Assembly: GCF_016862575.1 (NCBI RefSeq)
Contig: NZ_BONF01000008.1
Coordinates: 372,001-436,000, forward strand
Reading direction: 5' to 3'
From: Catellatospora bangladeshensis
GTDB taxonomy: Bacteria > Actinomycetota > Actinomycetes > Mycobacteriales > Micromonosporaceae
DNA length: 64,000 nt
This document shows, one piece after another, positions 1 to 64,000 of the stretch. The stretch's first letter is position 1; every line of letters starts with the position of its first letter. The position numbers and the translations under genes were made by a program. The notes below the pieces were generated by a model, which was given only the letters and a program-made list of their open reading frames with translations, was not told where the DNA came from and ran no database searches.

Positions 1-441
1 CAGCGGGCTCATCTGGCTGTACGCGAACCCGAAGCTCGGCAGCAGCTTGCAGGCGACGAGCTGGTTGCCCGAGTAGCTCTTGCACGAGGTCGGCGTCGGC
101 GTGGAGGCCGTGCGCTTCACGGTCGGCTTCGCCGAGGGCGTGGCCTTCTCGGCGCGGCGGGCGACCGTGGCGCTCGGGCTCGGGCTCGCCGTCGGCGACG
201 CGCTGGCGCTCGGCGACGGCGTGGCGCGGTCGTAGGCGCGGTTGGCGGCGGCCGCGGCGGCCTCGCGGGCGGCCAGGTCGGTGGCCGGGGTCTGCGGTCC
301 GGCGGTGTCCGCGACGGCGTACGCCGCGGTGCCGAGCACGCCGGCGCACAGCACGCCGAGGGCGATCTTTCGGGAGTGGACGGCCAGCAGGCGCGCCAGC
401 GGGTGACGGCGGCGCGGCAGGGCATGACGGGGTGTCGACAC
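1..441 (-). CDS. Secreted lytic-transglycosylase-like protein, 5' part only
   Basis: This is the N-terminal 147 codons of a gene that runs off the left edge of the window. The start is GTG at 441, with an AAGGGA ribosome site at 449-454. The protein begins with an Arg/His-rich stretch, then one hydrophobic segment (about residues 18-40, signal peptide or anchor), then a long Ser/Pro/Thr/Ala linker. Next comes the beginning of a domain with CKSYSGNQ and ACKLLPSFGF. From memory, that opening resembles secreted actinobacterial transglycosylase (aggregation-promoting-factor C-terminal-like) proteins that cut or remodel peptidoglycan. The catalytic part lies outside the window, so the enzyme class is inference. 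The overlapping minus-strand frame starting at 485 is a shadow. Confidence 0.6.
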   Translation of the reverse strand, partial: MSTPRHALPRRRHPLARLLAVHSRKIALGVLCAGVLGTAAYAVADTAGPQTPATDLAAREAAAAAANRAYDRATPSPSASASPTASPSPSATVARRAEKATPSAKPTVKRTASTPTPTSCKSYSGNQLVACKLLPSFGFAYSQMSPL

Positions 442-466
442 GAGTCGGTCCCTTCGTTGGGGGTGC

Positions 467-492
467 AGCACCTTGGGGGGAGCAAAGGTGCT
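467..492 (-). promoter_or_regulatory. Hairpin in the leader of the transglycosylase-like gene
   Basis: The 8-bp arms AGCACCTT (467-474) and AAGGTGCT (485-492) are perfect inverted repeats around a 10-nt G-rich loop. They lie 25-50 nt upstream of the GTG start at 441. Position and perfection suggest an RNA hairpin controlling expression, or an operator. I could not match the surrounding leader to the c-di-AMP (ydaO) riboswitch that precedes many actinobacterial cell-wall hydrolase genes. Confidence 0.35.
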
Positions 493-618
493 GTTCAGGG
501 ACCCTGCCGTTTATTCCGGCGCGGTGCCAACTCCATCACTTGGATCGTGAAACAGCTCACATTCTCAACGTGAGCGGAGGTCAGAAGGCGGGAAAATCGG
601 ACCCCGGCGATCGAGGAG

Positions 619-1389
619 TCAGGCGCCGAACCGGCGCTGGCGTCCCGCGTACGCCCGCAGCGCGCGCAGGAAGTCGACGTGCCGGAAGTCCGGCCAGTTC
701 AGCTCACAGAAGTAGAACTCCGAGTGGGCCGACTGCCACAGCAGGAAGCCGGACAGCCGCTGCTCGCCGCTGGTCCGGATGATCAGGTCCGGGTCCGGCT
801 GGCCGCGCGTGTAGAGGTGCTCGGCGATGTGCTCGACATCCAGCCGCTCGGCCACCTCCTCCAGCGTGGAGCCCGCCTTGACGTGCTCCTGGAGCAGCGA
901 CCGGACCGCGTCGGCGATCTCCCGGCGGCCGGTGTAGCCGACCGCGAAGTTGACGTTCGCGCCGCCGTGGCGGCCGGCGGTGCGCTCCTGCGCGGCCTTC
1001 AGCGCCGCGGCCGGCTCGGCGGGCAGCAGGTCCAGCGCGCCGACCATACGCAGCTGCCAGGGATTGCCGTCCTCGGCCAGCTCGGTGGCCAGGTCCACGA
1101 TGATCTGCACCAGCGGGTCCAGCTCCACGGCCGGGCGGCGCAGGTTGTCGGTGGCGAGCAGGTACAGCGTGACGTGCTCGATGCCCGCCTCGTCGCACCA
1201 GCTGAGCAGCTCCTTGATGCGCGCCGCGCCGACCCGGTGACCGTCGTTGGGGTCGACGTAGCCCATCTCGCGGGCCCAGCGCCGGTTGCCGTCGGTGACC
1301 ACGCCGACATGACGTGGACGCGGCTGATCGGCCAGCAACGCCTTCAGGCGGCGTTCGTACACGGAGTAGACGAGGTCGCGGAGTTTCAT
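619..1389 (-). CDS. Short-chain Z-isoprenyl diphosphate synthase (UppS family)
   Basis: This is a 256-residue member of the cis-prenyltransferase family, which condenses isopentenyl diphosphate onto an allylic diphosphate in the cytosol. The active-site motif is VTDGNRRWAR, with catalytic Asp33. The C-terminal signature RTSGEQRLSGFLLWQ is followed by SEFYF. It resembles the actinobacterial paralogues that make short Z,E-farnesyl-type products for decaprenyl or undecaprenyl phosphate synthesis (compare Rv1086), but product length cannot be read from the sequence. ATG at 1389 is preferred over GTG at 1392 because a TAGGCT -10 box lies exactly 7 nt upstream, as in other leaderless genes of this window. 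Confidence 0.9.
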   Translation of the reverse strand: MKLRDLVYSVYERRLKALLADQPRPRHVGVVTDGNRRWAREMGYVDPNDGHRVGAARIKELLSWCDEAGIEHVTLYLLATDNLRRPAVELDPLVQIIVDLATELAEDGNPWQLRMVGALDLLPAEPAAALKAAQERTAGRHGGANVNFAVGYTGRREIADAVRSLLQEHVKAGSTLEEVAERLDVEHIAEHLYTRGQPDPDLIIRTSGEQRLSGFLLWQSAHSEFYFCELNWPDFRHVDFLRALRAYAGRQRRFGA

Positions 1390-1396
1390 CACGGGC

Positions 1397-1402
1397 AGCC
1401 TA
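1397..1402 (-). promoter_or_regulatory. Leaderless -10 box for the Z-prenyl synthase gene
   Basis: TAGGCT on the minus strand, 7 nt before the ATG at 1389. This spacing would place the transcription start on the start codon. Confidence 0.45.
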
Positions 1403-1418
1403 ACCCCGCTCGCGCGGA

Positions 1419-1874
1419 TCAGCGCGGCTGCCAGGCATCCGGGATCGTGGTCAGCTCCCGGACCGCCTCGGGCAGCTGCCCGGTGACCGCCTGGGCGAGG
1501 GTCACCTCGTCGACGACGTTGCGCACCGCCGAGCGCACGGCGACCCAGACCAGGGGCAGGTGGCTGGCGGTGCCGGTGTAGCTGGTCTGCTCGGGCCGGT
1601 GCCCGCGTACGCCCGCCAGCGGCCCGTCGACGGCGCGCAGCACCATGCCGACGGTGACCTCGGAGGGCGGCAGGCTGAGGCTGTAGCCGCCGTCGGCGCC
1701 GCGCACGGCGTGGATGACGCCGCTGCGCCGCAGGTCGGCCAGCACCGCCTCCAGGAACTTGCGCGGCAGCCCCTGCGCGTCCGCCAGCGCCTGCGCCGAG
1801 ATGGTGTTCGGGTACGCGTTCGCCAGCTCCAGGGACGCCCGGACCGCGTAGTCGCCTCTAGCCGAGATCTGCAC
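1419..1874 (-). CDS. Rrf2-family transcriptional regulator, cysteine-free
   Basis: This 151-residue protein has the Rrf2 N-terminal winged helix: MQISARGDYAVRA, then a recognition helix around residues 27-42, then a wing containing VRGADGGYSLS. Family members such as IscR and NsrR sense Fe-S clusters or NO through three conserved cysteines. This protein has no cysteine at all, so it cannot bind such a cluster and must sense something else or act constitutively. The start is GTG at 1874 after a GGGGGT stretch. It follows the prenyl synthase gene on the same strand with a 29-nt gap downstream; the target genes are unknown. Confidence 0.85.
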   Translation of the reverse strand: MQISARGDYAVRASLELANAYPNTISAQALADAQGLPRKFLEAVLADLRRSGVIHAVRGADGGYSLSLPPSEVTVGMVLRAVDGPLAGVRGHRPEQTSYTGTASHLPLVWVAVRSAVRNVVDEVTLAQAVTGQLPEAVRELTTIPDAWQPR

Positions 1875-1953
1875 ACCCCCATGATGCCCGCAGCCCCGCC
1901 CCCCGTGTTAACGGGTGGCGGGGCTGCTTCACGACCGAGCGTCAAGATCGAGT

Positions 1954-2022
1954 CGATCTTGCGCGAACTGTTAGGGATTTGCCCGGTTCAGGCGTGTCGT
2001 CCCCACAGTTCACGCAAGATCG
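1954..2022. repeat. Palindromic repeat, family A (copy A1)
   Basis: Arms CGATCTTGCGCGAACTGT (1954-1971) and ACAGTTCACGCAAGATCG (2005-2022) match at 17 of 18 positions, with a 33-nt loop containing GCGTGTCG. The element ends 7 bp past the stop codon of pckG and is closely related to 10953-11021. Confidence 0.85.
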
Positions 2023-2029
2023 GCGGCAG

Positions 2030-3865
2030 TCAGTCGCGGACGCCGAGGCGGGTCTTGAGGGCGTCGAGTTCGGCCCAGAGGACTGCCGGGAGCTTGTCGC
2101 CGAACTTGTCGAACCACTCGGTGATCTGCGGGATCTCGGCGGCCCACTCGTCGTTGCGGACCTCGAGGGCCAGCTCGACGTCCGAGGCGGGCTGCTCCAG
2201 GCCGGACAGGTCCAGGTCCTCGGCGCGGGGCACGAAGCCGACGGGGGTCTCGACCGCGCCGGCCTCGCCCTCCAGCCGCTCCACGACCCACTTCAGGACG
2301 CGGGAGTTCTCGCCGAATCCGGGCCACAGGAAGCGGCCGTCGTCGCCACGGCGGAACCAGTTGACGTAGAAGATGGCGGGCAGCTTGTCGGCGTTGCCGT
2401 CGGCGCCCTTGCCCATCGCGATCCAGTGCCGGAAGTAGTCGCCGGCGTGGTAGCCGATGAACGGCAGCATCGCCATCGGGTCGCGGCGCACCACGCCGAC
2501 CTGGCCGACCGCGGCGGCCGTGGTCTCGCTGGACAGCGTCGCGCCCTGGAACACGCCGTGCACCCAGTCGCGGGCCTGGCTGACCAGCGGGATCGTGGTC
2601 TTGCGGCGCCCGCCGAACAGGATCGCCGAGATCGGCACACCCTTCGGGTCCTCGTACTCCGGCGCGAGGATCGGGCACTGCGTGATCGGGGTGCAGAAGC
2701 GCGAGTTCGGGTGGCTGGAGACCTGGTCGGAGTCCGGGGTCCAGTCGTTGCCGTGCCAGTCGGTCAGGTGGGCCGGGGGCTCGCCCATGCCCTCCCACCA
2801 GATGTCGCCGTCGTCGGTGCGCGCCACGTTGGTGAACAGCGAGTTGCCCGCGGCGAGCGTGCGCATCGCGTTCGGGTTGGTCTTCCAGTCGGTGCCGGGC
2901 GCGACGCCGAACAGGCCGTACTCCGGGTTGACCGCGTACAGGCGGCCGTCCTCGCCGAAGCGCATCCAGGCGATGTCGTCGCCGAGGGTCTCGACCTTCC
3001 AGCCCGGGATGGTCGGCTCCAGCATGGCCAGGTTGGTCTTGCCGCAGGCCGACGGGAACGCGGCCGCGATGTAGTGCACCTTGCCGGCCGGGCTGGTCAG
3101 CTTGAGGATCAGCATGTGCTCGGCGAGCCAGCCCTCGTCGCGGCCCATCACGCTGGCGATGCGCAGCGAGTAGCACTTCTTGCCCAGCAGCGAGTTGCCG
3201 CCGTAGCCGGAGCCGAACGACCAGATCTCCCGGGTCTCCGGGAAGTGGGAGATGTACTTGGTGGTCGAGCACGGCCACGGCACGTCCGCCTGGCCCGGCT
3301 CCAGCGGCGCGCCGACCGAGTGCAGCGCCGGCACGAACTCGGCGTCCTCGCCCATCGCCGCGAGCACCTTGGCGCCCATCCGGGTCATGATCCGCATGCT
3401 GGCCACGACGTACGCCGAGTCGGTGATCTCGACGCCGAACATCGGGTTCTCCGCGTCGAGCGGGCCCATGCAGAAGGGGATGACGTACATGGTCCGGCCG
3501 CGCATGCAGCCCCGGTACAGCTCGGTCATGAGCTGCTTCATCTCGGCCGGGGCCATCCAGTTGTTGGTCGGGCCGGCGTCGGCCTCGTCCACGGAGCAGA
3601 TGAAGGTGCGCTCCTCGACGCGGGCCACGTCCGACGGATCGGTGCGGGCCCAGAAGGAGTTCGGCCGCTTCACCGGGTCCAGCCGGACCAGGCTGCCCGC
3701 GGTAACGAGCTCCGCGGTGAGGCGCTGCCACTCGTCCTCGGAGCCGTCGCACCACACGATGCTGTCCGGCGTGGTGAGCTCGGCGACTTGGCGCACCCAC
3801 GCGAGCAGCTTCGGGTGCGAGGTCGGATGCTGGTCAAGCCCTGCGGTGACTGCCGGCGCGGTCAT
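2030..3865 (-). CDS. pckG: Phosphoenolpyruvate carboxykinase (GTP)
   Basis: This 611-residue enzyme converts oxaloacetate and GTP to PEP, GDP and CO2, the entry step of gluconeogenesis and a PEP/oxaloacetate balancing point. The length is typical of the GTP-dependent family. The nucleotide-binding kinase loop [12 protein letters not shown] lies at about residues 270-281, and the PEP/OAA-binding segment [15 protein letters not shown] precedes it. The start is ATG at 3865 behind a GAGGAG ribosome site; the open frame extends further upstream to 4063, but that part has no matching ribosome site and lacks family similarity. A candidate Rex or CRP operator lies at 3986-4003. Metabolically it links to the propionyl-CoA carboxylase and mutase genes elsewhere in the window. 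Confidence 0.97.
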
Positions 3866-3985
3866 GGGTTCTCCTCGTGGTCGTCTTTGACCGACGGATA
3901 CGACTGACGACGGCCGGGTGGCCGCGAGTCGTCCGGGATGTGGCCTCAGACTAAGCCCGGTTTGTTGCCTGAGACCCCTCCCGCC

Positions 3986-4003
3986 TTGTGAATAAGTGCA
4001 CAA
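3986..4003. promoter_or_regulatory. Candidate Rex or CRP/GlxR operator upstream of pckG
   Basis: The sequence TTGTGAATAAGTGCACAA matches the Rex consensus TTGTGAA-N4-TTCACAA at 13 of 14 defined positions. It also matches the CRP/GlxR consensus TGTGA-N6-TCACA at 9 of 10. It lies about 120 bp upstream of the pckG start. The consensus sequences are established; which factor, if either, binds here is inference. Confidence 0.45.
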
Positions 4004-4022
4004 GCGTCGGTCCGACTGCGTC

Positions 4023-4058
4023 TTCGCGCACGATTCTTCGGTCGTTCGCGCACGATTC
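4023..4058. repeat. Two direct copies of a 14-bp motif upstream of pckG
   Basis: TTCGCGCACGATTC occurs at 4023-4036 and again at 4045-4058. The period is 22 bp, about two helical turns, which suits cooperative binding of a regulator on one DNA face. The interval separates pckG from the divergent ECF sigma gene. Confidence 0.5.
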
Positions 4059-4270
4059 CGCAAATCTGGTTTTGGATCTTGCAGCGTTCGCGTCGCGCGA
4101 CGGCCCTGACGCGTGCGAGCCCGATCACTCCCATCCCCATACCCGCTGCGGGCTCTGGCGAACGCGGCTATCGCGACTTCATCACGGATTGGGCATATTC
4201 CGCAAATCGGGCGATTGGGCTAACGTCGCTAGCAGCCGGCGAAACCGTGATGTTCCCCCCGGAGGCCGCA

Positions 4271-7186
4271 GTGACCAGTGGGTTCGACCCTGCCCAGGAT
4301 CAGTTCAGCGAACCGCAGAGCGATCCACAACTCATCTCACTCGTGCGAGGCGGTGACACCGACGCGTTCGGGCTGCTCTACGAACGGCACCTGGAGTCCG
4401 CGCGGCGGCTGGCCCGCGTGCTCAGCGACGGGCACGCCGACGCCGACGACCTCATCGCCGACAGCTTCGCCAAGGTCTTCGCGGTGCTGCGCAGCGGCGG
4501 CGGCCCGGACACCGCGTTCCGGGCGTACCTGCTGACCACCATGCGGCACACCCGCTACGACCGGGCCCGGCAGGACCGCCGCGTCGAGCTGACCGACGAC
4601 CTCACCCGCTACGAGATCCCCGAGCCCGCCGACGACCCGACCATCACCAGGCTGGAGACGTCGTACGCGGCACGCGCCTTCGCGCGGCTGCCCGAGCGCT
4701 GGCGGGCCGTGCTCTGGCACACCGAGGTCGAGGGCGAGAGCCCCGCCCAGATCGCGCCGCTGCTCGGCCTCACCCCGAACGGCGTCGCCGCGCTGGCGTA
4801 CCGGGCCCGGGAGCGGCTGCGCCAGATGTACCTGCAGGAGCACATCGCGCTCACCGGCAACCCGCGCTGCCACTGGACCGGGGCGCACCTGGCCGGATAC
4901 GTCCGCGCCGCGCTGGCCCGGCGCGACCGCGGCAAGGTCGACGAGCACCTGTCCACCTGCGCCGAGTGCCGCCGGCTGCACCGCGAGCTGACCGAGGAGA
5001 ACTCGGGCCTGCGGGGTGTCGTCGCACCCCTGTTACTCGGGGCCGCCGCACCGGCGTACCTGGCCGGTAGCGGCCGGCTCGCGTTCGGCGGCCGCCTCGC
5101 CACCGCCTGGGGCGCGCTGGTGCTGTGGTGGCCGCAGCTGAAAGAGCACGTCGGCGCCTGGGCGGACGCGCTCGTGGGACTCGCCGCGCTCGCCGGGCGC
5201 TGGCTGGTGGCCGCGCCACGCCGGCTGCTGGGCCGCTTCGGGCTGGCCAACCTGGTCGCGGGCACCGGCGCGGGCTTCGCCGCCGTGGCCGGGGTGGTGC
5301 TGTTCGTGAGCCTGACCGCCGGACCGCCGACCGCCCGGCCGCGCGCCATTCCCGTCCCGGCGCCGGCCGCGCCGCCGCTGTACGCCCCCGCACCGCAGGC
5401 ACAGGCGTCGCCCTCGCCCTCGCCGCAGCCGACCGCCGCTTCGGCGCCCGCGTTCCCTGCTGTTCCGGACCCCATGCGGCAACCCGCTGTGGTGCCCCCG
5501 GCAGCGCCGCCCCCGGTGCCGCCACCTGCTGTCGCGCCGCCCGCCGCACCTGCCCCGGCGCTCGCCCCGGTCCCCGTGGCCGAGCCCGCCCCGGAGGTCG
5601 CCGCGCCCGAGTACAAGGAGGTCGACCTGGTCGCGGGCAAGGCGGGCACGCTGCCCATCCCGGTCCGCGCTCCGGCGGATGCCCCAGCCACGACCCGCGA
5701 CCACGCCGGCACCCGAGCGGCTGAGCACATGGCAGTGCCTGCCGGCTGGCCGGGCACCCCGGGCGAAGCAGCCACGGGGAATGCCCCGGAGCGACTTTGC
5801 TCTGCACACAAATACGCGACTGTTGCGTATTTGTGTGCAGAGCAAAGCGAGCCGGCCGGGGAGACCGGTACTGCCGCATCGCCGCCGAGTTCCGCGACCG
5901 GGAGCGACGGCTCGCCCGCAGCCACCGCGATCACCGGGCCTGACGTCACCCCCGCGGCGGCCCGAGCGCCCGGCGCGGTGCGCATCGAGGTGACGCTGCC
6001 GGACGGGATGCGGCTGGCCGGGAGCGGCGCCGGGGACGGCTGGCAGTGCGAGGCGACGCCCACCGGCGCCGTCTGCGACCGGATCGGCTGGGGCCGGGGC
6101 GCGCGTTCGGTGGCGCGGCTGCCCGTGCTCGCCGACCCCGAGGTCAGTGGCTTCCAGCAGGTCACCGTCGCGGCGACGTACGGGCGGCAGCGCTCGGAGT
6201 CGGCGTTCCGGGTGCCGGTCGCACCGGCCGGGCTGCGCCTGGGGCACGCGGCGACCGGGCGGGTGGACGTGGCGCTGGCCGGCAACGTGCTGCTCTCCTG
6301 CGCGCCCCGGCCGCTGTGCCTGGTCGCCGGGGACAACAACCTGATGCAGATGACGCCCCTGCGGCCCACGCCGGGCGAGCCCGCCGCGCCCGGCGGCCTG
6401 GACGGCCCGGACGGGCCCGCCGGGCCGAAGGGCCCGATCGAGGAGCTGGCCGGGGAGAAGGCCGCCAGCGGCGCCCGGCTCGCGCTGCCCGAGGGCGCCG
6501 ACGTGCGCTGGGCGGGCCTGATCGTGGCCTCGTCCGGCGCACGGCTGCCGGAGCTGGTGGCATTGCACGGTCCCGGCGGTGTGTGGCAGCCGGTGCGGGT
6601 GGAGACGGGGCATGCCGAGTCCGGCGCCGTGTTCAGCCAGGGCCACGCCGAGGTCACCGAGCTGCTGCGGGGCGGCGGCGCGGGCGACTGGTGGCTGGCC
6701 GCCCCCGCGGGTCCGCTGCCCCGCGGCCGGAGCCAGTTCGCGGGCTGGACCCTGGCCGTGGTGTACGCGCACCGCAGCGCCCCTCGCGGCGAGGCCGCCG
6801 TCTACCTGGGCCCGGGTGGCGGGCGCGGCGACGTACCGGCGACGGTGGGGCTGGGCGGCGGTGGAAAGGTCCGGGTCGGGCTGGCGCTGTGGGACGGCGA
6901 CCTGGCGCTGACCGGCGACGAGCTGCTGATCGGCGGCGCCGTCGCGGGCGAGCCGGGCAACCTCGCCGCGGGACGCAACGCCGGGGCTGCCACGCTCGCC
7001 TGCGGGTCCGCCCCCGGACGCTGCGTATGGCGTACCCCCGGCCTGGATGTGCTCTGGGCGGGCGCGAAAGCCGACGCCGGCGCGGTGGCCCAGCTGCGCA
7101 CGGGGGGCGATCCGCTGGAGGTCGGGCTGGTCGCGGTGGTCTCCGGGCCGCCGCGCGAACCGGGCACGGCGGCCGCGACACGGTAG
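4271..7186 (+). CDS. ECF sigma factor fused to zinc-finger anti-sigma, membrane and exported domains
   Basis: This 971-residue protein joins several parts. Sigma region 2 is at about residues 20-90 and region 4 at about 133-185 (helix-turn-helix with SPAQIAPLLGLTPNGVAALAYRARER). A zinc-finger anti-sigma-like motif HLSTCAEC is near 225-233. A transmembrane segment lies near 325-350, followed by a Pro/Ala-rich linker and a large exported region (about 350-971). This suggests a one-piece signalling protein that senses outside the membrane and redirects RNA polymerase. The start GTG 4271 has GGAGG at 4261-4265. A TTA codon (residue 255) makes it a candidate bldA target. A 53-bp palindrome is embedded in frame at 5795-5847. 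The signal and regulon are unknown. Confidence 0.85.
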   Translation: MTSGFDPAQDQFSEPQSDPQLISLVRGGDTDAFGLLYERHLESARRLARVLSDGHADADDLIADSFAKVFAVLRSGGGPDTAFRAYLLTTMRHTRYDRARQDRRVELTDDLTRYEIPEPADDPTITRLETSYAARAFARLPERWRAVLWHTEVEGESPAQIAPLLGLTPNGVAALAYRARERLRQMYLQEHIALTGNPRCHWTGAHLAGYVRAALARRDRGKVDEHLSTCAECRRLHRELTEENSGLRGVVAPLLLGAAAPAYLAGSGRLAFGGRLATAWGALVLWWPQLKEHVGAWADALVGLAALAGRWLVAAPRRLLGRFGLANLVAGTGAGFAAVAGVVLFVSLTAGPPTARPRAIPVPAPAAPPLYAPAPQAQASPSPSPQPTAASAPAFPAVPDPMRQPAVVPPAAPPPVPPPAVAPPAAPAPALAPVPVAEPAPEVAAPEYKEVDLVAGKAGTLPIPVRAPADAPATTRDHAGTRAAEHMAVPAGWPGTPGEAATGNAPERLCSAHKYATVAYLCAEQSEPAGETGTAASPPSSATGSDGSPAATAITGPDVTPAAARAPGAVRIEVTLPDGMRLAGSGAGDGWQCEATPTGAVCDRIGWGRGARSVARLPVLADPEVSGFQQVTVAATYGRQRSESAFRVPVAPAGLRLGHAATGRVDVALAGNVLLSCAPRPLCLVAGDNNLMQMTPLRPTPGEPAAPGGLDGPDGPAGPKGPIEELAGEKAASGARLALPEGADVRWAGLIVASSGARLPELVALHGPGGVWQPVRVETGHAESGAVFSQGHAEVTELLRGGGAGDWWLAAPAGPLPRGRSQFAGWTLAVVYAHRSAPRGEAAVYLGPGGGRGDVPATVGLGGGGKVRVGLALWDGDLALTGDELLIGGAVAGEPGNLAAGRNAGAATLACGSAPGRCVWRTPGLDVLWAGAKADAGAVAQLRTGGDPLEVGLVAVVSGPPREPGTAAATR
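5795..5847 (+). repeat. Perfect 23-nt-arm palindrome inside the ECF sigma gene
   Basis: The arms at 5795-5817 and 5825-5847 are exact reverse complements over 23 nt, with a 7-nt loop (GACTGTT). Each arm is AT-richer than the gene around it and carries the core TGCACACAAATACGC. The element is read in frame and encodes residues 509-526 of the exported linker, including LCSAHKYA and AYLCAEQ with two cysteines. It looks like an inserted repeat element tolerated in a disordered linker. Confidence 0.9.
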
Positions 7187-7189
7187 GCT
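7184..7189 (+). promoter_or_regulatory. Leaderless -10 box for the first GtrA gene
   Basis: TAGGCT ends 6 nt before the GTG at 7196. It overlaps the stop codon of the ECF sigma gene (TAG 7184-7186). Confidence 0.4.
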
Positions 7190-7195
7190 CGCCTG

Positions 7196-7708
7196 GTGAC
7201 CCCCACGCCACCGGCTCCGAAGACCTCCGCGGCAATGCCGCTGCGGCTGGTCGAGCGGTTCCGGCACCTGCTCGCTGAACTCAGCAAGTTCGGCGTGGTC
7301 GGCGGCGCCGCGTACGTCGTCGACCTCGTCGTCTTCAACCTGCTGCTGTCGCCCGTCGGCACGCTGTCCGCCTCGGCGATCTCGACGGTGGTCGCGGCGA
7401 CCGGCGCCTTCGTCGGCAACCGCTACTGGACCTGGCGTGACCGGGAACGCTCCAGCCTCACCCGGGAGTACTCGCTGTACTTCCTCTTCAACCTGATCGG
7501 CCTCGGCATCACGCTCGCCGTGGTGTGGCTGAGCCACGACGTGCTCGGCAGCGTGTGGCCGGAGGTCTTTCACACCCGGCTCGCGGACAACGTGGCGAAG
7601 ATGCTGTTCGGCACCGGGATCGCGAGTGTGTTCCGGTTCTGGGCATACCGCCGTTTCGTCTTCTCCGGTGCGGTGGTCGGCGAGCCCGCCCGGGTACAGG
7701 CGGGGTGA
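7196..7708 (+). CDS. GtrA-family membrane protein (first copy)
   Basis: This 170-residue protein has the four-helix GtrA fold. FGVVGGAAYVVDLVVFNLLL is helix 1 (about residues 32-51). The conserved loop GNRYWTWRDRE follows helix 2, and FRFWAYRRFVFSG closes helix 4. GtrA proteins are thought to flip or position undecaprenyl-phosphate-linked sugars for cell-envelope glycosylation. It starts at GTG 7196, 9 nt after the ECF gene stop, and is followed 62 nt later by a paralogue. No glycosyltransferase lies next to the pair, so the sugar substrate is unknown. Confidence 0.88.
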   Translation: MTPTPPAPKTSAAMPLRLVERFRHLLAELSKFGVVGGAAYVVDLVVFNLLLSPVGTLSASAISTVVAATGAFVGNRYWTWRDRERSSLTREYSLYFLFNLIGLGITLAVVWLSHDVLGSVWPEVFHTRLADNVAKMLFGTGIASVFRFWAYRRFVFSGAVVGEPARVQAG

Positions 7709-7758
7709 GTTCGCTTGCATTCGGAGTTGCGTTGCAGAACTCTCCCAGCCGTCTCACG

Positions 7759-7764
7759 TAAGGT
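7759..7764 (+). promoter_or_regulatory. Leaderless -10 box for the second GtrA gene
   Basis: TAAGGT lies 6 nt before GTG 7771. The interval from the first GtrA gene is unusually AT-rich and long enough to hold an independent promoter. Confidence 0.45.
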
Positions 7765-7770
7765 GACCCA

Positions 7771-8511
7771 GTGCACCCAGACCTGACGCTGCTCGATCGA
7801 CTGCTGCCCAAACGGCTCCGTGACCTCGGCCCGGAGGCGCTGAAGTTCGCCATCGTGGGCGGCGTCAACACCGTCGTCAACTTCGTGGTGCTCAATGCCC
7901 TCGTGCTGACGATCTTCCCCACCGGTCAGCTCAAGGCCAACGTGGTCGCCACCATCGTGGCGATGATCGCGTCCTACCTGATGAACCGGCACTGGACCTA
8001 CAAGGGCCGCTCCAGCCAGGCCATGGGCCGCGAGTTCCTGCTGTTCGTGCTGTTCAACGTCGCGGGCCTGGCCATCGAGCTGGCCATCATGGGCGCCACC
8101 AAGTACGCCCTCGGCCTGCACGGCCTGCTCGCCCTCAACGCGGCGAAGCTGCTGGGCCTGGTCCTCGGCACGATCTTCCGCTTCTACACGTACCGCACCT
8201 TCGTGTTCGCCCCCGCGAACGCGATCGCGGTGCCCGCGGGCGGCGTCGACGCCGACTTCGGCCCGGCGCACGTGCACGTGGACGACGTCGACGAGCTGGT
8301 CGACGCCGAGGCCGCCGCCAGCGCGCTGGCCGGCGTGCCGGTGCCCGCGCAGCTGCGCAGCGACGACTTCACCCGGCTTACCGCCCCGCTGGAGGCCGAG
8401 TTCGCCGCCGAGCGGGCCGAGGCCGAGCAGCTGGCCGCCCTGGACGCGGAGTTCACCGACCGGGAGCTCGCTCAGGAGCTCACGCAGGCGAAGCCGCGCC
8501 CAGAGCGGTAG
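7771..8511 (+). CDS. GtrA-family membrane protein with acidic C-terminal tail (second copy)
   Basis: This 246-residue paralogue of the preceding gene has the same four-helix core: FAIVGGVNTVVNFVVLNAL, the loop MNRHWTYKGRSSQ, and the closing FRFYTYRTFVF. After the last helix (about residue 148) it carries roughly 95 extra residues rich in Asp, Glu and Ala, predicted to be cytoplasmic and partly helical. The first copy lacks this tail, so it may mediate partner binding. The GtrA role in moving lipid-linked sugars is inferred from the family. It starts at GTG 7771 and converges on the PH-domain gene, with only 3 nt between the two stops. Confidence 0.88.
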   Translation: MHPDLTLLDRLLPKRLRDLGPEALKFAIVGGVNTVVNFVVLNALVLTIFPTGQLKANVVATIVAMIASYLMNRHWTYKGRSSQAMGREFLLFVLFNVAGLAIELAIMGATKYALGLHGLLALNAAKLLGLVLGTIFRFYTYRTFVFAPANAIAVPAGGVDADFGPAHVHVDDVDELVDAEAAASALAGVPVPAQLRSDDFTRLTAPLEAEFAAERAEAEQLAALDAEFTDRELAQELTQAKPRPER

Positions 8512-8514
8512 CCG

Positions 8515-9063
8515 TCACTGCTTCTCTTCGACCCGAGCGGTCTGCGCCGGCGGCGCGGACCGCTCGTTGTCGTTGTAGGAGTGCGCGTCGCGGTCGGCCT
8601 CGACCAGCTCGTACAGCGTGGTCTGCACCTTCTCCACGTGCGGGATGTCGTTGAGCACCGACTGGCCGCGCTCGCCGGCCGACTCGATGGTCAGCGTGCC
8701 GCAGCCGAGCATGCGCTCGATGAACTTCTGGTTCATCGAGTGGTCGTTGACCCGCGACAGCGGGATGTCGCGGCGGTCCCGCGAGAACACACCCGTCTGC
8801 AGCAGCACCCGCTCGTTGGTCAGCACGTAGTGCGTGGTGCGCCAGACCAGCCAGGGCCAGAACGACAGCCACCCCACGGCGATCAGCGCGAGCCCGGCCA
8901 CGATGTAGACCAGCACCTCGTTGTCGAGCATGATCAGTGCGGTCACCACCGCGGCCACCGCGAGCACCAGCACCGCCACCGGGCGGATCATGGCCTTCCA
9001 GTGGGGGTGCAGATCGAGCACCACGTGCTCGTCCGCCGTCAACACGTCCTCGGGGAACGCCAT
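8515..9063 (-). CDS. Membrane protein with bacterial PH domain (bPH2, YdbS-like)
   Basis: This 182-residue protein has two hydrophobic helices at about residues 25-75 (IRPVAVLVLAVAAVVTALI and YIVAGLALIAVGWLSFWPWL). A bacterial pleckstrin-like domain follows: THYVLTNERVLLQTGVFSRDRRDIPLSRVND, then GCGTLTIESAG. The domain is predicted to face the cytoplasm. The specific role is unknown. The start is ATG 9063 with a GAGGAGG ribosome site 6 nt upstream; the open frame extends to 9195 without support. Confidence 0.85.
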   Translation of the reverse strand: MAFPEDVLTADEHVVLDLHPHWKAMIRPVAVLVLAVAAVVTALIMLDNEVLVYIVAGLALIAVGWLSFWPWLVWRTTHYVLTNERVLLQTGVFSRDRRDIPLSRVNDHSMNQKFIERMLGCGTLTIESAGERGQSVLNDIPHVEKVQTTLYELVEADRDAHSYNDNERSAPPAQTARVEEKQ

Positions 9064-9189
9064 CCGTGCCTCCTCGTACTCGCCTGCGATCAAACCGCAC
9101 CATTGTCCGCGAGCAGGGTAGTTCCACGAGACGACCCCGGACCATCCGCCATCGGCCCCGCGTCGCCTATCGGTCTGTCCCACGCCGGA

Positions 9190-9264
9190 GATCATCCGAT
9201 TTGCCTGGCACCCGGGCGTATCTTGAGCGCGCTTTCACCCAAGTGCCAGGCAAGTCGCGCGATC
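9190..9264. repeat. Palindromic repeat, family B (copy B1)
   Basis: The 22-nt arms at 9190-9211 and 9243-9264 both begin or end with GATC and share TTGCCTGGCAC / GTGCCAGGCAA. The loop, including GGGCGTATCTTGA, is nearly identical to that of the copy at 24154-24228. Conservation of loop as well as arms shows both copies descend from one element rather than arising as independent hairpins. Confidence 0.9.
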
Positions 9265-9320
9265 TTCGCGGGGCTCGGCGGGGCGGCGACGCAGGCCCCG
9301 CGCGCGGGCGCGGTGGGTGG

Positions 9321-10115
9321 TCAGCGGAGGTGGATGATGTCGCCGGCGGCGACGGGGTGGTCGCCCGTGGCGGTGCGGACGACGAGCCGGCCGTCGGCGT
9401 CGACCGTGACGGCCTCACCGGTGAGGTCGGCGTCGCCGCCCGGCAGCAGGACCGACACCTGGCGGCCGAGGGTGGCGCAGATGCGCAGGTACGCGTCGCG
9501 CAGACCGCTCTTGTCCGGGTCTCCCCCGGCCTGCTCCCAGGCCGCGTAGTGCTCGCCCAGCCGCGCCAGCAGGGCGGCGGTCAGCCCGGTCCGGTCCGGC
9601 GCGGACGCCCCGGCGACCAGCAGCGAGGTCGCGGGCAGGCCGGTGGGGGTGAGCGGCAGCTCGTCGCCGGCCAGGGTGACGTTCAGGCCGATGCCGAGCA
9701 CGACGGCCCCGGGCTCGGGCACCTCGGCCAGCAGCCCGGCGCACTTGCGCCCGCCGAGCAGCAGGTCGTTGGGCCACTTGAGCTCGGGCTCCAGCCCGGT
9801 CTCACCGCGTACCGCCTCCGCCAGGGCGACGCCCGCCAGCAGCGGGAGCCAGCCCCACCGCGAGACGTCGACCGTGGGCCTGAGCAGCACCGACAGGGCG
9901 AGCCCGGCGCGCGGCGGGGACTGCCAGTCGCGGCCCAGCCGGCCCCGGCCCGCGGTCTGCGACTCGGCCGCCACGACCAGGCCCGCCGCCGCGCCGTCCC
10001 GCGCCGCGGCGGCCACGTCCGCATTGGTCGAGCCGGTCTCGTCGCGTACCTCGACCTGCCAGCCCGGCAGCGCCGCGAGCCGGTCCCGGTCCAGCGGGGG
10101 CCTGTTCGTCTCCAC
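9321..10115 (-). CDS. birA: Biotin-[acetyl-CoA-carboxylase] ligase, monofunctional
   Basis: This 264-residue enzyme activates biotin as biotinyl-AMP and attaches it to the lysine of biotin carrier proteins. The biotin/ATP loop GRGRLGRDW is at residues 56-64, KWPNDLLLGGRK is at 113-124, and a C-terminal SH3-like domain follows (about 215-264). There is no N-terminal helix-turn-helix, so it is not a repressor. Its obvious client is the acyl-CoA carboxylase alpha subunit at 22386-24146 (acceptor Lys552). The start GTG 10115 is preceded by a TAGTCT box 6 nt upstream, suggesting a leaderless transcript. Confidence 0.95.
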   Translation of the reverse strand: METNRPPLDRDRLAALPGWQVEVRDETGSTNADVAAAARDGAAAGLVVAAESQTAGRGRLGRDWQSPPRAGLALSVLLRPTVDVSRWGWLPLLAGVALAEAVRGETGLEPELKWPNDLLLGGRKCAGLLAEVPEPGAVVLGIGLNVTLAGDELPLTPTGLPATSLLVAGASAPDRTGLTAALLARLGEHYAAWEQAGGDPDKSGLRDAYLRICATLGRQVSVLLPGGDADLTGEAVTVDADGRLVVRTATGDHPVAAGDIIHLR

Positions 10116-10121
10116 GGCTGG

Positions 10122-10127
10122 AGACTA
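10122..10127 (-). promoter_or_regulatory. Leaderless -10 box for birA
   Basis: TAGTCT on the minus strand, 6 nt before GTG 10115. Confidence 0.45.
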
Positions 10128-10196
10128 TCGGCCGGGCGGCCCGGCGGGCGGCGAGACGGACACACCGACCCATCCAGTCGGAATGCTCACGGCGGG

Positions 10197-10241
10197 TCTT
10201 GTGCGGTTGGGTGTCGTTCCCGCAGCACGAAGTGCACAAGA
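10197..10241. repeat. Degenerate palindromic repeat, family A (copy A3)
   Basis: Arms TCTTGTGC (10197-10204) and GCACAAGA (10234-10241). The right part, from CAGCACGAAGTGCACAAG onward, is the exact reverse complement of the left part of the copy at 52217-52266. It lies 22 bp past the stop codon (10263) of the small membrane protein gene. Confidence 0.75.
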
Positions 10242-10262
10242 TCTCCGGCGGCGCGCCGAGGT

Positions 10263-10889
10263 TCAGCCGGCCTGGCGGGCGCGCAGCGGGGCGGCGTCGG
10301 TGTCCGGCTCGGACAGCGGGCCGAGCCAGTCCGGCAGGATGATCTCGGTGTCGCCGGGCTCCGCCGCCACCCGCCGTCCGCGCTGGATCGTCTCGACGCG
10401 GTGGTGGCGCACCGGCTCGTCCCGCTCCTCGGCGTGGCGCGCCGCGGGCCGCGGCTTGAGCGCGATCACCGGCGCGGCCAGCCTCTCCGCGTCACCCCGG
10501 CCGGCCATCGCGGCGGCCGGGCCTGCGGCTGTGTTCTCCGCCGCGGCCGAGCCCGTGGCTGAGCCCTTCGCCGCGGCTGAACCCTTCGCTGCGGCTGAAC
10601 CCCGCGCGAGGGCTGTGTTCTTCGTGGGCGCCGAGCCCGTTGCGGTGCGGGCCGCCCGTCCCGTACCCGGCGCGGGCCGAGAACGACCCGCCGAAGGGCT
10701 GGATGACGCCCCCGCCTCGGCGCCGACGCGAGCCCGTCCCGGACCGGGGCGCGGGCGCGACGGCGCGGCGGGCGACCCGCCACGCTTCGCCCGGCGGCCC
10801 TGGCTCCGTTCCCCCGACTGCCACGGCCGCACCACGGCGAGCACCGTAAAGCCACCCACCAGCAGCAACACCCCGAACAACGTCGTCAC
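10263..10889 (-). CDS. Small membrane-anchored protein with Ala/Lys-Gly-Ser repeats, unknown function
   Basis: This 208-residue protein is not assigned to a family. It begins with one hydrophobic helix (TLFGVLLLVGGFTVLAVVR, about residues 3-21). A basic, low-complexity cytoplasmic tail follows, with short repeats of the type AAAKGS in the middle (about residues 100-130), and a more ordered C-terminus containing GDTEIILPDWLGPL. The start GTG 10889 is chosen because it places the helix at the N-terminus. The frame upstream to 11012 crosses a palindromic repeat and is unlikely to be coding. No clear ribosome site is visible. Confidence 0.6.
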   Translation of the reverse strand: MTTLFGVLLLVGGFTVLAVVRPWQSGERSQGRRAKRGGSPAAPSRPRPGPGRARVGAEAGASSSPSAGRSRPAPGTGRAARTATGSAPTKNTALARGSAAAKGSAAAKGSATGSAAAENTAAGPAAAMAGRGDAERLAAPVIALKPRPAARHAEERDEPVRHHRVETIQRGRRVAAEPGDTEIILPDWLGPLSEPDTDAAPLRARQAG

Positions 10890-10952
10890 ATGAAATTCAA
10901 CGATTCGCCCGAACCGGACGAAACGTCGAGCCGCTCGGCCACCTCCCAGCGC

Positions 10953-11021
10953 CGATCTTGCACGAACTGTTGCCCATTCGCCCGACTTATGCGTGTCGCA
11001 CCCACAACCCATACAAGATCG
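10953..11021. repeat. Palindromic repeat, family A (copy A2)
   Basis: The left arm CGATCTTGCACGAACTGT (10953-10970) matches copy A1 at 17 of 18 positions. The right arm (11004-11021) has decayed but keeps CAAGATCG. The loop shares GCGTGTCG with A1. It sits in the divergent region between the small membrane protein gene and accD. Confidence 0.75.
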
Positions 11022-11093
11022 CCCGCAGAGAAGGGGTGGGGGTGGGGCGGGGTGGTGTGGTGTAGGTGACTGAACGGGGGTTCAGGGGGGATA

Positions 11094-11099
11094 TAGAGT
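11094..11099 (+). promoter_or_regulatory. Leaderless -10 box for the carboxylase beta gene
   Basis: TAGAGT within the AT-rich ATATAGAGT, 7 nt before GTG 11107. Confidence 0.5.
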
Positions 11100-11106
11100 C
11101 CGGGGC

Positions 11107-12705
11107 GTGACTACTACGGTGCCGGGGAAGAGTGGCCAGGTGAGTGGGCGGAGTACGGCGGGCAAGCTTGCCGACTTCGAGCGGCGGGTTGAGGAGGCTG
11201 TGCACGCGGGGTCGGCGCGGGCGGTCGAGAAGCAGCACGCGCGGGGGAAGAAGACCGCGCGGGAGCGGATCGGGATGCTGCTCGACGAGGGCTCGTTCGT
11301 GGAGCTGGACGAGCTGGCGCGGCACCGGTCGACGACGTTCGGGCAGGAGCGCAACCGGCCCTACGGCGACGGCGTGGTCACCGGGTACGGGACCGTGGAC
11401 GGGCGCCAGGTGTGCGTGTTCGCGCAGGACTTCACGGTGTTCGGCGGGTCGCTGGGCGAGGTGTTCGGCGAGAAGATCGTCAAGGTGATGGACCTGGCGA
11501 TGAAGATCGGGTGCCCGGTCATCGGGATCAACGACTCGGGCGGGGCGCGGATCCAGGAGGGTGTCGTCTCGCTGGGGCTGTACGGGGAGATCTTCTTCCG
11601 CAACGTGCGCGCCTCGGGGGTCATCCCGCAGATCTCGCTGGTCATGGGGCCGTGCGCGGGCGGGGCGGTGTACTCCCCCGCCGTCACCGACTTCACCGTG
11701 ATGGTCGATCAGACCTCGCACATGTTCATCACGGGACCGGACGTGATCAAGACGGTCACCGGGGAGGACGTGGGCTTCGAGGAGCTGGGCGGGGCGCGCA
11801 CGCACAACACGAAGAGCGGCAACGCGCACTACCTGGCGACCGACGAGCAGGACGCGGTCGACTACGTGAAGGCGCTGCTGTCGTACCTGCCGAGCAACAA
11901 CCTGGACGCGCCGCCCGCCTGGCCGGCCGCGGCGGACCTGGCGCTCGCCGGCGCCGACGAGGCGCTGGACACGCTGATCCCGGACTCGGCGAACCAGCCG
12001 TACGACATGCACGCGGTGCTGGAGGCGATCCTCGACGACGGCGAGTTCCTCGAGGTGCAGCCGCTGTACGCGCAGAACATCGTCACGGGGTTCGGGCGGG
12101 TCGAGGGCAAGCCGGTGGGCGTGGTCGCCAACCAGCCGATGCACTTCGCGGGCTGCCTGGACATCGCCGCGTCGGAGAAGGCGGCGCGCTTCGTGCGCAC
12201 CTGCGACGCGTTCAACATCCCGGTGCTGACGTTCGTGGACGTGCCCGGCTTCCTGCCCGGCACCAGCCAGGAGTGGGACGGCATCATCCGGCGCGGGGCG
12301 AAGCTCATCTACGCGTACGCCGAGGCCACCGTCCCGAAGATCACCGTGATCACGCGTAAGGCGTACGGCGGCGCGTACGACGTCATGGGGTCCAAGCACC
12401 TGGGCGCCGACCTCAACTTCGCGTGGCCGACGGCGCAGATCGCGGTGATGGGCGCGCAGGGCGCGGTCAACATCCTGCACCGCGCCGAGCTGGCCGCGGC
12501 CGACGACCCGGTGGCCCGGCGCGCCGAGCTGATCGACGAGTACGAGGACACCCTGTGCAACCCGTACGTCGCGGCCGAGCGCGGCTACGTGGACGCGGTG
12601 ATCCGGCCGTCGGCGACCCGCGCGCACATCGTCCGGGGCCTGCGCACGCTGGCCACCAAGCGGGAGACGCTGCCGCCGAAGAAGCACGGCAACATCCCGC
12701 TCTGA
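11107..12705 (+). CDS. accD: Acyl-CoA (propionyl-CoA) carboxylase beta subunit
   Basis: This 532-residue carboxyltransferase moves the carboxyl group from carboxybiotin to acetyl- or propionyl-CoA, giving malonyl- or methylmalonyl-CoA. Both crotonase-fold halves are complete. The N-half has [14 protein letters not shown] and [16 protein letters not shown]. The C-half has [25 protein letters not shown] and [15 protein letters not shown]. Length and these motifs match the PccB/AccD5 type, which usually prefers propionyl-CoA. The biotin-carrying alpha subunit is at 22386-24146 and the epsilon subunit at 13754-13951. The start GTG 11107 follows a TAGAGT box by 7 nt. Confidence 0.95.
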
Positions 12706-12786
12706 GCGGGACGCGCCTGAATCCGTTGAGTGACGGCCATGTGGCAGAACGTTCACGCTGAGCGATCGCTGTGCGACGATGGCGGG

Positions 12787-13749
12787 ATGACCGAACAGGA
12801 GCCCGCCGATCGCCGCCTGCCCGCGCGCCGGTACACGGTGCTGGTGGACGTGGGTTACCTGTACGCGGCCTCGGGCGAGCTGCTGCTCGGCACCTCCAAC
12901 CGGTCCGAGTTCAAAGTGGACGCCGAACACATGATTCACGCGCTGCTCGCGCAGGCGGCGCGCAGCTTCGGCGGCGACCTGCTCCGGCTGTACTGGTTCG
13001 ACGCCGCGCGGGACCGGGTGCCCACCATCGACCAGCGCGTCATCGCGCAGATGGCGCAGGTCAAGCTGCGGCTGGGCAACCTCAACCTGCGCGGGCAGCA
13101 GAAGGGCGTGGACGCGCAGATCCGCAGCGACCTGGAGACGCTGGCCCGGCATCGCGCGGTCACCGACGCGGTGCTGGTCGCCGGCGACGAGGACATGCTG
13201 TCGGCGGTCGAGGCGGCGCAGAGCTACGGCGTGCGCGTGCACCTGTGGGGCGTCGAGCCGCCGTACGGCACCAACCAGGCCGAGCGGCTGGTCTGGGAGA
13301 GCGACACGGTGCACACGCTGGACGCGGACTTCGTCCGGCCGTACTTCGCCGCCACCGGCCGGATCCGCACGCCCACCCCGGCCGAGGTGTTCTCCGGCCG
13401 CCCCGCGATCGCGCTGCCGGTGGCGCAGGTGTCGGCGCCGCCGGAGCCGCGCCCGGTGCCCGCGGCGCGCCGCGCCGGGCCGCAGCTGCCCGACCGCATC
13501 GACATCGTCGAGATCGGCGAGTACGTGGCCCAGAAGTGGATCCTCACCCGGGGCCGGGACAACATCGGCGACCTGCTGCCGGGTCCGCTGCTGCCCACGG
13601 TCATCGACAAGGAGCTGCTGGTGGAAGCGGAGAAGGAGCTGGGCATCTCGCTGCGCTCCTTCGAGAAGGCACGGCTGTGGGTCCGCGACGGCTTCTGGTC
13701 GCGGGTGTATCGAGAGTTCGGCCTGGCCAGGCCGGCCGGGGAGGGATGA
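12787..13749 (+). CDS. NYN-domain (PIN-like) protein, putative RNase
   Basis: This 320-residue protein has an N-terminal NYN domain, a metal-dependent nuclease fold related to PIN domains. The first catalytic Asp is in VLVDVGYLY (Asp21). A central acidic cluster is RVPTIDQR, and the third acidic site is VTDAVLVAGDEDMLSAVE (about residues 125-142). A Pro-rich linker (about 205-235) leads to a conserved C-terminal region of about 85 residues that I cannot assign. It sits between the carboxylase beta and epsilon genes, with only 4 nt to the epsilon start, which implies co-expression. The RNA target is unknown. Confidence 0.82.
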   Translation: MTEQEPADRRLPARRYTVLVDVGYLYAASGELLLGTSNRSEFKVDAEHMIHALLAQAARSFGGDLLRLYWFDAARDRVPTIDQRVIAQMAQVKLRLGNLNLRGQQKGVDAQIRSDLETLARHRAVTDAVLVAGDEDMLSAVEAAQSYGVRVHLWGVEPPYGTNQAERLVWESDTVHTLDADFVRPYFAATGRIRTPTPAEVFSGRPAIALPVAQVSAPPEPRPVPAARRAGPQLPDRIDIVEIGEYVAQKWILTRGRDNIGDLLPGPLLPTVIDKELLVEAEKELGISLRSFEKARLWVRDGFWSRVYREFGLARPAGEG

Positions 13750-13753
13750 GACG

Positions 13754-13951
13754 GTGTCGGAGCAGATGGTGATCCGGTTCGAGCGCGGCACGCCCACCGC
13801 TGAAGAGGTCGCGGCCCTGGTGGCGGTGCTGTCGACGCGTCCGGTCGCGACCGCCGCACCGGCGCCGGTTTCGGACTGGTGGCGCAGCGGCCTGCCGGCC
13901 GCGCCGGGCGCCGGCCCGGGGGCGTGGCGCGCCTCCGGCCTGCCCCGTTGA
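13754..13951 (+). CDS. Acyl-CoA carboxylase epsilon subunit
   Basis: This 65-residue protein carries the hallmarks of actinobacterial epsilon subunits. The N-terminal segment is RFERGTPTAEEVAALVAVL, a variable linker follows, and the C-terminal tail is WRASGLPR. Epsilon subunits stabilise the alpha-beta carboxylase complex and raise its activity. It starts at GTG 13754, 4 nt after the NYN gene, and belongs with the carboxylase beta gene upstream. Small proteins of this kind are often missed, but the GTPTAEE and WRASG signatures make the call firm. Confidence 0.92.
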   Translation: MSEQMVIRFERGTPTAEEVAALVAVLSTRPVATAAPAPVSDWWRSGLPAAPGAGPGAWRASGLPR

Positions 13952-14087
13952 GGGTGATGAATTCCGCCCGGTAGCCCGGTGGGCAAGGGTTGCCCGATTT
14001 CGGTAGTCTGCAAGCGCTGGAACGCCTTGGTCATTGACCGCGGCGACACCGATCGCGGACGAGAAACCCCTGGGGAGGGCGTGCGAG

Positions 14088-14648
14088 ATGGGTCTGCCCG
14101 AAGAGGACAGAGGGCCCGCCTGGCTGCGTGACTACGGTCGCGGCAGCGGGTACACCAAGTCTGATGCGATGACGGGGTACGACGAGGGTGCGCTCGCGGT
14201 CGACCTCGCCAGTCTCGTCGACTTCGCCGATGCGCTGGAGAAGGAGCACACGCTCGACTACCAGCCGCACGTCGACGTGGTCTTCAAGGACATGTCGGCC
14301 AAGCCTGCCGATCCGCAGGCGACCTTCGTCGAGCTGGTGCAGAGCATGTCGTGGCAGCGCGAGCTGCTCGTGCAGACCTCCGACGCGCTCGTCAAGCACG
14401 ACAAGGCGGTGCAGGCGTTCATCGCCGCCGCCCGCAACATCAGCAAGCAGTACGGCGAGGCCGACGCGCTCAGCTCGGCGCGGGCGCAGGACGTCAACCG
14501 CACCCTCGCCCCGACGCTGCCGGCGCAGACGGTGGTGGCGCCCGACGGCACGACCGGCGGGACGACCGGCGCGCCGTCCAGCACCATCCCGGTGGTGACG
14601 CCCACCGACGAAAGCGGCAACCCCGTCGACACCGGAGGGGACTACTGA
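14088..14648 (+). CDS. Helical protein of mycosin operon with YxxxD motif
   Basis: This 186-residue protein begins the three-gene mycosin operon. Residues of about 20-135 look like a long helical bundle. The end of the last helix carries YGEAD, which fits the YxxxD/E export signal of type VII (ESX) substrates. MSWQRE occurs before it, in the position where WxG-type turns sit. A Thr/Pro/Gly-rich tail follows. It is longer than WXG100 proteins and I recognise no named family. The start ATG 14088 has GGGAGGG about 9 nt upstream. Its stop overlaps the next start (TGATG), so translation is coupled. A role as secreted substrate or its partner is inference. Confidence 0.7.
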   Translation: MGLPEEDRGPAWLRDYGRGSGYTKSDAMTGYDEGALAVDLASLVDFADALEKEHTLDYQPHVDVVFKDMSAKPADPQATFVELVQSMSWQRELLVQTSDALVKHDKAVQAFIAAARNISKQYGEADALSSARAQDVNRTLAPTLPAQTVVAPDGTTGGTTGAPSSTIPVVTPTDESGNPVDTGGDY

Positions 14649-15928
14649 TGATCCCACGCGAGGACACCGGTTCCGCCGGCACGAACTGGTACGGCATGTC
14701 CATGCAGGACATGTGGGAGATGGTGGCGGGCCGCCAGCTGACGCCGCACTACACGCAGGCCTCCGGCTGGAAGCGCGCCGGCGAGCTGGCGTACCTGCAC
14801 AAGAGCCGGCTGGAGACGTACAAGGAGCGCCTGTCGCAGGCGTGGCCGCCGGAGAAGAGCGAGGCCGCCAAGGCGTACCTCGCCAAGCTGGACGAGCTGA
14901 TCCTGGCGGTCGAGGACGTGGCCAAGACCGCCACCCAGAACCACCAGTACTCCAGCGACATCCCCGCCGCGATCAGCGAGGCGCAGTGGAAGCTGAAGCC
15001 GATCCGCGAGGACTACAACCGGATCGACCAGGCCGTGCGCAACGGCGAGCCGGTGGCGCTGCCCAGCGGCATGACGCCGGAGAAGTACCTGCAGGGCAAG
15101 CTGAACGACGCCCGCCAGGTGATGTACGGCCTGTCCGCGGACCTGTCGCTGGTGCGCGTGAACATGGCCCCGCCGAAGCCGTACCTGCCGCCGGACAGCC
15201 GCCGGGTGGACAGCGGCGGCGACTACGGCAACAACGGTGGCGGCGGCGTGGTGCCGCCGTTCATCCCGCCGGTGGTCCCGATCGGTTCGCAGGCCGTGCC
15301 ACCGCCCAACGTCGGCACGGGCGTGCTCGCGCCGGTCCCGGTGGCGACCGGCCCGGACCTGACCGGGCTGGCACCGACCGTGCCCACCCCGACCACCACT
15401 CTGCCCGGCACGCCGCCCACCATCGGCACGCCGCCGACGATCGGCACGCCGCCGCCCACCGGCCTGATCGGCGCTCCGCCGCCTACCACGCCCACGGTGA
15501 CCGGCCTGCCGCCGGGCGGGCGTCCGGCGGGTCCCGTCATCGGCGCGCCGCCCACCGGCGGCGGGGCGGTGCCGCGCGGCGCCATGCCCGCGGGCGGTGT
15601 CATCGGCGGCGCTCCCGGTGCGGGCGCGGCCGGGCGCGGCGCGGGTGCGGGCGGCGTTCGCACCAACCCGGTCGGCGGCATGATCGGCGGCGGTGGCGGT
15701 GCGGCCGGACGCGGTGCGGGCGGCGTGGTCAGCGGCCGTGGCGGCCAGGCCGGCATGGGCCCGATGGGCGGCATGGGCGGGCGGCCGGGACAGCGCCGGG
15801 ACGGCGACGACCCCGACTTCGACCCGGACACCCAGTGGAGCGTCGACCAGGGCGTGGCCCCGGTGCTGGACGCGCCCGACACGCCGGGACCGGTCGATCC
15901 GGGTCCCGCGATCGGACTGACTCGATGA
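14648..15928 (+). CDS. PPE-like protein with Gly/Pro-rich tail, mycosin operon
   Basis: This 426-residue protein has an N-terminal helical domain (about residues 1-180) containing NWYGM near the start and YNRID (a YxxxD match) near residue 124. A very long low-complexity tail is rich in Pro, Thr and Gly, with tandem TPPTIGTPP units. It ends in an acidic segment. The domain plan, a helical export module plus a disordered tail, resembles PPE-type ESX substrates, but I see no PPE tripeptide. Both ends are translationally coupled: its ATG overlaps the stop upstream, and its stop overlaps the mycosin start. Confidence 0.7.
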   Translation: MIPREDTGSAGTNWYGMSMQDMWEMVAGRQLTPHYTQASGWKRAGELAYLHKSRLETYKERLSQAWPPEKSEAAKAYLAKLDELILAVEDVAKTATQNHQYSSDIPAAISEAQWKLKPIREDYNRIDQAVRNGEPVALPSGMTPEKYLQGKLNDARQVMYGLSADLSLVRVNMAPPKPYLPPDSRRVDSGGDYGNNGGGGVVPPFIPPVVPIGSQAVPPPNVGTGVLAPVPVATGPDLTGLAPTVPTPTTTLPGTPPTIGTPPTIGTPPPTGLIGAPPPTTPTVTGLPPGGRPAGPVIGAPPTGGGAVPRGAMPAGGVIGGAPGAGAAGRGAGAGGVRTNPVGGMIGGGGGAAGRGAGGVVSGRGGQAGMGPMGGMGGRPGQRRDGDDPDFDPDTQWSVDQGVAPVLDAPDTPGPVDPGPAIGLTR

Positions 15929-17088
15929 GATTCACCGCACGTCTGACGGCGGCGAGCCTGCTCGCCGCCGTCGCCACGGTCGCCGTGGGCGCCCCCGCCC
16001 ACGCCGACCGCTACCGCGACGACCAGTGGTATCTGCCCTTCCTCAAGATCGCCGAAGCGCACGCGATCAGCCAGGGGGAGGGCGTCACCGTCGCGGTGAT
16101 CGACACCGGGGTCGAGGGCAAGCACCCCGATCTGAACGGCAACGTGCTGCGCGGCTTCGACACGGTGATCGGCGGCAACGGCGACGGCTGGGGCGACCAC
16201 GACGGCCACGGCACCGGCATGGCCGGCCTGGTCGCGGCGCACGGCCACGGCACGGGCGCGCGCGACGGCGTGCTCGGCATCGCGCCGAAGGCCAAGGTGC
16301 TGCCGATCCGCACGGTCTCGCCGAAGGGCGACGGCGGCGGCGACGCCATCGCCATCGCCATCGACGAGGCGGTCAAGCGCAACGTGAAGATCATCTCAGT
16401 GTCGCAGTCGGCCCACTCGGCGGACTCGGCCACCGAGATCCAGGCGGTCGCCCGCGCCCACGCCGCCGGCGTGCTGGTCTTCGCCGCCGCCGGCAACCAG
16501 CCGAACGACCGCTACGTGGCCCCGCCCGGCCGCTACCCGGGCGCGGTGGCCGTGGGCGCGGTGGACAAGCAGGGCAACATCGCCGCGGTCTCGACCCGCG
16601 GGCCGGAGGTGCAGCTGGTCGCGCCGGGCGTCGACATCACCAGCACCAGCCGGATCAACAAGGACAAGGGCACGCAGTATCGGCGCGGCACCGGCACCAG
16701 CCCGGCGACCGCCATCACGGCAGGCGTCGCGGCGCTCGTCTGGTCGAAGTACCCGCAGCTCACCGCCGACGAGGTGCTGGAGCGGCTGACCCGCACCGCG
16801 GTGGACAAGGGCACGCCTGGCCGGGACGAGGACTACGGCTTCGGCCTGATCGACCCGGTCGCGGCGCTGACCGCCCCGGCGGCCCAGCCCTCGCCCAGCG
16901 CGGCGGCGGGCACGCCGGAGCCCGGCGACAGCCCGGCGCGCAAGAGCGACCGCGACGCCAATGCCGGGAGTTTCAGCCTGCTGCTCCTGGTCATCGGCGG
17001 GGTGGTGCTGGCGCTCATGGTGCTCGCCGTGGTCATCGGCCTGCGCGTGGCACGCCGCCGCGGCGGCGGCGAACCGCCCGCCCGGTAG
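15925..17088 (+). CDS. Type VII secretion-associated subtilisin-like protease (mycosin)
   Basis: This 387-residue membrane-anchored S8 protease has a signal peptide at residues 1-27 ending APAHA. The catalytic triad is Asp60 (VAVIDTG), His95 (DGHGTGMAG) and Ser259 (GTGTSPAT), with oxyanion Asn191 (AAAGN). The mycosin-like N-terminal DDQWYLP is present. A Pro/Ser linker leads to a single C-terminal transmembrane helix (about 345-369) and a basic cytoplasmic tail. Mycosins process substrates and stabilise ESX machines. The start overlaps the previous stop (ATGA at 15925). No EccB, EccC, EccD or WXG100 gene lies in the window, so this looks like an orphan or satellite locus. Confidence 0.92.
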   Translation: MRFTARLTAASLLAAVATVAVGAPAHADRYRDDQWYLPFLKIAEAHAISQGEGVTVAVIDTGVEGKHPDLNGNVLRGFDTVIGGNGDGWGDHDGHGTGMAGLVAAHGHGTGARDGVLGIAPKAKVLPIRTVSPKGDGGGDAIAIAIDEAVKRNVKIISVSQSAHSADSATEIQAVARAHAAGVLVFAAAGNQPNDRYVAPPGRYPGAVAVGAVDKQGNIAAVSTRGPEVQLVAPGVDITSTSRINKDKGTQYRRGTGTSPATAITAGVAALVWSKYPQLTADEVLERLTRTAVDKGTPGRDEDYGFGLIDPVAALTAPAAQPSPSAAAGTPEPGDSPARKSDRDANAGSFSLLLLVIGGVVLALMVLAVVIGLRVARRRGGGEPPAR

Positions 17089-17091
17089 TCT
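17086..17091 (+). promoter_or_regulatory. Leaderless -10 box for maf, overlapping the mycosin stop
   Basis: TAGTCT, whose first three bases are the mycosin stop codon, lies 7 nt before ATG 17099. Confidence 0.45.
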
Positions 17092-17098
17092 GCCCAGC

Positions 17099-17722
17099 AT
17101 GACGGCTCGACCGACCCTCGTCCTCGCCTCTGCGAGCCCCGCCCGGCGCACCCTGCTCGACGCGGCGGGCATCGACGCCGAGGTGATCGTCAGCGGCGTG
17201 GACGAGGACGCCGTCGAGGCGACCACCGCCGAGGCGCTCAGCGGCGTGCTGGCCCGGATGAAGGCCCACGCCGTGGCCGAGCGGATGCGGCACAGCTCGG
17301 CCGCGCCGAGCCCGGCGCTGGTGCTCGGCTGCGACTCGGTGCTCGCCTTCGACGGGCAGATCCTGGGCAAGCCCGCCGACGCCGAGGACGCGCTCAAGCG
17401 CTGGCAGGCGATGCGCGGACGCAGCGGCGTGCTGCACACCGGGCACTGCCTGCTGGAGCTGCCCGGCGGCCGGGTCGCCGAGCGGGTCGCCTCGACCGTG
17501 GTCCACTTCGCCGACCTGAGCGACGCCGAGATCGAGGCGTACGTCGCCTCCGGCGAGCCGCTGTGGGTGGCCGGCGCGTTCACCATCGACGGCCTGGGCG
17601 GGCCGTTCGTCGAGCGCATCGAGGGCGACCACACCAACGTGGTGGGCCTGTCCCTGCCCGTGCTGCGCCACCTGCTGGCCGAGCTGGACCTCCAGCTCAC
17701 CGACTTCTGGCGCGCGCGCTGA
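17099..17722 (+). CDS. maf: Maf-like nucleoside triphosphate pyrophosphatase
   Basis: This 207-residue house-cleaning enzyme hydrolyses non-canonical or excess dTTP/UTP-type nucleotides to the monophosphate. The family signature LASASPARRTLL is at the N-terminus. The catalytic Asp region VLGCDSVLAFDGQILGKP is near residues 79-96, and the C-terminal FTIDGLGGPFVERIEGD is present. It starts 10 nt after the mycosin stop from an apparent leaderless promoter, so it probably has its own transcript. Confidence 0.93.
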   Translation: MTARPTLVLASASPARRTLLDAAGIDAEVIVSGVDEDAVEATTAEALSGVLARMKAHAVAERMRHSSAAPSPALVLGCDSVLAFDGQILGKPADAEDALKRWQAMRGRSGVLHTGHCLLELPGGRVAERVASTVVHFADLSDAEIEAYVASGEPLWVAGAFTIDGLGGPFVERIEGDHTNVVGLSLPVLRHLLAELDLQLTDFWRAR

Positions 17723-17738
17723 CCCCTCGCCGGTGGCA

Positions 17739-17744
17739 TAGGGT
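17739..17744 (+). promoter_or_regulatory. Leaderless -10 box for the O-methyltransferase gene
   Basis: TAGGGT lies 6 nt before ATG 17751. Confidence 0.45.
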
Positions 17745-17750
17745 CGATTC

Positions 17751-18410
17751 ATGAGTCGATCCTTCATCACGGTCACCGAGGAACTGCACGACTATGTGGT
17801 GGCGCACGGCACCCCGCCCGGCGAGCTGGAGCTGGACCTCGCCGCCGAGACGCAGCGGGCCACCGGCCGCGCCGCCGGGATGCAGATCGAGCCCGAGTAC
17901 GCCGCGCTGCTGACCATGCTCACCCGCCTGGTACACGCCCGGCACGCGGTCGAGGTGGGCACCTTCACCGGCATGTCCTCGCTGGCCATCGGCCGGGGGC
18001 TGGCCGAGGGCGGCCGCCTGGTCTGCTTCGACATCTCCGACGAGTACACCTCGATCGCGCGCCGGTTCTGGCAGCGCGCGGGCCTGGCCGACAAGATCGA
18101 GCTGCGCCTGGGCCCGGCGGTGGAGGGGCTGGCCGCGCTGCCCGACGAGCCTTATCTGGACCTGGCCTTCATCGACGCCGACAAGGAGAGCTACGGCGCC
18201 TACTGGGACGCCCTGGTCCCCCGGATGCGCTCCGGCGGCATGCTCGTCGTCGACAACGTGCTCTGGTCCGGCCGCGTCCTGGACGAGCACCCGAAGGACG
18301 CCTCGACCGCCTCGCTGATCGACTTCAACGCCAAGGCCGCCGCCGACCCGCGCGTCGACGTCGTGATGCTCCCCTTCTCCGACGGCGTCACCCTCGCCCG
18401 CAAACGCTAG
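17751..18410 (+). CDS. SAM-dependent O-methyltransferase (COMT-like)
   Basis: This 219-residue class I methyltransferase belongs to the catechol/caffeoyl-CoA O-methyltransferase family. The SAM-binding motif is AVEVGTFTGMSSLAIGRGL (residues about 64-82). The acidic ribose-binding site is VCFDISDEY. The metal and substrate site is LAFIDADKESY, with MLVVDNVLWSG after it. Such enzymes methylate catechol-type hydroxyls with Mg2+. Orthologues are common in actinobacteria without a known substrate. A family C repeat begins 3 bp after its stop codon. Confidence 0.9.
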   Translation: MSRSFITVTEELHDYVVAHGTPPGELELDLAAETQRATGRAAGMQIEPEYAALLTMLTRLVHARHAVEVGTFTGMSSLAIGRGLAEGGRLVCFDISDEYTSIARRFWQRAGLADKIELRLGPAVEGLAALPDEPYLDLAFIDADKESYGAYWDALVPRMRSGGMLVVDNVLWSGRVLDEHPKDASTASLIDFNAKAAADPRVDVVMLPFSDGVTLARKR

Positions 18411-18413
18411 AAA

Positions 18414-18461
18414 GGAAGGGCACCTTCTTATCGTTCTACGTAGAGGAAGGGCACCTTCTTA
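18414..18461. repeat. Family C repeat, direct pair (copy C1)
   Basis: The 17-bp unit GGAAGGGCACCTTCTTA occurs at 18414-18430 and again in the same orientation at 18445-18461. Each unit is itself a small hairpin (GAAGG-GCA-CCTTC). The pair begins 3 bp after the stop codon of the O-methyltransferase gene. Confidence 0.9.
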
Positions 18462-18525
18462 ACGCATAGGGCCCGCCCGGCAGCAAGTCTCGGCCGTCGC
18501 CGGTCGGCAGCGATCCGAGGCGTGG

Positions 18526-19770
18526 TCAGGCCGCCTCGGTGACCAGGACCGGCGTGACCCGGCTGCCGGTGGTGTGGCCGAACCGCCACGCCAGGTACGC
18601 CGCACCAGCGATGAGCACCGGGATCAGCAGGAACGCGGTGTGGGCGCCGACCTGGTCGGCGACGAGGCCGAGCAGCAGCGGGCCCGCGCCGAAACTGACC
18701 GCCATCGAGTACGCCGCCACGCCCGCCGCCCGGTCCGCCTGCCCCGGCGCGGCGGCCACGGCCAGCGAGATCGCCACGGGGTAGTGCATGGCGTTGCCGA
18801 GCCCGACCACGATCAGCCCGGTGACCGCGGCGGCGGCGCTGCCCGCCGTCCAGAACACGGCGAACCCGGCCAGGCTGACCGCCAGCGCGCCGAAGTACAG
18901 CGGGATCGACGGCACCCGAAGCGCGATCCGCGCGCCCGCCAGGCGGCCCACGAACATGCCCCCGACCACGGCGGACATCACCGCCGTCGCGGCACCCGCG
19001 GACAGTCCGACCTGATCGCGCAGCACGGACGCGGCCCACATCGACAGCACGACCTCCACCGCGCCGGTGACCGTCATCATGCCCCAGGCCAGCCAGTACG
19101 CCCCGGGCAGCGACGGCCGCGCCCCGGCCCCGCCCAGCACGGCGCTGGTCGCCGGGACGTCCACGGACGCGGCGGCCTCGGCCGGGACGCCGACCGTGAG
19201 ACCAGACGGGATGCGCACCCGCTTGACGAAGGCGAGGGCCGCGACCAGGGCGATGAGCAGGACCAGCACGCCCATGCCGGTGCGCCAGCCCAGCCCCGCG
19301 CGCATCGTCGCGCCGATGACCAGGGGTGCGATCAGACCTGCGGCGCAGGCAGCGGCGTTGGCCTCGCTGATGGCGGCTGGGCCGGCCGGGCCGTGCTGCT
19401 CGGACAGGGCGGAGACGATGCCGCCGATCGCGGCGATGCCCGCGACCGCGATCAGCGCGGTGAGCGCGATGGTCACCGGGAACAGCGCGGGCAGGAACAC
19501 GAACCCGAGCACCCCGGCGGCGATGACGGCCTGGCAGACCCAGAGCACCGGCCCCCGGCCGTACCGCCGCGAAAGGACCGGGTAGAGCGCCCCACCGGCG
19601 ACCGCACCGGCCGCGATGGCGGTGCTGTGCAGGCCCGCCATGGCGGCCGAGGTGCCCTGCTCGTCGCGCAGCAGCGGCACCACGGGGCCGAAGCCGTAGT
19701 TGAAGTAACCCCAGAGCGCGAGCATCAGGTAGATGAGCCAGGTGGGGAGGTCGCGAACAAGCCGGGGCAC
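18526..19770 (-). CDS. Major facilitator superfamily transporter
   Basis: This 414-residue protein has twelve predicted transmembrane helices in two six-helix halves, split by a longer cytoplasmic loop around residues 200-235. The MFS loop 2-3 signature appears as LSRRYGRGP. The pattern fits a proton-coupled efflux or uptake carrier; no substrate-specific motif is recognisable. It is transcribed toward the O-methyltransferase gene and lies 51 nt downstream of the ABC exporter operon, with a possible separate promoter. Confidence 0.88.
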   Translation of the reverse strand: MPRLVRDLPTWLIYLMLALWGYFNYGFGPVVPLLRDEQGTSAAMAGLHSTAIAAGAVAGGALYPVLSRRYGRGPVLWVCQAVIAAGVLGFVFLPALFPVTIALTALIAVAGIAAIGGIVSALSEQHGPAGPAAISEANAAACAAGLIAPLVIGATMRAGLGWRTGMGVLVLLIALVAALAFVKRVRIPSGLTVGVPAEAAASVDVPATSAVLGGAGARPSLPGAYWLAWGMMTVTGAVEVVLSMWAASVLRDQVGLSAGAATAVMSAVVGGMFVGRLAGARIALRVPSIPLYFGALAVSLAGFAVFWTAGSAAAAVTGLIVVGLGNAMHYPVAISLAVAAAPGQADRAAGVAAYSMAVSFGAGPLLLGLVADQVGAHTAFLLIPVLIAGAAYLAWRFGHTTGSRVTPVLVTEAA

Positions 19771-19821
19771 CCGTTGAAGCTACGCTCCTTACAGGTGCCC
19801 CGGCGCCGGGTTGAGACGGAG

Positions 19822-20583
19822 CTAACGCACGCTCTTCGCGAACACGCGCGACGAGAGGTAGAGCGCGAGCACGGTCAGCGGGGTGAGGATCGCCAGCGCC
19901 TGCCAGACGGCGTCGTCGCCGGGGTTGCCCGCGAACAGCGCCCGCACCCCGTCGGTGGTCCATTTGAACGGGTTGAAGTCGGCCACGTTCTTCAGCCACT
20001 GCGGCGCGAAGGTCAGCGGCAGGAAGATGCCCGCCAGCAGCATGATCGGCTGGGTGACCGTGTTCAGCACCGGCGCCATCGCGTCCTCGCTGCGCAGGGT
20101 CAGGCCCAGCGCGTAGCCGGTGGACGACAGCAGCAGCGTCATCAGTCCGACGAGCAGGAACGCCAGCAGCGCGTCGCCGACGCCGACCCGCAGCCCGAAC
20201 GGCACCGCCAGCAGCGTTACCAACACCGCCTGGAACAGCAGCTGTACGACGTCGCGCAGCGACCGGCCGAGCAGCAGCGCGACCCGGCTGACCGGGGTGA
20301 CCCGGTTGCGCTCGATCACGCCGGCGCGCAGCTCGGCGATGATGCCGAAGCCGGAGAACGCGCTGAACAGCGCGACCATGACCAGCATGCCGGGCACGAA
20401 GATCTGGTACGCCCGCGCGTCGGTCATCGTGCCGTCGACGTTCAGCGCCTGCTTCATCAGGGGCGCGAACAGCAGCAGGAAGAACATCGGCTGGATGATG
20501 CCGACGATGACCCAGACCGGGTTGCGCAGCAGCAGCTGCATCTGGCGCTGGAAGACCAGCCAGGTGTCACGAAGGAACTTCAC
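19822..20583 (-). CDS. ABC-2 type exporter permease (DrrB-like)
   Basis: This 253-residue membrane protein has six hydrophobic segments typical of ABC-2 permeases. The conserved region before helix 5 reads LTFAPQWLKNVADFNPFKWTTDGVRALFAG, very close to daunorubicin-resistance DrrB-type permeases. It is the membrane partner of the ATPase immediately upstream: the GTG start at 20583 follows the ATPase stop by 3 nt. The exported compound is unknown, but this class often exports antibiotics or lipids. Confidence 0.92.
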   Translation of the reverse strand: MKFLRDTWLVFQRQMQLLLRNPVWVIVGIIQPMFFLLLFAPLMKQALNVDGTMTDARAYQIFVPGMLVMVALFSAFSGFGIIAELRAGVIERNRVTPVSRVALLLGRSLRDVVQLLFQAVLVTLLAVPFGLRVGVGDALLAFLLVGLMTLLLSSTGYALGLTLRSEDAMAPVLNTVTQPIMLLAGIFLPLTFAPQWLKNVADFNPFKWTTDGVRALFAGNPGDDAVWQALAILTPLTVLALYLSSRVFAKSVR

Positions 20584-20586
20584 TGC

Positions 20587-21543
20587 TCAGCTCTCCCTCA
20601 GGCTGCGGCCGGTCTTGGCCAGGAACACGTCGTCGAGGCTGGGCCGGTGCAGCTCGATGCCGTCGATGACGACGCCGTCGGCGTCCAGGGTGCGCAGCAC
20701 GTGCGGGATGGCGGTCGCGCCGTCCTCGACGTACAGGCGCAGCGCCTGCTCGGTGGTCTCCAGCTTGCGCACGTACTCGGCGTTGTCGAACAGGTCGGCG
20801 GCCTTGCCCACCTCGCCCCGGACGTTGACGGAGACGACGTCGCCGAGCACCTCCTGCTTGAGGTCGGCGGGCGTGCCCTCGGCCACGATCTGGCCGTGGT
20901 CCATGATCGCCAGCCGGTCGCAGAGCGCGTCGGCCTCGTCCAGGTAGTGCGTGGTGAGGAAGACGGTCATGCCCATCTCGCGCAGCTTGCGCACCTCGCC
21001 CCACATGTGGGCGCGGGACTGCGGGTCAAGGCCGGTGGTGGGCTCGTCGAGGAAGACGACCTTCGGCGAGTGGATGATGCCGAGCGCGATGTCGACCCGG
21101 CGGCGCTGGCCGCCCGAGTAGGTCTTGCAGCGGCGGTCGGCGTACTCGGCCAGCTCGAACGTCTCCAGCGCCTTCGCCGCCCGCTCCCGCGCCTCGGCCT
21201 TGCCGATGCCGTACATGCGGGCGTGCAGCACCAGCTCCTCGCGGCCGGTGGAGTCGTCCCAGGTGCTGCCGCCCTGGGCGACGTACCCGATGCGGCGGCG
21301 CACCTCGCCGGGGTTCTTGCGCAGGTCGGCGCCGGCGATGACGGCCGTGCCGCCGTCCGGCTCCAGCAGGGTCGCGAGCATCCGCAGGGTGGTGGTCTTG
21401 CCTGCGCCGTTCGGGCCGAGGAAGCCGAAGATCTCGCCCTCGGCGACGTTCAGGTCGACGCCGCGTACCGCCTCCACGGTCTTGGTCTCGCGACCGGCAC
21501 GGGAGCGGAAGGACTTCCGCAGCGCGGAGGTCTCGATGATCAT
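20587..21543 (-). CDS. ABC exporter ATP-binding protein (DrrA-like)
   Basis: This 318-residue ATPase has Walker A GPNGAGKTTT, the Q-loop RRRIGYVAQGGSTW, the signature YSGGQRRRVDIALG, Walker B VVFLDEPTTGLD and the switch H in FLTTHY. A C-terminal extension (about residues 225-318) is characteristic of the DrrA/CcmA-like family. The start ATG 21543 has GGAG 7 nt upstream and is preferred over TTG 21603. With the permease (3 nt downstream) and the PadR regulator (67 nt upstream) it forms a drug-export module. Confidence 0.95.
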   Translation of the reverse strand: MIIETSALRKSFRSRAGRETKTVEAVRGVDLNVAEGEIFGFLGPNGAGKTTTLRMLATLLEPDGGTAVIAGADLRKNPGEVRRRIGYVAQGGSTWDDSTGREELVLHARMYGIGKAEARERAAKALETFELAEYADRRCKTYSGGQRRRVDIALGIIHSPKVVFLDEPTTGLDPQSRAHMWGEVRKLREMGMTVFLTTHYLDEADALCDRLAIMDHGQIVAEGTPADLKQEVLGDVVSVNVRGEVGKAADLFDNAEYVRKLETTEQALRLYVEDGATAIPHVLRTLDADGVVIDGIELHRPSLDDVFLAKTGRSLRES

Positions 21544-21609
21544 TTGCGCTCCAAAGTCGGGGGAATCGACAGGAGCGTAGGACCGGGGTCCGACAGTAGT
21601 CAAGTTTGA

Positions 21610-22224
21610 TTAATCGGTTGCGGACTCCGTCGCGGTCTGCGCGTCGCGCCAGCGGGCCAGGAGCGCCTCCGAGAAGTACGGCTCGCCCGCCTCGATCTGC
21701 TCCGCCACCCGCTCGCACCAGCCGATCTCGCCCTCGCTGCGGGCGATGCCCAGCTCCAGCATCCAGCGCACATGGGTCGGCTTGTTGTCCGGCACCGCCC
21801 AGCCGGACTCGATCGCGGCCCGCGCGCCCTCGTTCTCGGTGCGCAGCTGGCGGGCCCGGTGCCGCAGCGCCGCCGACACCTCCTCCCGGGGCAGCTCGGT
21901 CATCAGCGAGAGCCCGGCCAGGAACGGGTCCTCCACCGCGTGCTGCTCCCACAGGGCCGCGGTGAGCAGGTCGCGGAACTGCTCGGCACCCTTGTCGGTC
22001 ATCTCGTACCGGGTCCGCGCGGGGCGGCCGCCCACCTGCTCGCTGCCGACCTCGCGCAGCGCGCCCTCGTCGGCGAGCTTCTTCAGCGCGTGGTACACCG
22101 AGCCCGGCTGCACGTTGGCCCATTTGTCGGCATGCCAGCTGAGCAGCTCCCGGCGCACGTCATAACCGTGCACCGGCTGCAACATGCGCACCACACCGAG
22201 GATCATCATCCGGGTCGTCGACAC
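21610..22224 (-). CDS. PadR-family transcriptional regulator
   Basis: This 204-residue protein has the PadR winged helix at residues about 1-85. MMILGVVRMLQPVHGYDVRREL is followed by the recognition-helix region PGSVYHALKKLADEGAL and the wing RYEMTDKG. A long C-terminal helical dimerisation region follows (about 100-195). PadR proteins usually repress a neighbouring drug exporter until a ligand binds, so it probably controls the ABC genes downstream on the same strand. The start is GTG 22224. The biotin carboxylase gene diverges from it. Confidence 0.9.
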   Translation of the reverse strand: MSTTRMMILGVVRMLQPVHGYDVRRELLSWHADKWANVQPGSVYHALKKLADEGALREVGSEQVGGRPARTRYEMTDKGAEQFRDLLTAALWEQHAVEDPFLAGLSLMTELPREEVSAALRHRARQLRTENEGARAAIESGWAVPDNKPTHVRWMLELGIARSEGEIGWCERVAEQIEAGEPYFSEALLARWRDAQTATESATD

Positions 22225-22385
22225 GGTTAAGAGTGTGCGGCCGTGGGACGATCTTGGGTATACGCACCCCGTGCCATGTGACGGGTTAACGGCCGTTCAT
22301 GACTCACCTCACAGTGCGCCTTAGCGCTCGTTAATGATCAACTCCACCGATAGACTCCGCGCAGGCCCGTTCGGGGAGGACGATG

Positions 22386-24146
22386 ATGACGATGCTGTCC
22401 AAAGTGTTGATCGCGAACCGAGGCGAGATCGCCGTACGCGTCGCGCGCGCCTGCCGTGACGCGGGCCTGGCCAGCGTCGCCGTCTACGCCGACGGCGACC
22501 GCGACGCCCTGCACGTGACCATTGCCGACGAGGCGTACGCGCTGGGCGGCGAGACCAGCGCCGACACCTACCTGCGCATCGACAAGCTGATCGACGTCGC
22601 GCGGCGCTCCGGCGCCGACGCGGTGCACCCCGGCTACGGCTTCCTCTCCGAGAACGCCGACTTCGCCCAGGCCGTCCTCGACGCCGGGCTCACCTGGATC
22701 GGGCCCTCCCCGCAGGCCATCCGCGACCTCGGCGACAAGGTGACCGCGCGCCACATCGCGCAGCGCGCCGGTGCGCCGCTGGTGCCCGGCACGCCCGACC
22801 CGGTCAAGAACGCCGACGAGATCGTCGCCTTCGCCCGGGAGAACGGCCTGCCCGTCGCCATCAAGGCGGCGTTCGGCGGCGGCGGCCGCGGCCTCAAGGT
22901 CGCCCGCACGCTCGAAGAGATCCCCGACCTGTTCGACTCGGCCACCCGCGAGGCGGTCGCCGCGTTCGGCCGGGGCGAGTGCTTCGTCGAGCGCTACCTG
23001 GACAAGCCCCGCCACGTCGAGGCCCAGGTGCTGGCCGACCAGCACGGCAACGTGATCGTCGTCGGCACCCGCGACTGCTCGCTGCAGCGCCGCCACCAGA
23101 AGCTGGTCGAGGAGGCCCCCGCGCCGTTCCTCACCGACACCCAGCGCGCCGCCATCCACGACTCCGCCAAGGCGATCTGCCGCGAGGCCGGCTACCACGG
23201 CGCGGGCACCGTCGAATACCTGGTCGGCGTGGACGGCACCATCTCCTTCCTGGAGGTCAACACCCGGCTACAGGTCGAGCACCCGGTCACCGAGGAGACC
23301 TCCGGCATCGACCTGGTCCGCGAGCAGTTCCGCATCGCCGCGGGCGACAAGCTGCGCTTCGACGCCGACCCGGCCCCGCGCGGCCACTCCGTCGAGTTCC
23401 GCATCAACGGCGAGGACCCGGGCCGCAACTTCCTGCCCGCCCCCGGCGCCATCACGAAGATGCACCTTCCCTCCGGTCCGGGGGTACGCGTCGACACCGG
23501 CTTCGACACCGGCAGCGTCATCAGCGGCAACTTCGACTCGCTGCTCGCCAAGGTGATCATCACCGGCGAGACGCGCACCGAGGCCCTGGAGCGCGCCCGC
23601 CGCGCCCTGGACGAGATGGTCGTCGAGGGCATGGCCACCGCGCTGCCGTTCCACCGCGCCATCGTGCGCGACCCCGCGTTCGTCGAGTTCACCGTGCACA
23701 CCCGGTGGATCGAGACCGAGTGGGACAACACCGTGCCGCCCTTCGGCGCCGGTGCCATGGCCGACGCCGAGGCCGGTGAGCGCCAGACGGTCGTGGTCGA
23801 GGTCGGCGGCAAGCGCCTGGAGGTCTCCCTCCCGGCATCCTTCGGCGGGGGTACGGCGGCCGCCGCGCCCGCCGCGTCCGGCCGTCCCGCCAAGCGAGCC
23901 GCTGGCAAGCGCGGCGCCGGAGTCGCGGCCAGCGGGGACGCGCTCACCGCCCCCATGCAGGGCACCATCGTCAAGCTCGCGGTCGCCGACGGCGACACCG
24001 TGGCCGAGGGCGACACCGTCGTGGTCCTGGAGGCCATGAAGATGGAGCAGCCCCTCACCGCCCACAAGTCCGGCGTCATCACCGGCCTGACGGCCTCGGT
24101 CGGCGAGGTCGTCCAGTCCGGCACCACCCTCTGTGAGATCAAGTAA
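22386..24146 (+). CDS. accA3: Acyl-CoA carboxylase alpha subunit: biotin carboxylase plus biotin carrier
   Basis: This 586-residue subunit carboxylates its own biotin with ATP and bicarbonate and delivers it to the beta subunits. The biotin carboxylase part spans about residues 1-450: [15 protein letters not shown], the ATP-grasp loop [12 protein letters not shown], and [15 protein letters not shown]. An Ala/Lys-rich linker follows, then a C-terminal biotinyl domain with EAMKMEQP, where Lys552 is the BirA target. Three ATG codons cluster at 22383, 22386 and 22392; 22386 has the best spacing (6 nt) from GGAGG at 22375-22379. The beta and epsilon subunits are at 11107 and 13754. Confidence 0.96.
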
Positions 24147-24153
24147 CCCGCTC

Positions 24154-24228
24154 GATCATCGGACTTGCCTGGCACCTGGGCGTATCTTGAACGCGCATTC
24201 GCCCATGTGCCAGGCAAGTCGAGTGATC
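24154..24228. repeat. Palindromic repeat, family B (copy B2)
   Basis: The 22-nt arms at 24154-24175 and 24207-24228 both carry GATC at the outer end and TTGCCTGGCAC inside. The loop GGGCGTATCTTGA matches copy B1. It fills the 91-bp gap between the convergent accA3 and guaB1 stop codons, 7 and 9 bp from them, so it may also act as a bidirectional terminator. Confidence 0.9.
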
Positions 24229-24237
24229 TAGGACCGT

Positions 24238-25770
<1,533 letters not shown>

Positions 25771-25811
25771 CTACATAAACTACATAAGATGATCTTCGGA
25801 TTATGTAGTTT
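25771..25811. promoter_or_regulatory. AT-rich palindrome with three copies of CTACATAA upstream of guaB1
   Basis: Arms AAACTACATAA (25777-25787) and TTATGTAGTTT (25801-25811) are perfect 11-bp inverted repeats with a 13-nt spacer. A third copy of CTACATAA precedes them directly at 25771-25778. The block is strikingly AT-rich for this genome. It lies about 95-135 bp upstream of the guaB1 start and just past the transglutaminase stop, so it could be an operator or a terminator-like element. Confidence 0.6.
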
Positions 25812-25828
25812 AGCCATTTCTTAGCTCA

Positions 25829-26692
25829 TTACCGGATCCGTGTGAGAGTGACCTCCACCGACTGGCCGGTGTTGGAGGGGCCTGCGTAGACGCCCTTGAG
25901 CGGGGGCACGTCGCCGTAGTCGCGGCCGCGGCCGACGACCACGTGCCGCTCCCCGACGGGTACGCCGTTCGTCGGGTCGTACGCGCGCCAGTCCCCCGCC
26001 CACCACTCCACCCAGGCGTGGCTCTCGCCCGTCACCGGCTTGCCGAGGGGCGCGTTCGGGGTCGGGTGCAGGTAGCCGGAGACGTACCGGGCGGGCACGC
26101 CCATGGCCCGCAGCAGCGCCACCGACAGGTGCGACAGGTCCTGGCAGACGCCCTGCTTCTGCCGCCACACCTGCACCACCCCGGTGAGCACCCCGGTCGC
26201 GCCCGGCGTGTACGACACCTCCCGCCGCACCAGCTCGAACACGGCGAGCGCCGCCTCGTCCGGCCGGGCATGCCCGGCCCGCAGCGCCGCCGCCAGCCCG
26301 CCCAGCTCCTCGTCCAGCGCCGTACGCGGCGTCGGCAGCAGCAGCTCCTGCCACCGGTCGACGACGGCCGGCTCGGTCAGCTCCGCCCAGCCCGGCCCGT
26401 CGGCGCCGAGCGCGGCCGGTCCGGAGGTCTCCACGGTGCTGTCGGCGATCACCTCCAGCACCTCGTGCGGCACCTGCACGTCGAACGACGTCACCGTGGT
26501 GCCCCAGTAGTCCTGGTAGCGGTGGGTGCGCGCGGCCGGCCACACGGTGATCCTGTCGTCGAGCACGGTCTGCCGCGGCTCGGTGCTGGGCGACATCCGC
26601 GCCTCGTTGTACGACGACGCCACCGGCCCCCCGTACTGGAACCCCGTCCGGTGCCGGATCTGCACCCGCCACCCCGGCCCCGCGACGCTCAT
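25829..26692 (-). CDS. Transglutaminase-family protein (cysteine peptidase fold)
   Basis: This 287-residue protein has an N-terminal beta-rich bacterial transglutaminase-like domain (about residues 1-90) and a papain-like core with catalytic Cys183 (KQGVCQDLSH), His225 (ESHAWVEWW) and Asp239 (YDPTNG). It is the third gene of a conserved trio with the alpha-E and ATP-grasp proteins, which comparative genomics links to a peptide-forming or peptide-modifying pathway. Here it probably cleaves or transfers an amide made by the ATP-grasp partner. The start ATG 26692 has a strong GAAGGAGGAG ribosome site. It lies 10 nt after the alpha-E stop. Confidence 0.92.
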   Translation of the reverse strand: MSVAGPGWRVQIRHRTGFQYGGPVASSYNEARMSPSTEPRQTVLDDRITVWPAARTHRYQDYWGTTVTSFDVQVPHEVLEVIADSTVETSGPAALGADGPGWAELTEPAVVDRWQELLLPTPRTALDEELGGLAAALRAGHARPDEAALAVFELVRREVSYTPGATGVLTGVVQVWRQKQGVCQDLSHLSVALLRAMGVPARYVSGYLHPTPNAPLGKPVTGESHAWVEWWAGDWRAYDPTNGVPVGERHVVVGRGRDYGDVPPLKGVYAGPSNTGQSVEVTLTRIR

Positions 26693-26702
26693 GACTCCTC
26701 CT

Positions 26703-27656
26703 TCATGCGACGGCTCCGGCCTGCCAGTGCACGGCGGCGGTCTGGCGGAAGTAGCGGGCCGAGACCGCGTCGTTGACCTGGGAGCAGGTGCGCTCCAGGC
26801 CGGACAGCACCGGGCCGAGATCGGCCAGCAGCTCGTCCGAGGAGCGGTACGCCAGGTCGGTGCGGGCGCGGCCGAGGATGCGCTGCGCGTCGGTGCCGAC
26901 GCCGACCCGCCCGGCGCGCCCCGCGCCCGCGGCGGGCTCCAGCTCGGCCAGGCACGACTCGGCGATGACCAGCGCGGCCAGGATCGACCTGGGGAAAAGC
27001 CGGTCGAGCAGCAGGAACTCGGCGGCGTGCCGGTCGCTGAGCGAGCCGCGGTAGGTGCGCAGGTAGGTCTCCCAGGCCCCGCACGAGCGCAGCAGGGTGA
27101 GCCAGCTCGGGATGCTGCCCCCGGCGCGGCTGTGCGTGGACAGCAGCCGGGCCGTCATGTCGACCCGTTCCACGCTGCGCCCGAGCACCAGGAACAGCCA
27201 GCCCTCGTCGCGGCTCATGGTGGCGTCGGCGAGCCCGGCCAGCACCGAGCAGCGCTCACGCACCCAGGTGAAGAAGCGGTGCACGCCACCCTCCTCGATG
27301 CGGCGGCGGGATCCGGCCAGGCCGAGCCAGGTGGTGTTGAGGCACTCCCACATCTCCGCGCTGACCGTCTCGCGCGCGCCGCGGGCGTTCTCCCGGGCGG
27401 CGGCCAGCGCGCCCAGCACCGAGCTGGTGCTGGTCAGGTCGAGGCCGAGCCGTTCGACGACGCCGGGCAGGCTGGCCCCCTCCTCGCTCACGGGCAGGCC
27501 CATGACGCCGAGCAGGGAGCGGCAGGCCTGCTCCTCGTCGGTCCACGGGTCCTGCAGCATCCGGTGCAGGTGCACGTCGAGGATGCGCGCGGTGTCCTCG
27601 GCGCGCTCGACGTAGCGGCCGATCCAGTAGAGCGACTCGGCGATGCGGCTCAGCAT
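26703..27656 (-). CDS. Alpha-E domain protein (DUF403)
   Basis: This 317-residue, almost entirely helical protein is of the alpha-E family, named for a conserved Glu. The N-terminus MLSRIAESLYWIGRYVERAEDTAR is the family signature, followed by LFLVLGRSVERVDMTARLL and a helical C-terminal half. The molecular role is unknown; it always accompanies the circularly permuted ATP-grasp and transglutaminase proteins. The start ATG 27656 has GGGAGGA 4 nt upstream and overlaps the end of the ATP-grasp gene by 7 nt, implying translational coupling. Confidence 0.93.
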   Translation of the reverse strand: MLSRIAESLYWIGRYVERAEDTARILDVHLHRMLQDPWTDEEQACRSLLGVMGLPVSEEGASLPGVVERLGLDLTSTSSVLGALAAARENARGARETVSAEMWECLNTTWLGLAGSRRRIEEGGVHRFFTWVRERCSVLAGLADATMSRDEGWLFLVLGRSVERVDMTARLLSTHSRAGGSIPSWLTLLRSCGAWETYLRTYRGSLSDRHAAEFLLLDRLFPRSILAALVIAESCLAELEPAAGAGRAGRVGVGTDAQRILGRARTDLAYRSSDELLADLGPVLSGLERTCSQVNDAVSARYFRQTAAVHWQAGAVA

Positions 27657-29245
27657 GCCGTCCTCCCGTCTGCTCGTGCCTGCTGCTGCTGTTGCTGCTG
27701 CTGGTTGCCGGACTGGCCGGGACCGGGGTCGGGGCGGCGCGGCGACGGGATCACGGCGACCCCGTCCGGCCCGTCCCAGGCGGCGGGGTCGTACCAGTCC
27801 TCGGCGGGTGCGCCGGGTTCGGTGAGCACCCAGGTGTCCTTGGAGCCGCCGCCCTGGCTGGAGTTGACGACCAGGGCGCCCTCCGGCAGCGCGACCCGGG
27901 TGAGCCCGCCGGGCAGCACCCGCACCTGGCTGCCGTCGTTGACCGCGAACGGCCGCAGGTCGACGTGCCGGGGGCGGAGCCGGTCCTCGATCAGGGTGGG
28001 CACCATGGACAGCTTCACCTCGCGCTGGGCGATCCAGCCGCGCGGGTCGAGCACGATGCGCTGGCGTACGTGTTCCAGCTGCTCGTCGGTGGCCTGCGAG
28101 CCGATGACGATGCCCGCCCCGCCAGAGCCGTCCACCGGCTTGAGCACCAGCTCGTCCAGGCGGCCCAGCACGTGGGTGCGCACGTCGGGGTCGTCGAGGC
28201 GGTAGGTCTCCACGTTGGGCAGGATCGGCTCCTCGCCCAGGTAGTAGCGGATCAGGTCGGGCACGTACGTGTAGAGCAGCTTGTCGTCGGCGACGCCGTT
28301 GCCGACCGCGTTGGCGATGGTGACGCTGCCCGCGCGGGCGGCGTTGAGCAGGCCCGCGCAGCCGAGCATCGAGTCGGCCCGGAAGTGCACGGGGTCGAGG
28401 AACTCGTCGTCGATGCGCCGGTAGATGACGTCGACCCGCTGCTCCCCGGCGGTGGTGCGCATGGCCACCTCGTTGCCCGCGCACACCAGGTCGCGCCCCT
28501 CGACCAGCTCGACGCCCATCTCCCGGGCCAGCAGCGCGTGCTCGAAGTAAGCGGCGTTGTGCACTCCAGGTGTCAGTACCACGATGGTGGGGTCGTCCAC
28601 TCCGGCCGGGGCCGCGGCCCGCAGGGCCTGCAGGAGCATGCCGGGGTACGACTCGACGGGGCGCACCCGGGTCGCGGTGAACGCCTCGGGCAGCGCGTGG
28701 GCCATGGCGCGCCGGTTCTCCATCACGTAGCTCACCCCGGACGGGGTGCGCACGTTGTCCTCCAGCACCCGGAACTCGCCCGCCTCGTCGCGGATCAGGT
28801 CGACCCCGGCGACGTGCACGCGCACCCCGTTCGGCGGCACGATGCCGGCCGCCTCGCGGTGGAAGTGGGCGCTGGTCACGATGAGCCGCCGGGGCACGAT
28901 CCCGTCGGCGAGCACCGCGCCCTCGCCGTAGACGTCGGCCAGGAACGCCTCCAGCGCGCGTACCCGCTGCCCGACCCCGGCCTCGACGTGCCGCCACTGG
29001 TCGGCGGCGATGATGCGGGGCACGATGTCCAGCGGGAACGGCCGCTCCACGCCCTTGAGCGCGAAGGTGATGCCCTGGTCGAGGAAGGCTCTGGCCAGCA
29101 CGTCGGCGCGGACCCGCAGCTCGCCGCCGGCCAGCGGCCACAGCGTCGCGTGCAGCGCCTCGTAGGTGGACCGGGGCTGGTCGGGCACGCCGAACATCTC
29201 GTCCCAGCCGGGACCGAGCGGGTAGTCCTCGAAAAGGTCCGCCAT
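27650..29245 (-). CDS. Circularly permuted ATP-grasp protein (type 2)
   Basis: This 531-residue protein belongs to the circularly permuted ATP-grasp family (former DUF404/DUF407), predicted amide- or peptide-bond-forming ligases. Recognisable blocks include VLEDNVRTPSGVSYVMENR, NAVGNGVADDKLLYTYVP, LVLKPVDGSGGAGIVIGS and VVNSSQGGGSKDTWVL, which supply nucleotide and metal contacts. It leads the ATP-grasp / alpha-E / transglutaminase operon. The C-terminus ends in a Pro/Gly tail with eight consecutive glutamines encoded by a CAG-rich microsatellite. The substrates joined are unknown. Confidence 0.93.
   Translation of the reverse strand: MADLFEDYPLGPGWDEMFGVPDQPRSTYEALHATLWPLAGGELRVRADVLARAFLDQGITFALKGVERPFPLDIVPRIIAADQWRHVEAGVGQRVRALEAFLADVYGEGAVLADGIVPRRLIVTSAHFHREAAGIVPPNGVRVHVAGVDLIRDEAGEFRVLEDNVRTPSGVSYVMENRRAMAHALPEAFTATRVRPVESYPGMLLQALRAAAPAGVDDPTIVVLTPGVHNAAYFEHALLAREMGVELVEGRDLVCAGNEVAMRTTAGEQRVDVIYRRIDDEFLDPVHFRADSMLGCAGLLNAARAGSVTIANAVGNGVADDKLLYTYVPDLIRYYLGEEPILPNVETYRLDDPDVRTHVLGRLDELVLKPVDGSGGAGIVIGSQATDEQLEHVRQRIVLDPRGWIAQREVKLSMVPTLIEDRLRPRHVDLRPFAVNDGSQVRVLPGGLTRVALPEGALVVNSSQGGGSKDTWVLTEPGAPAEDWYDPAAWDGPDGVAVIPSPRRPDPGPGQSGNQQQQQQQQARADGRTAC
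27680..27703 (-). repeat. CAG/CAA microsatellite encoding eight glutamines
   Basis: Eight consecutive glutamine codons (seven CAG, one CAA) lie near the 3' end of the ATP-grasp gene, immediately before the overlap with the alpha-E gene. Slippage here could change tail length or, if not in multiples of three, disturb coupling to the next gene. Confidence 0.85.
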
Positions 29246-29296
29246 GTCCCGAAGCTACGCGTAAAGCGTTGCGGGCGCGTAAACGATGTGAGATGT

Positions 29297-29331
29297 GGGA
29301 CGCCCGTCCCATGTGGAGAGACGGGCGTCCC
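29297..29331 (-). terminator. Hairpin terminator after lpdA
   Basis: The 12-bp perfect arms GGGACGCCCGTC (29297-29308) and GACGGGCGTCCC (29320-29331) lie 7 bp past the lpdA stop on the minus strand. There is no strong T-tract, as is usual for actinobacterial hairpin terminators. Confidence 0.7.
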
Positions 29332-29337
29332 GCGCGG

Positions 29338-30741
29338 CTACTCCAGCTCGTGCTGCATCAGCTGGCGGGCGGCCTCGGCGAGGCTGCCGGTCAGCGACGG
29401 GTAGATGGTGATGGTGTGGGCGAGCTGGTTCACCGTCATGTGGTTCTCCACCGCCATGGTGATCGGCATGATCAGCTCGCTGGCGCGCGGCGCGACGACC
29501 ACGCCGCCGACCACGATGCCGCTGGCGGGGCGGCAGAACAGCTTCACGAAGCCGTCGTCCAGCCCGGCCATCTTGGCGCGCGCGTTGCCGGCCAGCGGCA
29601 GCATCACCTGGCGCGCCGGGACCTTGCCGCTGTCCACGTCGGCCTGGGACACGCCGACCGTGGCCAGCTCGGGGTCGGTGAACACGTTCGCGGCGACGGT
29701 GCGCAGCCGCAGCGGCGCCACCGCCTCGCCCAGCGCGTGCCACATCGCGATCCGGCCCTGCATCGCCGCGACGCTGGCCAGCGGCAGCACGCCGGTGCAG
29801 TCGCCCGCCGCGTAGACGCCGGGCACGTTGGTGCGCGAGACCCGGTCCACGGTGACGTAGCCGCCGGGGCCGACGGCCACGCCGTACTCGGTCAGGCCGA
29901 GGTCGGCGGTGTTCGGGATGGAGCCGACCGCCATCAGCGCGTGCGAGCCGGTGACGACCCGGCCGTCGGCGAGGGTGACCTCGACGCCGTCGCCGATCCG
30001 CTTGACCGCGTCGGCGCGGGAGTTGTTCAGGATGGTCATGCCGCGGGCCCGGAAGACCCGCTCGATCGCCATCGCGGCGTCGGCGTCCTCGTGCGGCATG
30101 ACCCGGTCGCGGGACGAGACCAGCGTCACCGGGATGCCCATCGCCAGGTACGCCGAGGCGAACTCGGCGCCGGTGACGCCGGAGCCGATCACGATCAGGT
30201 GCTCGGGCAGCTTGGGCAGGTCGTACACCTGGCGCCAGGTCAGGATGCGCTCGCCGTCGGGGACGGCGGTGGGCAGCCGCCGGGGCGTGGCGCCGGTGGC
30301 GATCAGGACCGTGCCGGCGTCGATGGCGTACTCGCCGTCGCCCTCGTCGGGGCGCACGCGCACCCGGTGGGTGTGCCCGAGCGTGTCCTCGCCCAGCCGG
30401 GCCGTGCCCTTGACCAGGGTCACCCCGGCCTTGACCAGCTTGGCGTGGATGTCGCCCGACTGGGCCAGGGCCAGCCGCTTCACCCGGCTGTGCACGGCGG
30501 GGCCGTCCACGGTGATGGCCTCCAGCCCGTCGGAGTGGATCCCGAACTCCTCGGTGTCGCGGTAGTTCGTCACCACGTCCGAGCTGGCGATGAAGGTCTT
30601 GGACGGGACGCAGTCGTGCAGAACGCAGGCGCCGCCGGCGCCGTCTGCCTCGACGACCGTGACGTCCGCGTCGAGCTGCGCGGCGACCAGCGCCGCCTCG
30701 TATCCGGCGGGTCCGCCACCGATGATCACAATCCGGCTCAC
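29338..30741 (-). CDS. lpdA: NAD(P)H-quinone reductase of the LpdA type (flavoprotein disulfide reductase family)
   Basis: This 467-residue FAD enzyme has the FAD-binding GGGPAGYEAAL, a CVLHDC pair at residues 39-44, NAD-binding GSGVTGAEFASAY and the FAD motif VYAAGDCTG. The C-terminal position that is His in HPT-type lipoamide dehydrogenases is Tyr447 here (TIYPSLTGSLAEA), so it is unlikely to be a true lipoamide dehydrogenase. The mycobacterial homologue LpdA (Rv3303c) reduces quinones with NAD(P)H. The start GTG 30741 matches the family start and has AAGAAT 6 nt upstream as a possible leaderless -10 box. It is transcribed divergently from the gamma-glutamylcyclotransferase-like gene. Confidence 0.92.
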   Translation of the reverse strand: MSRIVIIGGGPAGYEAALVAAQLDADVTVVEADGAGGACVLHDCVPSKTFIASSDVVTNYRDTEEFGIHSDGLEAITVDGPAVHSRVKRLALAQSGDIHAKLVKAGVTLVKGTARLGEDTLGHTHRVRVRPDEGDGEYAIDAGTVLIATGATPRRLPTAVPDGERILTWRQVYDLPKLPEHLIVIGSGVTGAEFASAYLAMGIPVTLVSSRDRVMPHEDADAAMAIERVFRARGMTILNNSRADAVKRIGDGVEVTLADGRVVTGSHALMAVGSIPNTADLGLTEYGVAVGPGGYVTVDRVSRTNVPGVYAAGDCTGVLPLASVAAMQGRIAMWHALGEAVAPLRLRTVAANVFTDPELATVGVSQADVDSGKVPARQVMLPLAGNARAKMAGLDDGFVKLFCRPASGIVVGGVVVAPRASELIMPITMAVENHMTVNQLAHTITIYPSLTGSLAEAARQLMQHELE

Positions 30742-30874
30742 GGTGCCATTCTTCCCTACGCGGCAAGTCACGCAGCGTCGGATGCGAGCGCGATCACGCT
30801 CACGCTGCGTGCCGATAAAGACACCGAGTGGTCCGACACGCACGGGCGTATTCTCAGCAAGCGGTCCGGGCGGC

Positions 30875-30880
30875 TATCGT
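30875..30880 (+). promoter_or_regulatory. Leaderless -10 box for the gamma-glutamylcyclotransferase-like gene
   Basis: TATCGT lies 7 nt before GTG 30888. Confidence 0.45.
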
Positions 30881-30887
30881 CATCGCC

Positions 30888-31343
30888 GTGCGTCATTACG
30901 CAGCGTACGGCTCGAACCTGGACCCTGCCCGCATGCGGGCATACTGTCCGCACTCGCCCATGGTCGGGACCGGCTGGCTCGAAGACTGGCGGCTGACCTT
31001 CGCGGGCGAAGACGAGGTCGGCTGGGAGGGTGCCGTCACCACGATCGTCGAATCGCCGGGCGACCGGGTCTTCGTCGCGCTGTACGACGTGCACCCGTGG
31101 GACGAGGCGGCGCTCGACGAGGTCGAGGGCGCCAACGCGGGCACCTACACCAAGCTGCACCTGCGCGTCGCCACGCTCGACGGCAGCGCGCTGGCCTGGG
31201 TGTACGTCTTCCACGGGTACGAGGGCGGCCTGCCGACCGCGTGGTACCTGTCGGAGATCGCGAACGCGGCGGAGAAGGCGGGCGCCCCCGACGACTACGT
31301 CGCGGCCCTGCGCGCCCGCCCCACCCGCACGGTGCGTCCCTAG
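30888..31343 (+). CDS. Gamma-glutamylcyclotransferase (AIG2-like) family protein
   Basis: This 151-residue protein has the cyclotransferase signature YGSNLDPARM at residues 7-16, followed by a compact beta-barrel with GDRVFVALYDVHPWDEAALDEVEGA. The family releases 5-oxoproline from gamma-glutamyl amino groups. Actinobacteria use mycothiol rather than glutathione, so the physiological substrate is uncertain. The start GTG 30888 is chosen because the fold begins there (RHYAAYGSN) and a TATCGT box precedes it; the frame upstream is not part of the domain. Its stop overlaps the convergent GNAT gene stop by 4 nt. Confidence 0.85.
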   Translation: MRHYAAYGSNLDPARMRAYCPHSPMVGTGWLEDWRLTFAGEDEVGWEGAVTTIVESPGDRVFVALYDVHPWDEAALDEVEGANAGTYTKLHLRVATLDGSALAWVYVFHGYEGGLPTAWYLSEIANAAEKAGAPDDYVAALRARPTRTVRP

Positions 31344-32266
31344 CCCAGCGCGGGCCGCTCGTAGATGTTCGCCCGGTACGCCGGGCGCATCCCCACGCCC
31401 GTGTACAGCTTGATCGCCTCGGTCGGGTTGGCCAGGTCCACGCCCAGCCCCACCGAGGTCCGGCCGTTGGCGGCGTAGCGGTCGAACGCGGCGGCCAGCA
31501 GCGCCCGGCCCACCCCGCGCTTGCGGAACTCCGAGCGCACCGCGAGGTGCTTCACCCAGCCCTCGCCGTGCACGTCGCTCTGCTCCGATGACTGCAGGAT
31601 GCCCGCCAGGACGCCGTCCACCTCGGCGACGAACCACTCGTCCAGCCGCACCCGGTGCCCCTCCAGGAAGCGCTCGCGCCACCGCTCGTAGCTGGTCGGC
31701 TGGTAGTCCGGCGTGTCCCGGAACGCGGTGTCGAGCACCGCGAAGAACTCCGGCATCTCCTCCTCGCGGACCGGCCGCACCGTCACGTCCGGCACCGGCG
31801 CGGTCGCCGGCGCGGGCAGGTCCAGCTGCATGCGGGCGTACTGCTTCACGAACGTGAAGCCCGCCGCGGTCAGCGAGTCGATCCAGTACTGCTCGGCGGG
31901 GATCGCGCCCGCGCGCACGGTGCCCTCGCCCCGCTCCTCCGCGCGCCGCTGCGCCGCAGCCAGGATCCGGGCCAGCAGTGGCCGCATCGCCGGGCGGCCG
32001 CCCTCCGGGTGTACGTACACCTCCAGGAACTCGCGCGGGCCGCCCGCGCCGTCCTCCAGGTACGCCCAGCCCGCGATCGCGCCCGTAGCGTCCACCGCGA
32101 CCTCGGTGTACGGCCCTGCCAGCGCCTCGGCCACGTCCTCCGGCGCGAAGTCGGCGAACCCGACCGCGCTCATGTCACTGGCGTGCACCAGCGCCAGCAG
32201 GTCGTCGGCATCCGCCGGGCTCGTGGCCCGGAACGCCCATCCAGCGGGCAGCTCATCGTTCGTCAC
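31340..32266 (-). CDS. Tandem GNAT acetyltransferase
   Basis: This 308-residue protein has two GNAT folds. The N-terminal one (about residues 1-150) is degenerate. The C-terminal one (about 160-305) has the acetyl-CoA loop VRSEFRKRGVGRALL and VDLANPTEAIKLYTGVGMRP. The two-domain layout recalls mycothiol synthase (MshD), but the substrate cannot be assigned and MshD identity is not claimed. The start GTG 32266 has CAGGAT 6 nt upstream. It ends in a 4-nt convergent overlap with the cyclotransferase gene. Confidence 0.85.
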   Translation of the reverse strand: MTNDELPAGWAFRATSPADADDLLALVHASDMSAVGFADFAPEDVAEALAGPYTEVAVDATGAIAGWAYLEDGAGGPREFLEVYVHPEGGRPAMRPLLARILAAAQRRAEERGEGTVRAGAIPAEQYWIDSLTAAGFTFVKQYARMQLDLPAPATAPVPDVTVRPVREEEMPEFFAVLDTAFRDTPDYQPTSYERWRERFLEGHRVRLDEWFVAEVDGVLAGILQSSEQSDVHGEGWVKHLAVRSEFRKRGVGRALLAAAFDRYAANGRTSVGLGVDLANPTEAIKLYTGVGMRPAYRANIYERPALG

Positions 32267-32323
32267 GCCGCCATCCTGGCAACCGCCCCGCCGATCGGCA
32301 GCCCATTTACCCGCCCGCGCAGG

Positions 32324-33088
32324 TCAGGAGCGGCGGGGGAAGACCGTGCGGGCGGTGTCCTTGAGGAGGGTGACCAGCTCGCCGCGTTCGGCGGGGGTGA
32401 AGCGCTGGACCGCCTGGCCGCCGACCCGGTCGGCGACGGCGTCCGCCCAGGCCCGGCGGCGCAGCAGCGGGGCGACCGGCGGGTACGGCGGCTGCCAGCC
32501 GAACGCGACCGCGGCCGCCTCCCCCTCCGGCCCGGCGACCAGCGCCTGCACCGGGCTCAGCCCGCAGGCCCGGACGCCGAGCAGCAGCGCCCCGGCCCGG
32601 TGCTCGCGCAGCAGGTGCAGCGCGACCGCGGCGCGGGCGCCGGGGCCGTCGCCGGGCACCGGCATGGCCCGCCAGGCGGCGAACAGCGGCAGGCCGGACC
32701 CGTCGGCGGCGAGCACCGCCTTCTCGGTCAGCTCGACCAGCCGGTCCACGCGCGGGACGTCGTCCAGGTGCTCGGTGCCCCAGCGGCAGCACTCGGCCAG
32801 CATGTGCGCGGCGACCTCGCGCGGGGACAGGGCGCGGCGCGCGGCGTCCCAGCCGTCGCGTACGGCGTCCGGCGCGATGAGGCCCAGGGCGGCGGCGACG
32901 GTGTCGGGGCGTACGTCGCCCAGCGCGCCGCCCCGGCCGGCCACGTAGCAGGCCCAGCCGGTCAGGCCGAGTTCGCGGGCGCGGCGCAGGGTGCGGGGGC
33001 ATTCCAGGAACGCGCCGCCGAGCCGGTTCACCGCGCTCGCCGCCATCGCCGCGGTCTGCGTGGCGGTCGCCGTCAACGGGGGTGTCAC
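32324..33088 (-). CDS. SCO6745-family protein, function unknown
   Basis: This 254-residue, Ala-rich helical protein resembles the actinobacterial SCO6745 family. Conserved-looking features are the N-terminal helix with AVNRLGGAFLECP, GWACYVAGRGGALGDV, and a C-terminal part with AFGWQPPYPPVAPLLRRRAW. No catalytic motif is evident. The start GTG 33088 has CACAAT 6 nt upstream, a leaderless-type arrangement, and is divergent from the exonuclease gene with 85 nt between starts. Confidence 0.7.
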   Translation of the reverse strand: MTPPLTATATQTAAMAASAVNRLGGAFLECPRTLRRARELGLTGWACYVAGRGGALGDVRPDTVAAALGLIAPDAVRDGWDAARRALSPREVAAHMLAECCRWGTEHLDDVPRVDRLVELTEKAVLAADGSGLPLFAAWRAMPVPGDGPGARAAVALHLLREHRAGALLLGVRACGLSPVQALVAGPEGEAAAVAFGWQPPYPPVAPLLRRRAWADAVADRVGGQAVQRFTPAERGELVTLLKDTARTVFPRRS

Positions 33089-33161
33089 ATGTGGATTGTG
33101 CCGGTGCCGAGCGCCCGGCGGCAGCCCCGGAAAACGCGTGCGCGTCCGGGCGGGTCATCCC

Positions 33162-33167
33162 TACCCT
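33162..33167 (+). promoter_or_regulatory. Leaderless -10 box for the exonuclease gene
   Basis: TACCCT lies 6 nt before ATG 33174. Confidence 0.45.
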
Positions 33168-33173
33168 TGCCGC

Positions 33174-33746
33174 ATGCGTGCGGACATGTACTTCTCGGTG
33201 GACGTCGAAGCCGACGGGCCCATCCCGGGGCCGTACTCGATGCTCAGTTTCGGGGCGGTGGCCGCGGGGACCATGGCCGGCTCGTTCACCCCGGCGGGGC
33301 CGCGTCCCGCGACGTTCTATCGGGAGCTGCGGCCCATCAGCGACGAGTTCGTGCCGGCCGCGCTGGCGGTGTCCGGGCTGGACCGCGACGTGCTGGCCCG
33401 GGAGGGGACCGACCCGGCGGTCGCGATGCGCGAGTTCAGCCGGTGGGTGGCCGAGACCGCGGGCGACGCGCGGCCGGTGTTCGTGGCGTACCCGGCGAGC
33501 TTCGACTGGATGTTCGTGTACTGGTACCTGATCCGCTTCACCGGCGCGAGCGTGTTCGGGCACTCCGGCTGCCTGGACGTGAAGACGGCGTACGCGATCC
33601 GGGCGGGGGTGCCGTTCGGCCGGGCGCACAAGCGGGCGATGCCGAGGCACCTGCTGTCCACCCGGCCGCACACCCACCACGCCCTGGACGACGCGGCCGA
33701 GCAGGCCGACCTGTTCGCGAACCTGATGACCTGGGACGGCAGCTAG
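33174..33746 (+). CDS. DEDDh-type 3'-5' exonuclease
   Basis: This 190-residue protein carries the four acidic residues and histidine of the DEDDh exonuclease fold: FSVDVEADG (motif I, Asp and Glu), AYPASFDWMF (motif II Asp) and HHALDDAAEQADL (motif III, His and Asp). Two Mg2+ ions held by these residues would support 3'-5' hydrolysis of DNA or RNA. No extra domain indicates the substrate. The start ATG 33174 follows a TACCCT box by 6 nt. Its stop overlaps the convergent metallo-hydrolase gene by 4 nt. Confidence 0.87.
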   Translation: MRADMYFSVDVEADGPIPGPYSMLSFGAVAAGTMAGSFTPAGPRPATFYRELRPISDEFVPAALAVSGLDRDVLAREGTDPAVAMREFSRWVAETAGDARPVFVAYPASFDWMFVYWYLIRFTGASVFGHSGCLDVKTAYAIRAGVPFGRAHKRAMPRHLLSTRPHTHHALDDAAEQADLFANLMTWDGS

Positions 33747-34381
33747 ACCTCCACGGTGGACCCGGCGGCCAGACGCGCGTACTCGGCGCCGGAGCGGGCC
33801 GTCATGTGCGCGTCGGTCAGCGCCAGGCCCTGCTCGTTGAACAGGCAGTCGTGCAGGGCGTACGCCCGCTGCGGCCGGACCGCCCGGACGAAGTCGATCG
33901 ACTCGGCCAGCTTCAGCCACGGCCCGGAGACCGGCACGAACAGCGTCTCCACCCGCGCCCCCTCGGGCACGTCGAACGAGTCGCCGGGGTGGTAGAGCGT
34001 CTCGTTGATCAGGAACCCCAGGTTCGCCACCCGCGGGATGTCCGGGTGGATCACGGCGTGCAGCCCGCCATACGCCTTGACCAGCAGGTTCGCGGCGGTG
34101 AACGCGTGCCCGGAGGTGACCGGCACCGCGGCGCCCGCCCACTGCGCGGAGAACTTGTCCACCACGTCGGGGTGGGCGTAGATCTGGATCGACGGGCGCT
34201 TGGCCAGCGCGTCTACCAGCTGGTCGGCGTCCACATGGTCGGCGTGCTCGTGGGTGAGCAGCACCGCGTCGGCTCCGTCGAGGGCACGCTCGGACTCGCT
34301 CCACACCCCGGGATCGATCACCACCACCGCGTCGTCGTGCTCGATCCGCAGGCACGAGTGGGAGTACTTCGTCACCCGCAT
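33743..34381 (-). CDS. MBL-fold metal-dependent hydrolase (UlaG/YycJ-like)
   Basis: This 212-residue metallo-beta-lactamase-fold protein has the metal site THEHADHVD near residues 43-51, the second ligand region YHPGDSFDVP and a terminal ALHDCLFNEQG histidine. The N-terminus MRVTKYSHSCLRIE is typical of the small UlaG-like subgroup, many of which act on phosphoester or lactone substrates. The exact substrate is unknown. It starts at ATG 34381 after a GAAAAGGGGG stretch, divergent from the DUF4349 lipoprotein gene. Confidence 0.88.
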   Translation of the reverse strand: MRVTKYSHSCLRIEHDDAVVVIDPGVWSESERALDGADAVLLTHEHADHVDADQLVDALAKRPSIQIYAHPDVVDKFSAQWAGAAVPVTSGHAFTAANLLVKAYGGLHAVIHPDIPRVANLGFLINETLYHPGDSFDVPEGARVETLFVPVSGPWLKLAESIDFVRAVRPQRAYALHDCLFNEQGLALTDAHMTARSGAEYARLAAGSTVEV

Positions 34382-34464
34382 CGGGAGGCCCCCTTTTCAC
34401 GTCGCTCGATTTCGTGGCCCGAATGTCGTCCTTCCGTGACCAGTCTGCCGGAACCTGAGGTGTC

Positions 34465-35433
34465 ATGAGACGCGTCCGCAAAGGCATGAAGAAGACGTTC
34501 GTAGTGGCGGCCCTGACCGGCCTGATGCTGCTGGCGGGATGCGCGTCGTCCGACGATGCGGCCTCGCCCACCGCGGGCAAGCCGGCGCCCGGCGCCGGGG
34601 ACACGGGCCGCGACCCGCTGGCGTACGGCGAGCAGAACAAGGGTGAGGGCGACGGCGCCGTCGCCCCGCAGGGGGTCGAGGCCACGGCCGGGCCGGTCAC
34701 CGGCCGCTCGCTGATCTACCGCGGCGAGCTGACCGTGCGCGTGGACGACGTGGCGGCCGCCGCCGACCGGCTCACCAGCCTGGTCACCACGGCGGGCGGG
34801 CACATCGGGGCGGAGAAGCGGGTCTCGGGCGGCACCCAGGCCGAGGCTTCGGTCACCGTACGCGTGCCCGCCAAGCAGTTCCACGGCGTGCTGGAGCAGA
34901 TCGCGAAGCTGGGCGAGGAGGTCTCCCGCGGCTCGAACACCGAGGACGTGACCGAGGCCGTCGTCGACCTGGACACCCGGATCGCCGCGCAGCGGGCCAG
35001 CGTCGAGTCGGTGCGCCGCATGTTCACGCAGGCCAAGCAGCTCAGCGAGGTGGTGATGCTGGAGCGTGAGCTGAACCAGCGCCAGGCCGAGCTGGCCTCG
35101 CTGGAGCGCAAGAAGGCGACCCTGGACGACCTGGTGGCACTGTCGACCATCACCGTGTCGCTGGTCGGCCCGGACACCCCGCTGCCCGAGCCGGAGGAGG
35201 AGCCCATGCCGGGCTTCCTGGGCGGCCTGAAGGCGGGCTGGGACGCCTTCGTCGGCACGGTCCAGGTGGCACTGGCGGTGTTCGGCTTCGTGCTGCCGTT
35301 CCTGATCGCGCTGGCCATCCCGGTCGGCCTGCTCATCGCCCTGCGCCGCCGCCGTCGCCCGGCCACGGTCGCCACCGCGCCCGCTCCGCCCGCTCCCCCT
35401 TCCGCGCCTGCCGGTCCGCCGACCGCAGGCTGA
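34465..35433 (+). CDS. DUF4349 lipoprotein
   Basis: This 322-residue lipoprotein has a signal peptide ending LLAGC (lipobox Cys at about residue 27). A DUF4349 domain (about 80-240) is built on a beta-alpha module and a long coiled coil with LNQRQAELASLERKKATLDD. One C-terminal transmembrane helix (about 265-290) precedes a basic and Pro-rich tail. It is therefore tethered at both ends, with the coiled coil outside. Function unknown; related proteins may sense or shape the envelope. ATG 34486 is an alternative start. A bidirectional terminator follows. Confidence 0.88.
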   Translation: MRRVRKGMKKTFVVAALTGLMLLAGCASSDDAASPTAGKPAPGAGDTGRDPLAYGEQNKGEGDGAVAPQGVEATAGPVTGRSLIYRGELTVRVDDVAAAADRLTSLVTTAGGHIGAEKRVSGGTQAEASVTVRVPAKQFHGVLEQIAKLGEEVSRGSNTEDVTEAVVDLDTRIAAQRASVESVRRMFTQAKQLSEVVMLERELNQRQAELASLERKKATLDDLVALSTITVSLVGPDTPLPEPEEEPMPGFLGGLKAGWDAFVGTVQVALAVFGFVLPFLIALAIPVGLLIALRRRRRPATVATAPAPPAPPSAPAGPPTAG

Positions 35434-35463
35434 CCCGCCGCCGGTCCGCGGCGGGTGACATGA

Positions 35464-35506
35464 CGAAGCCCCCGCCCTGCCCGTGAGGGGCGAGGCGGGG
35501 GCTTCG
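35464..35506. terminator. Bidirectional terminator between DUF4349 and amidohydrolase genes
   Basis: The 13-bp perfect arms CGAAGCCCCCGCC (35464-35476) and GGCGGGGGCTTCG (35494-35506) sit between two convergent stop codons at 35433 and 35514. Confidence 0.85.
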
Positions 35507-35513
35507 GCGTGGT

Positions 35514-36716
35514 TCAGAAGGAGGGGGAGGCGAGGGCGGCCAGGGCGGTGTGCACCATGGTGCGGACGCCGTAGCCGATGGCGCGCTCGTCGACGTCGAA
35601 GGCCGACTGGTGGATGTCCATGCCCGCGGCCGCGCCGGGGATGCCGGTGCCCAGTCTGATCATGGCGCCGGGGACGTGCTCCAGGTAGAACGCGAAGTCC
35701 TCGCCGCCCATGCTGATCTCGGCCTCGACCACGCGCTCGGCGCCCAGCGCCGCGCCGGCCGCGCCGGCGATGACCGCCGACGCCATCCGGTCGTTGATCA
35801 CCGGCGGGACGCCGCGGGTGTAGCGCACGTCGGCCTTGGCGCCGGTGCCGTCCACCACATCCTTGATCAGCTGGGTGACCAGGTCGGGCGCCTCGCGCCA
35901 GGCGTCGCGGTTGAGCACCCGGATGGTGCCCTTGGCGCTGCCCTCGCTCGGGATCGCGTTGGAGGCCTCGCCCGCGTGGATCGCGCCGAAGACCATCGAA
36001 AGGCCCGCGCGCGGGTCGACCCGGCGGCCCAGCAGCGCGGGCACCTCGGTCACCACCCGGCCCAGGGCGTACACCAGGTCGGCGGTCAGGTGCGGGCGGG
36101 CGGTGTGGCCGCCCTTGCCGCTCAGCCGGACCTCGACGGCGTCGCAGGCGGCCGTGATGGCGCCCGAGCGCACCCCGACGATGCCGACCGGCAGCTGCGG
36201 CGCGCAGTGCAGGGCGTAGATCGCGGCGACGTCCTTCAGCGCGCCCGCGGAGATCATCTCCGGGGCGCCCGAGTTGATCGACTCCTCGGCCGGCTGGAAG
36301 ATCAGCCGCACCCGGCCGCCGATGCCGCCCTGCTGCTCCAGCTGGGCCAGCGCCAGGCCGACCCCCAGCAGCACGGTGGTGTGCACGTCGTGGCCGCAGG
36401 CGTGGGTCACGTTCGGCACGGTCGAGCGGTACGCCACGTCCTTGGTGTCGGGCAGCGGCAGCGCGTCGAGGTCCGCGCGCAGCGCGATGACGCGGTCACC
36501 GGTGCCGATGTCACACATCACGCCATTGCCCCGGGGCAGGAAACGCGGCTGCAGCCCGGCCGCGGCGAGCTCGCGGGCGACCAGTGCGGCGGTTTCGAAC
36601 TCCTGGTGCGAGAGTTCCGGGTGCGCGTGAATGTGACGTCGTACGGCTACCAGGTCGGCGCCCCGCGCGGCGAGCCAGCGGTCGAGCCGGCCAGGCAGCG
36701 GATCGGTGTCCGACAT
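35514..36716 (-). CDS. M20-family amidohydrolase
   Basis: This 400-residue metallo-amidohydrolase resembles aminoacylase / hippurate hydrolase and IAA-amino-acid hydrolases. Motifs are RRHIHAHPELSHQEFETA, the zinc-binding ACGHDVHTTVLLGVG, FQPAEE with the catalytic Glu, and HTARPHL in the lid domain. It would release carboxylate and amino acid from N-acyl amino acids. The start ATG 36716 fits the family length. The frame continues open to GTG 36935, which has a perfect AGGAGGTGAG ribosome site, but codon use before 36716 is not like coding DNA. The interval holds a structured leader (36831-36909). Confidence 0.9.
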   Translation of the reverse strand: MSDTDPLPGRLDRWLAARGADLVAVRRHIHAHPELSHQEFETAALVARELAAAGLQPRFLPRGNGVMCDIGTGDRVIALRADLDALPLPDTKDVAYRSTVPNVTHACGHDVHTTVLLGVGLALAQLEQQGGIGGRVRLIFQPAEESINSGAPEMISAGALKDVAAIYALHCAPQLPVGIVGVRSGAITAACDAVEVRLSGKGGHTARPHLTADLVYALGRVVTEVPALLGRRVDPRAGLSMVFGAIHAGEASNAIPSEGSAKGTIRVLNRDAWREAPDLVTQLIKDVVDGTGAKADVRYTRGVPPVINDRMASAVIAGAAGAALGAERVVEAEISMGGEDFAFYLEHVPGAMIRLGTGIPGAAAGMDIHQSAFDVDERAIGYGVRTMVHTALAALASPSF

Positions 36717-36830
36717 GATCTCGGACACCATGGACGACGTCAGCAAGCTGCTCTTGGGCAGCGCCAGCGCACTCGTCACGGCAGATTCTCGATCTCGGTC
36801 GATGGGATAAAACGCGTCAAGCCTAGCCCC

Positions 36831-36909
36831 GGAACGGTGACTCTGCGCAACTACGTTCTTGTAGCCCCCGGGTTGCGGAGAGTCACATTCGAGCAGGTAG
36901 GAGCGTTCC
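36831..36909 (-). promoter_or_regulatory. Nested hairpin leader element upstream of the amidohydrolase gene
   Basis: Three nested stems can form. The outer stem is GGAACG / CGTTCC (36831-36836 and 36904-36909). The middle stem is 15 nt (36837-36851 with 36872-36886, 14 of 15 paired). The inner stem is CTAC / GTAG (36851-36854 and 36861-36864). The element lies about 115-195 nt upstream of ATG 36716 and downstream of a consensus ribosome site. It may be a regulatory RNA structure or an inserted palindromic repeat. Confidence 0.5.
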
Positions 36910-37072
36910 AAAGCTAGCGGGACCGTCGATTGCACGTGTCCTCACCTCCTACAACGGGTGACGACGTGCCGGGTCACGCATGACGGGAGACTGGTATCAC
37001 GGAGTTCAATTCAGTCGTACAGATGGTGCGCTGCAACAACCTGCCAACGCGAAAACGGCTCCGAAGACACGA

Positions 37073-37102
37073 AACCACCCGGGCGGGGTCGCCCGGGTGG
37101 TT
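37073..37102 (-). terminator. Hairpin terminator after the mutase gene
   Basis: The 13-bp perfect arms AACCACCCGGGCG (37073-37085) and CGCCCGGGTGGTT (37090-37102) have a 4-nt loop and end 12 bp past the mutase stop. Confidence 0.85.
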
Positions 37103-37114
37103 GATCGAGAAATG

Positions 37115-38680
<1,566 letters not shown>

Positions 38681-38687
38681 ACCCCGG

Positions 38688-38693
38688 ATGTTA
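38688..38693 (-). promoter_or_regulatory. Leaderless -10 box for the mutase gene
   Basis: TAACAT on the minus strand, 7 nt before ATG 38680. Confidence 0.5.
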
Positions 38694-38876
38694 GGCGTAT
38701 CGGTCGCCCGCCGGGGTGAGGGATAACGCACATCACGTACACCCAGGGTGATGACAGCGGGACGGAACGGTGAAATTGGGCGTTGATGCCCGCCCACGGC
38801 TTTCGCTGCGCGGCGGAGTCGTACAGGATAGGGAATTGCGCGTCCCCTCGTCCCCTCCCACTTGGCGGCATCAGCA

Positions 38877-40691
<1,815 letters not shown>

Positions 40692-40724
40692 GGGGTTTGC
40701 TGCGCATAAGCACGGTCTACGTGT

Positions 40725-40730
40725 TATGAA
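40725..40730 (+). promoter_or_regulatory. Leaderless -10 box for the phosphohexomutase gene
   Basis: TATGAA, in the AT-rich gap after the kinase gene, lies 6 nt before ATG 40737. The last base departs from TANNNT. Confidence 0.35.
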
Positions 40731-40736
40731 ACACCG

Positions 40737-42416
40737 ATGACCGACAACCTTGCCGATCGCGTACGCCACTGGATCGCCCAGGACCCCGACCCCGACGCGC
40801 GCAAGGAGCTGCAGCAGCTGCTCGACGCCCTACCGGGCACCGAAGCCGAGCTGACCGACCGGTTCAGCGGGCCGCTCACCTTCGGCACCGCCGGGCTGCG
40901 CGGCCCGCTGCGCGCCGGGCCCAACGGCATGAACCTGGCCGTGGTCCGGCAGGCCGCGGCCGGCCTGGTCAACTGGCTCACCAAGCACGAGCCCGGCGGC
41001 CTGCTAATCATCGGGTACGACGCACGCCGCGGCTCGCACGAGTTCGCGCAGGAGACCGCCCGGGTCGCGACCGGCGCCGGGATGCGCGCCGCGCTGATGC
41101 CCCGCCCGCTGCCCACCCCCGTGCTCGCGTACGCGGTGCGCGCGATGGACGCCGTGGCCGGTGTCATGGTCACCGCCTCGCACAACCCGCCGCAGGACAA
41201 CGGGTACAAGGTGTACCTCGGCGAGCACCTGGGCGGCCCGCTGGGCGCCGGGGCGCAGATCGTGCCGCCCGCCGACCTCGAGATCGAGGCCGAGATCCGC
41301 GACGTGAAGCTGCTCTCGCAGGTGCCGCTCGGGCACCCGGGCACCGTGCTCGACGACGAGATCGTGACGTCCTACCTGGCCGCCGCCGCCGCGATCGTGC
41401 AGGACGACCAGCCCAAGGACCTGGCGGTGGCGTACACGCCGCTGCACGGGGTCGGCGGCAGGGTGCTCGGCGACGCGTTCCTGCGGGCCGGGTTCCCGGT
41501 GCCCGCGGCCGTGCCCGCGCAGGCCGAGCCGGACGGCGCGTTCCCGACCGTGTCCTTTCCCAACCCGGAGGAGCCGGGCGCGATGGACCTGGTCCTCGCG
41601 CTGGCCGCCGAGCGCCGGGCCGACATCGCCATCGCCAACGACCCGGACGCGGACCGCTGCGCGGTGGCCGTGCCCGCGCCGAACGGCAACGGCAACGGCT
41701 GGCGCATGCTGCGCGGCGACGAGGTCGGCGTGCTGCTCGCCGACCACCTGATGCGGCTGGGCCGCACCGGCACGTACGCCACCACCATCGTCTCGTCCTC
41801 GCTGCTGCGGGCCATGTGCGCCAAGCGCGGGTTCGGCTACGCCGAGACGCTCACCGGGTTCAAGTGGCTCTCCCGGGCGGCGCCGGACCTGGTCTACGGC
41901 TACGAGGAGGCGCTGGGCATCTGCGTCGCCCCCGGCATGGTACGCGACAAGGACGGCATCACCGCGGCCCTGCTCGTCGCCGAGCTGGCCGCGGGCCTGA
42001 AGGCGGAGCTGCGCACCCTCACCGACCGCCTCGACGACCTCGCCAACGAGTTCGGCCTGCACGTCACCGACCAGCTCTCGGTGCGCGTCGACGACCTGGC
42101 CGAGATCGAGCGCATGATGGCGCACCTGCGCGCCAAGCTGCCCGGCTCGCTGCTCGACGAGCCGGTCACGTCCACCGAGGACCTGCTCGACCGCCCCGGC
42201 GAGCTGAACGCCGACGTGGTCATCCTGCGCACCGAGACGGCCCGGGTGGTGGTCCGGCCGTCCGGCACCGAGCCCAAGCTCAAGGCATACCTCGAGGTGG
42301 TCGAACCGGTCTCCGAGGGCGACGTCGCCGCCGCCCGCGAACGCGCCGCCGCGACCGTCCGCGCCCTGCGCACCGAGGTAGCCGCCGCCCTCGGCATCTG
42401 GTCCGTCAGCCCCTAA
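40737..42416 (+). CDS. Phosphomannomutase/phosphoglucomutase (alpha-D-phosphohexomutase)
   Basis: This 559-residue enzyme interconverts hexose 1- and 6-phosphates through a phosphoserine. The four domains are marked by the catalytic loop VTASHNPPQDNGYK (Ser148), the metal loop NDPDADR (about 301-307), the sugar loop GFKWLSR...YGYEEALG and the phosphate loop VRPSGTEPKLK. Length and sequence fit the long actinobacterial PMM/PGM group, which feeds mannose-containing glycolipids or glycogen. Sugar specificity cannot be settled here. A family C repeat begins 7 bp past the stop. Confidence 0.94.
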   Translation: MTDNLADRVRHWIAQDPDPDARKELQQLLDALPGTEAELTDRFSGPLTFGTAGLRGPLRAGPNGMNLAVVRQAAAGLVNWLTKHEPGGLLIIGYDARRGSHEFAQETARVATGAGMRAALMPRPLPTPVLAYAVRAMDAVAGVMVTASHNPPQDNGYKVYLGEHLGGPLGAGAQIVPPADLEIEAEIRDVKLLSQVPLGHPGTVLDDEIVTSYLAAAAAIVQDDQPKDLAVAYTPLHGVGGRVLGDAFLRAGFPVPAAVPAQAEPDGAFPTVSFPNPEEPGAMDLVLALAAERRADIAIANDPDADRCAVAVPAPNGNGNGWRMLRGDEVGVLLADHLMRLGRTGTYATTIVSSSLLRAMCAKRGFGYAETLTGFKWLSRAAPDLVYGYEEALGICVAPGMVRDKDGITAALLVAELAAGLKAELRTLTDRLDDLANEFGLHVTDQLSVRVDDLAEIERMMAHLRAKLPGSLLDEPVTSTEDLLDRPGELNADVVILRTETARVVVRPSGTEPKLKAYLEVVEPVSEGDVAAARERAAATVRALRTEVAAALGIWSVSP

Positions 42417-42423
42417 AGCGAAA

Positions 42424-42469
42424 GGAAGGGCACCTTCTTATCGTTTTCCGATGTAGAAGGTGCCCTTCC
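42424..42469. repeat. Family C repeat, inverted pair (copy C2)
   Basis: GGAAGGGCACCTTCTTA at 42424-42440 is followed by the reverse complement AGAAGGTGCCCTTCC at 42455-42469. It lies between the phosphohexomutase stop and the convergent membrane protein stop (42481), so it could terminate both. Confidence 0.9.
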
Positions 42470-42480
42470 TAACGTCTGGC

Positions 42481-44385
42481 TCAGCCGACGGGCGGGTCCT
42501 CGCGGCCGCCCGGCGGCGTGCCGGTGCCGGGCTCCTCGGCCGACGCCGGCACCGGTGCCGGGGCGTCCACCTCGGCCAGCTCGCTCACCGGCCAGACCGT
42601 CACGCCGCCGGTGCGCACGCCGTCGCCGACCAGGTCGTCGACCAGCTCGCGCAGGACGTCCGCGCGGGGCGCGCCGTCGGGCAGCACCAGCGCGCCCGCC
42701 CGCCAGAAGCGCAGGTCGGCGAGCAGACCGTCGCGCATGCGGCCGGTCACCTTGGGCACCTTCGCGCCCTTGACGATCGAGGCGAACAGCAGATCGGTCG
42801 GGCGTGGCGGCGGACCGAACGTGGCGGTGCCCGGCTGGCGGCCGGGGCCGATGAAGTACCCCCCGGGGAAGCTGAACCCCGCTCCCGACTGCGCCCACCA
42901 GCGCATGCCCTCGCTGTGCTCGTTGCTGGTCAGTGGCACGGTGACCAGGGTGCGGCCCGCCGGGACGTACGCCCGCCAGGTCCCCTCGGTCACGAACCGC
43001 GGCACCGCCGGGCCGCGGTGCGTCGGCAGCGGCAGCGGCAGCAGCGGCACCAGCGCCAGCCCGACCAGGGCGTACGCCAGCCGCCGCAGCGGCAGCCCCT
43101 GCGCCGACTGCCGGGGCAGCCGGGCCACCACCTCGACGGTCAGCGCCACCAGCGCCCCCACCACCGGCAGCAGCACCAGCCCGAACCGGACCGGCACCAC
43201 CGACTCCAGCAGCGGCAGGTGGTTGAACGGCCGCCACAGCCCCGGCAGCGCGGTGCGCTCGCCGCCCGCGAACACCTGCCGCCCCATCGCGAACAGCGCG
43301 AACACCGCACCGGTGACGACCAGCGTGCGGACCAGCGCCTGCCGCCACAGCCAGCCCGCCACGGCCAGCCCGAGCAGTGCCAGCAGCGGCCAGCCCAGGA
43401 ACGTGTTCTCCTCGGCCGCGTTCGGCGCGAGCAGCCGGGTGACGTCGACGTTGCCGCCCAGCGACAGCCGCGGGAAGGCCGCGAAGCTGGCCAGGTCCGC
43501 CCCGTAGGCGGACGCCCCGGGTGGCAGCCCGCGGAAACTCTGCGGCCCGAAGAACTGCGTCCAGAGGGGGTACGCGAGCAGCGCTCCCCCGAGCACGGCC
43601 GCCACGCCGGCGGTGGCCAGCACGGGGCGGATCGCCGCCCGCTGCGCGGGCCAGGTCAGCGCGGCGTACGCGGTGAGGAAGACGGCGCAGGCCAGCGCGG
43701 TGTAGAGCAGCACCTCCTCGTTCACGAACGCCTGCACGACGACCAGCAGGCCGAGCACCGCGCCGTTGCGCAGGGCGCGGCCGGGCTCGGCCATCCGCAG
43801 CGCCCAGTGCACCAGGAACGGCACCAGGAACTGCGCGGTCCAGTTCGGATGCCCGTTGGCCTGGCTGATCATGCCGGGGCCGAACCCGCACAGCGCCGCG
43901 CCGACGGCCGCCGCCGCCCGCGAGCTCACCACGTGGCGCAGCAGGAACCAGTACCAGGCCGCCGCGGTGCCGGCCAGGCCCAGCACCAGCAGCACGGTGA
44001 AGCTGAGCTGCGGGCCGCCGAGCACGGTCAGCGGGGCGAGCGGGATGCCCAGGCCCAGGACGACCGTGTTGGCCATCAGGTTGACCCCGAGCGGGGCGTT
44101 CATCTGCGAGGTGAAGAACGGGGTCGCGTCACCGGCCAGCACGTCCACCGCGTGCCGCAGCACGAACTGGAAGAACACCTGGTCCGGCACGTTCGCCGAG
44201 AGCATGGCGCGCGAGCCTTCGCGCCACAGCCCCCACGTCACCAGCACCGCGCCGACCAGGAACGTTGCCAGCACCAGCGCTGTCGCGTTGATACGTCGTG
44301 GCTGGTCAGCGGGGTTGCGAGCGCGCCGGGAGCGGTCGGCCGAGGTGGTCCGTACCCGGTGCCACTCCTGAATTTCGGTCTTCAC
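42481..44385 (-). CDS. Polytopic membrane protein, possible GT-C-type glycosyltransferase
   Basis: This 634-residue protein has about eleven hydrophobic helices between residues 35 and 460 and a C-terminal soluble portion of about 170 residues. An acidic/aromatic first loop with SANVPDQVFFQFVLRHAVD and PLGVNLMANT lies after helix 1. This is the layout of GT-C enzymes that use polyprenyl-phosphate sugars, whose first outer loop holds the catalytic Asp. That is analogy only, and I recognise no named family. The start GTG 44385 is divergent from the methyltransferase gene across an AT-rich 96-bp promoter region. Confidence 0.7.
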   Translation of the reverse strand: MKTEIQEWHRVRTTSADRSRRARNPADQPRRINATALVLATFLVGAVLVTWGLWREGSRAMLSANVPDQVFFQFVLRHAVDVLAGDATPFFTSQMNAPLGVNLMANTVVLGLGIPLAPLTVLGGPQLSFTVLLVLGLAGTAAAWYWFLLRHVVSSRAAAAVGAALCGFGPGMISQANGHPNWTAQFLVPFLVHWALRMAEPGRALRNGAVLGLLVVVQAFVNEEVLLYTALACAVFLTAYAALTWPAQRAAIRPVLATAGVAAVLGGALLAYPLWTQFFGPQSFRGLPPGASAYGADLASFAAFPRLSLGGNVDVTRLLAPNAAEENTFLGWPLLALLGLAVAGWLWRQALVRTLVVTGAVFALFAMGRQVFAGGERTALPGLWRPFNHLPLLESVVPVRFGLVLLPVVGALVALTVEVVARLPRQSAQGLPLRRLAYALVGLALVPLLPLPLPTHRGPAVPRFVTEGTWRAYVPAGRTLVTVPLTSNEHSEGMRWWAQSGAGFSFPGGYFIGPGRQPGTATFGPPPRPTDLLFASIVKGAKVPKVTGRMRDGLLADLRFWRAGALVLPDGAPRADVLRELVDDLVGDGVRTGGVTVWPVSELAEVDAPAPVPASAEEPGTGTPPGGREDPPVG

Positions 44386-44481
44386 GAGCGTCGAATGTAC
44401 GGCATTTAGGTAGTCTGTCCTGATTAGCCCTGAATTATCGGGTCAAATCGGAAACAGATTCTCGTTGCAGCTACCGGACGG

Positions 44482-45222
44482 ATGCAGTCGATGACGTCGT
44501 ACGCCACAGAGCCCGGCCTCCTCACCGGCGACCAGAAGATCCAGGCCGCGGTGCTGGAGAGCCTGGCTGAGGCGGCCAACCACCGCCGCTGGTTCGCCGG
44601 AATGGCCACGCCCTACCTGGGTACGCACCCGATCGAGATCGGCAGCGGGCTCGGCGACTACGCGATCGAGTGGCTGCCGTACGTCGAGCGCTACACGGCC
44701 ACCGAGGCCGACCCGGAGCGCCTGGTCGACCTCAAGCAGCGCTTCGCCGACGACCCCCGGGTGGAGACCCGCGAGATGCTGCTGCCCACCGACGAGTACG
44801 GCGAGCACACCGCCCTGGTCAGCTACAACGTCCTGGAGCACATCGAGGACGACGTCGCCGCCCTGCGCAGCATGGCCCGCCTGGTCCGCCCCGGCGCGCC
44901 CCTGGTCCTGGTGGTCCCCGCGTTCCCGATCGCGATGAGCCGCGTCGACGTCGCCACCGGCCACTGGCGCCGCTACACCCGCCGTACCCTCACCGACGTC
45001 GCCCTCGCCGCGGGCCTGACGGTCGAGCGCATGGAGTACGTCAACTCCCTCGGCTTCATCTGCTACTTCATCACCGCACGCCTACTCGGCATGTCCCCCA
45101 AGGGCGGCGCCATGATGCGCGTCTACGACTCCGTGGTAACCCCCGTCACCCGCCGCCTCGAACGCCACCGCCGCCCACCCTTCGGCCAGTCCGTCCTGGC
45201 CGTCCTCCGCCGCCCCACCTGA
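44482..45222 (+). CDS. Class I SAM-dependent methyltransferase
   Basis: This 246-residue methyltransferase has a SAM-binding motif I variant PIEIGSGLGDYAIEWLP, motif II TATEADPERL and VSYNVLEHIEDD at motif IV. The arrangement VLEHI...VPAFPIAMSRVD is typical of enzymes acting on sugars or lipid-linked intermediates, though the acceptor is not determined. ATG 44491 is an alternative start nine bases downstream. The divergent polytopic membrane protein and the nearby glycosyltransferase suggest, weakly, an envelope role. A GATC-ended repeat cluster follows its stop. Confidence 0.88.
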   Translation: MQSMTSYATEPGLLTGDQKIQAAVLESLAEAANHRRWFAGMATPYLGTHPIEIGSGLGDYAIEWLPYVERYTATEADPERLVDLKQRFADDPRVETREMLLPTDEYGEHTALVSYNVLEHIEDDVAALRSMARLVRPGAPLVLVVPAFPIAMSRVDVATGHWRRYTRRTLTDVALAAGLTVERMEYVNSLGFICYFITARLLGMSPKGGAMMRVYDSVVTPVTRRLERHRRPPFGQSVLAVLRRPT

Positions 45223-45230
45223 CCCAGAGC

Positions 45231-45388
45231 GTTGATCATGAACCTATGGCACGGCTCAGCGGCGTGTCGTGGCCACAGCTTCCTGATCGACTGACGGCTC
45301 GCGCCGGACCGGCAGGGGTACACGCCAGTTGATCATGAACTTATGGCGGCGACACGCCGTCGAACCGTGCCATAAGTTCATGATCAAC
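45231..45388. repeat. Palindromic repeat cluster, family D (three units)
   Basis: A 39-nt unit beginning GTTGATCATGAACCTATGGC (45231-45269) is repeated in inverted form at 45350-45388 with few mismatches. A third, shorter copy lies in direct orientation at 45328-45347. The cluster fills the gap between two convergent stop codons (45222 and 45406). Confidence 0.9.
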
Positions 45389-45405
45389 GCGTAGAGGCGG
45401 GCGGG

Positions 45406-46038
45406 TTAGAAGCGGGGCATGCCGCCGAATTGGCGGTCGCCGGCGTCGCCGAGGCCGGGGACGATGAACATGTGTTCGTTGAGGTGGTCGTCGATCGCTG
45501 CGGTGACCAGGCGGAGGGGGAGGTTGGAGGCGCGGAGGCGGTCGATGCCGGCGGGGGCCGCGAGGACGCAGAGCACGGTGATGTCGGTGCAGCCGCGGTC
45601 GGCGAGCAGGCGGCAGCAGTGCTCCAGGGAGCCGCCGGTGGCGAGCATGGGGTCCAGGACCAGGACGGGCTTGCCGGTGAGGTCGCCGGGCAGGGACTCC
45701 ATGTAGGCGCGGGGCTCGAAGGTGTGCTCGTCGCGGGCCAGGCCGACGAAGCCCATCGAGGACTCGGGCAGCAGGCTCAGCGCGGCGTCGGCCATGCCGA
45801 GACCGGCGCGCAGCACCGGCACCAGCAGCGGCGGGTTGGCCAGGCGGGTGCCGACGGCGGTCGCCACCGGGGTCTCGACCGGGAACGTGTCGGCCTTGAA
45901 GGTACGCGTGGCCTCGTAGGCCAGCATGGTGGTGAGCTCGTGCAGCGCGGCCCGGAAGCTGGCCGAGTCGGTGCGAGCGTCGCGCATGGCGGTGAGGCGG
46001 GCCTGGGCCAGCGGGTGATCTACGACGAGTACGTCCAC
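45406..46038 (-). CDS. upp: Uracil phosphoribosyltransferase
   Basis: This 210-residue salvage enzyme joins uracil and PRPP to UMP. The conserved blocks are [12 protein letters not shown], the PRPP-binding loop [13 protein letters not shown] and the uracil-binding C-terminus [10 protein letters not shown]. Its length is standard for the family. The start GTG 46038 has TAGTTT 6 nt upstream, suggesting a leaderless transcript separate from the glycosyltransferase gene that ends just upstream of it at 46048. Together with deoC it forms a small nucleotide-salvage neighbourhood. Confidence 0.96.
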
Positions 46039-46044
46039 GACGTG

Positions 46045-46050
46045 AAACTA
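46045..46050 (-). promoter_or_regulatory. Leaderless -10 box for upp
   Basis: TAGTTT on the minus strand, 6 nt before GTG 46038. It overlaps the stop codon of the glycosyltransferase gene. Confidence 0.4.
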
Positions 46051-47337
46051 CCCGGCCGCCACCGCCCGCGTCGTGCCAACCGCTGCCGTGGTGTCCGCCG
46101 CCATGGTGTACACCGCGTGCATGGCCGCGGCGTACCGCTGCGGGGTGTGCGCGGCGGCGCGGGTGCGGGCGGCGGCGCCGAGGCGGCGCGCGGCGCGGCG
46201 GTCGCCCAGCAGGCCGAGCACGGCGGCGGCGAACGCCTCCGGCTCGGGGGCGGCGAGCGCGGCGTGGCCGTCGAGGGCGCCGTGGCGGTGCAGGGACGGG
46301 TCGGCGAGCACCGCGGGCAGCCCGGCCAGGGCCGCCTCCTGCAGCACGAGGGCCTGGGTGTCGGTACGCGACGGGAACGCGAACACGTCCGCGGCGGCGT
46401 ACGCGGCGGCGACGACGTGCGGCGGCTGCTGCCCGGTGCACACGACCCGATCGGCGATCCCCGCTCCGGCGTCCCGGAGCAGCCGGGCCAGCCAGCGCGG
46501 CTCGTAGACGGCGCCGACCAGCACCAGCCAGGCGTCGGGCCGGTCCGCCAGGATCCGGGCGAACGCGCGTACCAGCAGGTCGACGCCTTTCTCGCGGTTG
46601 ACCCGGCCGACGAACAGCACCAGCGGGTCGCGGGGCCCGATGCCGTGCCCGGCGCGGAACGCACCCGCCTCGGCCCGCGACGCGGGGCGCTCGCCCACCC
46701 CCGTGGGGACCAGCGCGAGCCGCTGCGCGGGCACCGGCAGGGCGACCCGGTCGAGCACGGCCCGGGTGGGCACCACCACGGCCGTCGCGGGGCCGAGCAG
46801 CAGCCGGTTGCCCTCGGTCAGCACGGCCGCGCGGTCGCCCGCGGCGGGCGCGGGCACGCCGAGCCGCCGGGTGTAGAGGCGCAGCAGCAGCCGCAGCGCC
46901 CAGCCGGGCACCTTGTACGCGTCGGCGTAGGCGTGCAGGTCGGTGTGGTACGTCTGGACGAGCCGCGCGCCGGTCCGGTCGGCGAGCAGCACCCCGAGCA
47001 GCCCGGCCGGGCCGGGGGTGTGCACGTGGACCACGTCGGGGCGGTACGCGGCGAGGTCGGCGACCAGGCGCTCGCGGGAGCGGCGGGTGGCCAGCGGCCA
47101 GCGGGCCAGCCGCAGGTCGGCCACGCCGCAGGCGAGCGCGGGCACCCGGAGCAGCCCCGGCTCGTCCTCCTGGTCCCCGTGGGCCGGGACGACGCAGTGC
47201 ACGTCGTGCCCGGCGGCGGCCTGGGCCGCGCGCAGCGTACGCAGCGAGGTGACGACACCGTCGCGGCGCGGGAGATACGTGTCGGTGAAGTGCATGATGC
47301 GCACGCCATGACGGTCGGCGACCGGCGTTGACGCCAC
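46048..47337 (-). CDS. GT4-family glycosyltransferase
   Basis: This 429-residue GT-B enzyme has the N-terminal acceptor half opening DTYLPRRDGVVTSLRTL and VVHVHTPGPAGLLG. The C-terminal nucleotide-sugar half has LVLFVGRVNREKGVDLLVRA and VFAFPSRTDTQALVLQEA, the last replacing the usual E(x7)E with a Thr/Glu variant. It resembles actinobacterial mannosyl- and glucosyl-transferases acting on membrane lipids (PimB-like), but neither the donor nor the acceptor is certain. The start GTG 47337 is divergent from deoC. Confidence 0.88.
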   Translation of the reverse strand: MASTPVADRHGVRIMHFTDTYLPRRDGVVTSLRTLRAAQAAAGHDVHCVVPAHGDQEDEPGLLRVPALACGVADLRLARWPLATRRSRERLVADLAAYRPDVVHVHTPGPAGLLGVLLADRTGARLVQTYHTDLHAYADAYKVPGWALRLLLRLYTRRLGVPAPAAGDRAAVLTEGNRLLLGPATAVVVPTRAVLDRVALPVPAQRLALVPTGVGERPASRAEAGAFRAGHGIGPRDPLVLFVGRVNREKGVDLLVRAFARILADRPDAWLVLVGAVYEPRWLARLLRDAGAGIADRVVCTGQQPPHVVAAAYAAADVFAFPSRTDTQALVLQEAALAGLPAVLADPSLHRHGALDGHAALAAPEPEAFAAAVLGLLGDRRAARRLGAAARTRAAAHTPQRYAAAMHAVYTMAADTTAAVGTTRAVAAG

Positions 47338-47404
47338 GTGAACCCGGTATGTCGCCCGCGTGGAACCCCGACGGCGACCACCCCCACCAGCCCGGCCTAG
47401 GGCC

Positions 47405-47436
47405 GTGGCCGAGCCAGGTCGTGGCCGAGCCAGGTC
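47405..47436. repeat. Exact tandem duplication of 16 bp
   Basis: GTGGCCGAGCCAGGTC occurs twice back-to-back (47405-47420, 47421-47436) in the region between the glycosyltransferase and deoC genes. Confidence 0.9.
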
Positions 47437-47455
47437 GTGGCGGGCCGGGAAGTCA

Positions 47456-47518
47456 TGATCGCCATTTCGTGTCCGAACACGCGGTCAGACCGCACTTTCT
47501 GACACGAACTAGCGATCA
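47456..47518. repeat. Palindromic repeat, family E (copy E1)
   Basis: Arms TGATCGCCATTTCGTGTC (47456-47473) and GACACGAACTAGCGATCA (47501-47518) match at 16 of 18 positions. It lies in the divergent glycosyltransferase/deoC promoter region and is related to 63401-63460. Confidence 0.85.
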
Positions 47519-47598
47519 TCGCCACCGAGCGCGGTGACCGCCGCCACCGGAGCGCCGGATCCCACGACGTGGACAAGATCGATACCCGTGAGGCCGCG

Positions 47599-47604
47599 TA
47601 GACT
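47599..47604 (+). promoter_or_regulatory. Leaderless -10 box for deoC
   Basis: TAGACT lies 6 nt before ATG 47611. Confidence 0.5.
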
Positions 47605-47610
47605 TCGCGT

Positions 47611-48558
47611 ATGACGGCCACCATCTCACCGTTGTCCGAGGTCACGCGCTCTGACGCGGCGCTGCGGACCTTCCTGCACGGCCTGCCCGGCGTGGACCGG
47701 GTCGGCGCCGACGCGCGCGCCGCGGGCCTGGGCACCCGATCGATCAAGACCACTGCGAAGGCATGGGCGATCGACCTCGCCATCCGGATGGTGGACCTGA
47801 CCACGCTGGAGGGCGCGGACACCCCCGGCAAGGTGCGGGCGCTGTGCGCGAAGGCGCGCCGCCCCGACCCGGCCGACCCGAGCTGCCCCCCGGTCGCCGC
47901 GATCTGCGTGTACCCGTCGATGGTGCCGACCGCCGCCGAGGCGCTGCGGGGCTCCGGCATCCACCTGGCCAGCGTCGCGACCGCGTTCCCGTCGGGGCAG
48001 GCGCCGCTGAAGGTGAAGCTGGACGACACCCGCGCGGCCGTCGCCGCGGGCGCCGACGAGATCGACATGGTGATCAGCCGGGGCGCCTTCCTGGCCGGCC
48101 GCTACCTGGAGGTCTTCGAGGAGATCACGGCGATCAAGGAGGCGTGCGGCAAGGCGCACCTCAAGGTCATCCTGGAGACCGGCGAGCTGGTCACCTACGA
48201 CAACGTGCGGCGTGCGTCCTGGCTGGCCATGCTGGCGGGCGGCGACTTCATCAAGACCTCCACCGGCAAGGTGTCCCCCGCGGCGACCCTGCCGGTCACG
48301 CTGATCATGCTGGAGGCGGTGCGCGACTTCCTCGACACCACCGGCCGCAAGGTCGGCGTGAAGCCCGCGGGCGGCATCCGCACCACCAAGGACGCGATCA
48401 AGTACCTGGTCATGGTCAACGAGATCGCCGGCGACGGCTGGCTGGACCCGGACTGGTTCCGGTTCGGCGCGTCCACGCTGCTCAACGACCTGCTGATGCA
48501 GCGCACCAAGCTTGCCACCGGCCACTACTCCGGCCCCGACTACTTCACCCTGGACTGA
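47611..48558 (+). CDS. deoC: Deoxyribose-phosphate aldolase
   Basis: This 315-residue class I aldolase cleaves 2-deoxyribose 5-phosphate to acetaldehyde and glyceraldehyde 3-phosphate. The TIM barrel carries the Schiff-base lysine in FIKTSTGK (about residues 212-219), the second lysine in VGVKPAGGIR, and the acidic DEIDMVISRG strand. It is longer than E. coli DeoC because of an N-terminal extension (about 50 residues). The aldehyde product explains the two aldehyde dehydrogenase genes immediately downstream, and the first begins 2 nt after its stop. Likely one leaderless operon. Confidence 0.95.
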   Translation: MTATISPLSEVTRSDAALRTFLHGLPGVDRVGADARAAGLGTRSIKTTAKAWAIDLAIRMVDLTTLEGADTPGKVRALCAKARRPDPADPSCPPVAAICVYPSMVPTAAEALRGSGIHLASVATAFPSGQAPLKVKLDDTRAAVAAGADEIDMVISRGAFLAGRYLEVFEEITAIKEACGKAHLKVILETGELVTYDNVRRASWLAMLAGGDFIKTSTGKVSPAATLPVTLIMLEAVRDFLDTTGRKVGVKPAGGIRTTKDAIKYLVMVNEIAGDGWLDPDWFRFGASTLLNDLLMQRTKLATGHYSGPDYFTLD

Positions 48559-48560
48559 TC

Positions 48561-49991
48561 ATGAGCAGATTCGAATACGCGCCCGCCCCGGAGTCGCGCT
48601 CGATCGTGAAGCTGCAGCCGTCCTACGGGCTGTTCATCAACGGCGAGTTCACCGACGGCGCGGGCAGCTTCAAGACCATCTCCCCCGCCTCCGAGGAGGT
48701 GCTGGCCGAGGTCGCCGAGGCGTCGTCCGCCGACGTGGACCGGGCCGTACAGGCGGCGCGGCGCGCGTACGAGGACGTGTGGGGCCCGATGCCTGGCCGC
48801 GAGCGGGCCAAGTACCTGTTCCGCATCGCCCGCATCATCGCCGAGCGCAGCCGTGAGTTGGCCGTGCTGGAGTCGCTGAACAACGGCAAGCCGATCAAGG
48901 AGTCGCGGGACGTCGACGTGCCCCTGTCGGCCGCGCACTTCTTCTACTACGCGGGCTGGGCCGACAAGCTGCCGTACGCCGGCTTCGGCGCGGACCCGCG
49001 CCCGCTGGGCGTGGCCGGTCAGGTCATCCCGTGGAACTTCCCGCTGCTCATGCTCGCCTGGAAGATCGCCCCGGCGCTGGCGGCGGGCAACACGGTGGTG
49101 CTCAAGCCGGCCGAGACGACGCCGCTGAGCGCGCTGCTGTTCGCCGAGATCTGCCAGCAGGCCGAGCTGCCGCCGGGCGTGGTCAACATCGTCACCGGCG
49201 CGGGCGAGACCGGCGCGGCCCTGGTGAACCACCCCGACGTGGACAAGGTCGCGTTCACCGGCTCGACCGAGGTCGGGCGGATCATCGCGCGGGCCGTCGC
49301 GGGCACGAAGAAGAAGGTCACCCTGGAGCTGGGCGGCAAGGCGGCGAACATCGTCTTCGACGACGCCGCGATCGACCAGGCGGTCGAGGGCATCGTCAAC
49401 GGTATCTTCTTCAACCAGGGCCACGTCTGCTGCGCGGGCTCCCGGCTGCTGGTGCAGGAGTCCGTCGCCGACCAGCTGCTGGAGTCGCTGAAGCGGCGCA
49501 TGGCCACCCTGCGCGTGGGCGACCCGCTGGACAAGAACACCGACATCGGCGCGATCAACTCCGCGGAGCAGCTGTCCCGGATCAAGGCGCTGGCCGAGAT
49601 CGGGGCGAGCGAGGGCGCGGAGCGCTGGTCGCCCGCGTGCGAGCTGCCCGAGCGCGGGTTCTGGTTCGCGCCGACCATCTTCACCGGCGTGTCCCAGGCG
49701 CACCGCATCGCCCGCGAGGAGATCTTCGGGCCGGTGCTGTCGGTGCTGACGTTCCGCACCCCGGCCGAGGCGGTCGAGAAGGCCAACAACACGCCGTACG
49801 GCCTGTCGGCGGGCATCTGGTCGGAGAAGGGCTCGCGCATCCTCGCCATCGCCGACCAGCTGCGGGCCGGTGTGGTCTGGGCGAACACGTTCAACAAGTT
49901 CGACCCCACCTCGCCGTTCGGCGGTTACAAGGAGTCCGGATACGGCCGCGAGGGCGGCCGCCACGGCCTGGAGGCCTACCTTGCCCAGTAA
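48561..49991 (+). CDS. Aldehyde dehydrogenase
   Basis: This 476-residue NAD(P)-dependent aldehyde dehydrogenase has the complete fold. The nucleotide-binding segment is PWNFPLLMLAWKIAPALAAGN, with TGSTEVGR. The general base Glu is in LELGGK (about residue 256), and the catalytic cysteine in NQGHVCCAGSR (290/291). KEEIFGPV-type sequence appears as REEIFGPV. It begins 2 nt after deoC and probably oxidises the acetaldehyde released by that aldolase. Its last codons overlap the start of the next gene by 11 nt. Confidence 0.94.
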   Translation: MSRFEYAPAPESRSIVKLQPSYGLFINGEFTDGAGSFKTISPASEEVLAEVAEASSADVDRAVQAARRAYEDVWGPMPGRERAKYLFRIARIIAERSRELAVLESLNNGKPIKESRDVDVPLSAAHFFYYAGWADKLPYAGFGADPRPLGVAGQVIPWNFPLLMLAWKIAPALAAGNTVVLKPAETTPLSALLFAEICQQAELPPGVVNIVTGAGETGAALVNHPDVDKVAFTGSTEVGRIIARAVAGTKKKVTLELGGKAANIVFDDAAIDQAVEGIVNGIFFNQGHVCCAGSRLLVQESVADQLLESLKRRMATLRVGDPLDKNTDIGAINSAEQLSRIKALAEIGASEGAERWSPACELPERGFWFAPTIFTGVSQAHRIAREEIFGPVLSVLTFRTPAEAVEKANNTPYGLSAGIWSEKGSRILAIADQLRAGVVWANTFNKFDPTSPFGGYKESGYGREGGRHGLEAYLAQ

Positions 49992-50862
49992 GAAGGACGC
50001 CGCCGCCGCGCGCACCACGACGGGCGCCGCCGCACCGGCGCGGCTCGCCGTGCGCAAGACGTACAAGCTGTTCATCGGTGGTGCGTTCCCGCGCAGCGAG
50101 TCGGGCCGCACCTACGTCGTCGCCGACAGCAAGGGGCAGTTCGTGGCCAACGCCGCCCAGGCATCCCGCAAGGACGCCCGCGACGCCGTGCTCGCCGCGC
50201 GGGCGGCGTTCGGCAAGTGGTCGGGCGCGACCGCGTACAACAAGGGCCAGGTCATCTACCGCGTCGCGGAGATGCTGGAGGGCCGCCGCGGCGAGTTCGC
50301 CGCGCTGGAGGTCCCCGAGTCCGAGCTGGACGAGGCGATCGACCGCCTGGTCTGGTACGCGGGCTGGACCGACAAGATCGCGCAGGTGGCGGGCGGGGCG
50401 AACCCGGTGGCCGGGCCGTACTTCAACATCTCCTCGCCGGAGCCGAGCGGGGTCGTCGCGGTGGTCGCGCCGTCCAGCCCGGCGTTGCTCGGCCTGGTCA
50501 GCGTCATCGCCCCGGTGATCGCCACCGGCAACACGGTGATCGTGATCTCCGACGCCCCGCGCGTGGCGATCACGCTGGCCGAGGTGCTGGCCACCTCCGA
50601 CGTGCCGGGCGGCGTGGTGAACATCCTCACCGGCTCCGCCGCCGAGATGGGCCCCTGGCTCGCCTCGCACAGCGACGTCAACGGCCTGGACCTGACCGGC
50701 GTGGCCGACGCCAAGCTGGCCCTTGAGCTGGAGCAGGCCGCCGCCGAGACTCTCAAGCGCGTCCGCCGCCCGGCGGCCGTCGACTGGTCCGCCGACCCCG
50801 GCCTCGCCCCCATGACGGCATACCTCGAAACCAAGACCGTCTGGCACCCCAAGGGCCTGTAA
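49981..50862 (+). CDS. Aldehyde dehydrogenase-like protein lacking the catalytic half
   Basis: This 293-residue protein has the N-terminal part of the aldehyde dehydrogenase fold, including LFIGGAFPRSESGRTY, YFNISSPEPSGVVAVVAPS and TGNTVIVISDAPRV. It stops at about the position of the ELGGK motif, so the catalytic Cys and general base are absent. The reading frame is clean and not frameshifted, and it ends with its own C-terminal segment (TAYLETKTVWHPKGL). It may therefore be a genuine non-catalytic partner of the full enzyme next to it. The start is TTG 49981 with GGAGG 6 nt upstream, overlapping the previous gene by 11 nt. Confidence 0.85.
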   Translation: MPSKKDAAAARTTTGAAAPARLAVRKTYKLFIGGAFPRSESGRTYVVADSKGQFVANAAQASRKDARDAVLAARAAFGKWSGATAYNKGQVIYRVAEMLEGRRGEFAALEVPESELDEAIDRLVWYAGWTDKIAQVAGGANPVAGPYFNISSPEPSGVVAVVAPSSPALLGLVSVIAPVIATGNTVIVISDAPRVAITLAEVLATSDVPGGVVNILTGSAAEMGPWLASHSDVNGLDLTGVADAKLALELEQAAAETLKRVRRPAAVDWSADPGLAPMTAYLETKTVWHPKGL

Positions 50863-50868
50863 AGACAA

Positions 50869-50914
50869 GGAAGGGCACCTTCTTAACGCTGTGCGTATAG
50901 GAAGGTGCCCTTCT
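50869..50914. repeat. Family C repeat, inverted pair (copy C3)
   Basis: GGAAGGGCACCTTCTTA (50869-50885) faces GGAAGGTGCCCTTCT (50900-50914) in inverted orientation, beginning 6 bp after the stop of the deoC operon. Confidence 0.9.
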
Positions 50915-50946
50915 TAACGCCTGGCCGCGGGCGTGCGCGGCTCCGC

Positions 50947-50952
50947 TAGGGT
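50947..50952 (+). promoter_or_regulatory. Leaderless-type -10 box before the membrane protein at 50961
   Basis: TAGGGT lies 8 nt before GTG 50961, at the upper end of the leaderless spacing. Confidence 0.4.
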
Positions 50953-50960
50953 GACCGGTC

Positions 50961-52202
50961 GTGAGCAGCCCCTCCCGTGACACCGGCCCGATCGAGTTCG
51001 TCAGCAAGGCCGACCGCCGCGCCGCCAAGGCCGCGGCCAGGAACGCGGCAAGAGCCGCGGCGCACGCCTCGCCGGCGGACGGCACGCCCGCGTCAGGCCC
51101 GGACACCGCTGCGGGCGCGACCGGGTCAGGTCCGGCCAGCCCCGCGAGCAAGCCCGGTTCGGGTCGGCGAGACCGCGCGGGCAAGCCCGCCTCCCGGTGG
51201 TCGCCGCTGTTCGGCGGGCTGTCGGTCATCGGCGTCATCGCCCTGTTCGTGGGCTGGCTCCTGATCGCACCGACCCTGCGCGGCCTGCTCATCGGCTTCG
51301 CCTGCGACGTCACCGCCTGCTCCGCCGCGGGTATGACCACCGCCGGCTGGCTGGTCGTCGCCGCCCCGGCCGCCGCGATGCTCCTCATCGGCGTGAGCTG
51401 GCAGCGGGCCGGGCGGACCGCCCGCCGCGTGATGATCGGCTTCGCCGCGCTGACCTGGCTGGTCGCCAGCCTGGTCATCCCCGGCCGCGGCAAGGACCTG
51501 TCCGACATCCTGACCGGACCCGGCAGCGCCCAGCTCGGCAGCGGGATCCTGTGGGCCCTCGGCGGCGCGGGCGCCGCACTGGCGTTCCTGTTCCTCCTGG
51601 TCTTCGTGGGCCGCGCCGTCCCGGCGGTCGACCGGCACTACAACACCGTGGCGGTCGCCGGCATCACCGCGATCATCGTGGGCGCGCTGCCGCTCGCGAT
51701 CGACGCCGCCGAGCCGACGTACACCCGCGCCGCCGAGATCTTCCCCGCCGTGCTGACGATGAACGGCGACACGCTGACCCGCACCGAGCTGGGCGACGAG
51801 CGCGGCTGCGCCAGTGTGCTGCCCGACGACACGCTGCTGGACCGGCACGGCTGCATCGTGACGGTGCGGGCGTCGTACATGACCGACGACAGTGACGCGG
51901 TCGCCGTGTTCCGGGCCGTGCTCTACCGCGACGACGAGACCGCCGACGAGGCCCGCGCCGGGCTGCCCGCCGGGCTCGCCCCGGTCGGCGCACCAGGCGG
52001 CGCGGTCGCGATCTTCTCCACGACCGGACCGTGGGTGCTGGTCAGCGCGGGCGCGCACGACAACGGCCGGGACGTCACCGCCGCCGACCGCCCGTGGGTG
52101 CTCTGGCCGCTGCGGCAGGTCAGCTACCACTTCATCGGTACGCAGGTCGGCCTGCTCATCGACCCCGACCCCACCGACGCCATCCGCCCCCGCAACCCCT
52201 GA
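50961..52202 (+). CDS. Membrane protein with exported C-terminal domain, unknown function
   Basis: This 413-residue protein does not match a family I know. A cytoplasmic N-terminus (about residues 1-78) is rich in Ala, Arg, Pro and Gly. Five hydrophobic segments follow between about 84 and 255, with two cysteines in the first outer loop (CDVTACSAAG). The exported domain (about 258-413) includes RGCASVLPDD...RHGCIVTVRASY, which could form a disulfide. The last part resembles a small globular sensor domain. The start is GTG 50961 after TAGGGT. Confidence 0.7.
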   Translation: MSSPSRDTGPIEFVSKADRRAAKAAARNAARAAAHASPADGTPASGPDTAAGATGSGPASPASKPGSGRRDRAGKPASRWSPLFGGLSVIGVIALFVGWLLIAPTLRGLLIGFACDVTACSAAGMTTAGWLVVAAPAAAMLLIGVSWQRAGRTARRVMIGFAALTWLVASLVIPGRGKDLSDILTGPGSAQLGSGILWALGGAGAALAFLFLLVFVGRAVPAVDRHYNTVAVAGITAIIVGALPLAIDAAEPTYTRAAEIFPAVLTMNGDTLTRTELGDERGCASVLPDDTLLDRHGCIVTVRASYMTDDSDAVAVFRAVLYRDDETADEARAGLPAGLAPVGAPGGAVAIFSTTGPWVLVSAGAHDNGRDVTAADRPWVLWPLRQVSYHFIGTQVGLLIDPDPTDAIRPRNP

Positions 52203-52216
52203 CCGAGCCACGCGGC

Positions 52217-52266
52217 AGATCTTGTGCACTTCGTGCTGCTGAAGCGACACGAAACGCACAAGATCT
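52217..52266. repeat. Palindromic repeat, family A (copy A4)
   Basis: Arms AGATCTTGTGC (52217-52227) and GCACAAGATCT (52256-52266) are perfect over 11 nt. The left part also matches copy A3 in reverse. It lies 14 bp past the membrane protein stop. Confidence 0.85.
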
Positions 52267-52275
52267 CGCCGCGCC

Positions 52276-52281
52276 TAGGAT
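52276..52281 (+). promoter_or_regulatory. Leaderless -10 box for the acyl-CoA dehydrogenase-like gene
   Basis: TAGGAT lies 6 nt before ATG 52288. Confidence 0.5.
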
Positions 52282-52287
52282 CGGGAC

Positions 52288-53274
52288 ATGGTCGACGCGA
52301 GCAGACTGCGGCTGCGCGCCGCCGAGATCGCCGAAGAGGTGCTGTTCCCGGCCGCGCTCGCGGTGGATGCCGCCGACCGGGTGCCCGCGTCCCACCTGGA
52401 CCTGCTCGCCGCGGAGGGTCTCTACGGCGCGGCCGTGCCGGAGGACGGGGACGGCAGGGACTTCCCGCTGCTCGCGTCGCTGGTGGAGAGCCTGGCGAGC
52501 GGCTGCCTGACCACGGCGTTCGTCTGGCTCCAACACCATGGGCCGGTGTCGGCCGCCGCGTACAGCGAGCAGCCCGGAATCCGCGACGCCTGGCTGGGCG
52601 CGCTGTCCACGGGCGAGCGGCGGGCCGGGATCGCGCTGGCCGGGCTGCGCAGCCGCACCGCCCCGATGCGGGTGCGCGCGGTCGGCGGCGGCTTCCTCCT
52701 CGACGGCGAGGCACCCTGGGTGACCGGCTGGGACATGATCGACGTGTTGTACACCGCCGCCCGCGACGAGCACGACGACGTGCACTTCCTGCTGGTGGAC
52801 GCGATCGCCGGGCCGACCCTGGGCGTCACCCCGCTGGAACTGGTCGCGGTGCAGGCGAGCCGGACCGTCAACGTGCGATTCGAGAGCCACTTCGTGCCCG
52901 CCGACCGGCTCGCCGACGTGCGTCCGTACGCGGCCTGGTCGTCATCGGACGCGAGCGGCTCGGCGCTCAACGGCTTCCTCGCCCTCGGCACGGCGGCGCG
53001 ATGCTGCCGCCTGATCGGGCCGAGCCCGCTGGACGCCGAGCTGGCCGCCACCCGGGCGAGCCTGCTGGCGGCGGACCCGGCGGCGACTCCCGCGGCCCGC
53101 GCCGCCGCGTCGGACCTGGCGCTGCGGGCGACCGCGACGCTGGCCGTGCGGACCGGCGCGCGGGCGGTGCTGCGCGGCGAGCACGCCCAGCGGCTGCTGC
53201 GGGAGGCGGCGTTCCTGCTGGTCTTCGGCAACCGCCCGGCCATCCGGGACGAGCTGCTGGCCCGGCTGCGGTAG
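52288..53274 (+). CDS. Acyl-CoA dehydrogenase family protein, short form
   Basis: This 328-residue protein has the N-terminal helical and central beta domains of acyl-CoA dehydrogenases: LAAEGLYGAAVPEDGDGRDF, FVWLQHHGPV, GGGFLLDGEAPWVTGWD and VRFESHFVPADRL. Its C-terminal helical domain is shorter than usual (most members have about 380 residues) and the catalytic Glu site is not recognisable. It may be an FAD-dependent monooxygenase or dehydrogenase of the family with altered chemistry, or inactive. The start ATG 52288 follows TAGGAT by 6 nt. An ECF sigma gene follows 98 nt downstream on the same strand. Confidence 0.8.
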   Translation: MVDASRLRLRAAEIAEEVLFPAALAVDAADRVPASHLDLLAAEGLYGAAVPEDGDGRDFPLLASLVESLASGCLTTAFVWLQHHGPVSAAAYSEQPGIRDAWLGALSTGERRAGIALAGLRSRTAPMRVRAVGGGFLLDGEAPWVTGWDMIDVLYTAARDEHDDVHFLLVDAIAGPTLGVTPLELVAVQASRTVNVRFESHFVPADRLADVRPYAAWSSSDASGSALNGFLALGTAARCCRLIGPSPLDAELAATRASLLAADPAATPAARAAASDLALRATATLAVRTGARAVLRGEHAQRLLREAAFLLVFGNRPAIRDELLARLR

Positions 53275-53372
53275 CGGCGGTCGCGGAGATCATCGACGCG
53301 GCGGTAAACACACGGGGCTCGCAGCGGCGTCCTTCCCGCGAGACGATGTCCGTCCCGCGCCGAGGAGTGGTT

Positions 53373-54839
53373 GTGCACCCGGATTTCGACCAGTACGTAC
53401 GCGCCCGTTCCGGGTCGCTGGTGGGCTTCGCGTACCTGCTCTGCCGCGACCGGCACCTCGCCGAGGACCTCGTGCAGGAGGTGCTGGCGCGGGCGTACCA
53501 CCGCTGGGACCGGATCGAGGCCGACAACCCCGACCTCTACCTGCGCCGGGCCCTGGTCTGGGCGAACTCGTCCTGGTGGCGGCGGCTGTCGCATCGCGAG
53601 CGGCCGCACTGGTCCACCCCGGACGGCGCGGGCGACGAGGACTTCGTACAGCGGCACGCGGTGCGGGACGAGCTGTGGGCGCTGCTCGGCGGGCTGCCCC
53701 GCCGCCAGCGCACGGTGCTGGTGCTGCGCTACTTCGAGGACCTGGACGACGAGCGCATCGCCGAGCTGCTGGACTGCTCGCCCGCGACGGTTCGGGTGCA
53801 CGCGCACCGGGGCCTGGGCGCGCTGCGGAGCAGGCTCGGCGAGCCGGTGCCCGCGCCTGCCGCCGAGCGCGCCTTCCCGCCGGTCACGCTGGACGACGTG
53901 CGCCGCCGGGCGACGGGTGTCCAGCGGCGCCGGCGCACCACGCTGGCCGCGGCGGCGGCCGCCGTGATCACCACGGTGCTGGTGCTGCTGCCGGTGTGGC
54001 GCGCCCCGCAGCCACCGCCGGTGCTGACGCCGAGCCCGAGCGGCGTGCCCGGCTCGGCCGGCCCGGTGCCGCCGACCCTGAACCCGTCGCCGTCCGGCAC
54101 GGTGGCGCTGGTGCCCCGGCCCGCCGCGTGGGCGCTGCCGGAGTTCCCGTACCAGCCGGGCTACGTGCCCGCGAAGGCCGGGAAGCTGACCGTCGTCTCG
54201 GCGCTGGACATGACCGGCCTGGAGAGCGCGGGCAATCCCGCGAAGCTGCTCGTGTACGCCGGGCCGACCCCCTACGACTGGGACTGGGAGGCGGCGCTGA
54301 CCCGGTCCGTGCAGGTCGACGGGGTTCCCGCCACCCTGCGCACCGGCACCGACGAGAACGGCAAGGCGCAGATCGGGCTGACCTGGCAACGCGACGGCCG
54401 ATGGGTGACCGTGCAGAGCTTCGGCGGCCTGCTCACCCTGGCGGAGGTCCAGCGGTTCGCCCGCGAGCTGAGGCCGGGTCGGATGACCGCCACCCCGGCC
54501 ATCGGCTACGGCCTCATCCCCGAGGGCTATGAGGTGAGCAGCATGGACCGGGAGCACGTCTGCCTCAGCGCCGAGCCGCGGCTGACCCACGAGAACCCGG
54601 AGGGCATCTGCGTGAGCGTCGGCTCGGACACCAGCCTGGTGCCCGTGACCAGCTCGTTCAGCGTCCGGGGGCAGCTCGCCGTGCTGGAGCCGGTGGCGGG
54701 CGAGCGACCCACCGCGCTGCGGGTGCTGCTGGACGGGAAACGGGTGCTGCTGATCGAACAGAGCCGGGGTGACCTGAGCCGGGAGGATCTGGTCCGGTTC
54801 GCCGAGAGCATCACGGTGAGCGGGCCTGCCGGGCAGTGA
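53373..54839 (+). CDS. SigE-family ECF sigma factor with transmembrane and exported C-terminal domain
   Basis: This 488-residue protein opens with a SigE-family ECF sigma factor: region 2 at about residues 4-75 (VGFAYLLCRDRHLAEDLVQEV) and region 4 at about 105-155 (RIAELLDCSPATVRVHAHRGL). A basic patch, a transmembrane helix at about 190-208 and a Pro/Ser linker follow. An exported domain of about 270 residues contains a possible disulfide pair (CLSAE and ICVSV). No zinc-finger anti-sigma motif is seen. It would be a membrane-tethered transcription factor. The start GTG 53373 has GAGGAG 5 nt upstream and is preferred over ATG 53346. cydD follows 18 nt downstream. Confidence 0.88.
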   Translation: MHPDFDQYVRARSGSLVGFAYLLCRDRHLAEDLVQEVLARAYHRWDRIEADNPDLYLRRALVWANSSWWRRLSHRERPHWSTPDGAGDEDFVQRHAVRDELWALLGGLPRRQRTVLVLRYFEDLDDERIAELLDCSPATVRVHAHRGLGALRSRLGEPVPAPAAERAFPPVTLDDVRRRATGVQRRRRTTLAAAAAAVITTVLVLLPVWRAPQPPPVLTPSPSGVPGSAGPVPPTLNPSPSGTVALVPRPAAWALPEFPYQPGYVPAKAGKLTVVSALDMTGLESAGNPAKLLVYAGPTPYDWDWEAALTRSVQVDGVPATLRTGTDENGKAQIGLTWQRDGRWVTVQSFGGLLTLAEVQRFARELRPGRMTATPAIGYGLIPEGYEVSSMDREHVCLSAEPRLTHENPEGICVSVGSDTSLVPVTSSFSVRGQLAVLEPVAGERPTALRVLLDGKRVLLIEQSRGDLSREDLVRFAESITVSGPAGQ

Positions 54840-54857
54840 CCCACGTCATCGGGCACG

Positions 54858-56516
54858 ATGGAGGTCGTGGCGCGTCCGTTCGATCCCCGTCTGCTCCGGC
54901 AGGTCCCGTCCACCCGCCGGGACGTGGTCCTGCTCGGGCTGCTCGGGTCGGCCGTCGCGATCGCCGTGGTCACCGCGGCGGTCGCGCTCGCCCGTGCGCT
55001 GTCCGCCGCGGTCGAGCTGCGGCTGGACGCGCCAGCGGTGACCCTGTTCCTGGCCGCGCTGGCCGCCCGTGCCGCGCTCACCAGCGGGCTCGGGGTGGTG
55101 TCGGCGCGGATGGCGGCCACGGTGAAGGCCGGGCTGCGGGCCGACCTGCTGGCCGCCGTGGGGCGGCGCGGGCCGGGCTGGCTGGCCGGGCAGCGGGCCG
55201 GTGAGCTGGCCACGCTCACCGGGCGCGGGCTCGACGCGCTGGACGGCTACTTCACCGGCTACCTGCCGCAGCTGGTGCTCGGCGTGACCGTCCCGGTCGG
55301 CGTACTGGCCGCGCTGGCCTTCGCCGACCTCACCTCGGCGGTGATCGTGCTGGTCACCCTGCCGCTCATCCCGGTCTTCGGCATCCTGGTCGGCTGGCAG
55401 ACCCGCACCGCCACCGAGCGGCAGTGGCACCGGCTGCAGCTGCTCGGCGGCCACTTCCTGGACATGGTGGCCGGCCTGCCCACGCTGAAGGCGTTCGGTC
55501 GGGCCCGCGCCCAGGTGGCCGCGGTCCGCGAGATGGCCGACCGGCACCGCGTCGCCACCATGCGCACGCTGCGCATCGCGTTCCTGTCCGCGCTGGTGCT
55601 GGAGCTGGTCGGCACCATCTCGGTCGCGCTGGTCGCGGTGCCGGTGGGCCTGCGCCTGCTGGGCGGCGGGATGACGCTGGCGGCCGCGTTCACGGTGCTG
55701 CTGCTGACCCCGGAGGCGTACGCCCCGCTGCGCGCCGCGGGCACGAAGTTCCACGCCAGCATGGAGGGCCTGACCGCACTCGACCAGGCGTTCACCCTGC
55801 TGGCGGCGGCGCAGGGCGCTCCCGCCGGCGGCGCCCGCACCGCGCCCCGCGAGAGCCAGATCGAGCTGCGCGGGGTCACCGTGACCTACGACCGCACCAC
55901 CGCGCTGCGCGACGCCGACCTGGTCATCCGGCCCGGCGAGCGCCTCGCGCTGGTCGGGCCCAGCGGCGGCGGCAAGAGCACCCTGCTGAACCTGCTGCTC
56001 GGCTTCACCGTGCCGGACGCCGGGCGGGTGCTCGTGGATGGTGCCGACCTGGCCGAGCTGGACCTCGACGCGTGGCGCCGCCGGCTGGGCTGGGTGCCGC
56101 AACGGGCGCACCTGTTCGCCGACACGGTCGCCGCGAACATCGCCCTCGGCGACCCGGACGCGTCCCGCGAGCGGATCGAGCGGGCGGCCCGCGCCGCGGC
56201 GTTCGGGCCGGTGCTCGACGCGCTCCCGCAGGGCCTGGACACGCTGCTGGGCGAGCGCGGGCACGGCCTGTCCAGCGGCGAGCGCCAGCGGCTCGCGCTG
56301 GCCCGCGCGTTCCTGCGCGACGCGCCGATGCTGCTGCTCGACGAGCCGACCGCACGGCTGGACGCCGCCAGCGAGCAGGCCGTCGTCGACGCCACCCTGA
56401 CCCTGGTGCAGGGCCGCACCGCCCTGCTCGTCGCCCACCGCCCCGCCCTGCTCGCCGCGGCGACCCGCGTCGTGCGCATCGAGCACGGCACCCTCCACGA
56501 GCTGGTGACCGTATGA
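54858..56516 (+). CDS. cydD: Thiol reductant ABC exporter subunit CydD
   Basis: This 552-residue half-transporter has six membrane helices (about residues 20-310) and an ATPase domain: Walker A GPSGGGKST, the signature LSSGERQRLALARA, Walker B MLLLDEPTARLD. CydDC exports cysteine or glutathione-type thiols and heme-related material needed to assemble cytochrome bd oxidase; in actinobacteria the low-molecular-weight thiol would be different. It starts 18 nt after the sigma gene. cydA and cydB are not in the window. Confidence 0.93.
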   Translation: MEVVARPFDPRLLRQVPSTRRDVVLLGLLGSAVAIAVVTAAVALARALSAAVELRLDAPAVTLFLAALAARAALTSGLGVVSARMAATVKAGLRADLLAAVGRRGPGWLAGQRAGELATLTGRGLDALDGYFTGYLPQLVLGVTVPVGVLAALAFADLTSAVIVLVTLPLIPVFGILVGWQTRTATERQWHRLQLLGGHFLDMVAGLPTLKAFGRARAQVAAVREMADRHRVATMRTLRIAFLSALVLELVGTISVALVAVPVGLRLLGGGMTLAAAFTVLLLTPEAYAPLRAAGTKFHASMEGLTALDQAFTLLAAAQGAPAGGARTAPRESQIELRGVTVTYDRTTALRDADLVIRPGERLALVGPSGGGKSTLLNLLLGFTVPDAGRVLVDGADLAELDLDAWRRRLGWVPQRAHLFADTVAANIALGDPDASRERIERAARAAAFGPVLDALPQGLDTLLGERGHGLSSGERQRLALARAFLRDAPMLLLDEPTARLDAASEQAVVDATLTLVQGRTALLVAHRPALLAAATRVVRIEHGTLHELVTV

Positions 56517-56541
56517 GCCGCCGTCGCGCTCGCGCCTGGGC

Positions 56542-56603
56542 CGCGGTTTCGGGGAAACTGCAGCTTCCCGAGCGTCCTTTCCCGCACTTTCCCCGAAACC
56601 GCG
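56542..56603. repeat. Palindromic repeat, family F, between cydD and cydC
   Basis: The 16-nt perfect arms CGCGGTTTCGGGGAAA (56542-56557) and TTTCCCCGAAACCGCG (56588-56603) have a 30-nt loop. It sits in the 118-bp gap within the cydDC operon and could reduce cydC expression relative to cydD. Confidence 0.9.
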
Positions 56604-56634
56604 CGGCGTCCGCCGTGGGCGGCGGGGTGGCGGT

Positions 56635-58401
56635 ATGAGGGGGCGGGCAGGGTCTGTGTGGCGGGTGCTGGAGTTCGCGTACCCGTTGCGGTGGCGGTTC
56701 GTCGGGGCGGGGGTGCTCGCGGCCGGGACCGAGGCGGCGGGGCTGGGGCTGATGGCGGCGGCGACGTGGCTGCTGGCCACGGCGGCGGGGCAGCCGCCGC
56801 TGATCGCGCTGTCGGTGGCGATCGTGCTGGTGCGGGCGCTGGCCATCGGGCGCGGCGTGCTGCGCTACGTCGAGCGGCTGGCGAGCCACGACGCGGTGCT
56901 GCGCATGGTGTCCGACGTGCGCGCCCGGATCTTCGCCGCGCTGGTCGACCGGCCCCCGGCCCGGCGCGGCGACGCGCTCAGCCGCATGGTGTCGGACGTG
57001 GACGCGGTGCAGGACCTGCTGATCCGGGTGCTGCTGCCGATGGCGGCGGCCGGGACGGTCGCGCTCGCGGCCGTGGTGACCGCGTTCGCCGCCGATCCGC
57101 TGGTCGCGCTGGTGCTGCTGGCGGGCCTGGCGGCGACCGGCGTGGCGCTGCCCCTGCTCGCGGCAAGGCTGGCCCGGCACGGCGGCGCCCGGCTCGCGCC
57201 GCTGCGCGCGGCGTACGCCGTGGACACCGTGGACCTGGTGCACGGCGCGGCGGACCTGGCCGCGTTCGGTGCTCGCACGGAGTACGAGGCCCGGGGCGCG
57301 GCGCACGCCGCCGAGCTGGCCCGGGTGGAACGCTCGCTGGCCCGGCGCTCGTTCGCGGTGGACGCCGCCGCGACGATGCTGGGCGGCGTCACCGCGATGG
57401 CCGTGCTCGCCACGGCGCTGCACCGCGGCCTGCCCGGGGTCTGGCTCGCCGTGCTCGCCGTGGCCACCCTGGCCGCCGGGGAGATCGCGCAGTCCCTGCT
57501 GGCCGCCGCCCGCAAGGGCGCCGAGATCCGCGGCAGCCTCGACCGCGTGGCCGAGCTGCTCGACCACCCCGCACCGGCCACCGCCGACCGGCCCGATGCC
57601 GCAGGCACGACCGCGGCACGCGCCGCAGGAACGCCCGCTGCCGGCACGGCGGATTCCCTGCGCGGGCTGCCCGTGCCCCATGGACCGGTACATCTGCGGC
57701 TGCGCGGGGCCGGGGTCCGCTACCGGGCCGACGGACCGCCCGCACTGCACGGGGTCGACCTCGACCTGCCGCCCGGAAAGCGGGTCGCGATCGTCGGCCC
57801 GTCCGGCGCGGGCAAGAGCACACTGCTCGCACTGCTGACCGGCGTGGTCGTCCCCGACATGGGCAGCGCCGAGGTGGTCGCCGCAGCGCCGGGCCCGCGC
57901 CCGGAGGCGACCCCGATCGGCGCGTACGACCGCGAGCGCTGGCCTGCCGCGGTGACCGGCCTGCTGGCCGACGCCCACCTGTTCCACGCCTCGGTGCGCG
58001 ACAACCTGCTGCTGGCCCGTCCGGAGGCGGACGACGCCGAGCTGGTGGCCGCGTGCCGCACGGCGGGGCTGGGCGACTGGGTCGGCGAGCACGGGCTCGA
58101 CGTACGGGTGGGCGAGGACGGGGCCGCGCTCTCCGGCGGGCAGCGGCAGCGGCTCGCGCTGGCCCGCGCGGTGCTGGCCGATCCCGAGCTGCTGCTGCTC
58201 GACGAGCCGACCGAGGGCCTCGACCCCGGGCAGGCCGACGAGGTGCTCGCAGCCGTGCTCGCCCACCGCGGCGACCGCGCGACGGTGCTGGTGACCCACC
58301 GGCTCACCGGTCTCGACGCGTTCGACGAGGTCCTGGTGCTGGACGGCGGCAGCGTGAAGGAGCGGGGAACGCAAGGCTGGGTGCGGGCGCACGGCGGCTG
58401 A
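56635..58401 (+). CDS. cydC: Thiol reductant ABC exporter subunit CydC
   Basis: This 588-residue half-transporter pairs with CydD. It has six membrane helices (about residues 15-280), an unusually long Ala/Thr/Pro linker (about 315-345), and an ATPase domain with GPSGAGKST, the signature LSGGQRQRLALARA and Walker B LLLLDEPTEGLD. Assignment rests on its position after cydD and the typical N-terminus (REGV-like loops and VERLASHDAVLRM, a CydC hallmark). The start ATG 56635 follows the palindromic repeat. Confidence 0.92.
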   Translation: MRGRAGSVWRVLEFAYPLRWRFVGAGVLAAGTEAAGLGLMAAATWLLATAAGQPPLIALSVAIVLVRALAIGRGVLRYVERLASHDAVLRMVSDVRARIFAALVDRPPARRGDALSRMVSDVDAVQDLLIRVLLPMAAAGTVALAAVVTAFAADPLVALVLLAGLAATGVALPLLAARLARHGGARLAPLRAAYAVDTVDLVHGAADLAAFGARTEYEARGAAHAAELARVERSLARRSFAVDAAATMLGGVTAMAVLATALHRGLPGVWLAVLAVATLAAGEIAQSLLAAARKGAEIRGSLDRVAELLDHPAPATADRPDAAGTTAARAAGTPAAGTADSLRGLPVPHGPVHLRLRGAGVRYRADGPPALHGVDLDLPPGKRVAIVGPSGAGKSTLLALLTGVVVPDMGSAEVVAAAPGPRPEATPIGAYDRERWPAAVTGLLADAHLFHASVRDNLLLARPEADDAELVAACRTAGLGDWVGEHGLDVRVGEDGAALSGGQRQRLALARAVLADPELLLLDEPTEGLDPGQADEVLAAVLAHRGDRATVLVTHRLTGLDAFDEVLVLDGGSVKERGTQGWVRAHGG

Positions 58402-58472
58402 CACGAACCACTAGGGTGTGCGGAGAGTCACCGACCCGGCAGAGGTCGGCAGCCTTTTGGCGGAGGTCAGCT

Positions 58473-59297
58473 GTGGCAAGCACGCTCTGGGACGATTACC
58501 AGGTCACGCCGGTCGAGGTAGCCCTGCCCGGCGGCAAGGTCGGGCTGACGCTGCGGGCCTACCGCCCAGCGAGCGAGCTGACCCCGACCGACGTCTCCGA
58601 CCGTGAGGACGACGACGACGTCTTCGCCGCCAAGGACTCGCGCCGCCCCATCCCCGGTCTGGCCGACGACGAGGAGATGCCGGAGTTCGTCTGGACCAAG
58701 GAGGCCCTCGACGAGGTCGCCGCCGGCCCGGCCGAGGACGAGGTCGCCGAGCGCAGGGTCGAGGCCGAGGAGGCCGCGGACGACGACGATGACGAGGCCG
58801 CCGTCTCCGACGAGGAGGTCCCGGCGTTCCTGTCGCACAAGGGCAAGTTGTTGCTGTTCGCGAGCGCGAAGGGCCTGGCCGACTTCGTCCGCTCCAGCGC
58901 CCCGCACGACCTCAAGCAGCTCGAAGGCTGGTCGAAACTGGCGAAGTCGGTCAAGGCCGACGACGTGGTCGCCGGCGAGGACGACGCGTACGAACTGGAC
59001 CTGGTCGTGGAGAACCTCCGCGGCGGCCCGGACGCGTGGGACCCCGAGCTGGTGCTGCGCGCCGGTGAGTTCGCCCGTGACGTGAGCTACGCTCTTCGCC
59101 TTAAGCCGGTCATGGTGGCGCTCTCCCCGGGTTCCCCCCTCGACGACCTGGACGAGGCGCTGCGCGCTTCGGCCGACGGTGGTCTGGGCGGCTTCTTCGC
59201 CAAGAGGAAGCTGCGCAAAATCGGGGCAGAGCAGGCATCCATCGGCTGGCGCTCGATTATTGGCAAGATCTCTGCCGCTGTGGACTGGCGCGACTGA
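58473..59297 (+). CDS. Acidic conserved protein, unknown function
   Basis: This 274-residue protein begins WDDYQVTPVEVALPGGKVGLTLRAYRP, then has a long acidic linker (about residues 40-110, rich in Asp, Glu and Ala). It ends in a globular part with FLSHKGKLLLFASAKGLADFVR and a basic C-terminus SIGWRSIIGKISAAVDWRD. I know of no functional assignment. The start is GTG 58473 with GGAGG 6 nt upstream. It is followed 58 nt later by the large repeat-bearing protein on the same strand, perhaps an operon. Confidence 0.75.
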   Translation: MASTLWDDYQVTPVEVALPGGKVGLTLRAYRPASELTPTDVSDREDDDDVFAAKDSRRPIPGLADDEEMPEFVWTKEALDEVAAGPAEDEVAERRVEAEEAADDDDDEAAVSDEEVPAFLSHKGKLLLFASAKGLADFVRSSAPHDLKQLEGWSKLAKSVKADDVVAGEDDAYELDLVVENLRGGPDAWDPELVLRAGEFARDVSYALRLKPVMVALSPGSPLDDLDEALRASADGGLGGFFAKRKLRKIGAEQASIGWRSIIGKISAAVDWRD

Positions 59298-59355
59298 CCC
59301 TCACCGGGCAACATCAGTCTTTGGCACACGAGGAGTCCGGGAGGAGGACGAGTCC

Positions 59356-61995
59356 GTGGCGCTCGTGCGGGTGTACTGCGGTATGACGTCGACGGCTCCG
59401 GCAGTCGAGGTGGGAGACACGCTCGCGGCGGCCGTGAACCGGCTGACCGTCGCCGTCGTCGACGACTCCGGCCGGCTGCTGGAGTTCTGCGTCATCAACG
59501 ACGACCCCGCGGGATACGCGCTGGTGACGTCGCTGCTGGCGGAACGGTTCGGCGGCTCGACGATGGTCACGGTGGCCGCGGACAGCGATGACCACCAGGT
59601 CATCTCGCTGCTCGCCGCCGGCGGCCGCGCGATCGCGTACACCGACGACGAGACCGCCGACGACTTCGCCGACCGGTTCGCCGACGACGAGTCCATGGAC
59701 GAGGTCGACTCCACCCCCGACGAGCGCCGGGCCGTGGGCCTGGCCCGCGCCCTGCAGGCCGGTGCCCTCTCCGCCGTGGTCGGCCCCGCCCCGCGTGAGT
59801 TCGTGGCGTTCAAGCCCGTGCTGGCCGCGCACGCGGCGCTGGCCGTCGGCCGGCACGCCGCCGCCGTCGCCCTGCGCGAGGTGCTGCGCGAGCTCTACCC
59901 CGCCGCGCTGCGCGCGTACCCCGATCCCGCCGCGCCGGTGGCGCTGGCCGTGCTGGAGGCGCTGCCCGAGCCGGGCATGCTGGCCGGCCAGGCCGGCTCC
60001 CGGGGCCGGGACAACGGCGCGACCGCCGAGGCCGTCGCGGCCCGGCTGGTGGCCGACGGCATCTGCGACAGCGCCACCGCCCTGGAGGCGGTCACCGCGC
60101 TGCGCGTCGCGATCGCCGAGACGCCCCGCCGCAACGGCATCGGCAAGCAGCTGACCGCCGCGGTGGCCGACTCGGTCCGCTACAGCGTGGCCGCGGTGCG
60201 TTCGGTGGACGCCGCCGGTGGCGCCCTGATCGACACCCTGGCCGAGCGCATGGCTCCGCTGCCCGCGGCGGCTCCCGCCCCGGCCCAGGCCGCCACCCGC
60301 CGCACCGGCGTGCCTGTGACCTCCGCGCCGCCCGCCGCCCCGGCCGCGACCGGCGGCCGCCGCCGCCAGCCGACGCCGGTGAGCGCCGCTCCGGCGCAGC
60401 CGCGCCCCGTGCACACCCCGCCGGTCGCCCCCGAGCCGGTCGTCGCGGCGCCCTCCGCCCCGCCGCCGGTCGAGCGACCCGCGTGGGCGCCCGCCATGCC
60501 GCCCGTGCCGCCCGGCTTCGAGCCGACCCCCATCACGGGTACCCCACTGGTCGCCGGCCCCGCAGCGGCGCAACCGGCGGCTCCCGCGGCCACCCGGCAG
60601 CTGCCCACCCCGATCCCGCCGCGGCAGGCGCCGATCCCCGCGCAGCGCAGCACGCGCTCGCCGGTGGACGAGAACCAGCCGTTCGTGCCGAAGCTGACCA
60701 ACGCGGCCATCAACAGCGAGCGCGCCGCCCGCGGGTTCAACCCGGCCCCGGCCGCGCCCGAGCAGGCGGACGAGCCCGCGAGCCGCGGTTACCAGGACGA
60801 GCCCGCGCCGCGCGGTTACCAGGACGAGCCCGCGCCGCGTGGTTTCCAGGACGAGCCCGCCGGCCGCGGCTACCGGGACGAGCCCGTGGCCCGTGGTTTC
60901 CAGGACGAGCCCGCACCTCGCGGTTACCAGTCGGCCGCGGATCTCGCCAGCGAGATGGCAGAGCGTGCGGCGCGCGGTTTCCAGTCGTCGCCCGCACCCC
61001 GGGACGAGGCCCCCGCCCGCTCGCAGCGCGGCGGCTACCAGCAGCCCGCGCAGCGGGACGAGCCCGCCGAGCGCGCGCCGCGCGGCGGCCACCCGCAGCA
61101 GCCCGCCGCCGATCTGACGAGTGAGCTGGGGCAGCGGGCACGCCGGTTCCAGCGTGAGGACAGCCAGCACGATCTCGACGAGCGGATGCCGCGCGGGTAC
61201 AACCCGCCGTCCGCCACCGACGTGCCGACCGACATCACCCGGATGCCGTCACGCCGCGACGAGGACCCGCTGAACGTGGCCCCGCCCGGCTCGCGGGCCA
61301 ACTGGCCGCTGAACCCGGAGCCGGAGGAGCCGGCCCGCGGCGGCGACCAGCGCGTCACCCCGCCGTGGCTCGACGACGACCTGGTGCTGCCGGACTCCCC
61401 GGGCCTGCGCCTGGTCGACGAGCCCGACGGGCGCCGCGGCGGCCGTGGCGGACGCGGCGGCGAGCCGCCGCTGCGGCTGGTGGACGACAGCGCGCTGACC
61501 GGCGCCCGGCCCAAGCCGCGCCGCACCGAGCGGGCGTCCTCCCCGGCCGAGGGCGAGGACGACGACCTGCTGATCTTCGCCTCGGTCTCGTCCGCGTGGT
61601 TCAGCGGCCCCGGCACCGACGAGGACGAGGTCACCTGGAACTCGACCATGGACAGCGGCTGGCGCGCCGCCGAGCAGGCCTCCCGCCCCTCGGTCGGCAA
61701 CGACACCACGGCCGGCCTGCCGCGCCGCGTCCCGCAGGCCAACCTGGTGCCCGGCTCGACGCCGGAGCGCGAGGAGCGGCCGCTGCGCATCGTCCGCGAC
61801 GCCGCCGGCATCGCCGCGCACACCAGCAACTACTTCCGCGGCTGGCGGCGCGGCAACCAGGAGATCGGCGGCAGCGGCTTCTCCGTCGGCGGGCGGCCGG
61901 GCCGCGAGTCGGCCAACGGCTGGGACTTCAGCCGGGAGCACGACACCCGCGACGACCGGGACGACTACAACTACCGGGCGGCGAACTACCGCTGA
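59356..61995 (+). CDS. Large protein with 9-residue repeats and a conservon-kinase-like C-terminal tail
   Basis: This 879-residue protein has an N-terminal globular region (about residues 1-310) with VALVRVYCGMTS and a helical part. A long disordered Pro/Ala/Arg-rich middle contains tandem GYQDEPAPR-type repeats (about 475-525). The C-terminal tail has GLPRRVPQANLVPG (about 788) and YFRGWRRGNQE. From memory, that tail matches the end of actinobacterial conservon sensor kinases, yet no kinase domain is present. A conservon GTPase lies nearby (63573). The start GTG 59356 has GAGGAGG 8 nt upstream. Function unknown; a role in the GTPase signalling system is inference. Confidence 0.75.
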   Translation: MALVRVYCGMTSTAPAVEVGDTLAAAVNRLTVAVVDDSGRLLEFCVINDDPAGYALVTSLLAERFGGSTMVTVAADSDDHQVISLLAAGGRAIAYTDDETADDFADRFADDESMDEVDSTPDERRAVGLARALQAGALSAVVGPAPREFVAFKPVLAAHAALAVGRHAAAVALREVLRELYPAALRAYPDPAAPVALAVLEALPEPGMLAGQAGSRGRDNGATAEAVAARLVADGICDSATALEAVTALRVAIAETPRRNGIGKQLTAAVADSVRYSVAAVRSVDAAGGALIDTLAERMAPLPAAAPAPAQAATRRTGVPVTSAPPAAPAATGGRRRQPTPVSAAPAQPRPVHTPPVAPEPVVAAPSAPPPVERPAWAPAMPPVPPGFEPTPITGTPLVAGPAAAQPAAPAATRQLPTPIPPRQAPIPAQRSTRSPVDENQPFVPKLTNAAINSERAARGFNPAPAAPEQADEPASRGYQDEPAPRGYQDEPAPRGFQDEPAGRGYRDEPVARGFQDEPAPRGYQSAADLASEMAERAARGFQSSPAPRDEAPARSQRGGYQQPAQRDEPAERAPRGGHPQQPAADLTSELGQRARRFQREDSQHDLDERMPRGYNPPSATDVPTDITRMPSRRDEDPLNVAPPGSRANWPLNPEPEEPARGGDQRVTPPWLDDDLVLPDSPGLRLVDEPDGRRGGRGGRGGEPPLRLVDDSALTGARPKPRRTERASSPAEGEDDDLLIFASVSSAWFSGPGTDEDEVTWNSTMDSGWRAAEQASRPSVGNDTTAGLPRRVPQANLVPGSTPEREERPLRIVRDAAGIAAHTSNYFRGWRRGNQEIGGSGFSVGGRPGRESANGWDFSREHDTRDDRDDYNYRAANYR
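60778..60930 (+). repeat. Tandem 27-bp repeat coding for GYQDEPAPR units
   Basis: About six imperfect 27-bp units encode variants of GY/F-Q/R-DEP-x-x-R in the large protein at 59356-61995. Units alternate Tyr and Phe and Ala-Pro, Ala-Gly and Val-Ala, showing they have diverged after duplication. Confidence 0.85.
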
Positions 61996-62123
61996 GCTGC
62001 GGTAAGTGTGTTCCTGGCCATAGTCCCCGAGCTTGACCCCCGCCTCGGCGGGCCAGCACGATACGTGTGCGGCAGTGGCTCACGCCACTGCCCATGCACC
62101 CCTGCACCGCGGAAAGGCACGTC

Positions 62124-63326
62124 ATGAACAGCGCCACAGGTGGACTTACCCGACGCAACGCTCTCACCGGCGGGTTGGGTCTGATCGCCGGAGCGCTGCT
62201 GGCGGCCTGTTCCGAGCCGGACGCCACGGAGGCGGGCGCGACCAGCGAGATCGTGCTCGGGGCCAGTCTGGAGCTGACCGGCGTCGGCTCCACCCTCGGC
62301 AAGCTGCAGGAGCAGGCACTGAAGGTCGGCGCTGAGGAGATCAACTCGATCGGCGTGCCGTTCGGCGAGGGCCGCCTCTACATCCGCGTGGTCGTCAAGG
62401 ACAACGGCGGCAACCCCGCCACCGCGGCGCAGCAGGCCAAGGACCTCATCGAGCAGGACAAGGTCAGCGCGCTGATCGGCGGCGTGACCGTGGAGACCGC
62501 CCGCACGATGATCGCGGTCGCCGAGGAGCGCAAGGTCCCGCTGCTCTGCCTCAACAGCGGCGACGACATGATCGTGCCCCTGCCGCAGCGCAAGTTCGTC
62601 TACCAGCTCGGCCCCAACGCCTCCGACATCGCCGCCCTCATGGGCCGCGAGCTGCGCAAGCTCGGGCTGCAGAAGGTCGCGGTGCTCGCCTCGACGGACG
62701 GTCACGGCGACGCCGGTGTCCGGGCGCTGCCCCGCGCCCTGCTCACCGTCGGCCGGGAGCTGGTCACCACGGTGCGCCTGCCCAAGACCGGCCGGGCCTT
62801 CGGCGACGCCGCACGCAGCATCGCCGAGGCCGAGCCCGACGCGGTCATCGTGTGGGCGCAGGCGCCGCTGAGCGCCGCCGCGGTCGCCGCGGTCCGCGCA
62901 GCCGGCTTCACCGGCCGGTTCATCCTCGACCCCGGCGCGGGCGCCGACGAGACCCTCAGCGGGCCCAACGGCAAGGCGATGGAGGGCGCCTACATCGTGC
63001 ACCCCGTCGTGCTCGCCGGGGCCCCCACGATGGCCACCACGCCCTCCGGACGCGCCGCCCGCGCGTTCGTGTACCGCTACATCCAGCAGTACGGCTCGTT
63101 CAGCGGTTTCGCGCCGTACGCGGCCGACGCGCTGACGCTGCTGGCGACCGCGGCCCGGCGTGCGGTCAGCACCGACCCGCAGCGGCTGCGCGGCCGGCTG
63201 GAGGGCGGCCCGATCGAGGGCATCGCCGGAGCGTACGCCTTCCAGCCGATCTCCCACGGCGGCCTGGAGCCCGACGCCCTCATCCCCTTCATCGTCCGCC
63301 AGGGCGCCTGGGTCCGCCTCAGCTGA
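62124..63326 (+). CDS. Branched-chain-amino-acid-type ABC substrate-binding lipoprotein
   Basis: This 400-residue periplasmic-binding-fold protein is of the Leu/Ile/Val-binding (Peripla_BP_6) family. The N-terminus has an RR motif (TRRNALTGG) before a hydrophobic stretch and the lipobox LLAAC, so it may be a Tat-exported lipoprotein. The ligand pocket lies between two lobes starting EIVLGASLELTG and YQLGPNASDIAALMGRE. No permease or ATPase is adjacent, so it may bind a signal molecule for the nearby conservon system rather than import nutrients. The start ATG 62124 has GGAAAGG 6 nt upstream. A clear terminator follows. Confidence 0.9.
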   Translation: MNSATGGLTRRNALTGGLGLIAGALLAACSEPDATEAGATSEIVLGASLELTGVGSTLGKLQEQALKVGAEEINSIGVPFGEGRLYIRVVVKDNGGNPATAAQQAKDLIEQDKVSALIGGVTVETARTMIAVAEERKVPLLCLNSGDDMIVPLPQRKFVYQLGPNASDIAALMGRELRKLGLQKVAVLASTDGHGDAGVRALPRALLTVGRELVTTVRLPKTGRAFGDAARSIAEAEPDAVIVWAQAPLSAAAVAAVRAAGFTGRFILDPGAGADETLSGPNGKAMEGAYIVHPVVLAGAPTMATTPSGRAARAFVYRYIQQYGSFSGFAPYAADALTLLATAARRAVSTDPQRLRGRLEGGPIEGIAGAYAFQPISHGGLEPDALIPFIVRQGAWVRLS

Positions 63327-63349
63327 CCCGCCCCCGGCGTCGAACAGTC

Positions 63350-63384
63350 GCGGCCTCCCGGTGTCCCGGGGGGCCGCATTTTCT
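63350..63384 (+). terminator. Rho-independent terminator after the substrate-binding protein gene
   Basis: The stem GCGGCC-T-CCCGG / CCGGG-G-GGCCGC with a TGTC loop is followed by ATTTTCTT. This is the best intrinsic terminator in the window and lies 24 bp past the stop. Confidence 0.9.
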
Positions 63385-63400
63385 TGGCAGAGCCGCTGAT

Positions 63401-63460
63401 GATCGGTGTCTCGTGTCGAAAAGTGCCGTGGGAGCCAGGTTGTGACACCAGACAGCGATC
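63401..63460. repeat. Palindromic repeat, family E (copy E2)
   Basis: Arms GATCGGTGTCTCGTGTC (63401-63417) and GACACCAGACAGCGATC (63444-63460) match at 15 of 17 positions and share GATCG and CGTGTC with copy E1. Confidence 0.8.
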
Positions 63461-63523
63461 TTCGTGGGGCGGTCAGGGTCGGTGGTGGGGCGCTCGGTGG
63501 TGGGAGCCCGGGAGATACACGTC

Positions 63524-63554
63524 AGGCCCGCTGTCCTGTCCGGACGGCGGGCCT
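63524..63554. terminator. Hairpin between the substrate-binding protein and GTPase genes
   Basis: Arms AGGCCCGC (63524-63531) and GCGGGCCT (63547-63554) enclose an inner GTCC/GGAC. It lies 19 bp past the GTPase stop and may terminate that transcript; on the plus strand it is followed by TTCC. Confidence 0.6.
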
Positions 63555-63572
63555 TTCCGTGTCTAGGGAATG

Positions 63573-64000
63573 TCAGGCGGAGACGCCGGTGCGGGTACGC
63601 CGCATCGAGAGCACGTACTCCACCAGGGAGATCAGCACCTGCTTGGTCGACTCGCGGTTACGCGCGTCGCAGCTCACCACCGGCACGTCCGACGAGATCG
63701 CGAGCGCGTCCCGCACGTCCTGCGCGTTGTGGAACTGCTGACCGTCGAAGCAGTTGATCGCGATCAGGTAGGGCAGCTTGCGGTGTTCGAAGAAGTCGAT
63801 CGCCGCGAAGCAGTCCGCCAGCCGGCGCGTGTCCACCATGACGACCGCACCGATGGCGCCCCGCACCAGCTCGTCCCACATGAACCAGAACCGGGTCTGG
63901 CCGGGGGTGCCGAACAGGTACAGGATCAGGTCACGATCGATGGAGATACGGCCGAAGTCCATGGCCACCGTGGTGGTGGTCTTGTTGGGAATCTGGCGCG
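63573..64000 (-). CDS. Conservon-type small GTPase, C-terminal part (CvnD-like)
   Basis: The gene runs off the right edge, so only the last 142 codons are visible, including the segment RQIPNKTTTTVAMDFGRI that leads to the switch region. Recognisable G-domain motifs are LFGTPGQTRFWF (G3/switch II), INCFDG (G4) and SCDARN (G5); the P-loop lies outside the window. It resembles the MglA/CvnD-like GTPases of actinobacterial conservons, which work with a sensor kinase, a roadblock protein and a DUF742 protein that would lie beyond the edge. The adjacent lipoprotein and the large protein with a conservon-like tail may belong to the same system. Confidence 0.88.
   Translation of the reverse strand, partial: RQIPNKTTTTVAMDFGRISIDRDLILYLFGTPGQTRFWFMWDELVRGAIGAVVMVDTRRLADCFAAIDFFEHRKLPYLIAINCFDGQQFHNAQDVRDALAISSDVPVVSCDARNRESTKQVLISLVEYVLSMRRTRTGVSA

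Follow-up and report, generated by a model that had tools for sequence, protein, structure and literature searches.

Results

A perfect palindrome lies in frame within a sigma factor gene

The locus under study lies in a 64-kb stretch of DNA, hereafter the window, and consists of a gene for an ECF-type sigma factor whose Pro/Ala-rich linker holds a 53-bp palindrome (Table 1). The palindrome is in frame within the open reading frame at 4079-7186 and encodes LCSAHKYATVAYLCAEQ(S), residues 516-533 when counted from the ATG at 4250. The preliminary description had numbered them 509-526, which agrees, by arithmetic, with a start at the GTG at 4271. Its remark that the palindrome adds two cysteines stands, and both are retained in the sister species. 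The linker around the palindrome is rich in Pro and Ala and differs among species.

Table 1. Coordinates of the sigma factor gene, its domains and the parts of its palindrome
Feature	Position in window	Strand	Basis or remark
Sigma factor of ECF type in fusion with a zf-HC2-like part and a large, probably exported C-terminal region	4250..7186	+	topology by eye
Sigma70_r2 domain, aa 43-111	4376..4582	+	Pfam
Sigma70_r4_2 domain, aa 142-190	4673..4819	+	Pfam
zf-HC2-like stretch, aa 207-241	4868..4972	+	21.6 bits, just under the Pfam cut-off of 22.2
Pro/Ala-rich variable linker holding the palindrome	5320..5975	+	limits by eye
Palindrome of 53 bp, a member of the CTTTGCTCTGC...GCAGAGCAAAG repeat family	5795..5847	.	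arms, genome copies, folding
Left arm, 23 nt, CTTTGCTCTGCACACAAATACGC	5795..5817	+	
Loop, GACTGTT	5818..5824	.	loops vary among copies, arms alike
Right arm, exact reverse complement of the left arm	5825..5847	-	

Direct comparison of the arms bears out the perfect palindrome with 23-nt arms and a 7-nt loop that had been claimed for this site: there is no mismatch in 23 pairs, and if the count is carried through the loop, the arms become 26 nt long and match at 96%. The DNA folds with -28.8 kcal/mol (z -12.8), a value that none of 200 shuffles equalled, and the RNA fold with flanks gave a z of -9.7. As was also described, the palindrome is AT-rich against its gene, with 47% GC vs 78% for the remainder. 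Its alleged likeness to the other palindromes of the window is not borne out, however. Their sequences are unlike this one, and a search of the 64 kb for TTTGCTCTGCA with at most one mismatch returned only two matches, the palindrome's own arms. A terminator scan of positions 4000-8000 of the window found no stem followed by a U-tract. Rfam, searched with 20 loci, gave nothing at the gathering score for the palindrome. The best match of the window copy was uup RNA (RF03060), rejected at 32.2 bits vs a gathering score of 36.8, and microRNA models also stayed under the cut-off; a strong hairpin can give such matches.

The palindrome belongs to a dispersed family

The preliminary description had proposed a search of this genome and its relatives for further copies, and the copies are there. 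We used a strict pattern, CTTTGCTCTGC-15..45-GCAGAGCAAAG. Because it specifies the outermost 11 nt of each arm, the conservation of the outer arms is partly a matter of ascertainment. The pattern occurs 18 times in G000, the 8.83-Mb genome from which the window comes, and 11 times in its sister species (G006), and the reversed control pattern does not occur in G000 at all. A covariance model, whose alignment omitted a decayed and a half copy in G000 and a decayed copy in G006, found 19 places in G000. There are 24 arms in G000 identical to the window arm over the full 23 nt, and the flanks of the 17 G000 copies compared are unlike one another. The 29 strict copies of the two genomes are 51-67 bp long, with loops of 5 to 21 nt and variable sequence between arms that are alike.

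Within the genus, two of the 11 genomes, G000 and G006, carry strict copies; the absence from the other nine refers to strict copies, the covariance model finding related hairpins in six of them (at E<=0.001, thus 8 of the 11 genomes). Within the family, strict copies are present in 15 of 354 genomes. At E<=1e-6 the covariance model matched 33 genomes out of 121 sampled across the family, and these fall in 14 of 44 genera; this search used stricter filters, and its matches were not read singly. Copies in one genome of the family (G353) are identical to those of Rhizocola, which makes Micromonosporaceae the most likely family. Among named genomes, 35 stretches fit the strict pattern, including ones in Rhizocola, Asanoa, Catelliglobosispora, Micromonospora, Planosporangium, Pseudonocardia and Kineosporia. 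At least five of the 35 are probably unrelated, being chance matches or other hairpins: two matches in sheep-gut Clostridia MAGs (one sequence, as reverse complements) and one each in a Eubacteriales MAG, a Gracilibacteria MAG and Undibacterium. The Kineosporia copy and some copies in Actinomycetota MAGs have the ends of the family and a different interior. Plasmids and phages held no match to the 53 bp, and the one viral contig that fits the strict pattern was rejected because its interior is not palindromic.

We read 14 related hairpins in the six other congeners, and 11 of these are double (in G001, G002, G004, G005 and G009). In these stacked forms, which are about 100 nt long, an inner stem CTTGCTCTGCACCC... 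lies within an outer TTTGCTCTGCACCC... at an offset of 19 nt, with up to three units on one side. Our guess is that they are older relatives of the single palindrome.

Intergenic copies in G000 and G006 lie closely behind stop codons

There are 20 places in G000 (18 strict, 1 decayed and 1 half copy), 3 of them genic and 17 intergenic. All 17 intergenic places are 1-55 nt behind a stop codon, 9 between convergent and 8 between tandem genes, and none between divergent genes. A null drawn from the window's intergenic bases puts 32% within 60 nt behind a stop, 12% in convergent and 42% in divergent regions, against which the p values are 4e-9 (behind a stop), 7e-5 (convergent) and 1e-4 (no divergent); genes were called here with a simple program of our own, and the null is based on a single 64-kb window. 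In G006, all 9 intergenic copies lie within 57 nt behind a stop, 7 of them in convergent regions.

The tendency is weaker outside these two genomes. Among the 35 stretches from named genomes, 10 of 26 measurable distances were within 60 nt (range 0-349, and one of 708); one stretch was divergent, three were called genic and five were uncallable. Similarly, 6 of 13 measurable distances were within 60 nt of a stop for the 14 related hairpins of the congeners, with one divergent case. A T-rich tail, taken as at least five T in the next 8 nt, was absent from all ends scored (0/36 in G000, 0/22 in G006 and 0/70 in the named genomes).

Some copies lie in frame within unrelated genes

Palindromes lie in frame inside three G000 genes, those for the sigma factor, an ABC transporter and a subtilase. 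The ABC transporter copy (C47:17344) is C-terminal in a permease/ATPase fusion (BPD_transp_1, ABC_tran and oligo_HPY in Pfam) and encodes FALHTNTHGAYLCAEQ. It keeps the frame, and the tail that follows is nearly as in G006. Because the copy is absent from G006 and from four congeners (G001, G002, G004 and G005), it was most simply gained in G000. The subtilase copy (C51:20004) lies in the linker of an S8 protease and is in frame in both sister species, intact in G006 and decayed in G000, where 5 of 23 pairs are lost. Its peptide was not found in nine congeners; the length of this linker varies, so that a net gain is unmeasurable.

Two further genic cases are probable. In a flavin oxidoreductase of Pseudonocardia oceani (LLCARIR...), the two best solved homologues are shorter at this place by 7 and 5 residues. 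In a CydC-like ABC protein of Catelliglobosispora koreensis, the palindrome lies between the membrane and ATPase parts, with no net gain relative to solved CydC. Compared with homologues, the subtilase, Pseudonocardia and CydC-like copies add less than the full length of the element. A menD-like case in Kineosporia (L094) was not counted: it is truncated by the end of the locus, and its similarity to solved MenD extends just up to the palindrome.

The translations contain LCSAHKY in the sigma factor, FALHTNT in the ABC transporter and the subtilase, and LLC in the Pseudonocardia and Catelliglobosispora proteins. Counting the last two, three reading frames are probably used, as read from the translations. 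Of the 29 strict copies in the two sister genomes, 24 are free of stop codons in all six frames. When palindromes are shuffled with their composition kept, 2.0% (single bases) or 2.9% (dinucleotides) are as free of stops; random GC-rich arms reach 39%, and against them the stop-free copies are less striking.

Sister species differ copy by copy

Paired regions of G006 and G000 are 94.5-96.6% identical, with just 1.1 kb matched in one pair. Ten of the 11 strict G006 copies share their place with a G000 copy (9 strict, 1 decayed). In the other direction, 9 strict G000 copies have no strict partner in G006, which shows a 9-nt remnant at one of these places, a decayed copy at one and nothing at seven; a tenth place specific to G000 is that of the half copy, where G006 has none at all. 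At two of the seven (C4:83505 and C20:188482), G006 holds an unrelated long inverted repeat with arms of 21 and 23 nt and at most two mismatches. Neither clean empty sites nor target-site duplications were found at the ten G000-only places, and from a few up to tens of bases around the examined sites differ as well.

We infer from these differences that copies are made and inserted at new sites. The mobile palindromic element of the preliminary description is upheld as to a dispersed repeat that is present or absent at orthologous loci and in frame in three G000 genes, whereas its movement is read from presence and absence. The sigma factor palindrome itself is at the same place in G000 and G006. 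It is no universal part of the orthologues with a conserved peptide and no copies elsewhere: nine of the 11 congeneric genomes have orthologues without it, and between the two carriers the peptide is not conserved.

The arms change together

Nine orthologous pairs are strict on both sides. Between them, we observed five paired changes at four places, all of them Watson-Crick before and after. This compares with 0.35 expected (0.66 if only the inner 12 positions are used), and none of 20,000 shuffles reached five. The same nine pairs also hold five one-sided changes, so any correction of one arm by the other is incomplete. With the decayed subtilase pair included, there are seven double changes (0.86 expected), the two extra ones not being Watson-Crick on both sides; this copy shows that correction can fail. 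Across all 29 copies (26 distinct), six pairs have changed on both sides, a number reached by 17 of 500 shuffles, and there are 18 doubly changed cells vs 4.6 in the shuffles, none of 500 reaching 18.

In the sigma factor gene, the paired change turns T-A into G-C across both arms and, with it, one Tyr into Asp and another into Ser. Judging from the two sequences, the stem is kept here and the encoded protein is not. Since the arms are kept matched through paired changes, it is the DNA palindrome, not the peptide, that is preserved. This change is hard to ascribe to a role at 3' ends, being in a coding copy. It is most simply explained by template-switch correction, which needs one event, in this one case. 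Maintenance of hairpins by template switching, in which paired changes keep stems matched, has been described on evidence that its authors, in the available part of their paper, call circumstantial (PMC8794818).

Discussion

We think it probable that the 53 bp represent a single copy from a dispersed family of non-autonomous, REP-like palindromes of Actinomycetota, a family that sits at 3' ends and occasionally survives in frame within genes. New copies would be made and inserted by an activity acting in trans, for which we found no candidate. Behind a stop codon, a copy would let the transcript end in a strong hairpin that could serve either strand as a terminator or 3'-end protector. Within genes, only copies that are in frame, free of stops and in a dispensable linker or tail would survive, and the copy in the sigma factor linker would be a tolerated passenger. 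The arms may stay matched by hairpin-templated (template-switch) correction during replication. A bolder proposal, to which we give a modest chance and no more, is that of a selfish family that has evolved to be harmless on either strand and in any frame, being free of stops in all six although AT-rich for its host, that takes refuge at the ends of genes and now and then resides inside them, that spreads without a recognisable transposase and whose hairpin-templated correction rewrites the genic peptides in pairs of codons.

Several other explanations were weighed. It is unlikely, on balance, that the copies are selected terminators and not a mobile family, their shared sequence reflecting a common binding factor and the genic copies being accidents of recombination. 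That every one of the 17 intergenic places in G000 has a stop no more than 55 nt away would fit, as would the unrelated inverted repeats in G006 at two G000-only sites, as if any hairpin sufficed there; but no end in G000 or G006 has a T-rich tail, and identity of 23-nt arms at unlinked loci, together with copies in three genes, needs a copying process. We hold it equally unlikely that the palindrome is a minimal MITE, that is, two fused terminal inverted repeats of an IS acting in trans. Its inverted-repeat structure and sharp ends, the gains and losses between sister species, and the 19-nt arm period of the stacked forms in congeners, which resembles end-binding sites in series, speak for this. 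Against it, every exact TTTGCTCTGCNNAC arm of the two genomes has a local partner, apart from three single arms in G000 and two in G006, none of them spaced as in an IS; no IS with the same exact ends was found in G000 or in the single-contig genome of G006; and there is no evident target duplication, the surroundings of the sites having diverged. Mobilization as a REP element by a REP-associated Y1 transposase (RAYT) we regard as improbable. The size class, the palindrome, the placement at 3' ends and in convergent regions, and the occasional genic copies are as in REPs (PMC3733652, in the part available), and Y1 genes are present in 11 of 30 related genomes searched, with one in G006. Yet G000, the richest in strict copies within the genus, has no Y1_Tnp match, and Y1 genes show no association with the family (4 of 15 strict carriers vs 7 of 15 other genomes). 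Moreover, GTAG is absent within 8 nt outside the arms (0/36 ends in G000, 0/22 in G006, 0/70 in named genomes), and CGTC occurs there at 3/36, 1/22 and 5/70 ends, respectively, vs a background of 4% per 8-nt stretch.

Two explanations concern the sigma factor gene itself. A conserved role of the insert in the function of the protein, for instance as a redox-sensing pair of cysteines, would agree with its in-frame position and the retention of both cysteines in the two sister species. It is nevertheless very improbable: nine congeners do without the insert, the linker is variable, two tyrosines differ through the paired arm change, and the same DNA is intergenic and in other frames elsewhere. 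Template switching can yield perfect hairpins (PMC8794818, as far as its available text goes), but that a single such event made this hairpin on the spot is extremely improbable, and as an origin it is refuted by the presence of the family at 17 other places of the genome. For the correction of arms, template switching is still a likely process.

Our search of the open-licence PMC literature found no description of this palindrome family; it included a text search for the 11-nt arm, whose listed matches are unrelated by title. A survey of REPs covers three Actinomycetota and, in its available text, makes no mention of Micromonospora (PMC12306157). A family of this kind in GC-rich actinomycetes with large genomes, where sister species differ in individual copies, would permit direct tests of how such repeats move, of why they sit behind stop codons, and of whether hairpin-templated correction can hold arms matched even against the coding interest of a host gene. 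For the last, the sigma factor gene offers a concrete case in its paired change of Tyr to Asp and of Tyr to Ser.

In-frame palindromes within protein genes have been described from Rickettsia (PMC2229807) and, as intragenic REPs, from several other bacteria (PMC3733652), as far as the available parts of these papers go. The Rickettsia palindromic elements (RPEs) lie both in intergenic DNA and, read in frame, within protein genes unrelated to one another, where the peptide inserts are tolerated, and in this multi-copy habit they and the Wolbachia elements (known to us from a title cited there) resemble the family described here. RPEs are given as 105-146 bp long, however (same source, available part), whereas the present palindromes, of 51-67 bp and with almost perfect arms, belong to a GC-rich actinomycete and mostly sit right behind stops. 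REPs of the GTAG/CGTC families, which go with RAYTs, are alike in size, hairpin, placement at 3' ends and in convergent regions, and genic copies in several species (PMC3733652, same part); in contrast, our family has no GTAG tag, CGTC near background, no Y1 gene in G000 and just one hairpin, which is symmetrical. MITEs such as Correia/NEMIS and RUP share the non-autonomous nature, inverted repeats, small size and multiple copies (PMC2229807, likewise in part), but here no target duplication was seen, no parent IS was found, and there is almost no interior between the arms. The coding palindromes of Nematomorpha mitochondria are also perfect inverted repeats inside protein genes; according to the available portion of that paper, both of their arms encode conserved protein, whereas the peptide added here lies in a variable linker (PMC6649704). 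Template-switch hairpins show the same paired changes that keep stems matched, though theirs, in the excerpt at hand, are in RNA genes (PMC8794818) and ours are in a dispersed repeat that includes a protein-gene copy with an altered peptide. We file the palindrome as a variant of protein-coding, REP-like palindromes, one with neither the REP tag nor, in G000, a RAYT and shorter than RPEs. By behaviour, it appears closest to the RPEs and the intragenic REPs.

Further palindromes and repeats

The CTTTGC palindrome is accompanied by other repeats (table below). Exact matches to the motif of the AAGGAAGGGCACCTTCTT family, which is separate from it, number eight in 179 kb of the C. bangladeshensis genome and six in 130 kb of that of the sister species. 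The two long imperfect palindromes make up a further family, having in common both their TTGCCTGGCA arms and the middle GGGCGTATCTTGA.CGCGC; no other member was found in 179 kb of the C. bangladeshensis genome. The core of the perfect inverted repeat did not recur in the other 115 kb searched of this genome. In congeners, stacked palindromes were observed with an arm period of 19 nt and at most three units on one side. A SAM-IV riboswitch lies ~1.7 kb from one CTTTGC copy.

At contig position C4:83505, C. bangladeshensis carries a CTTTGC palindrome, whereas the sister species has a palindrome of the CGATCTTGCGCGAACTGT kind at the same site. It is as if unrelated hairpins take each other's place behind genes.

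Locations of the repeats and the riboswitch
Feature	Location	Details
AAGGAAGGGCACCTTCTT... palindromes	window 42423-42470, 50870-50913, 18415-18460	
Long imperfect palindromes	window 24151-24231, 9186-9268	
Perfect inverted repeat	window 45328-45388	20-nt arms GTTGATCATGAACTTATGGC, 21-nt loop
CGATCTTGCGCGAACTGT... palindrome	window 1954-2022	
SAM-IV riboswitch	locus L142:4742-4856	71.1 bits
Stacked palindromes	loci L221, L222, L224, L225, L228, L229, L230, L232-L235	congeners G001, G002, G004, G005, G009
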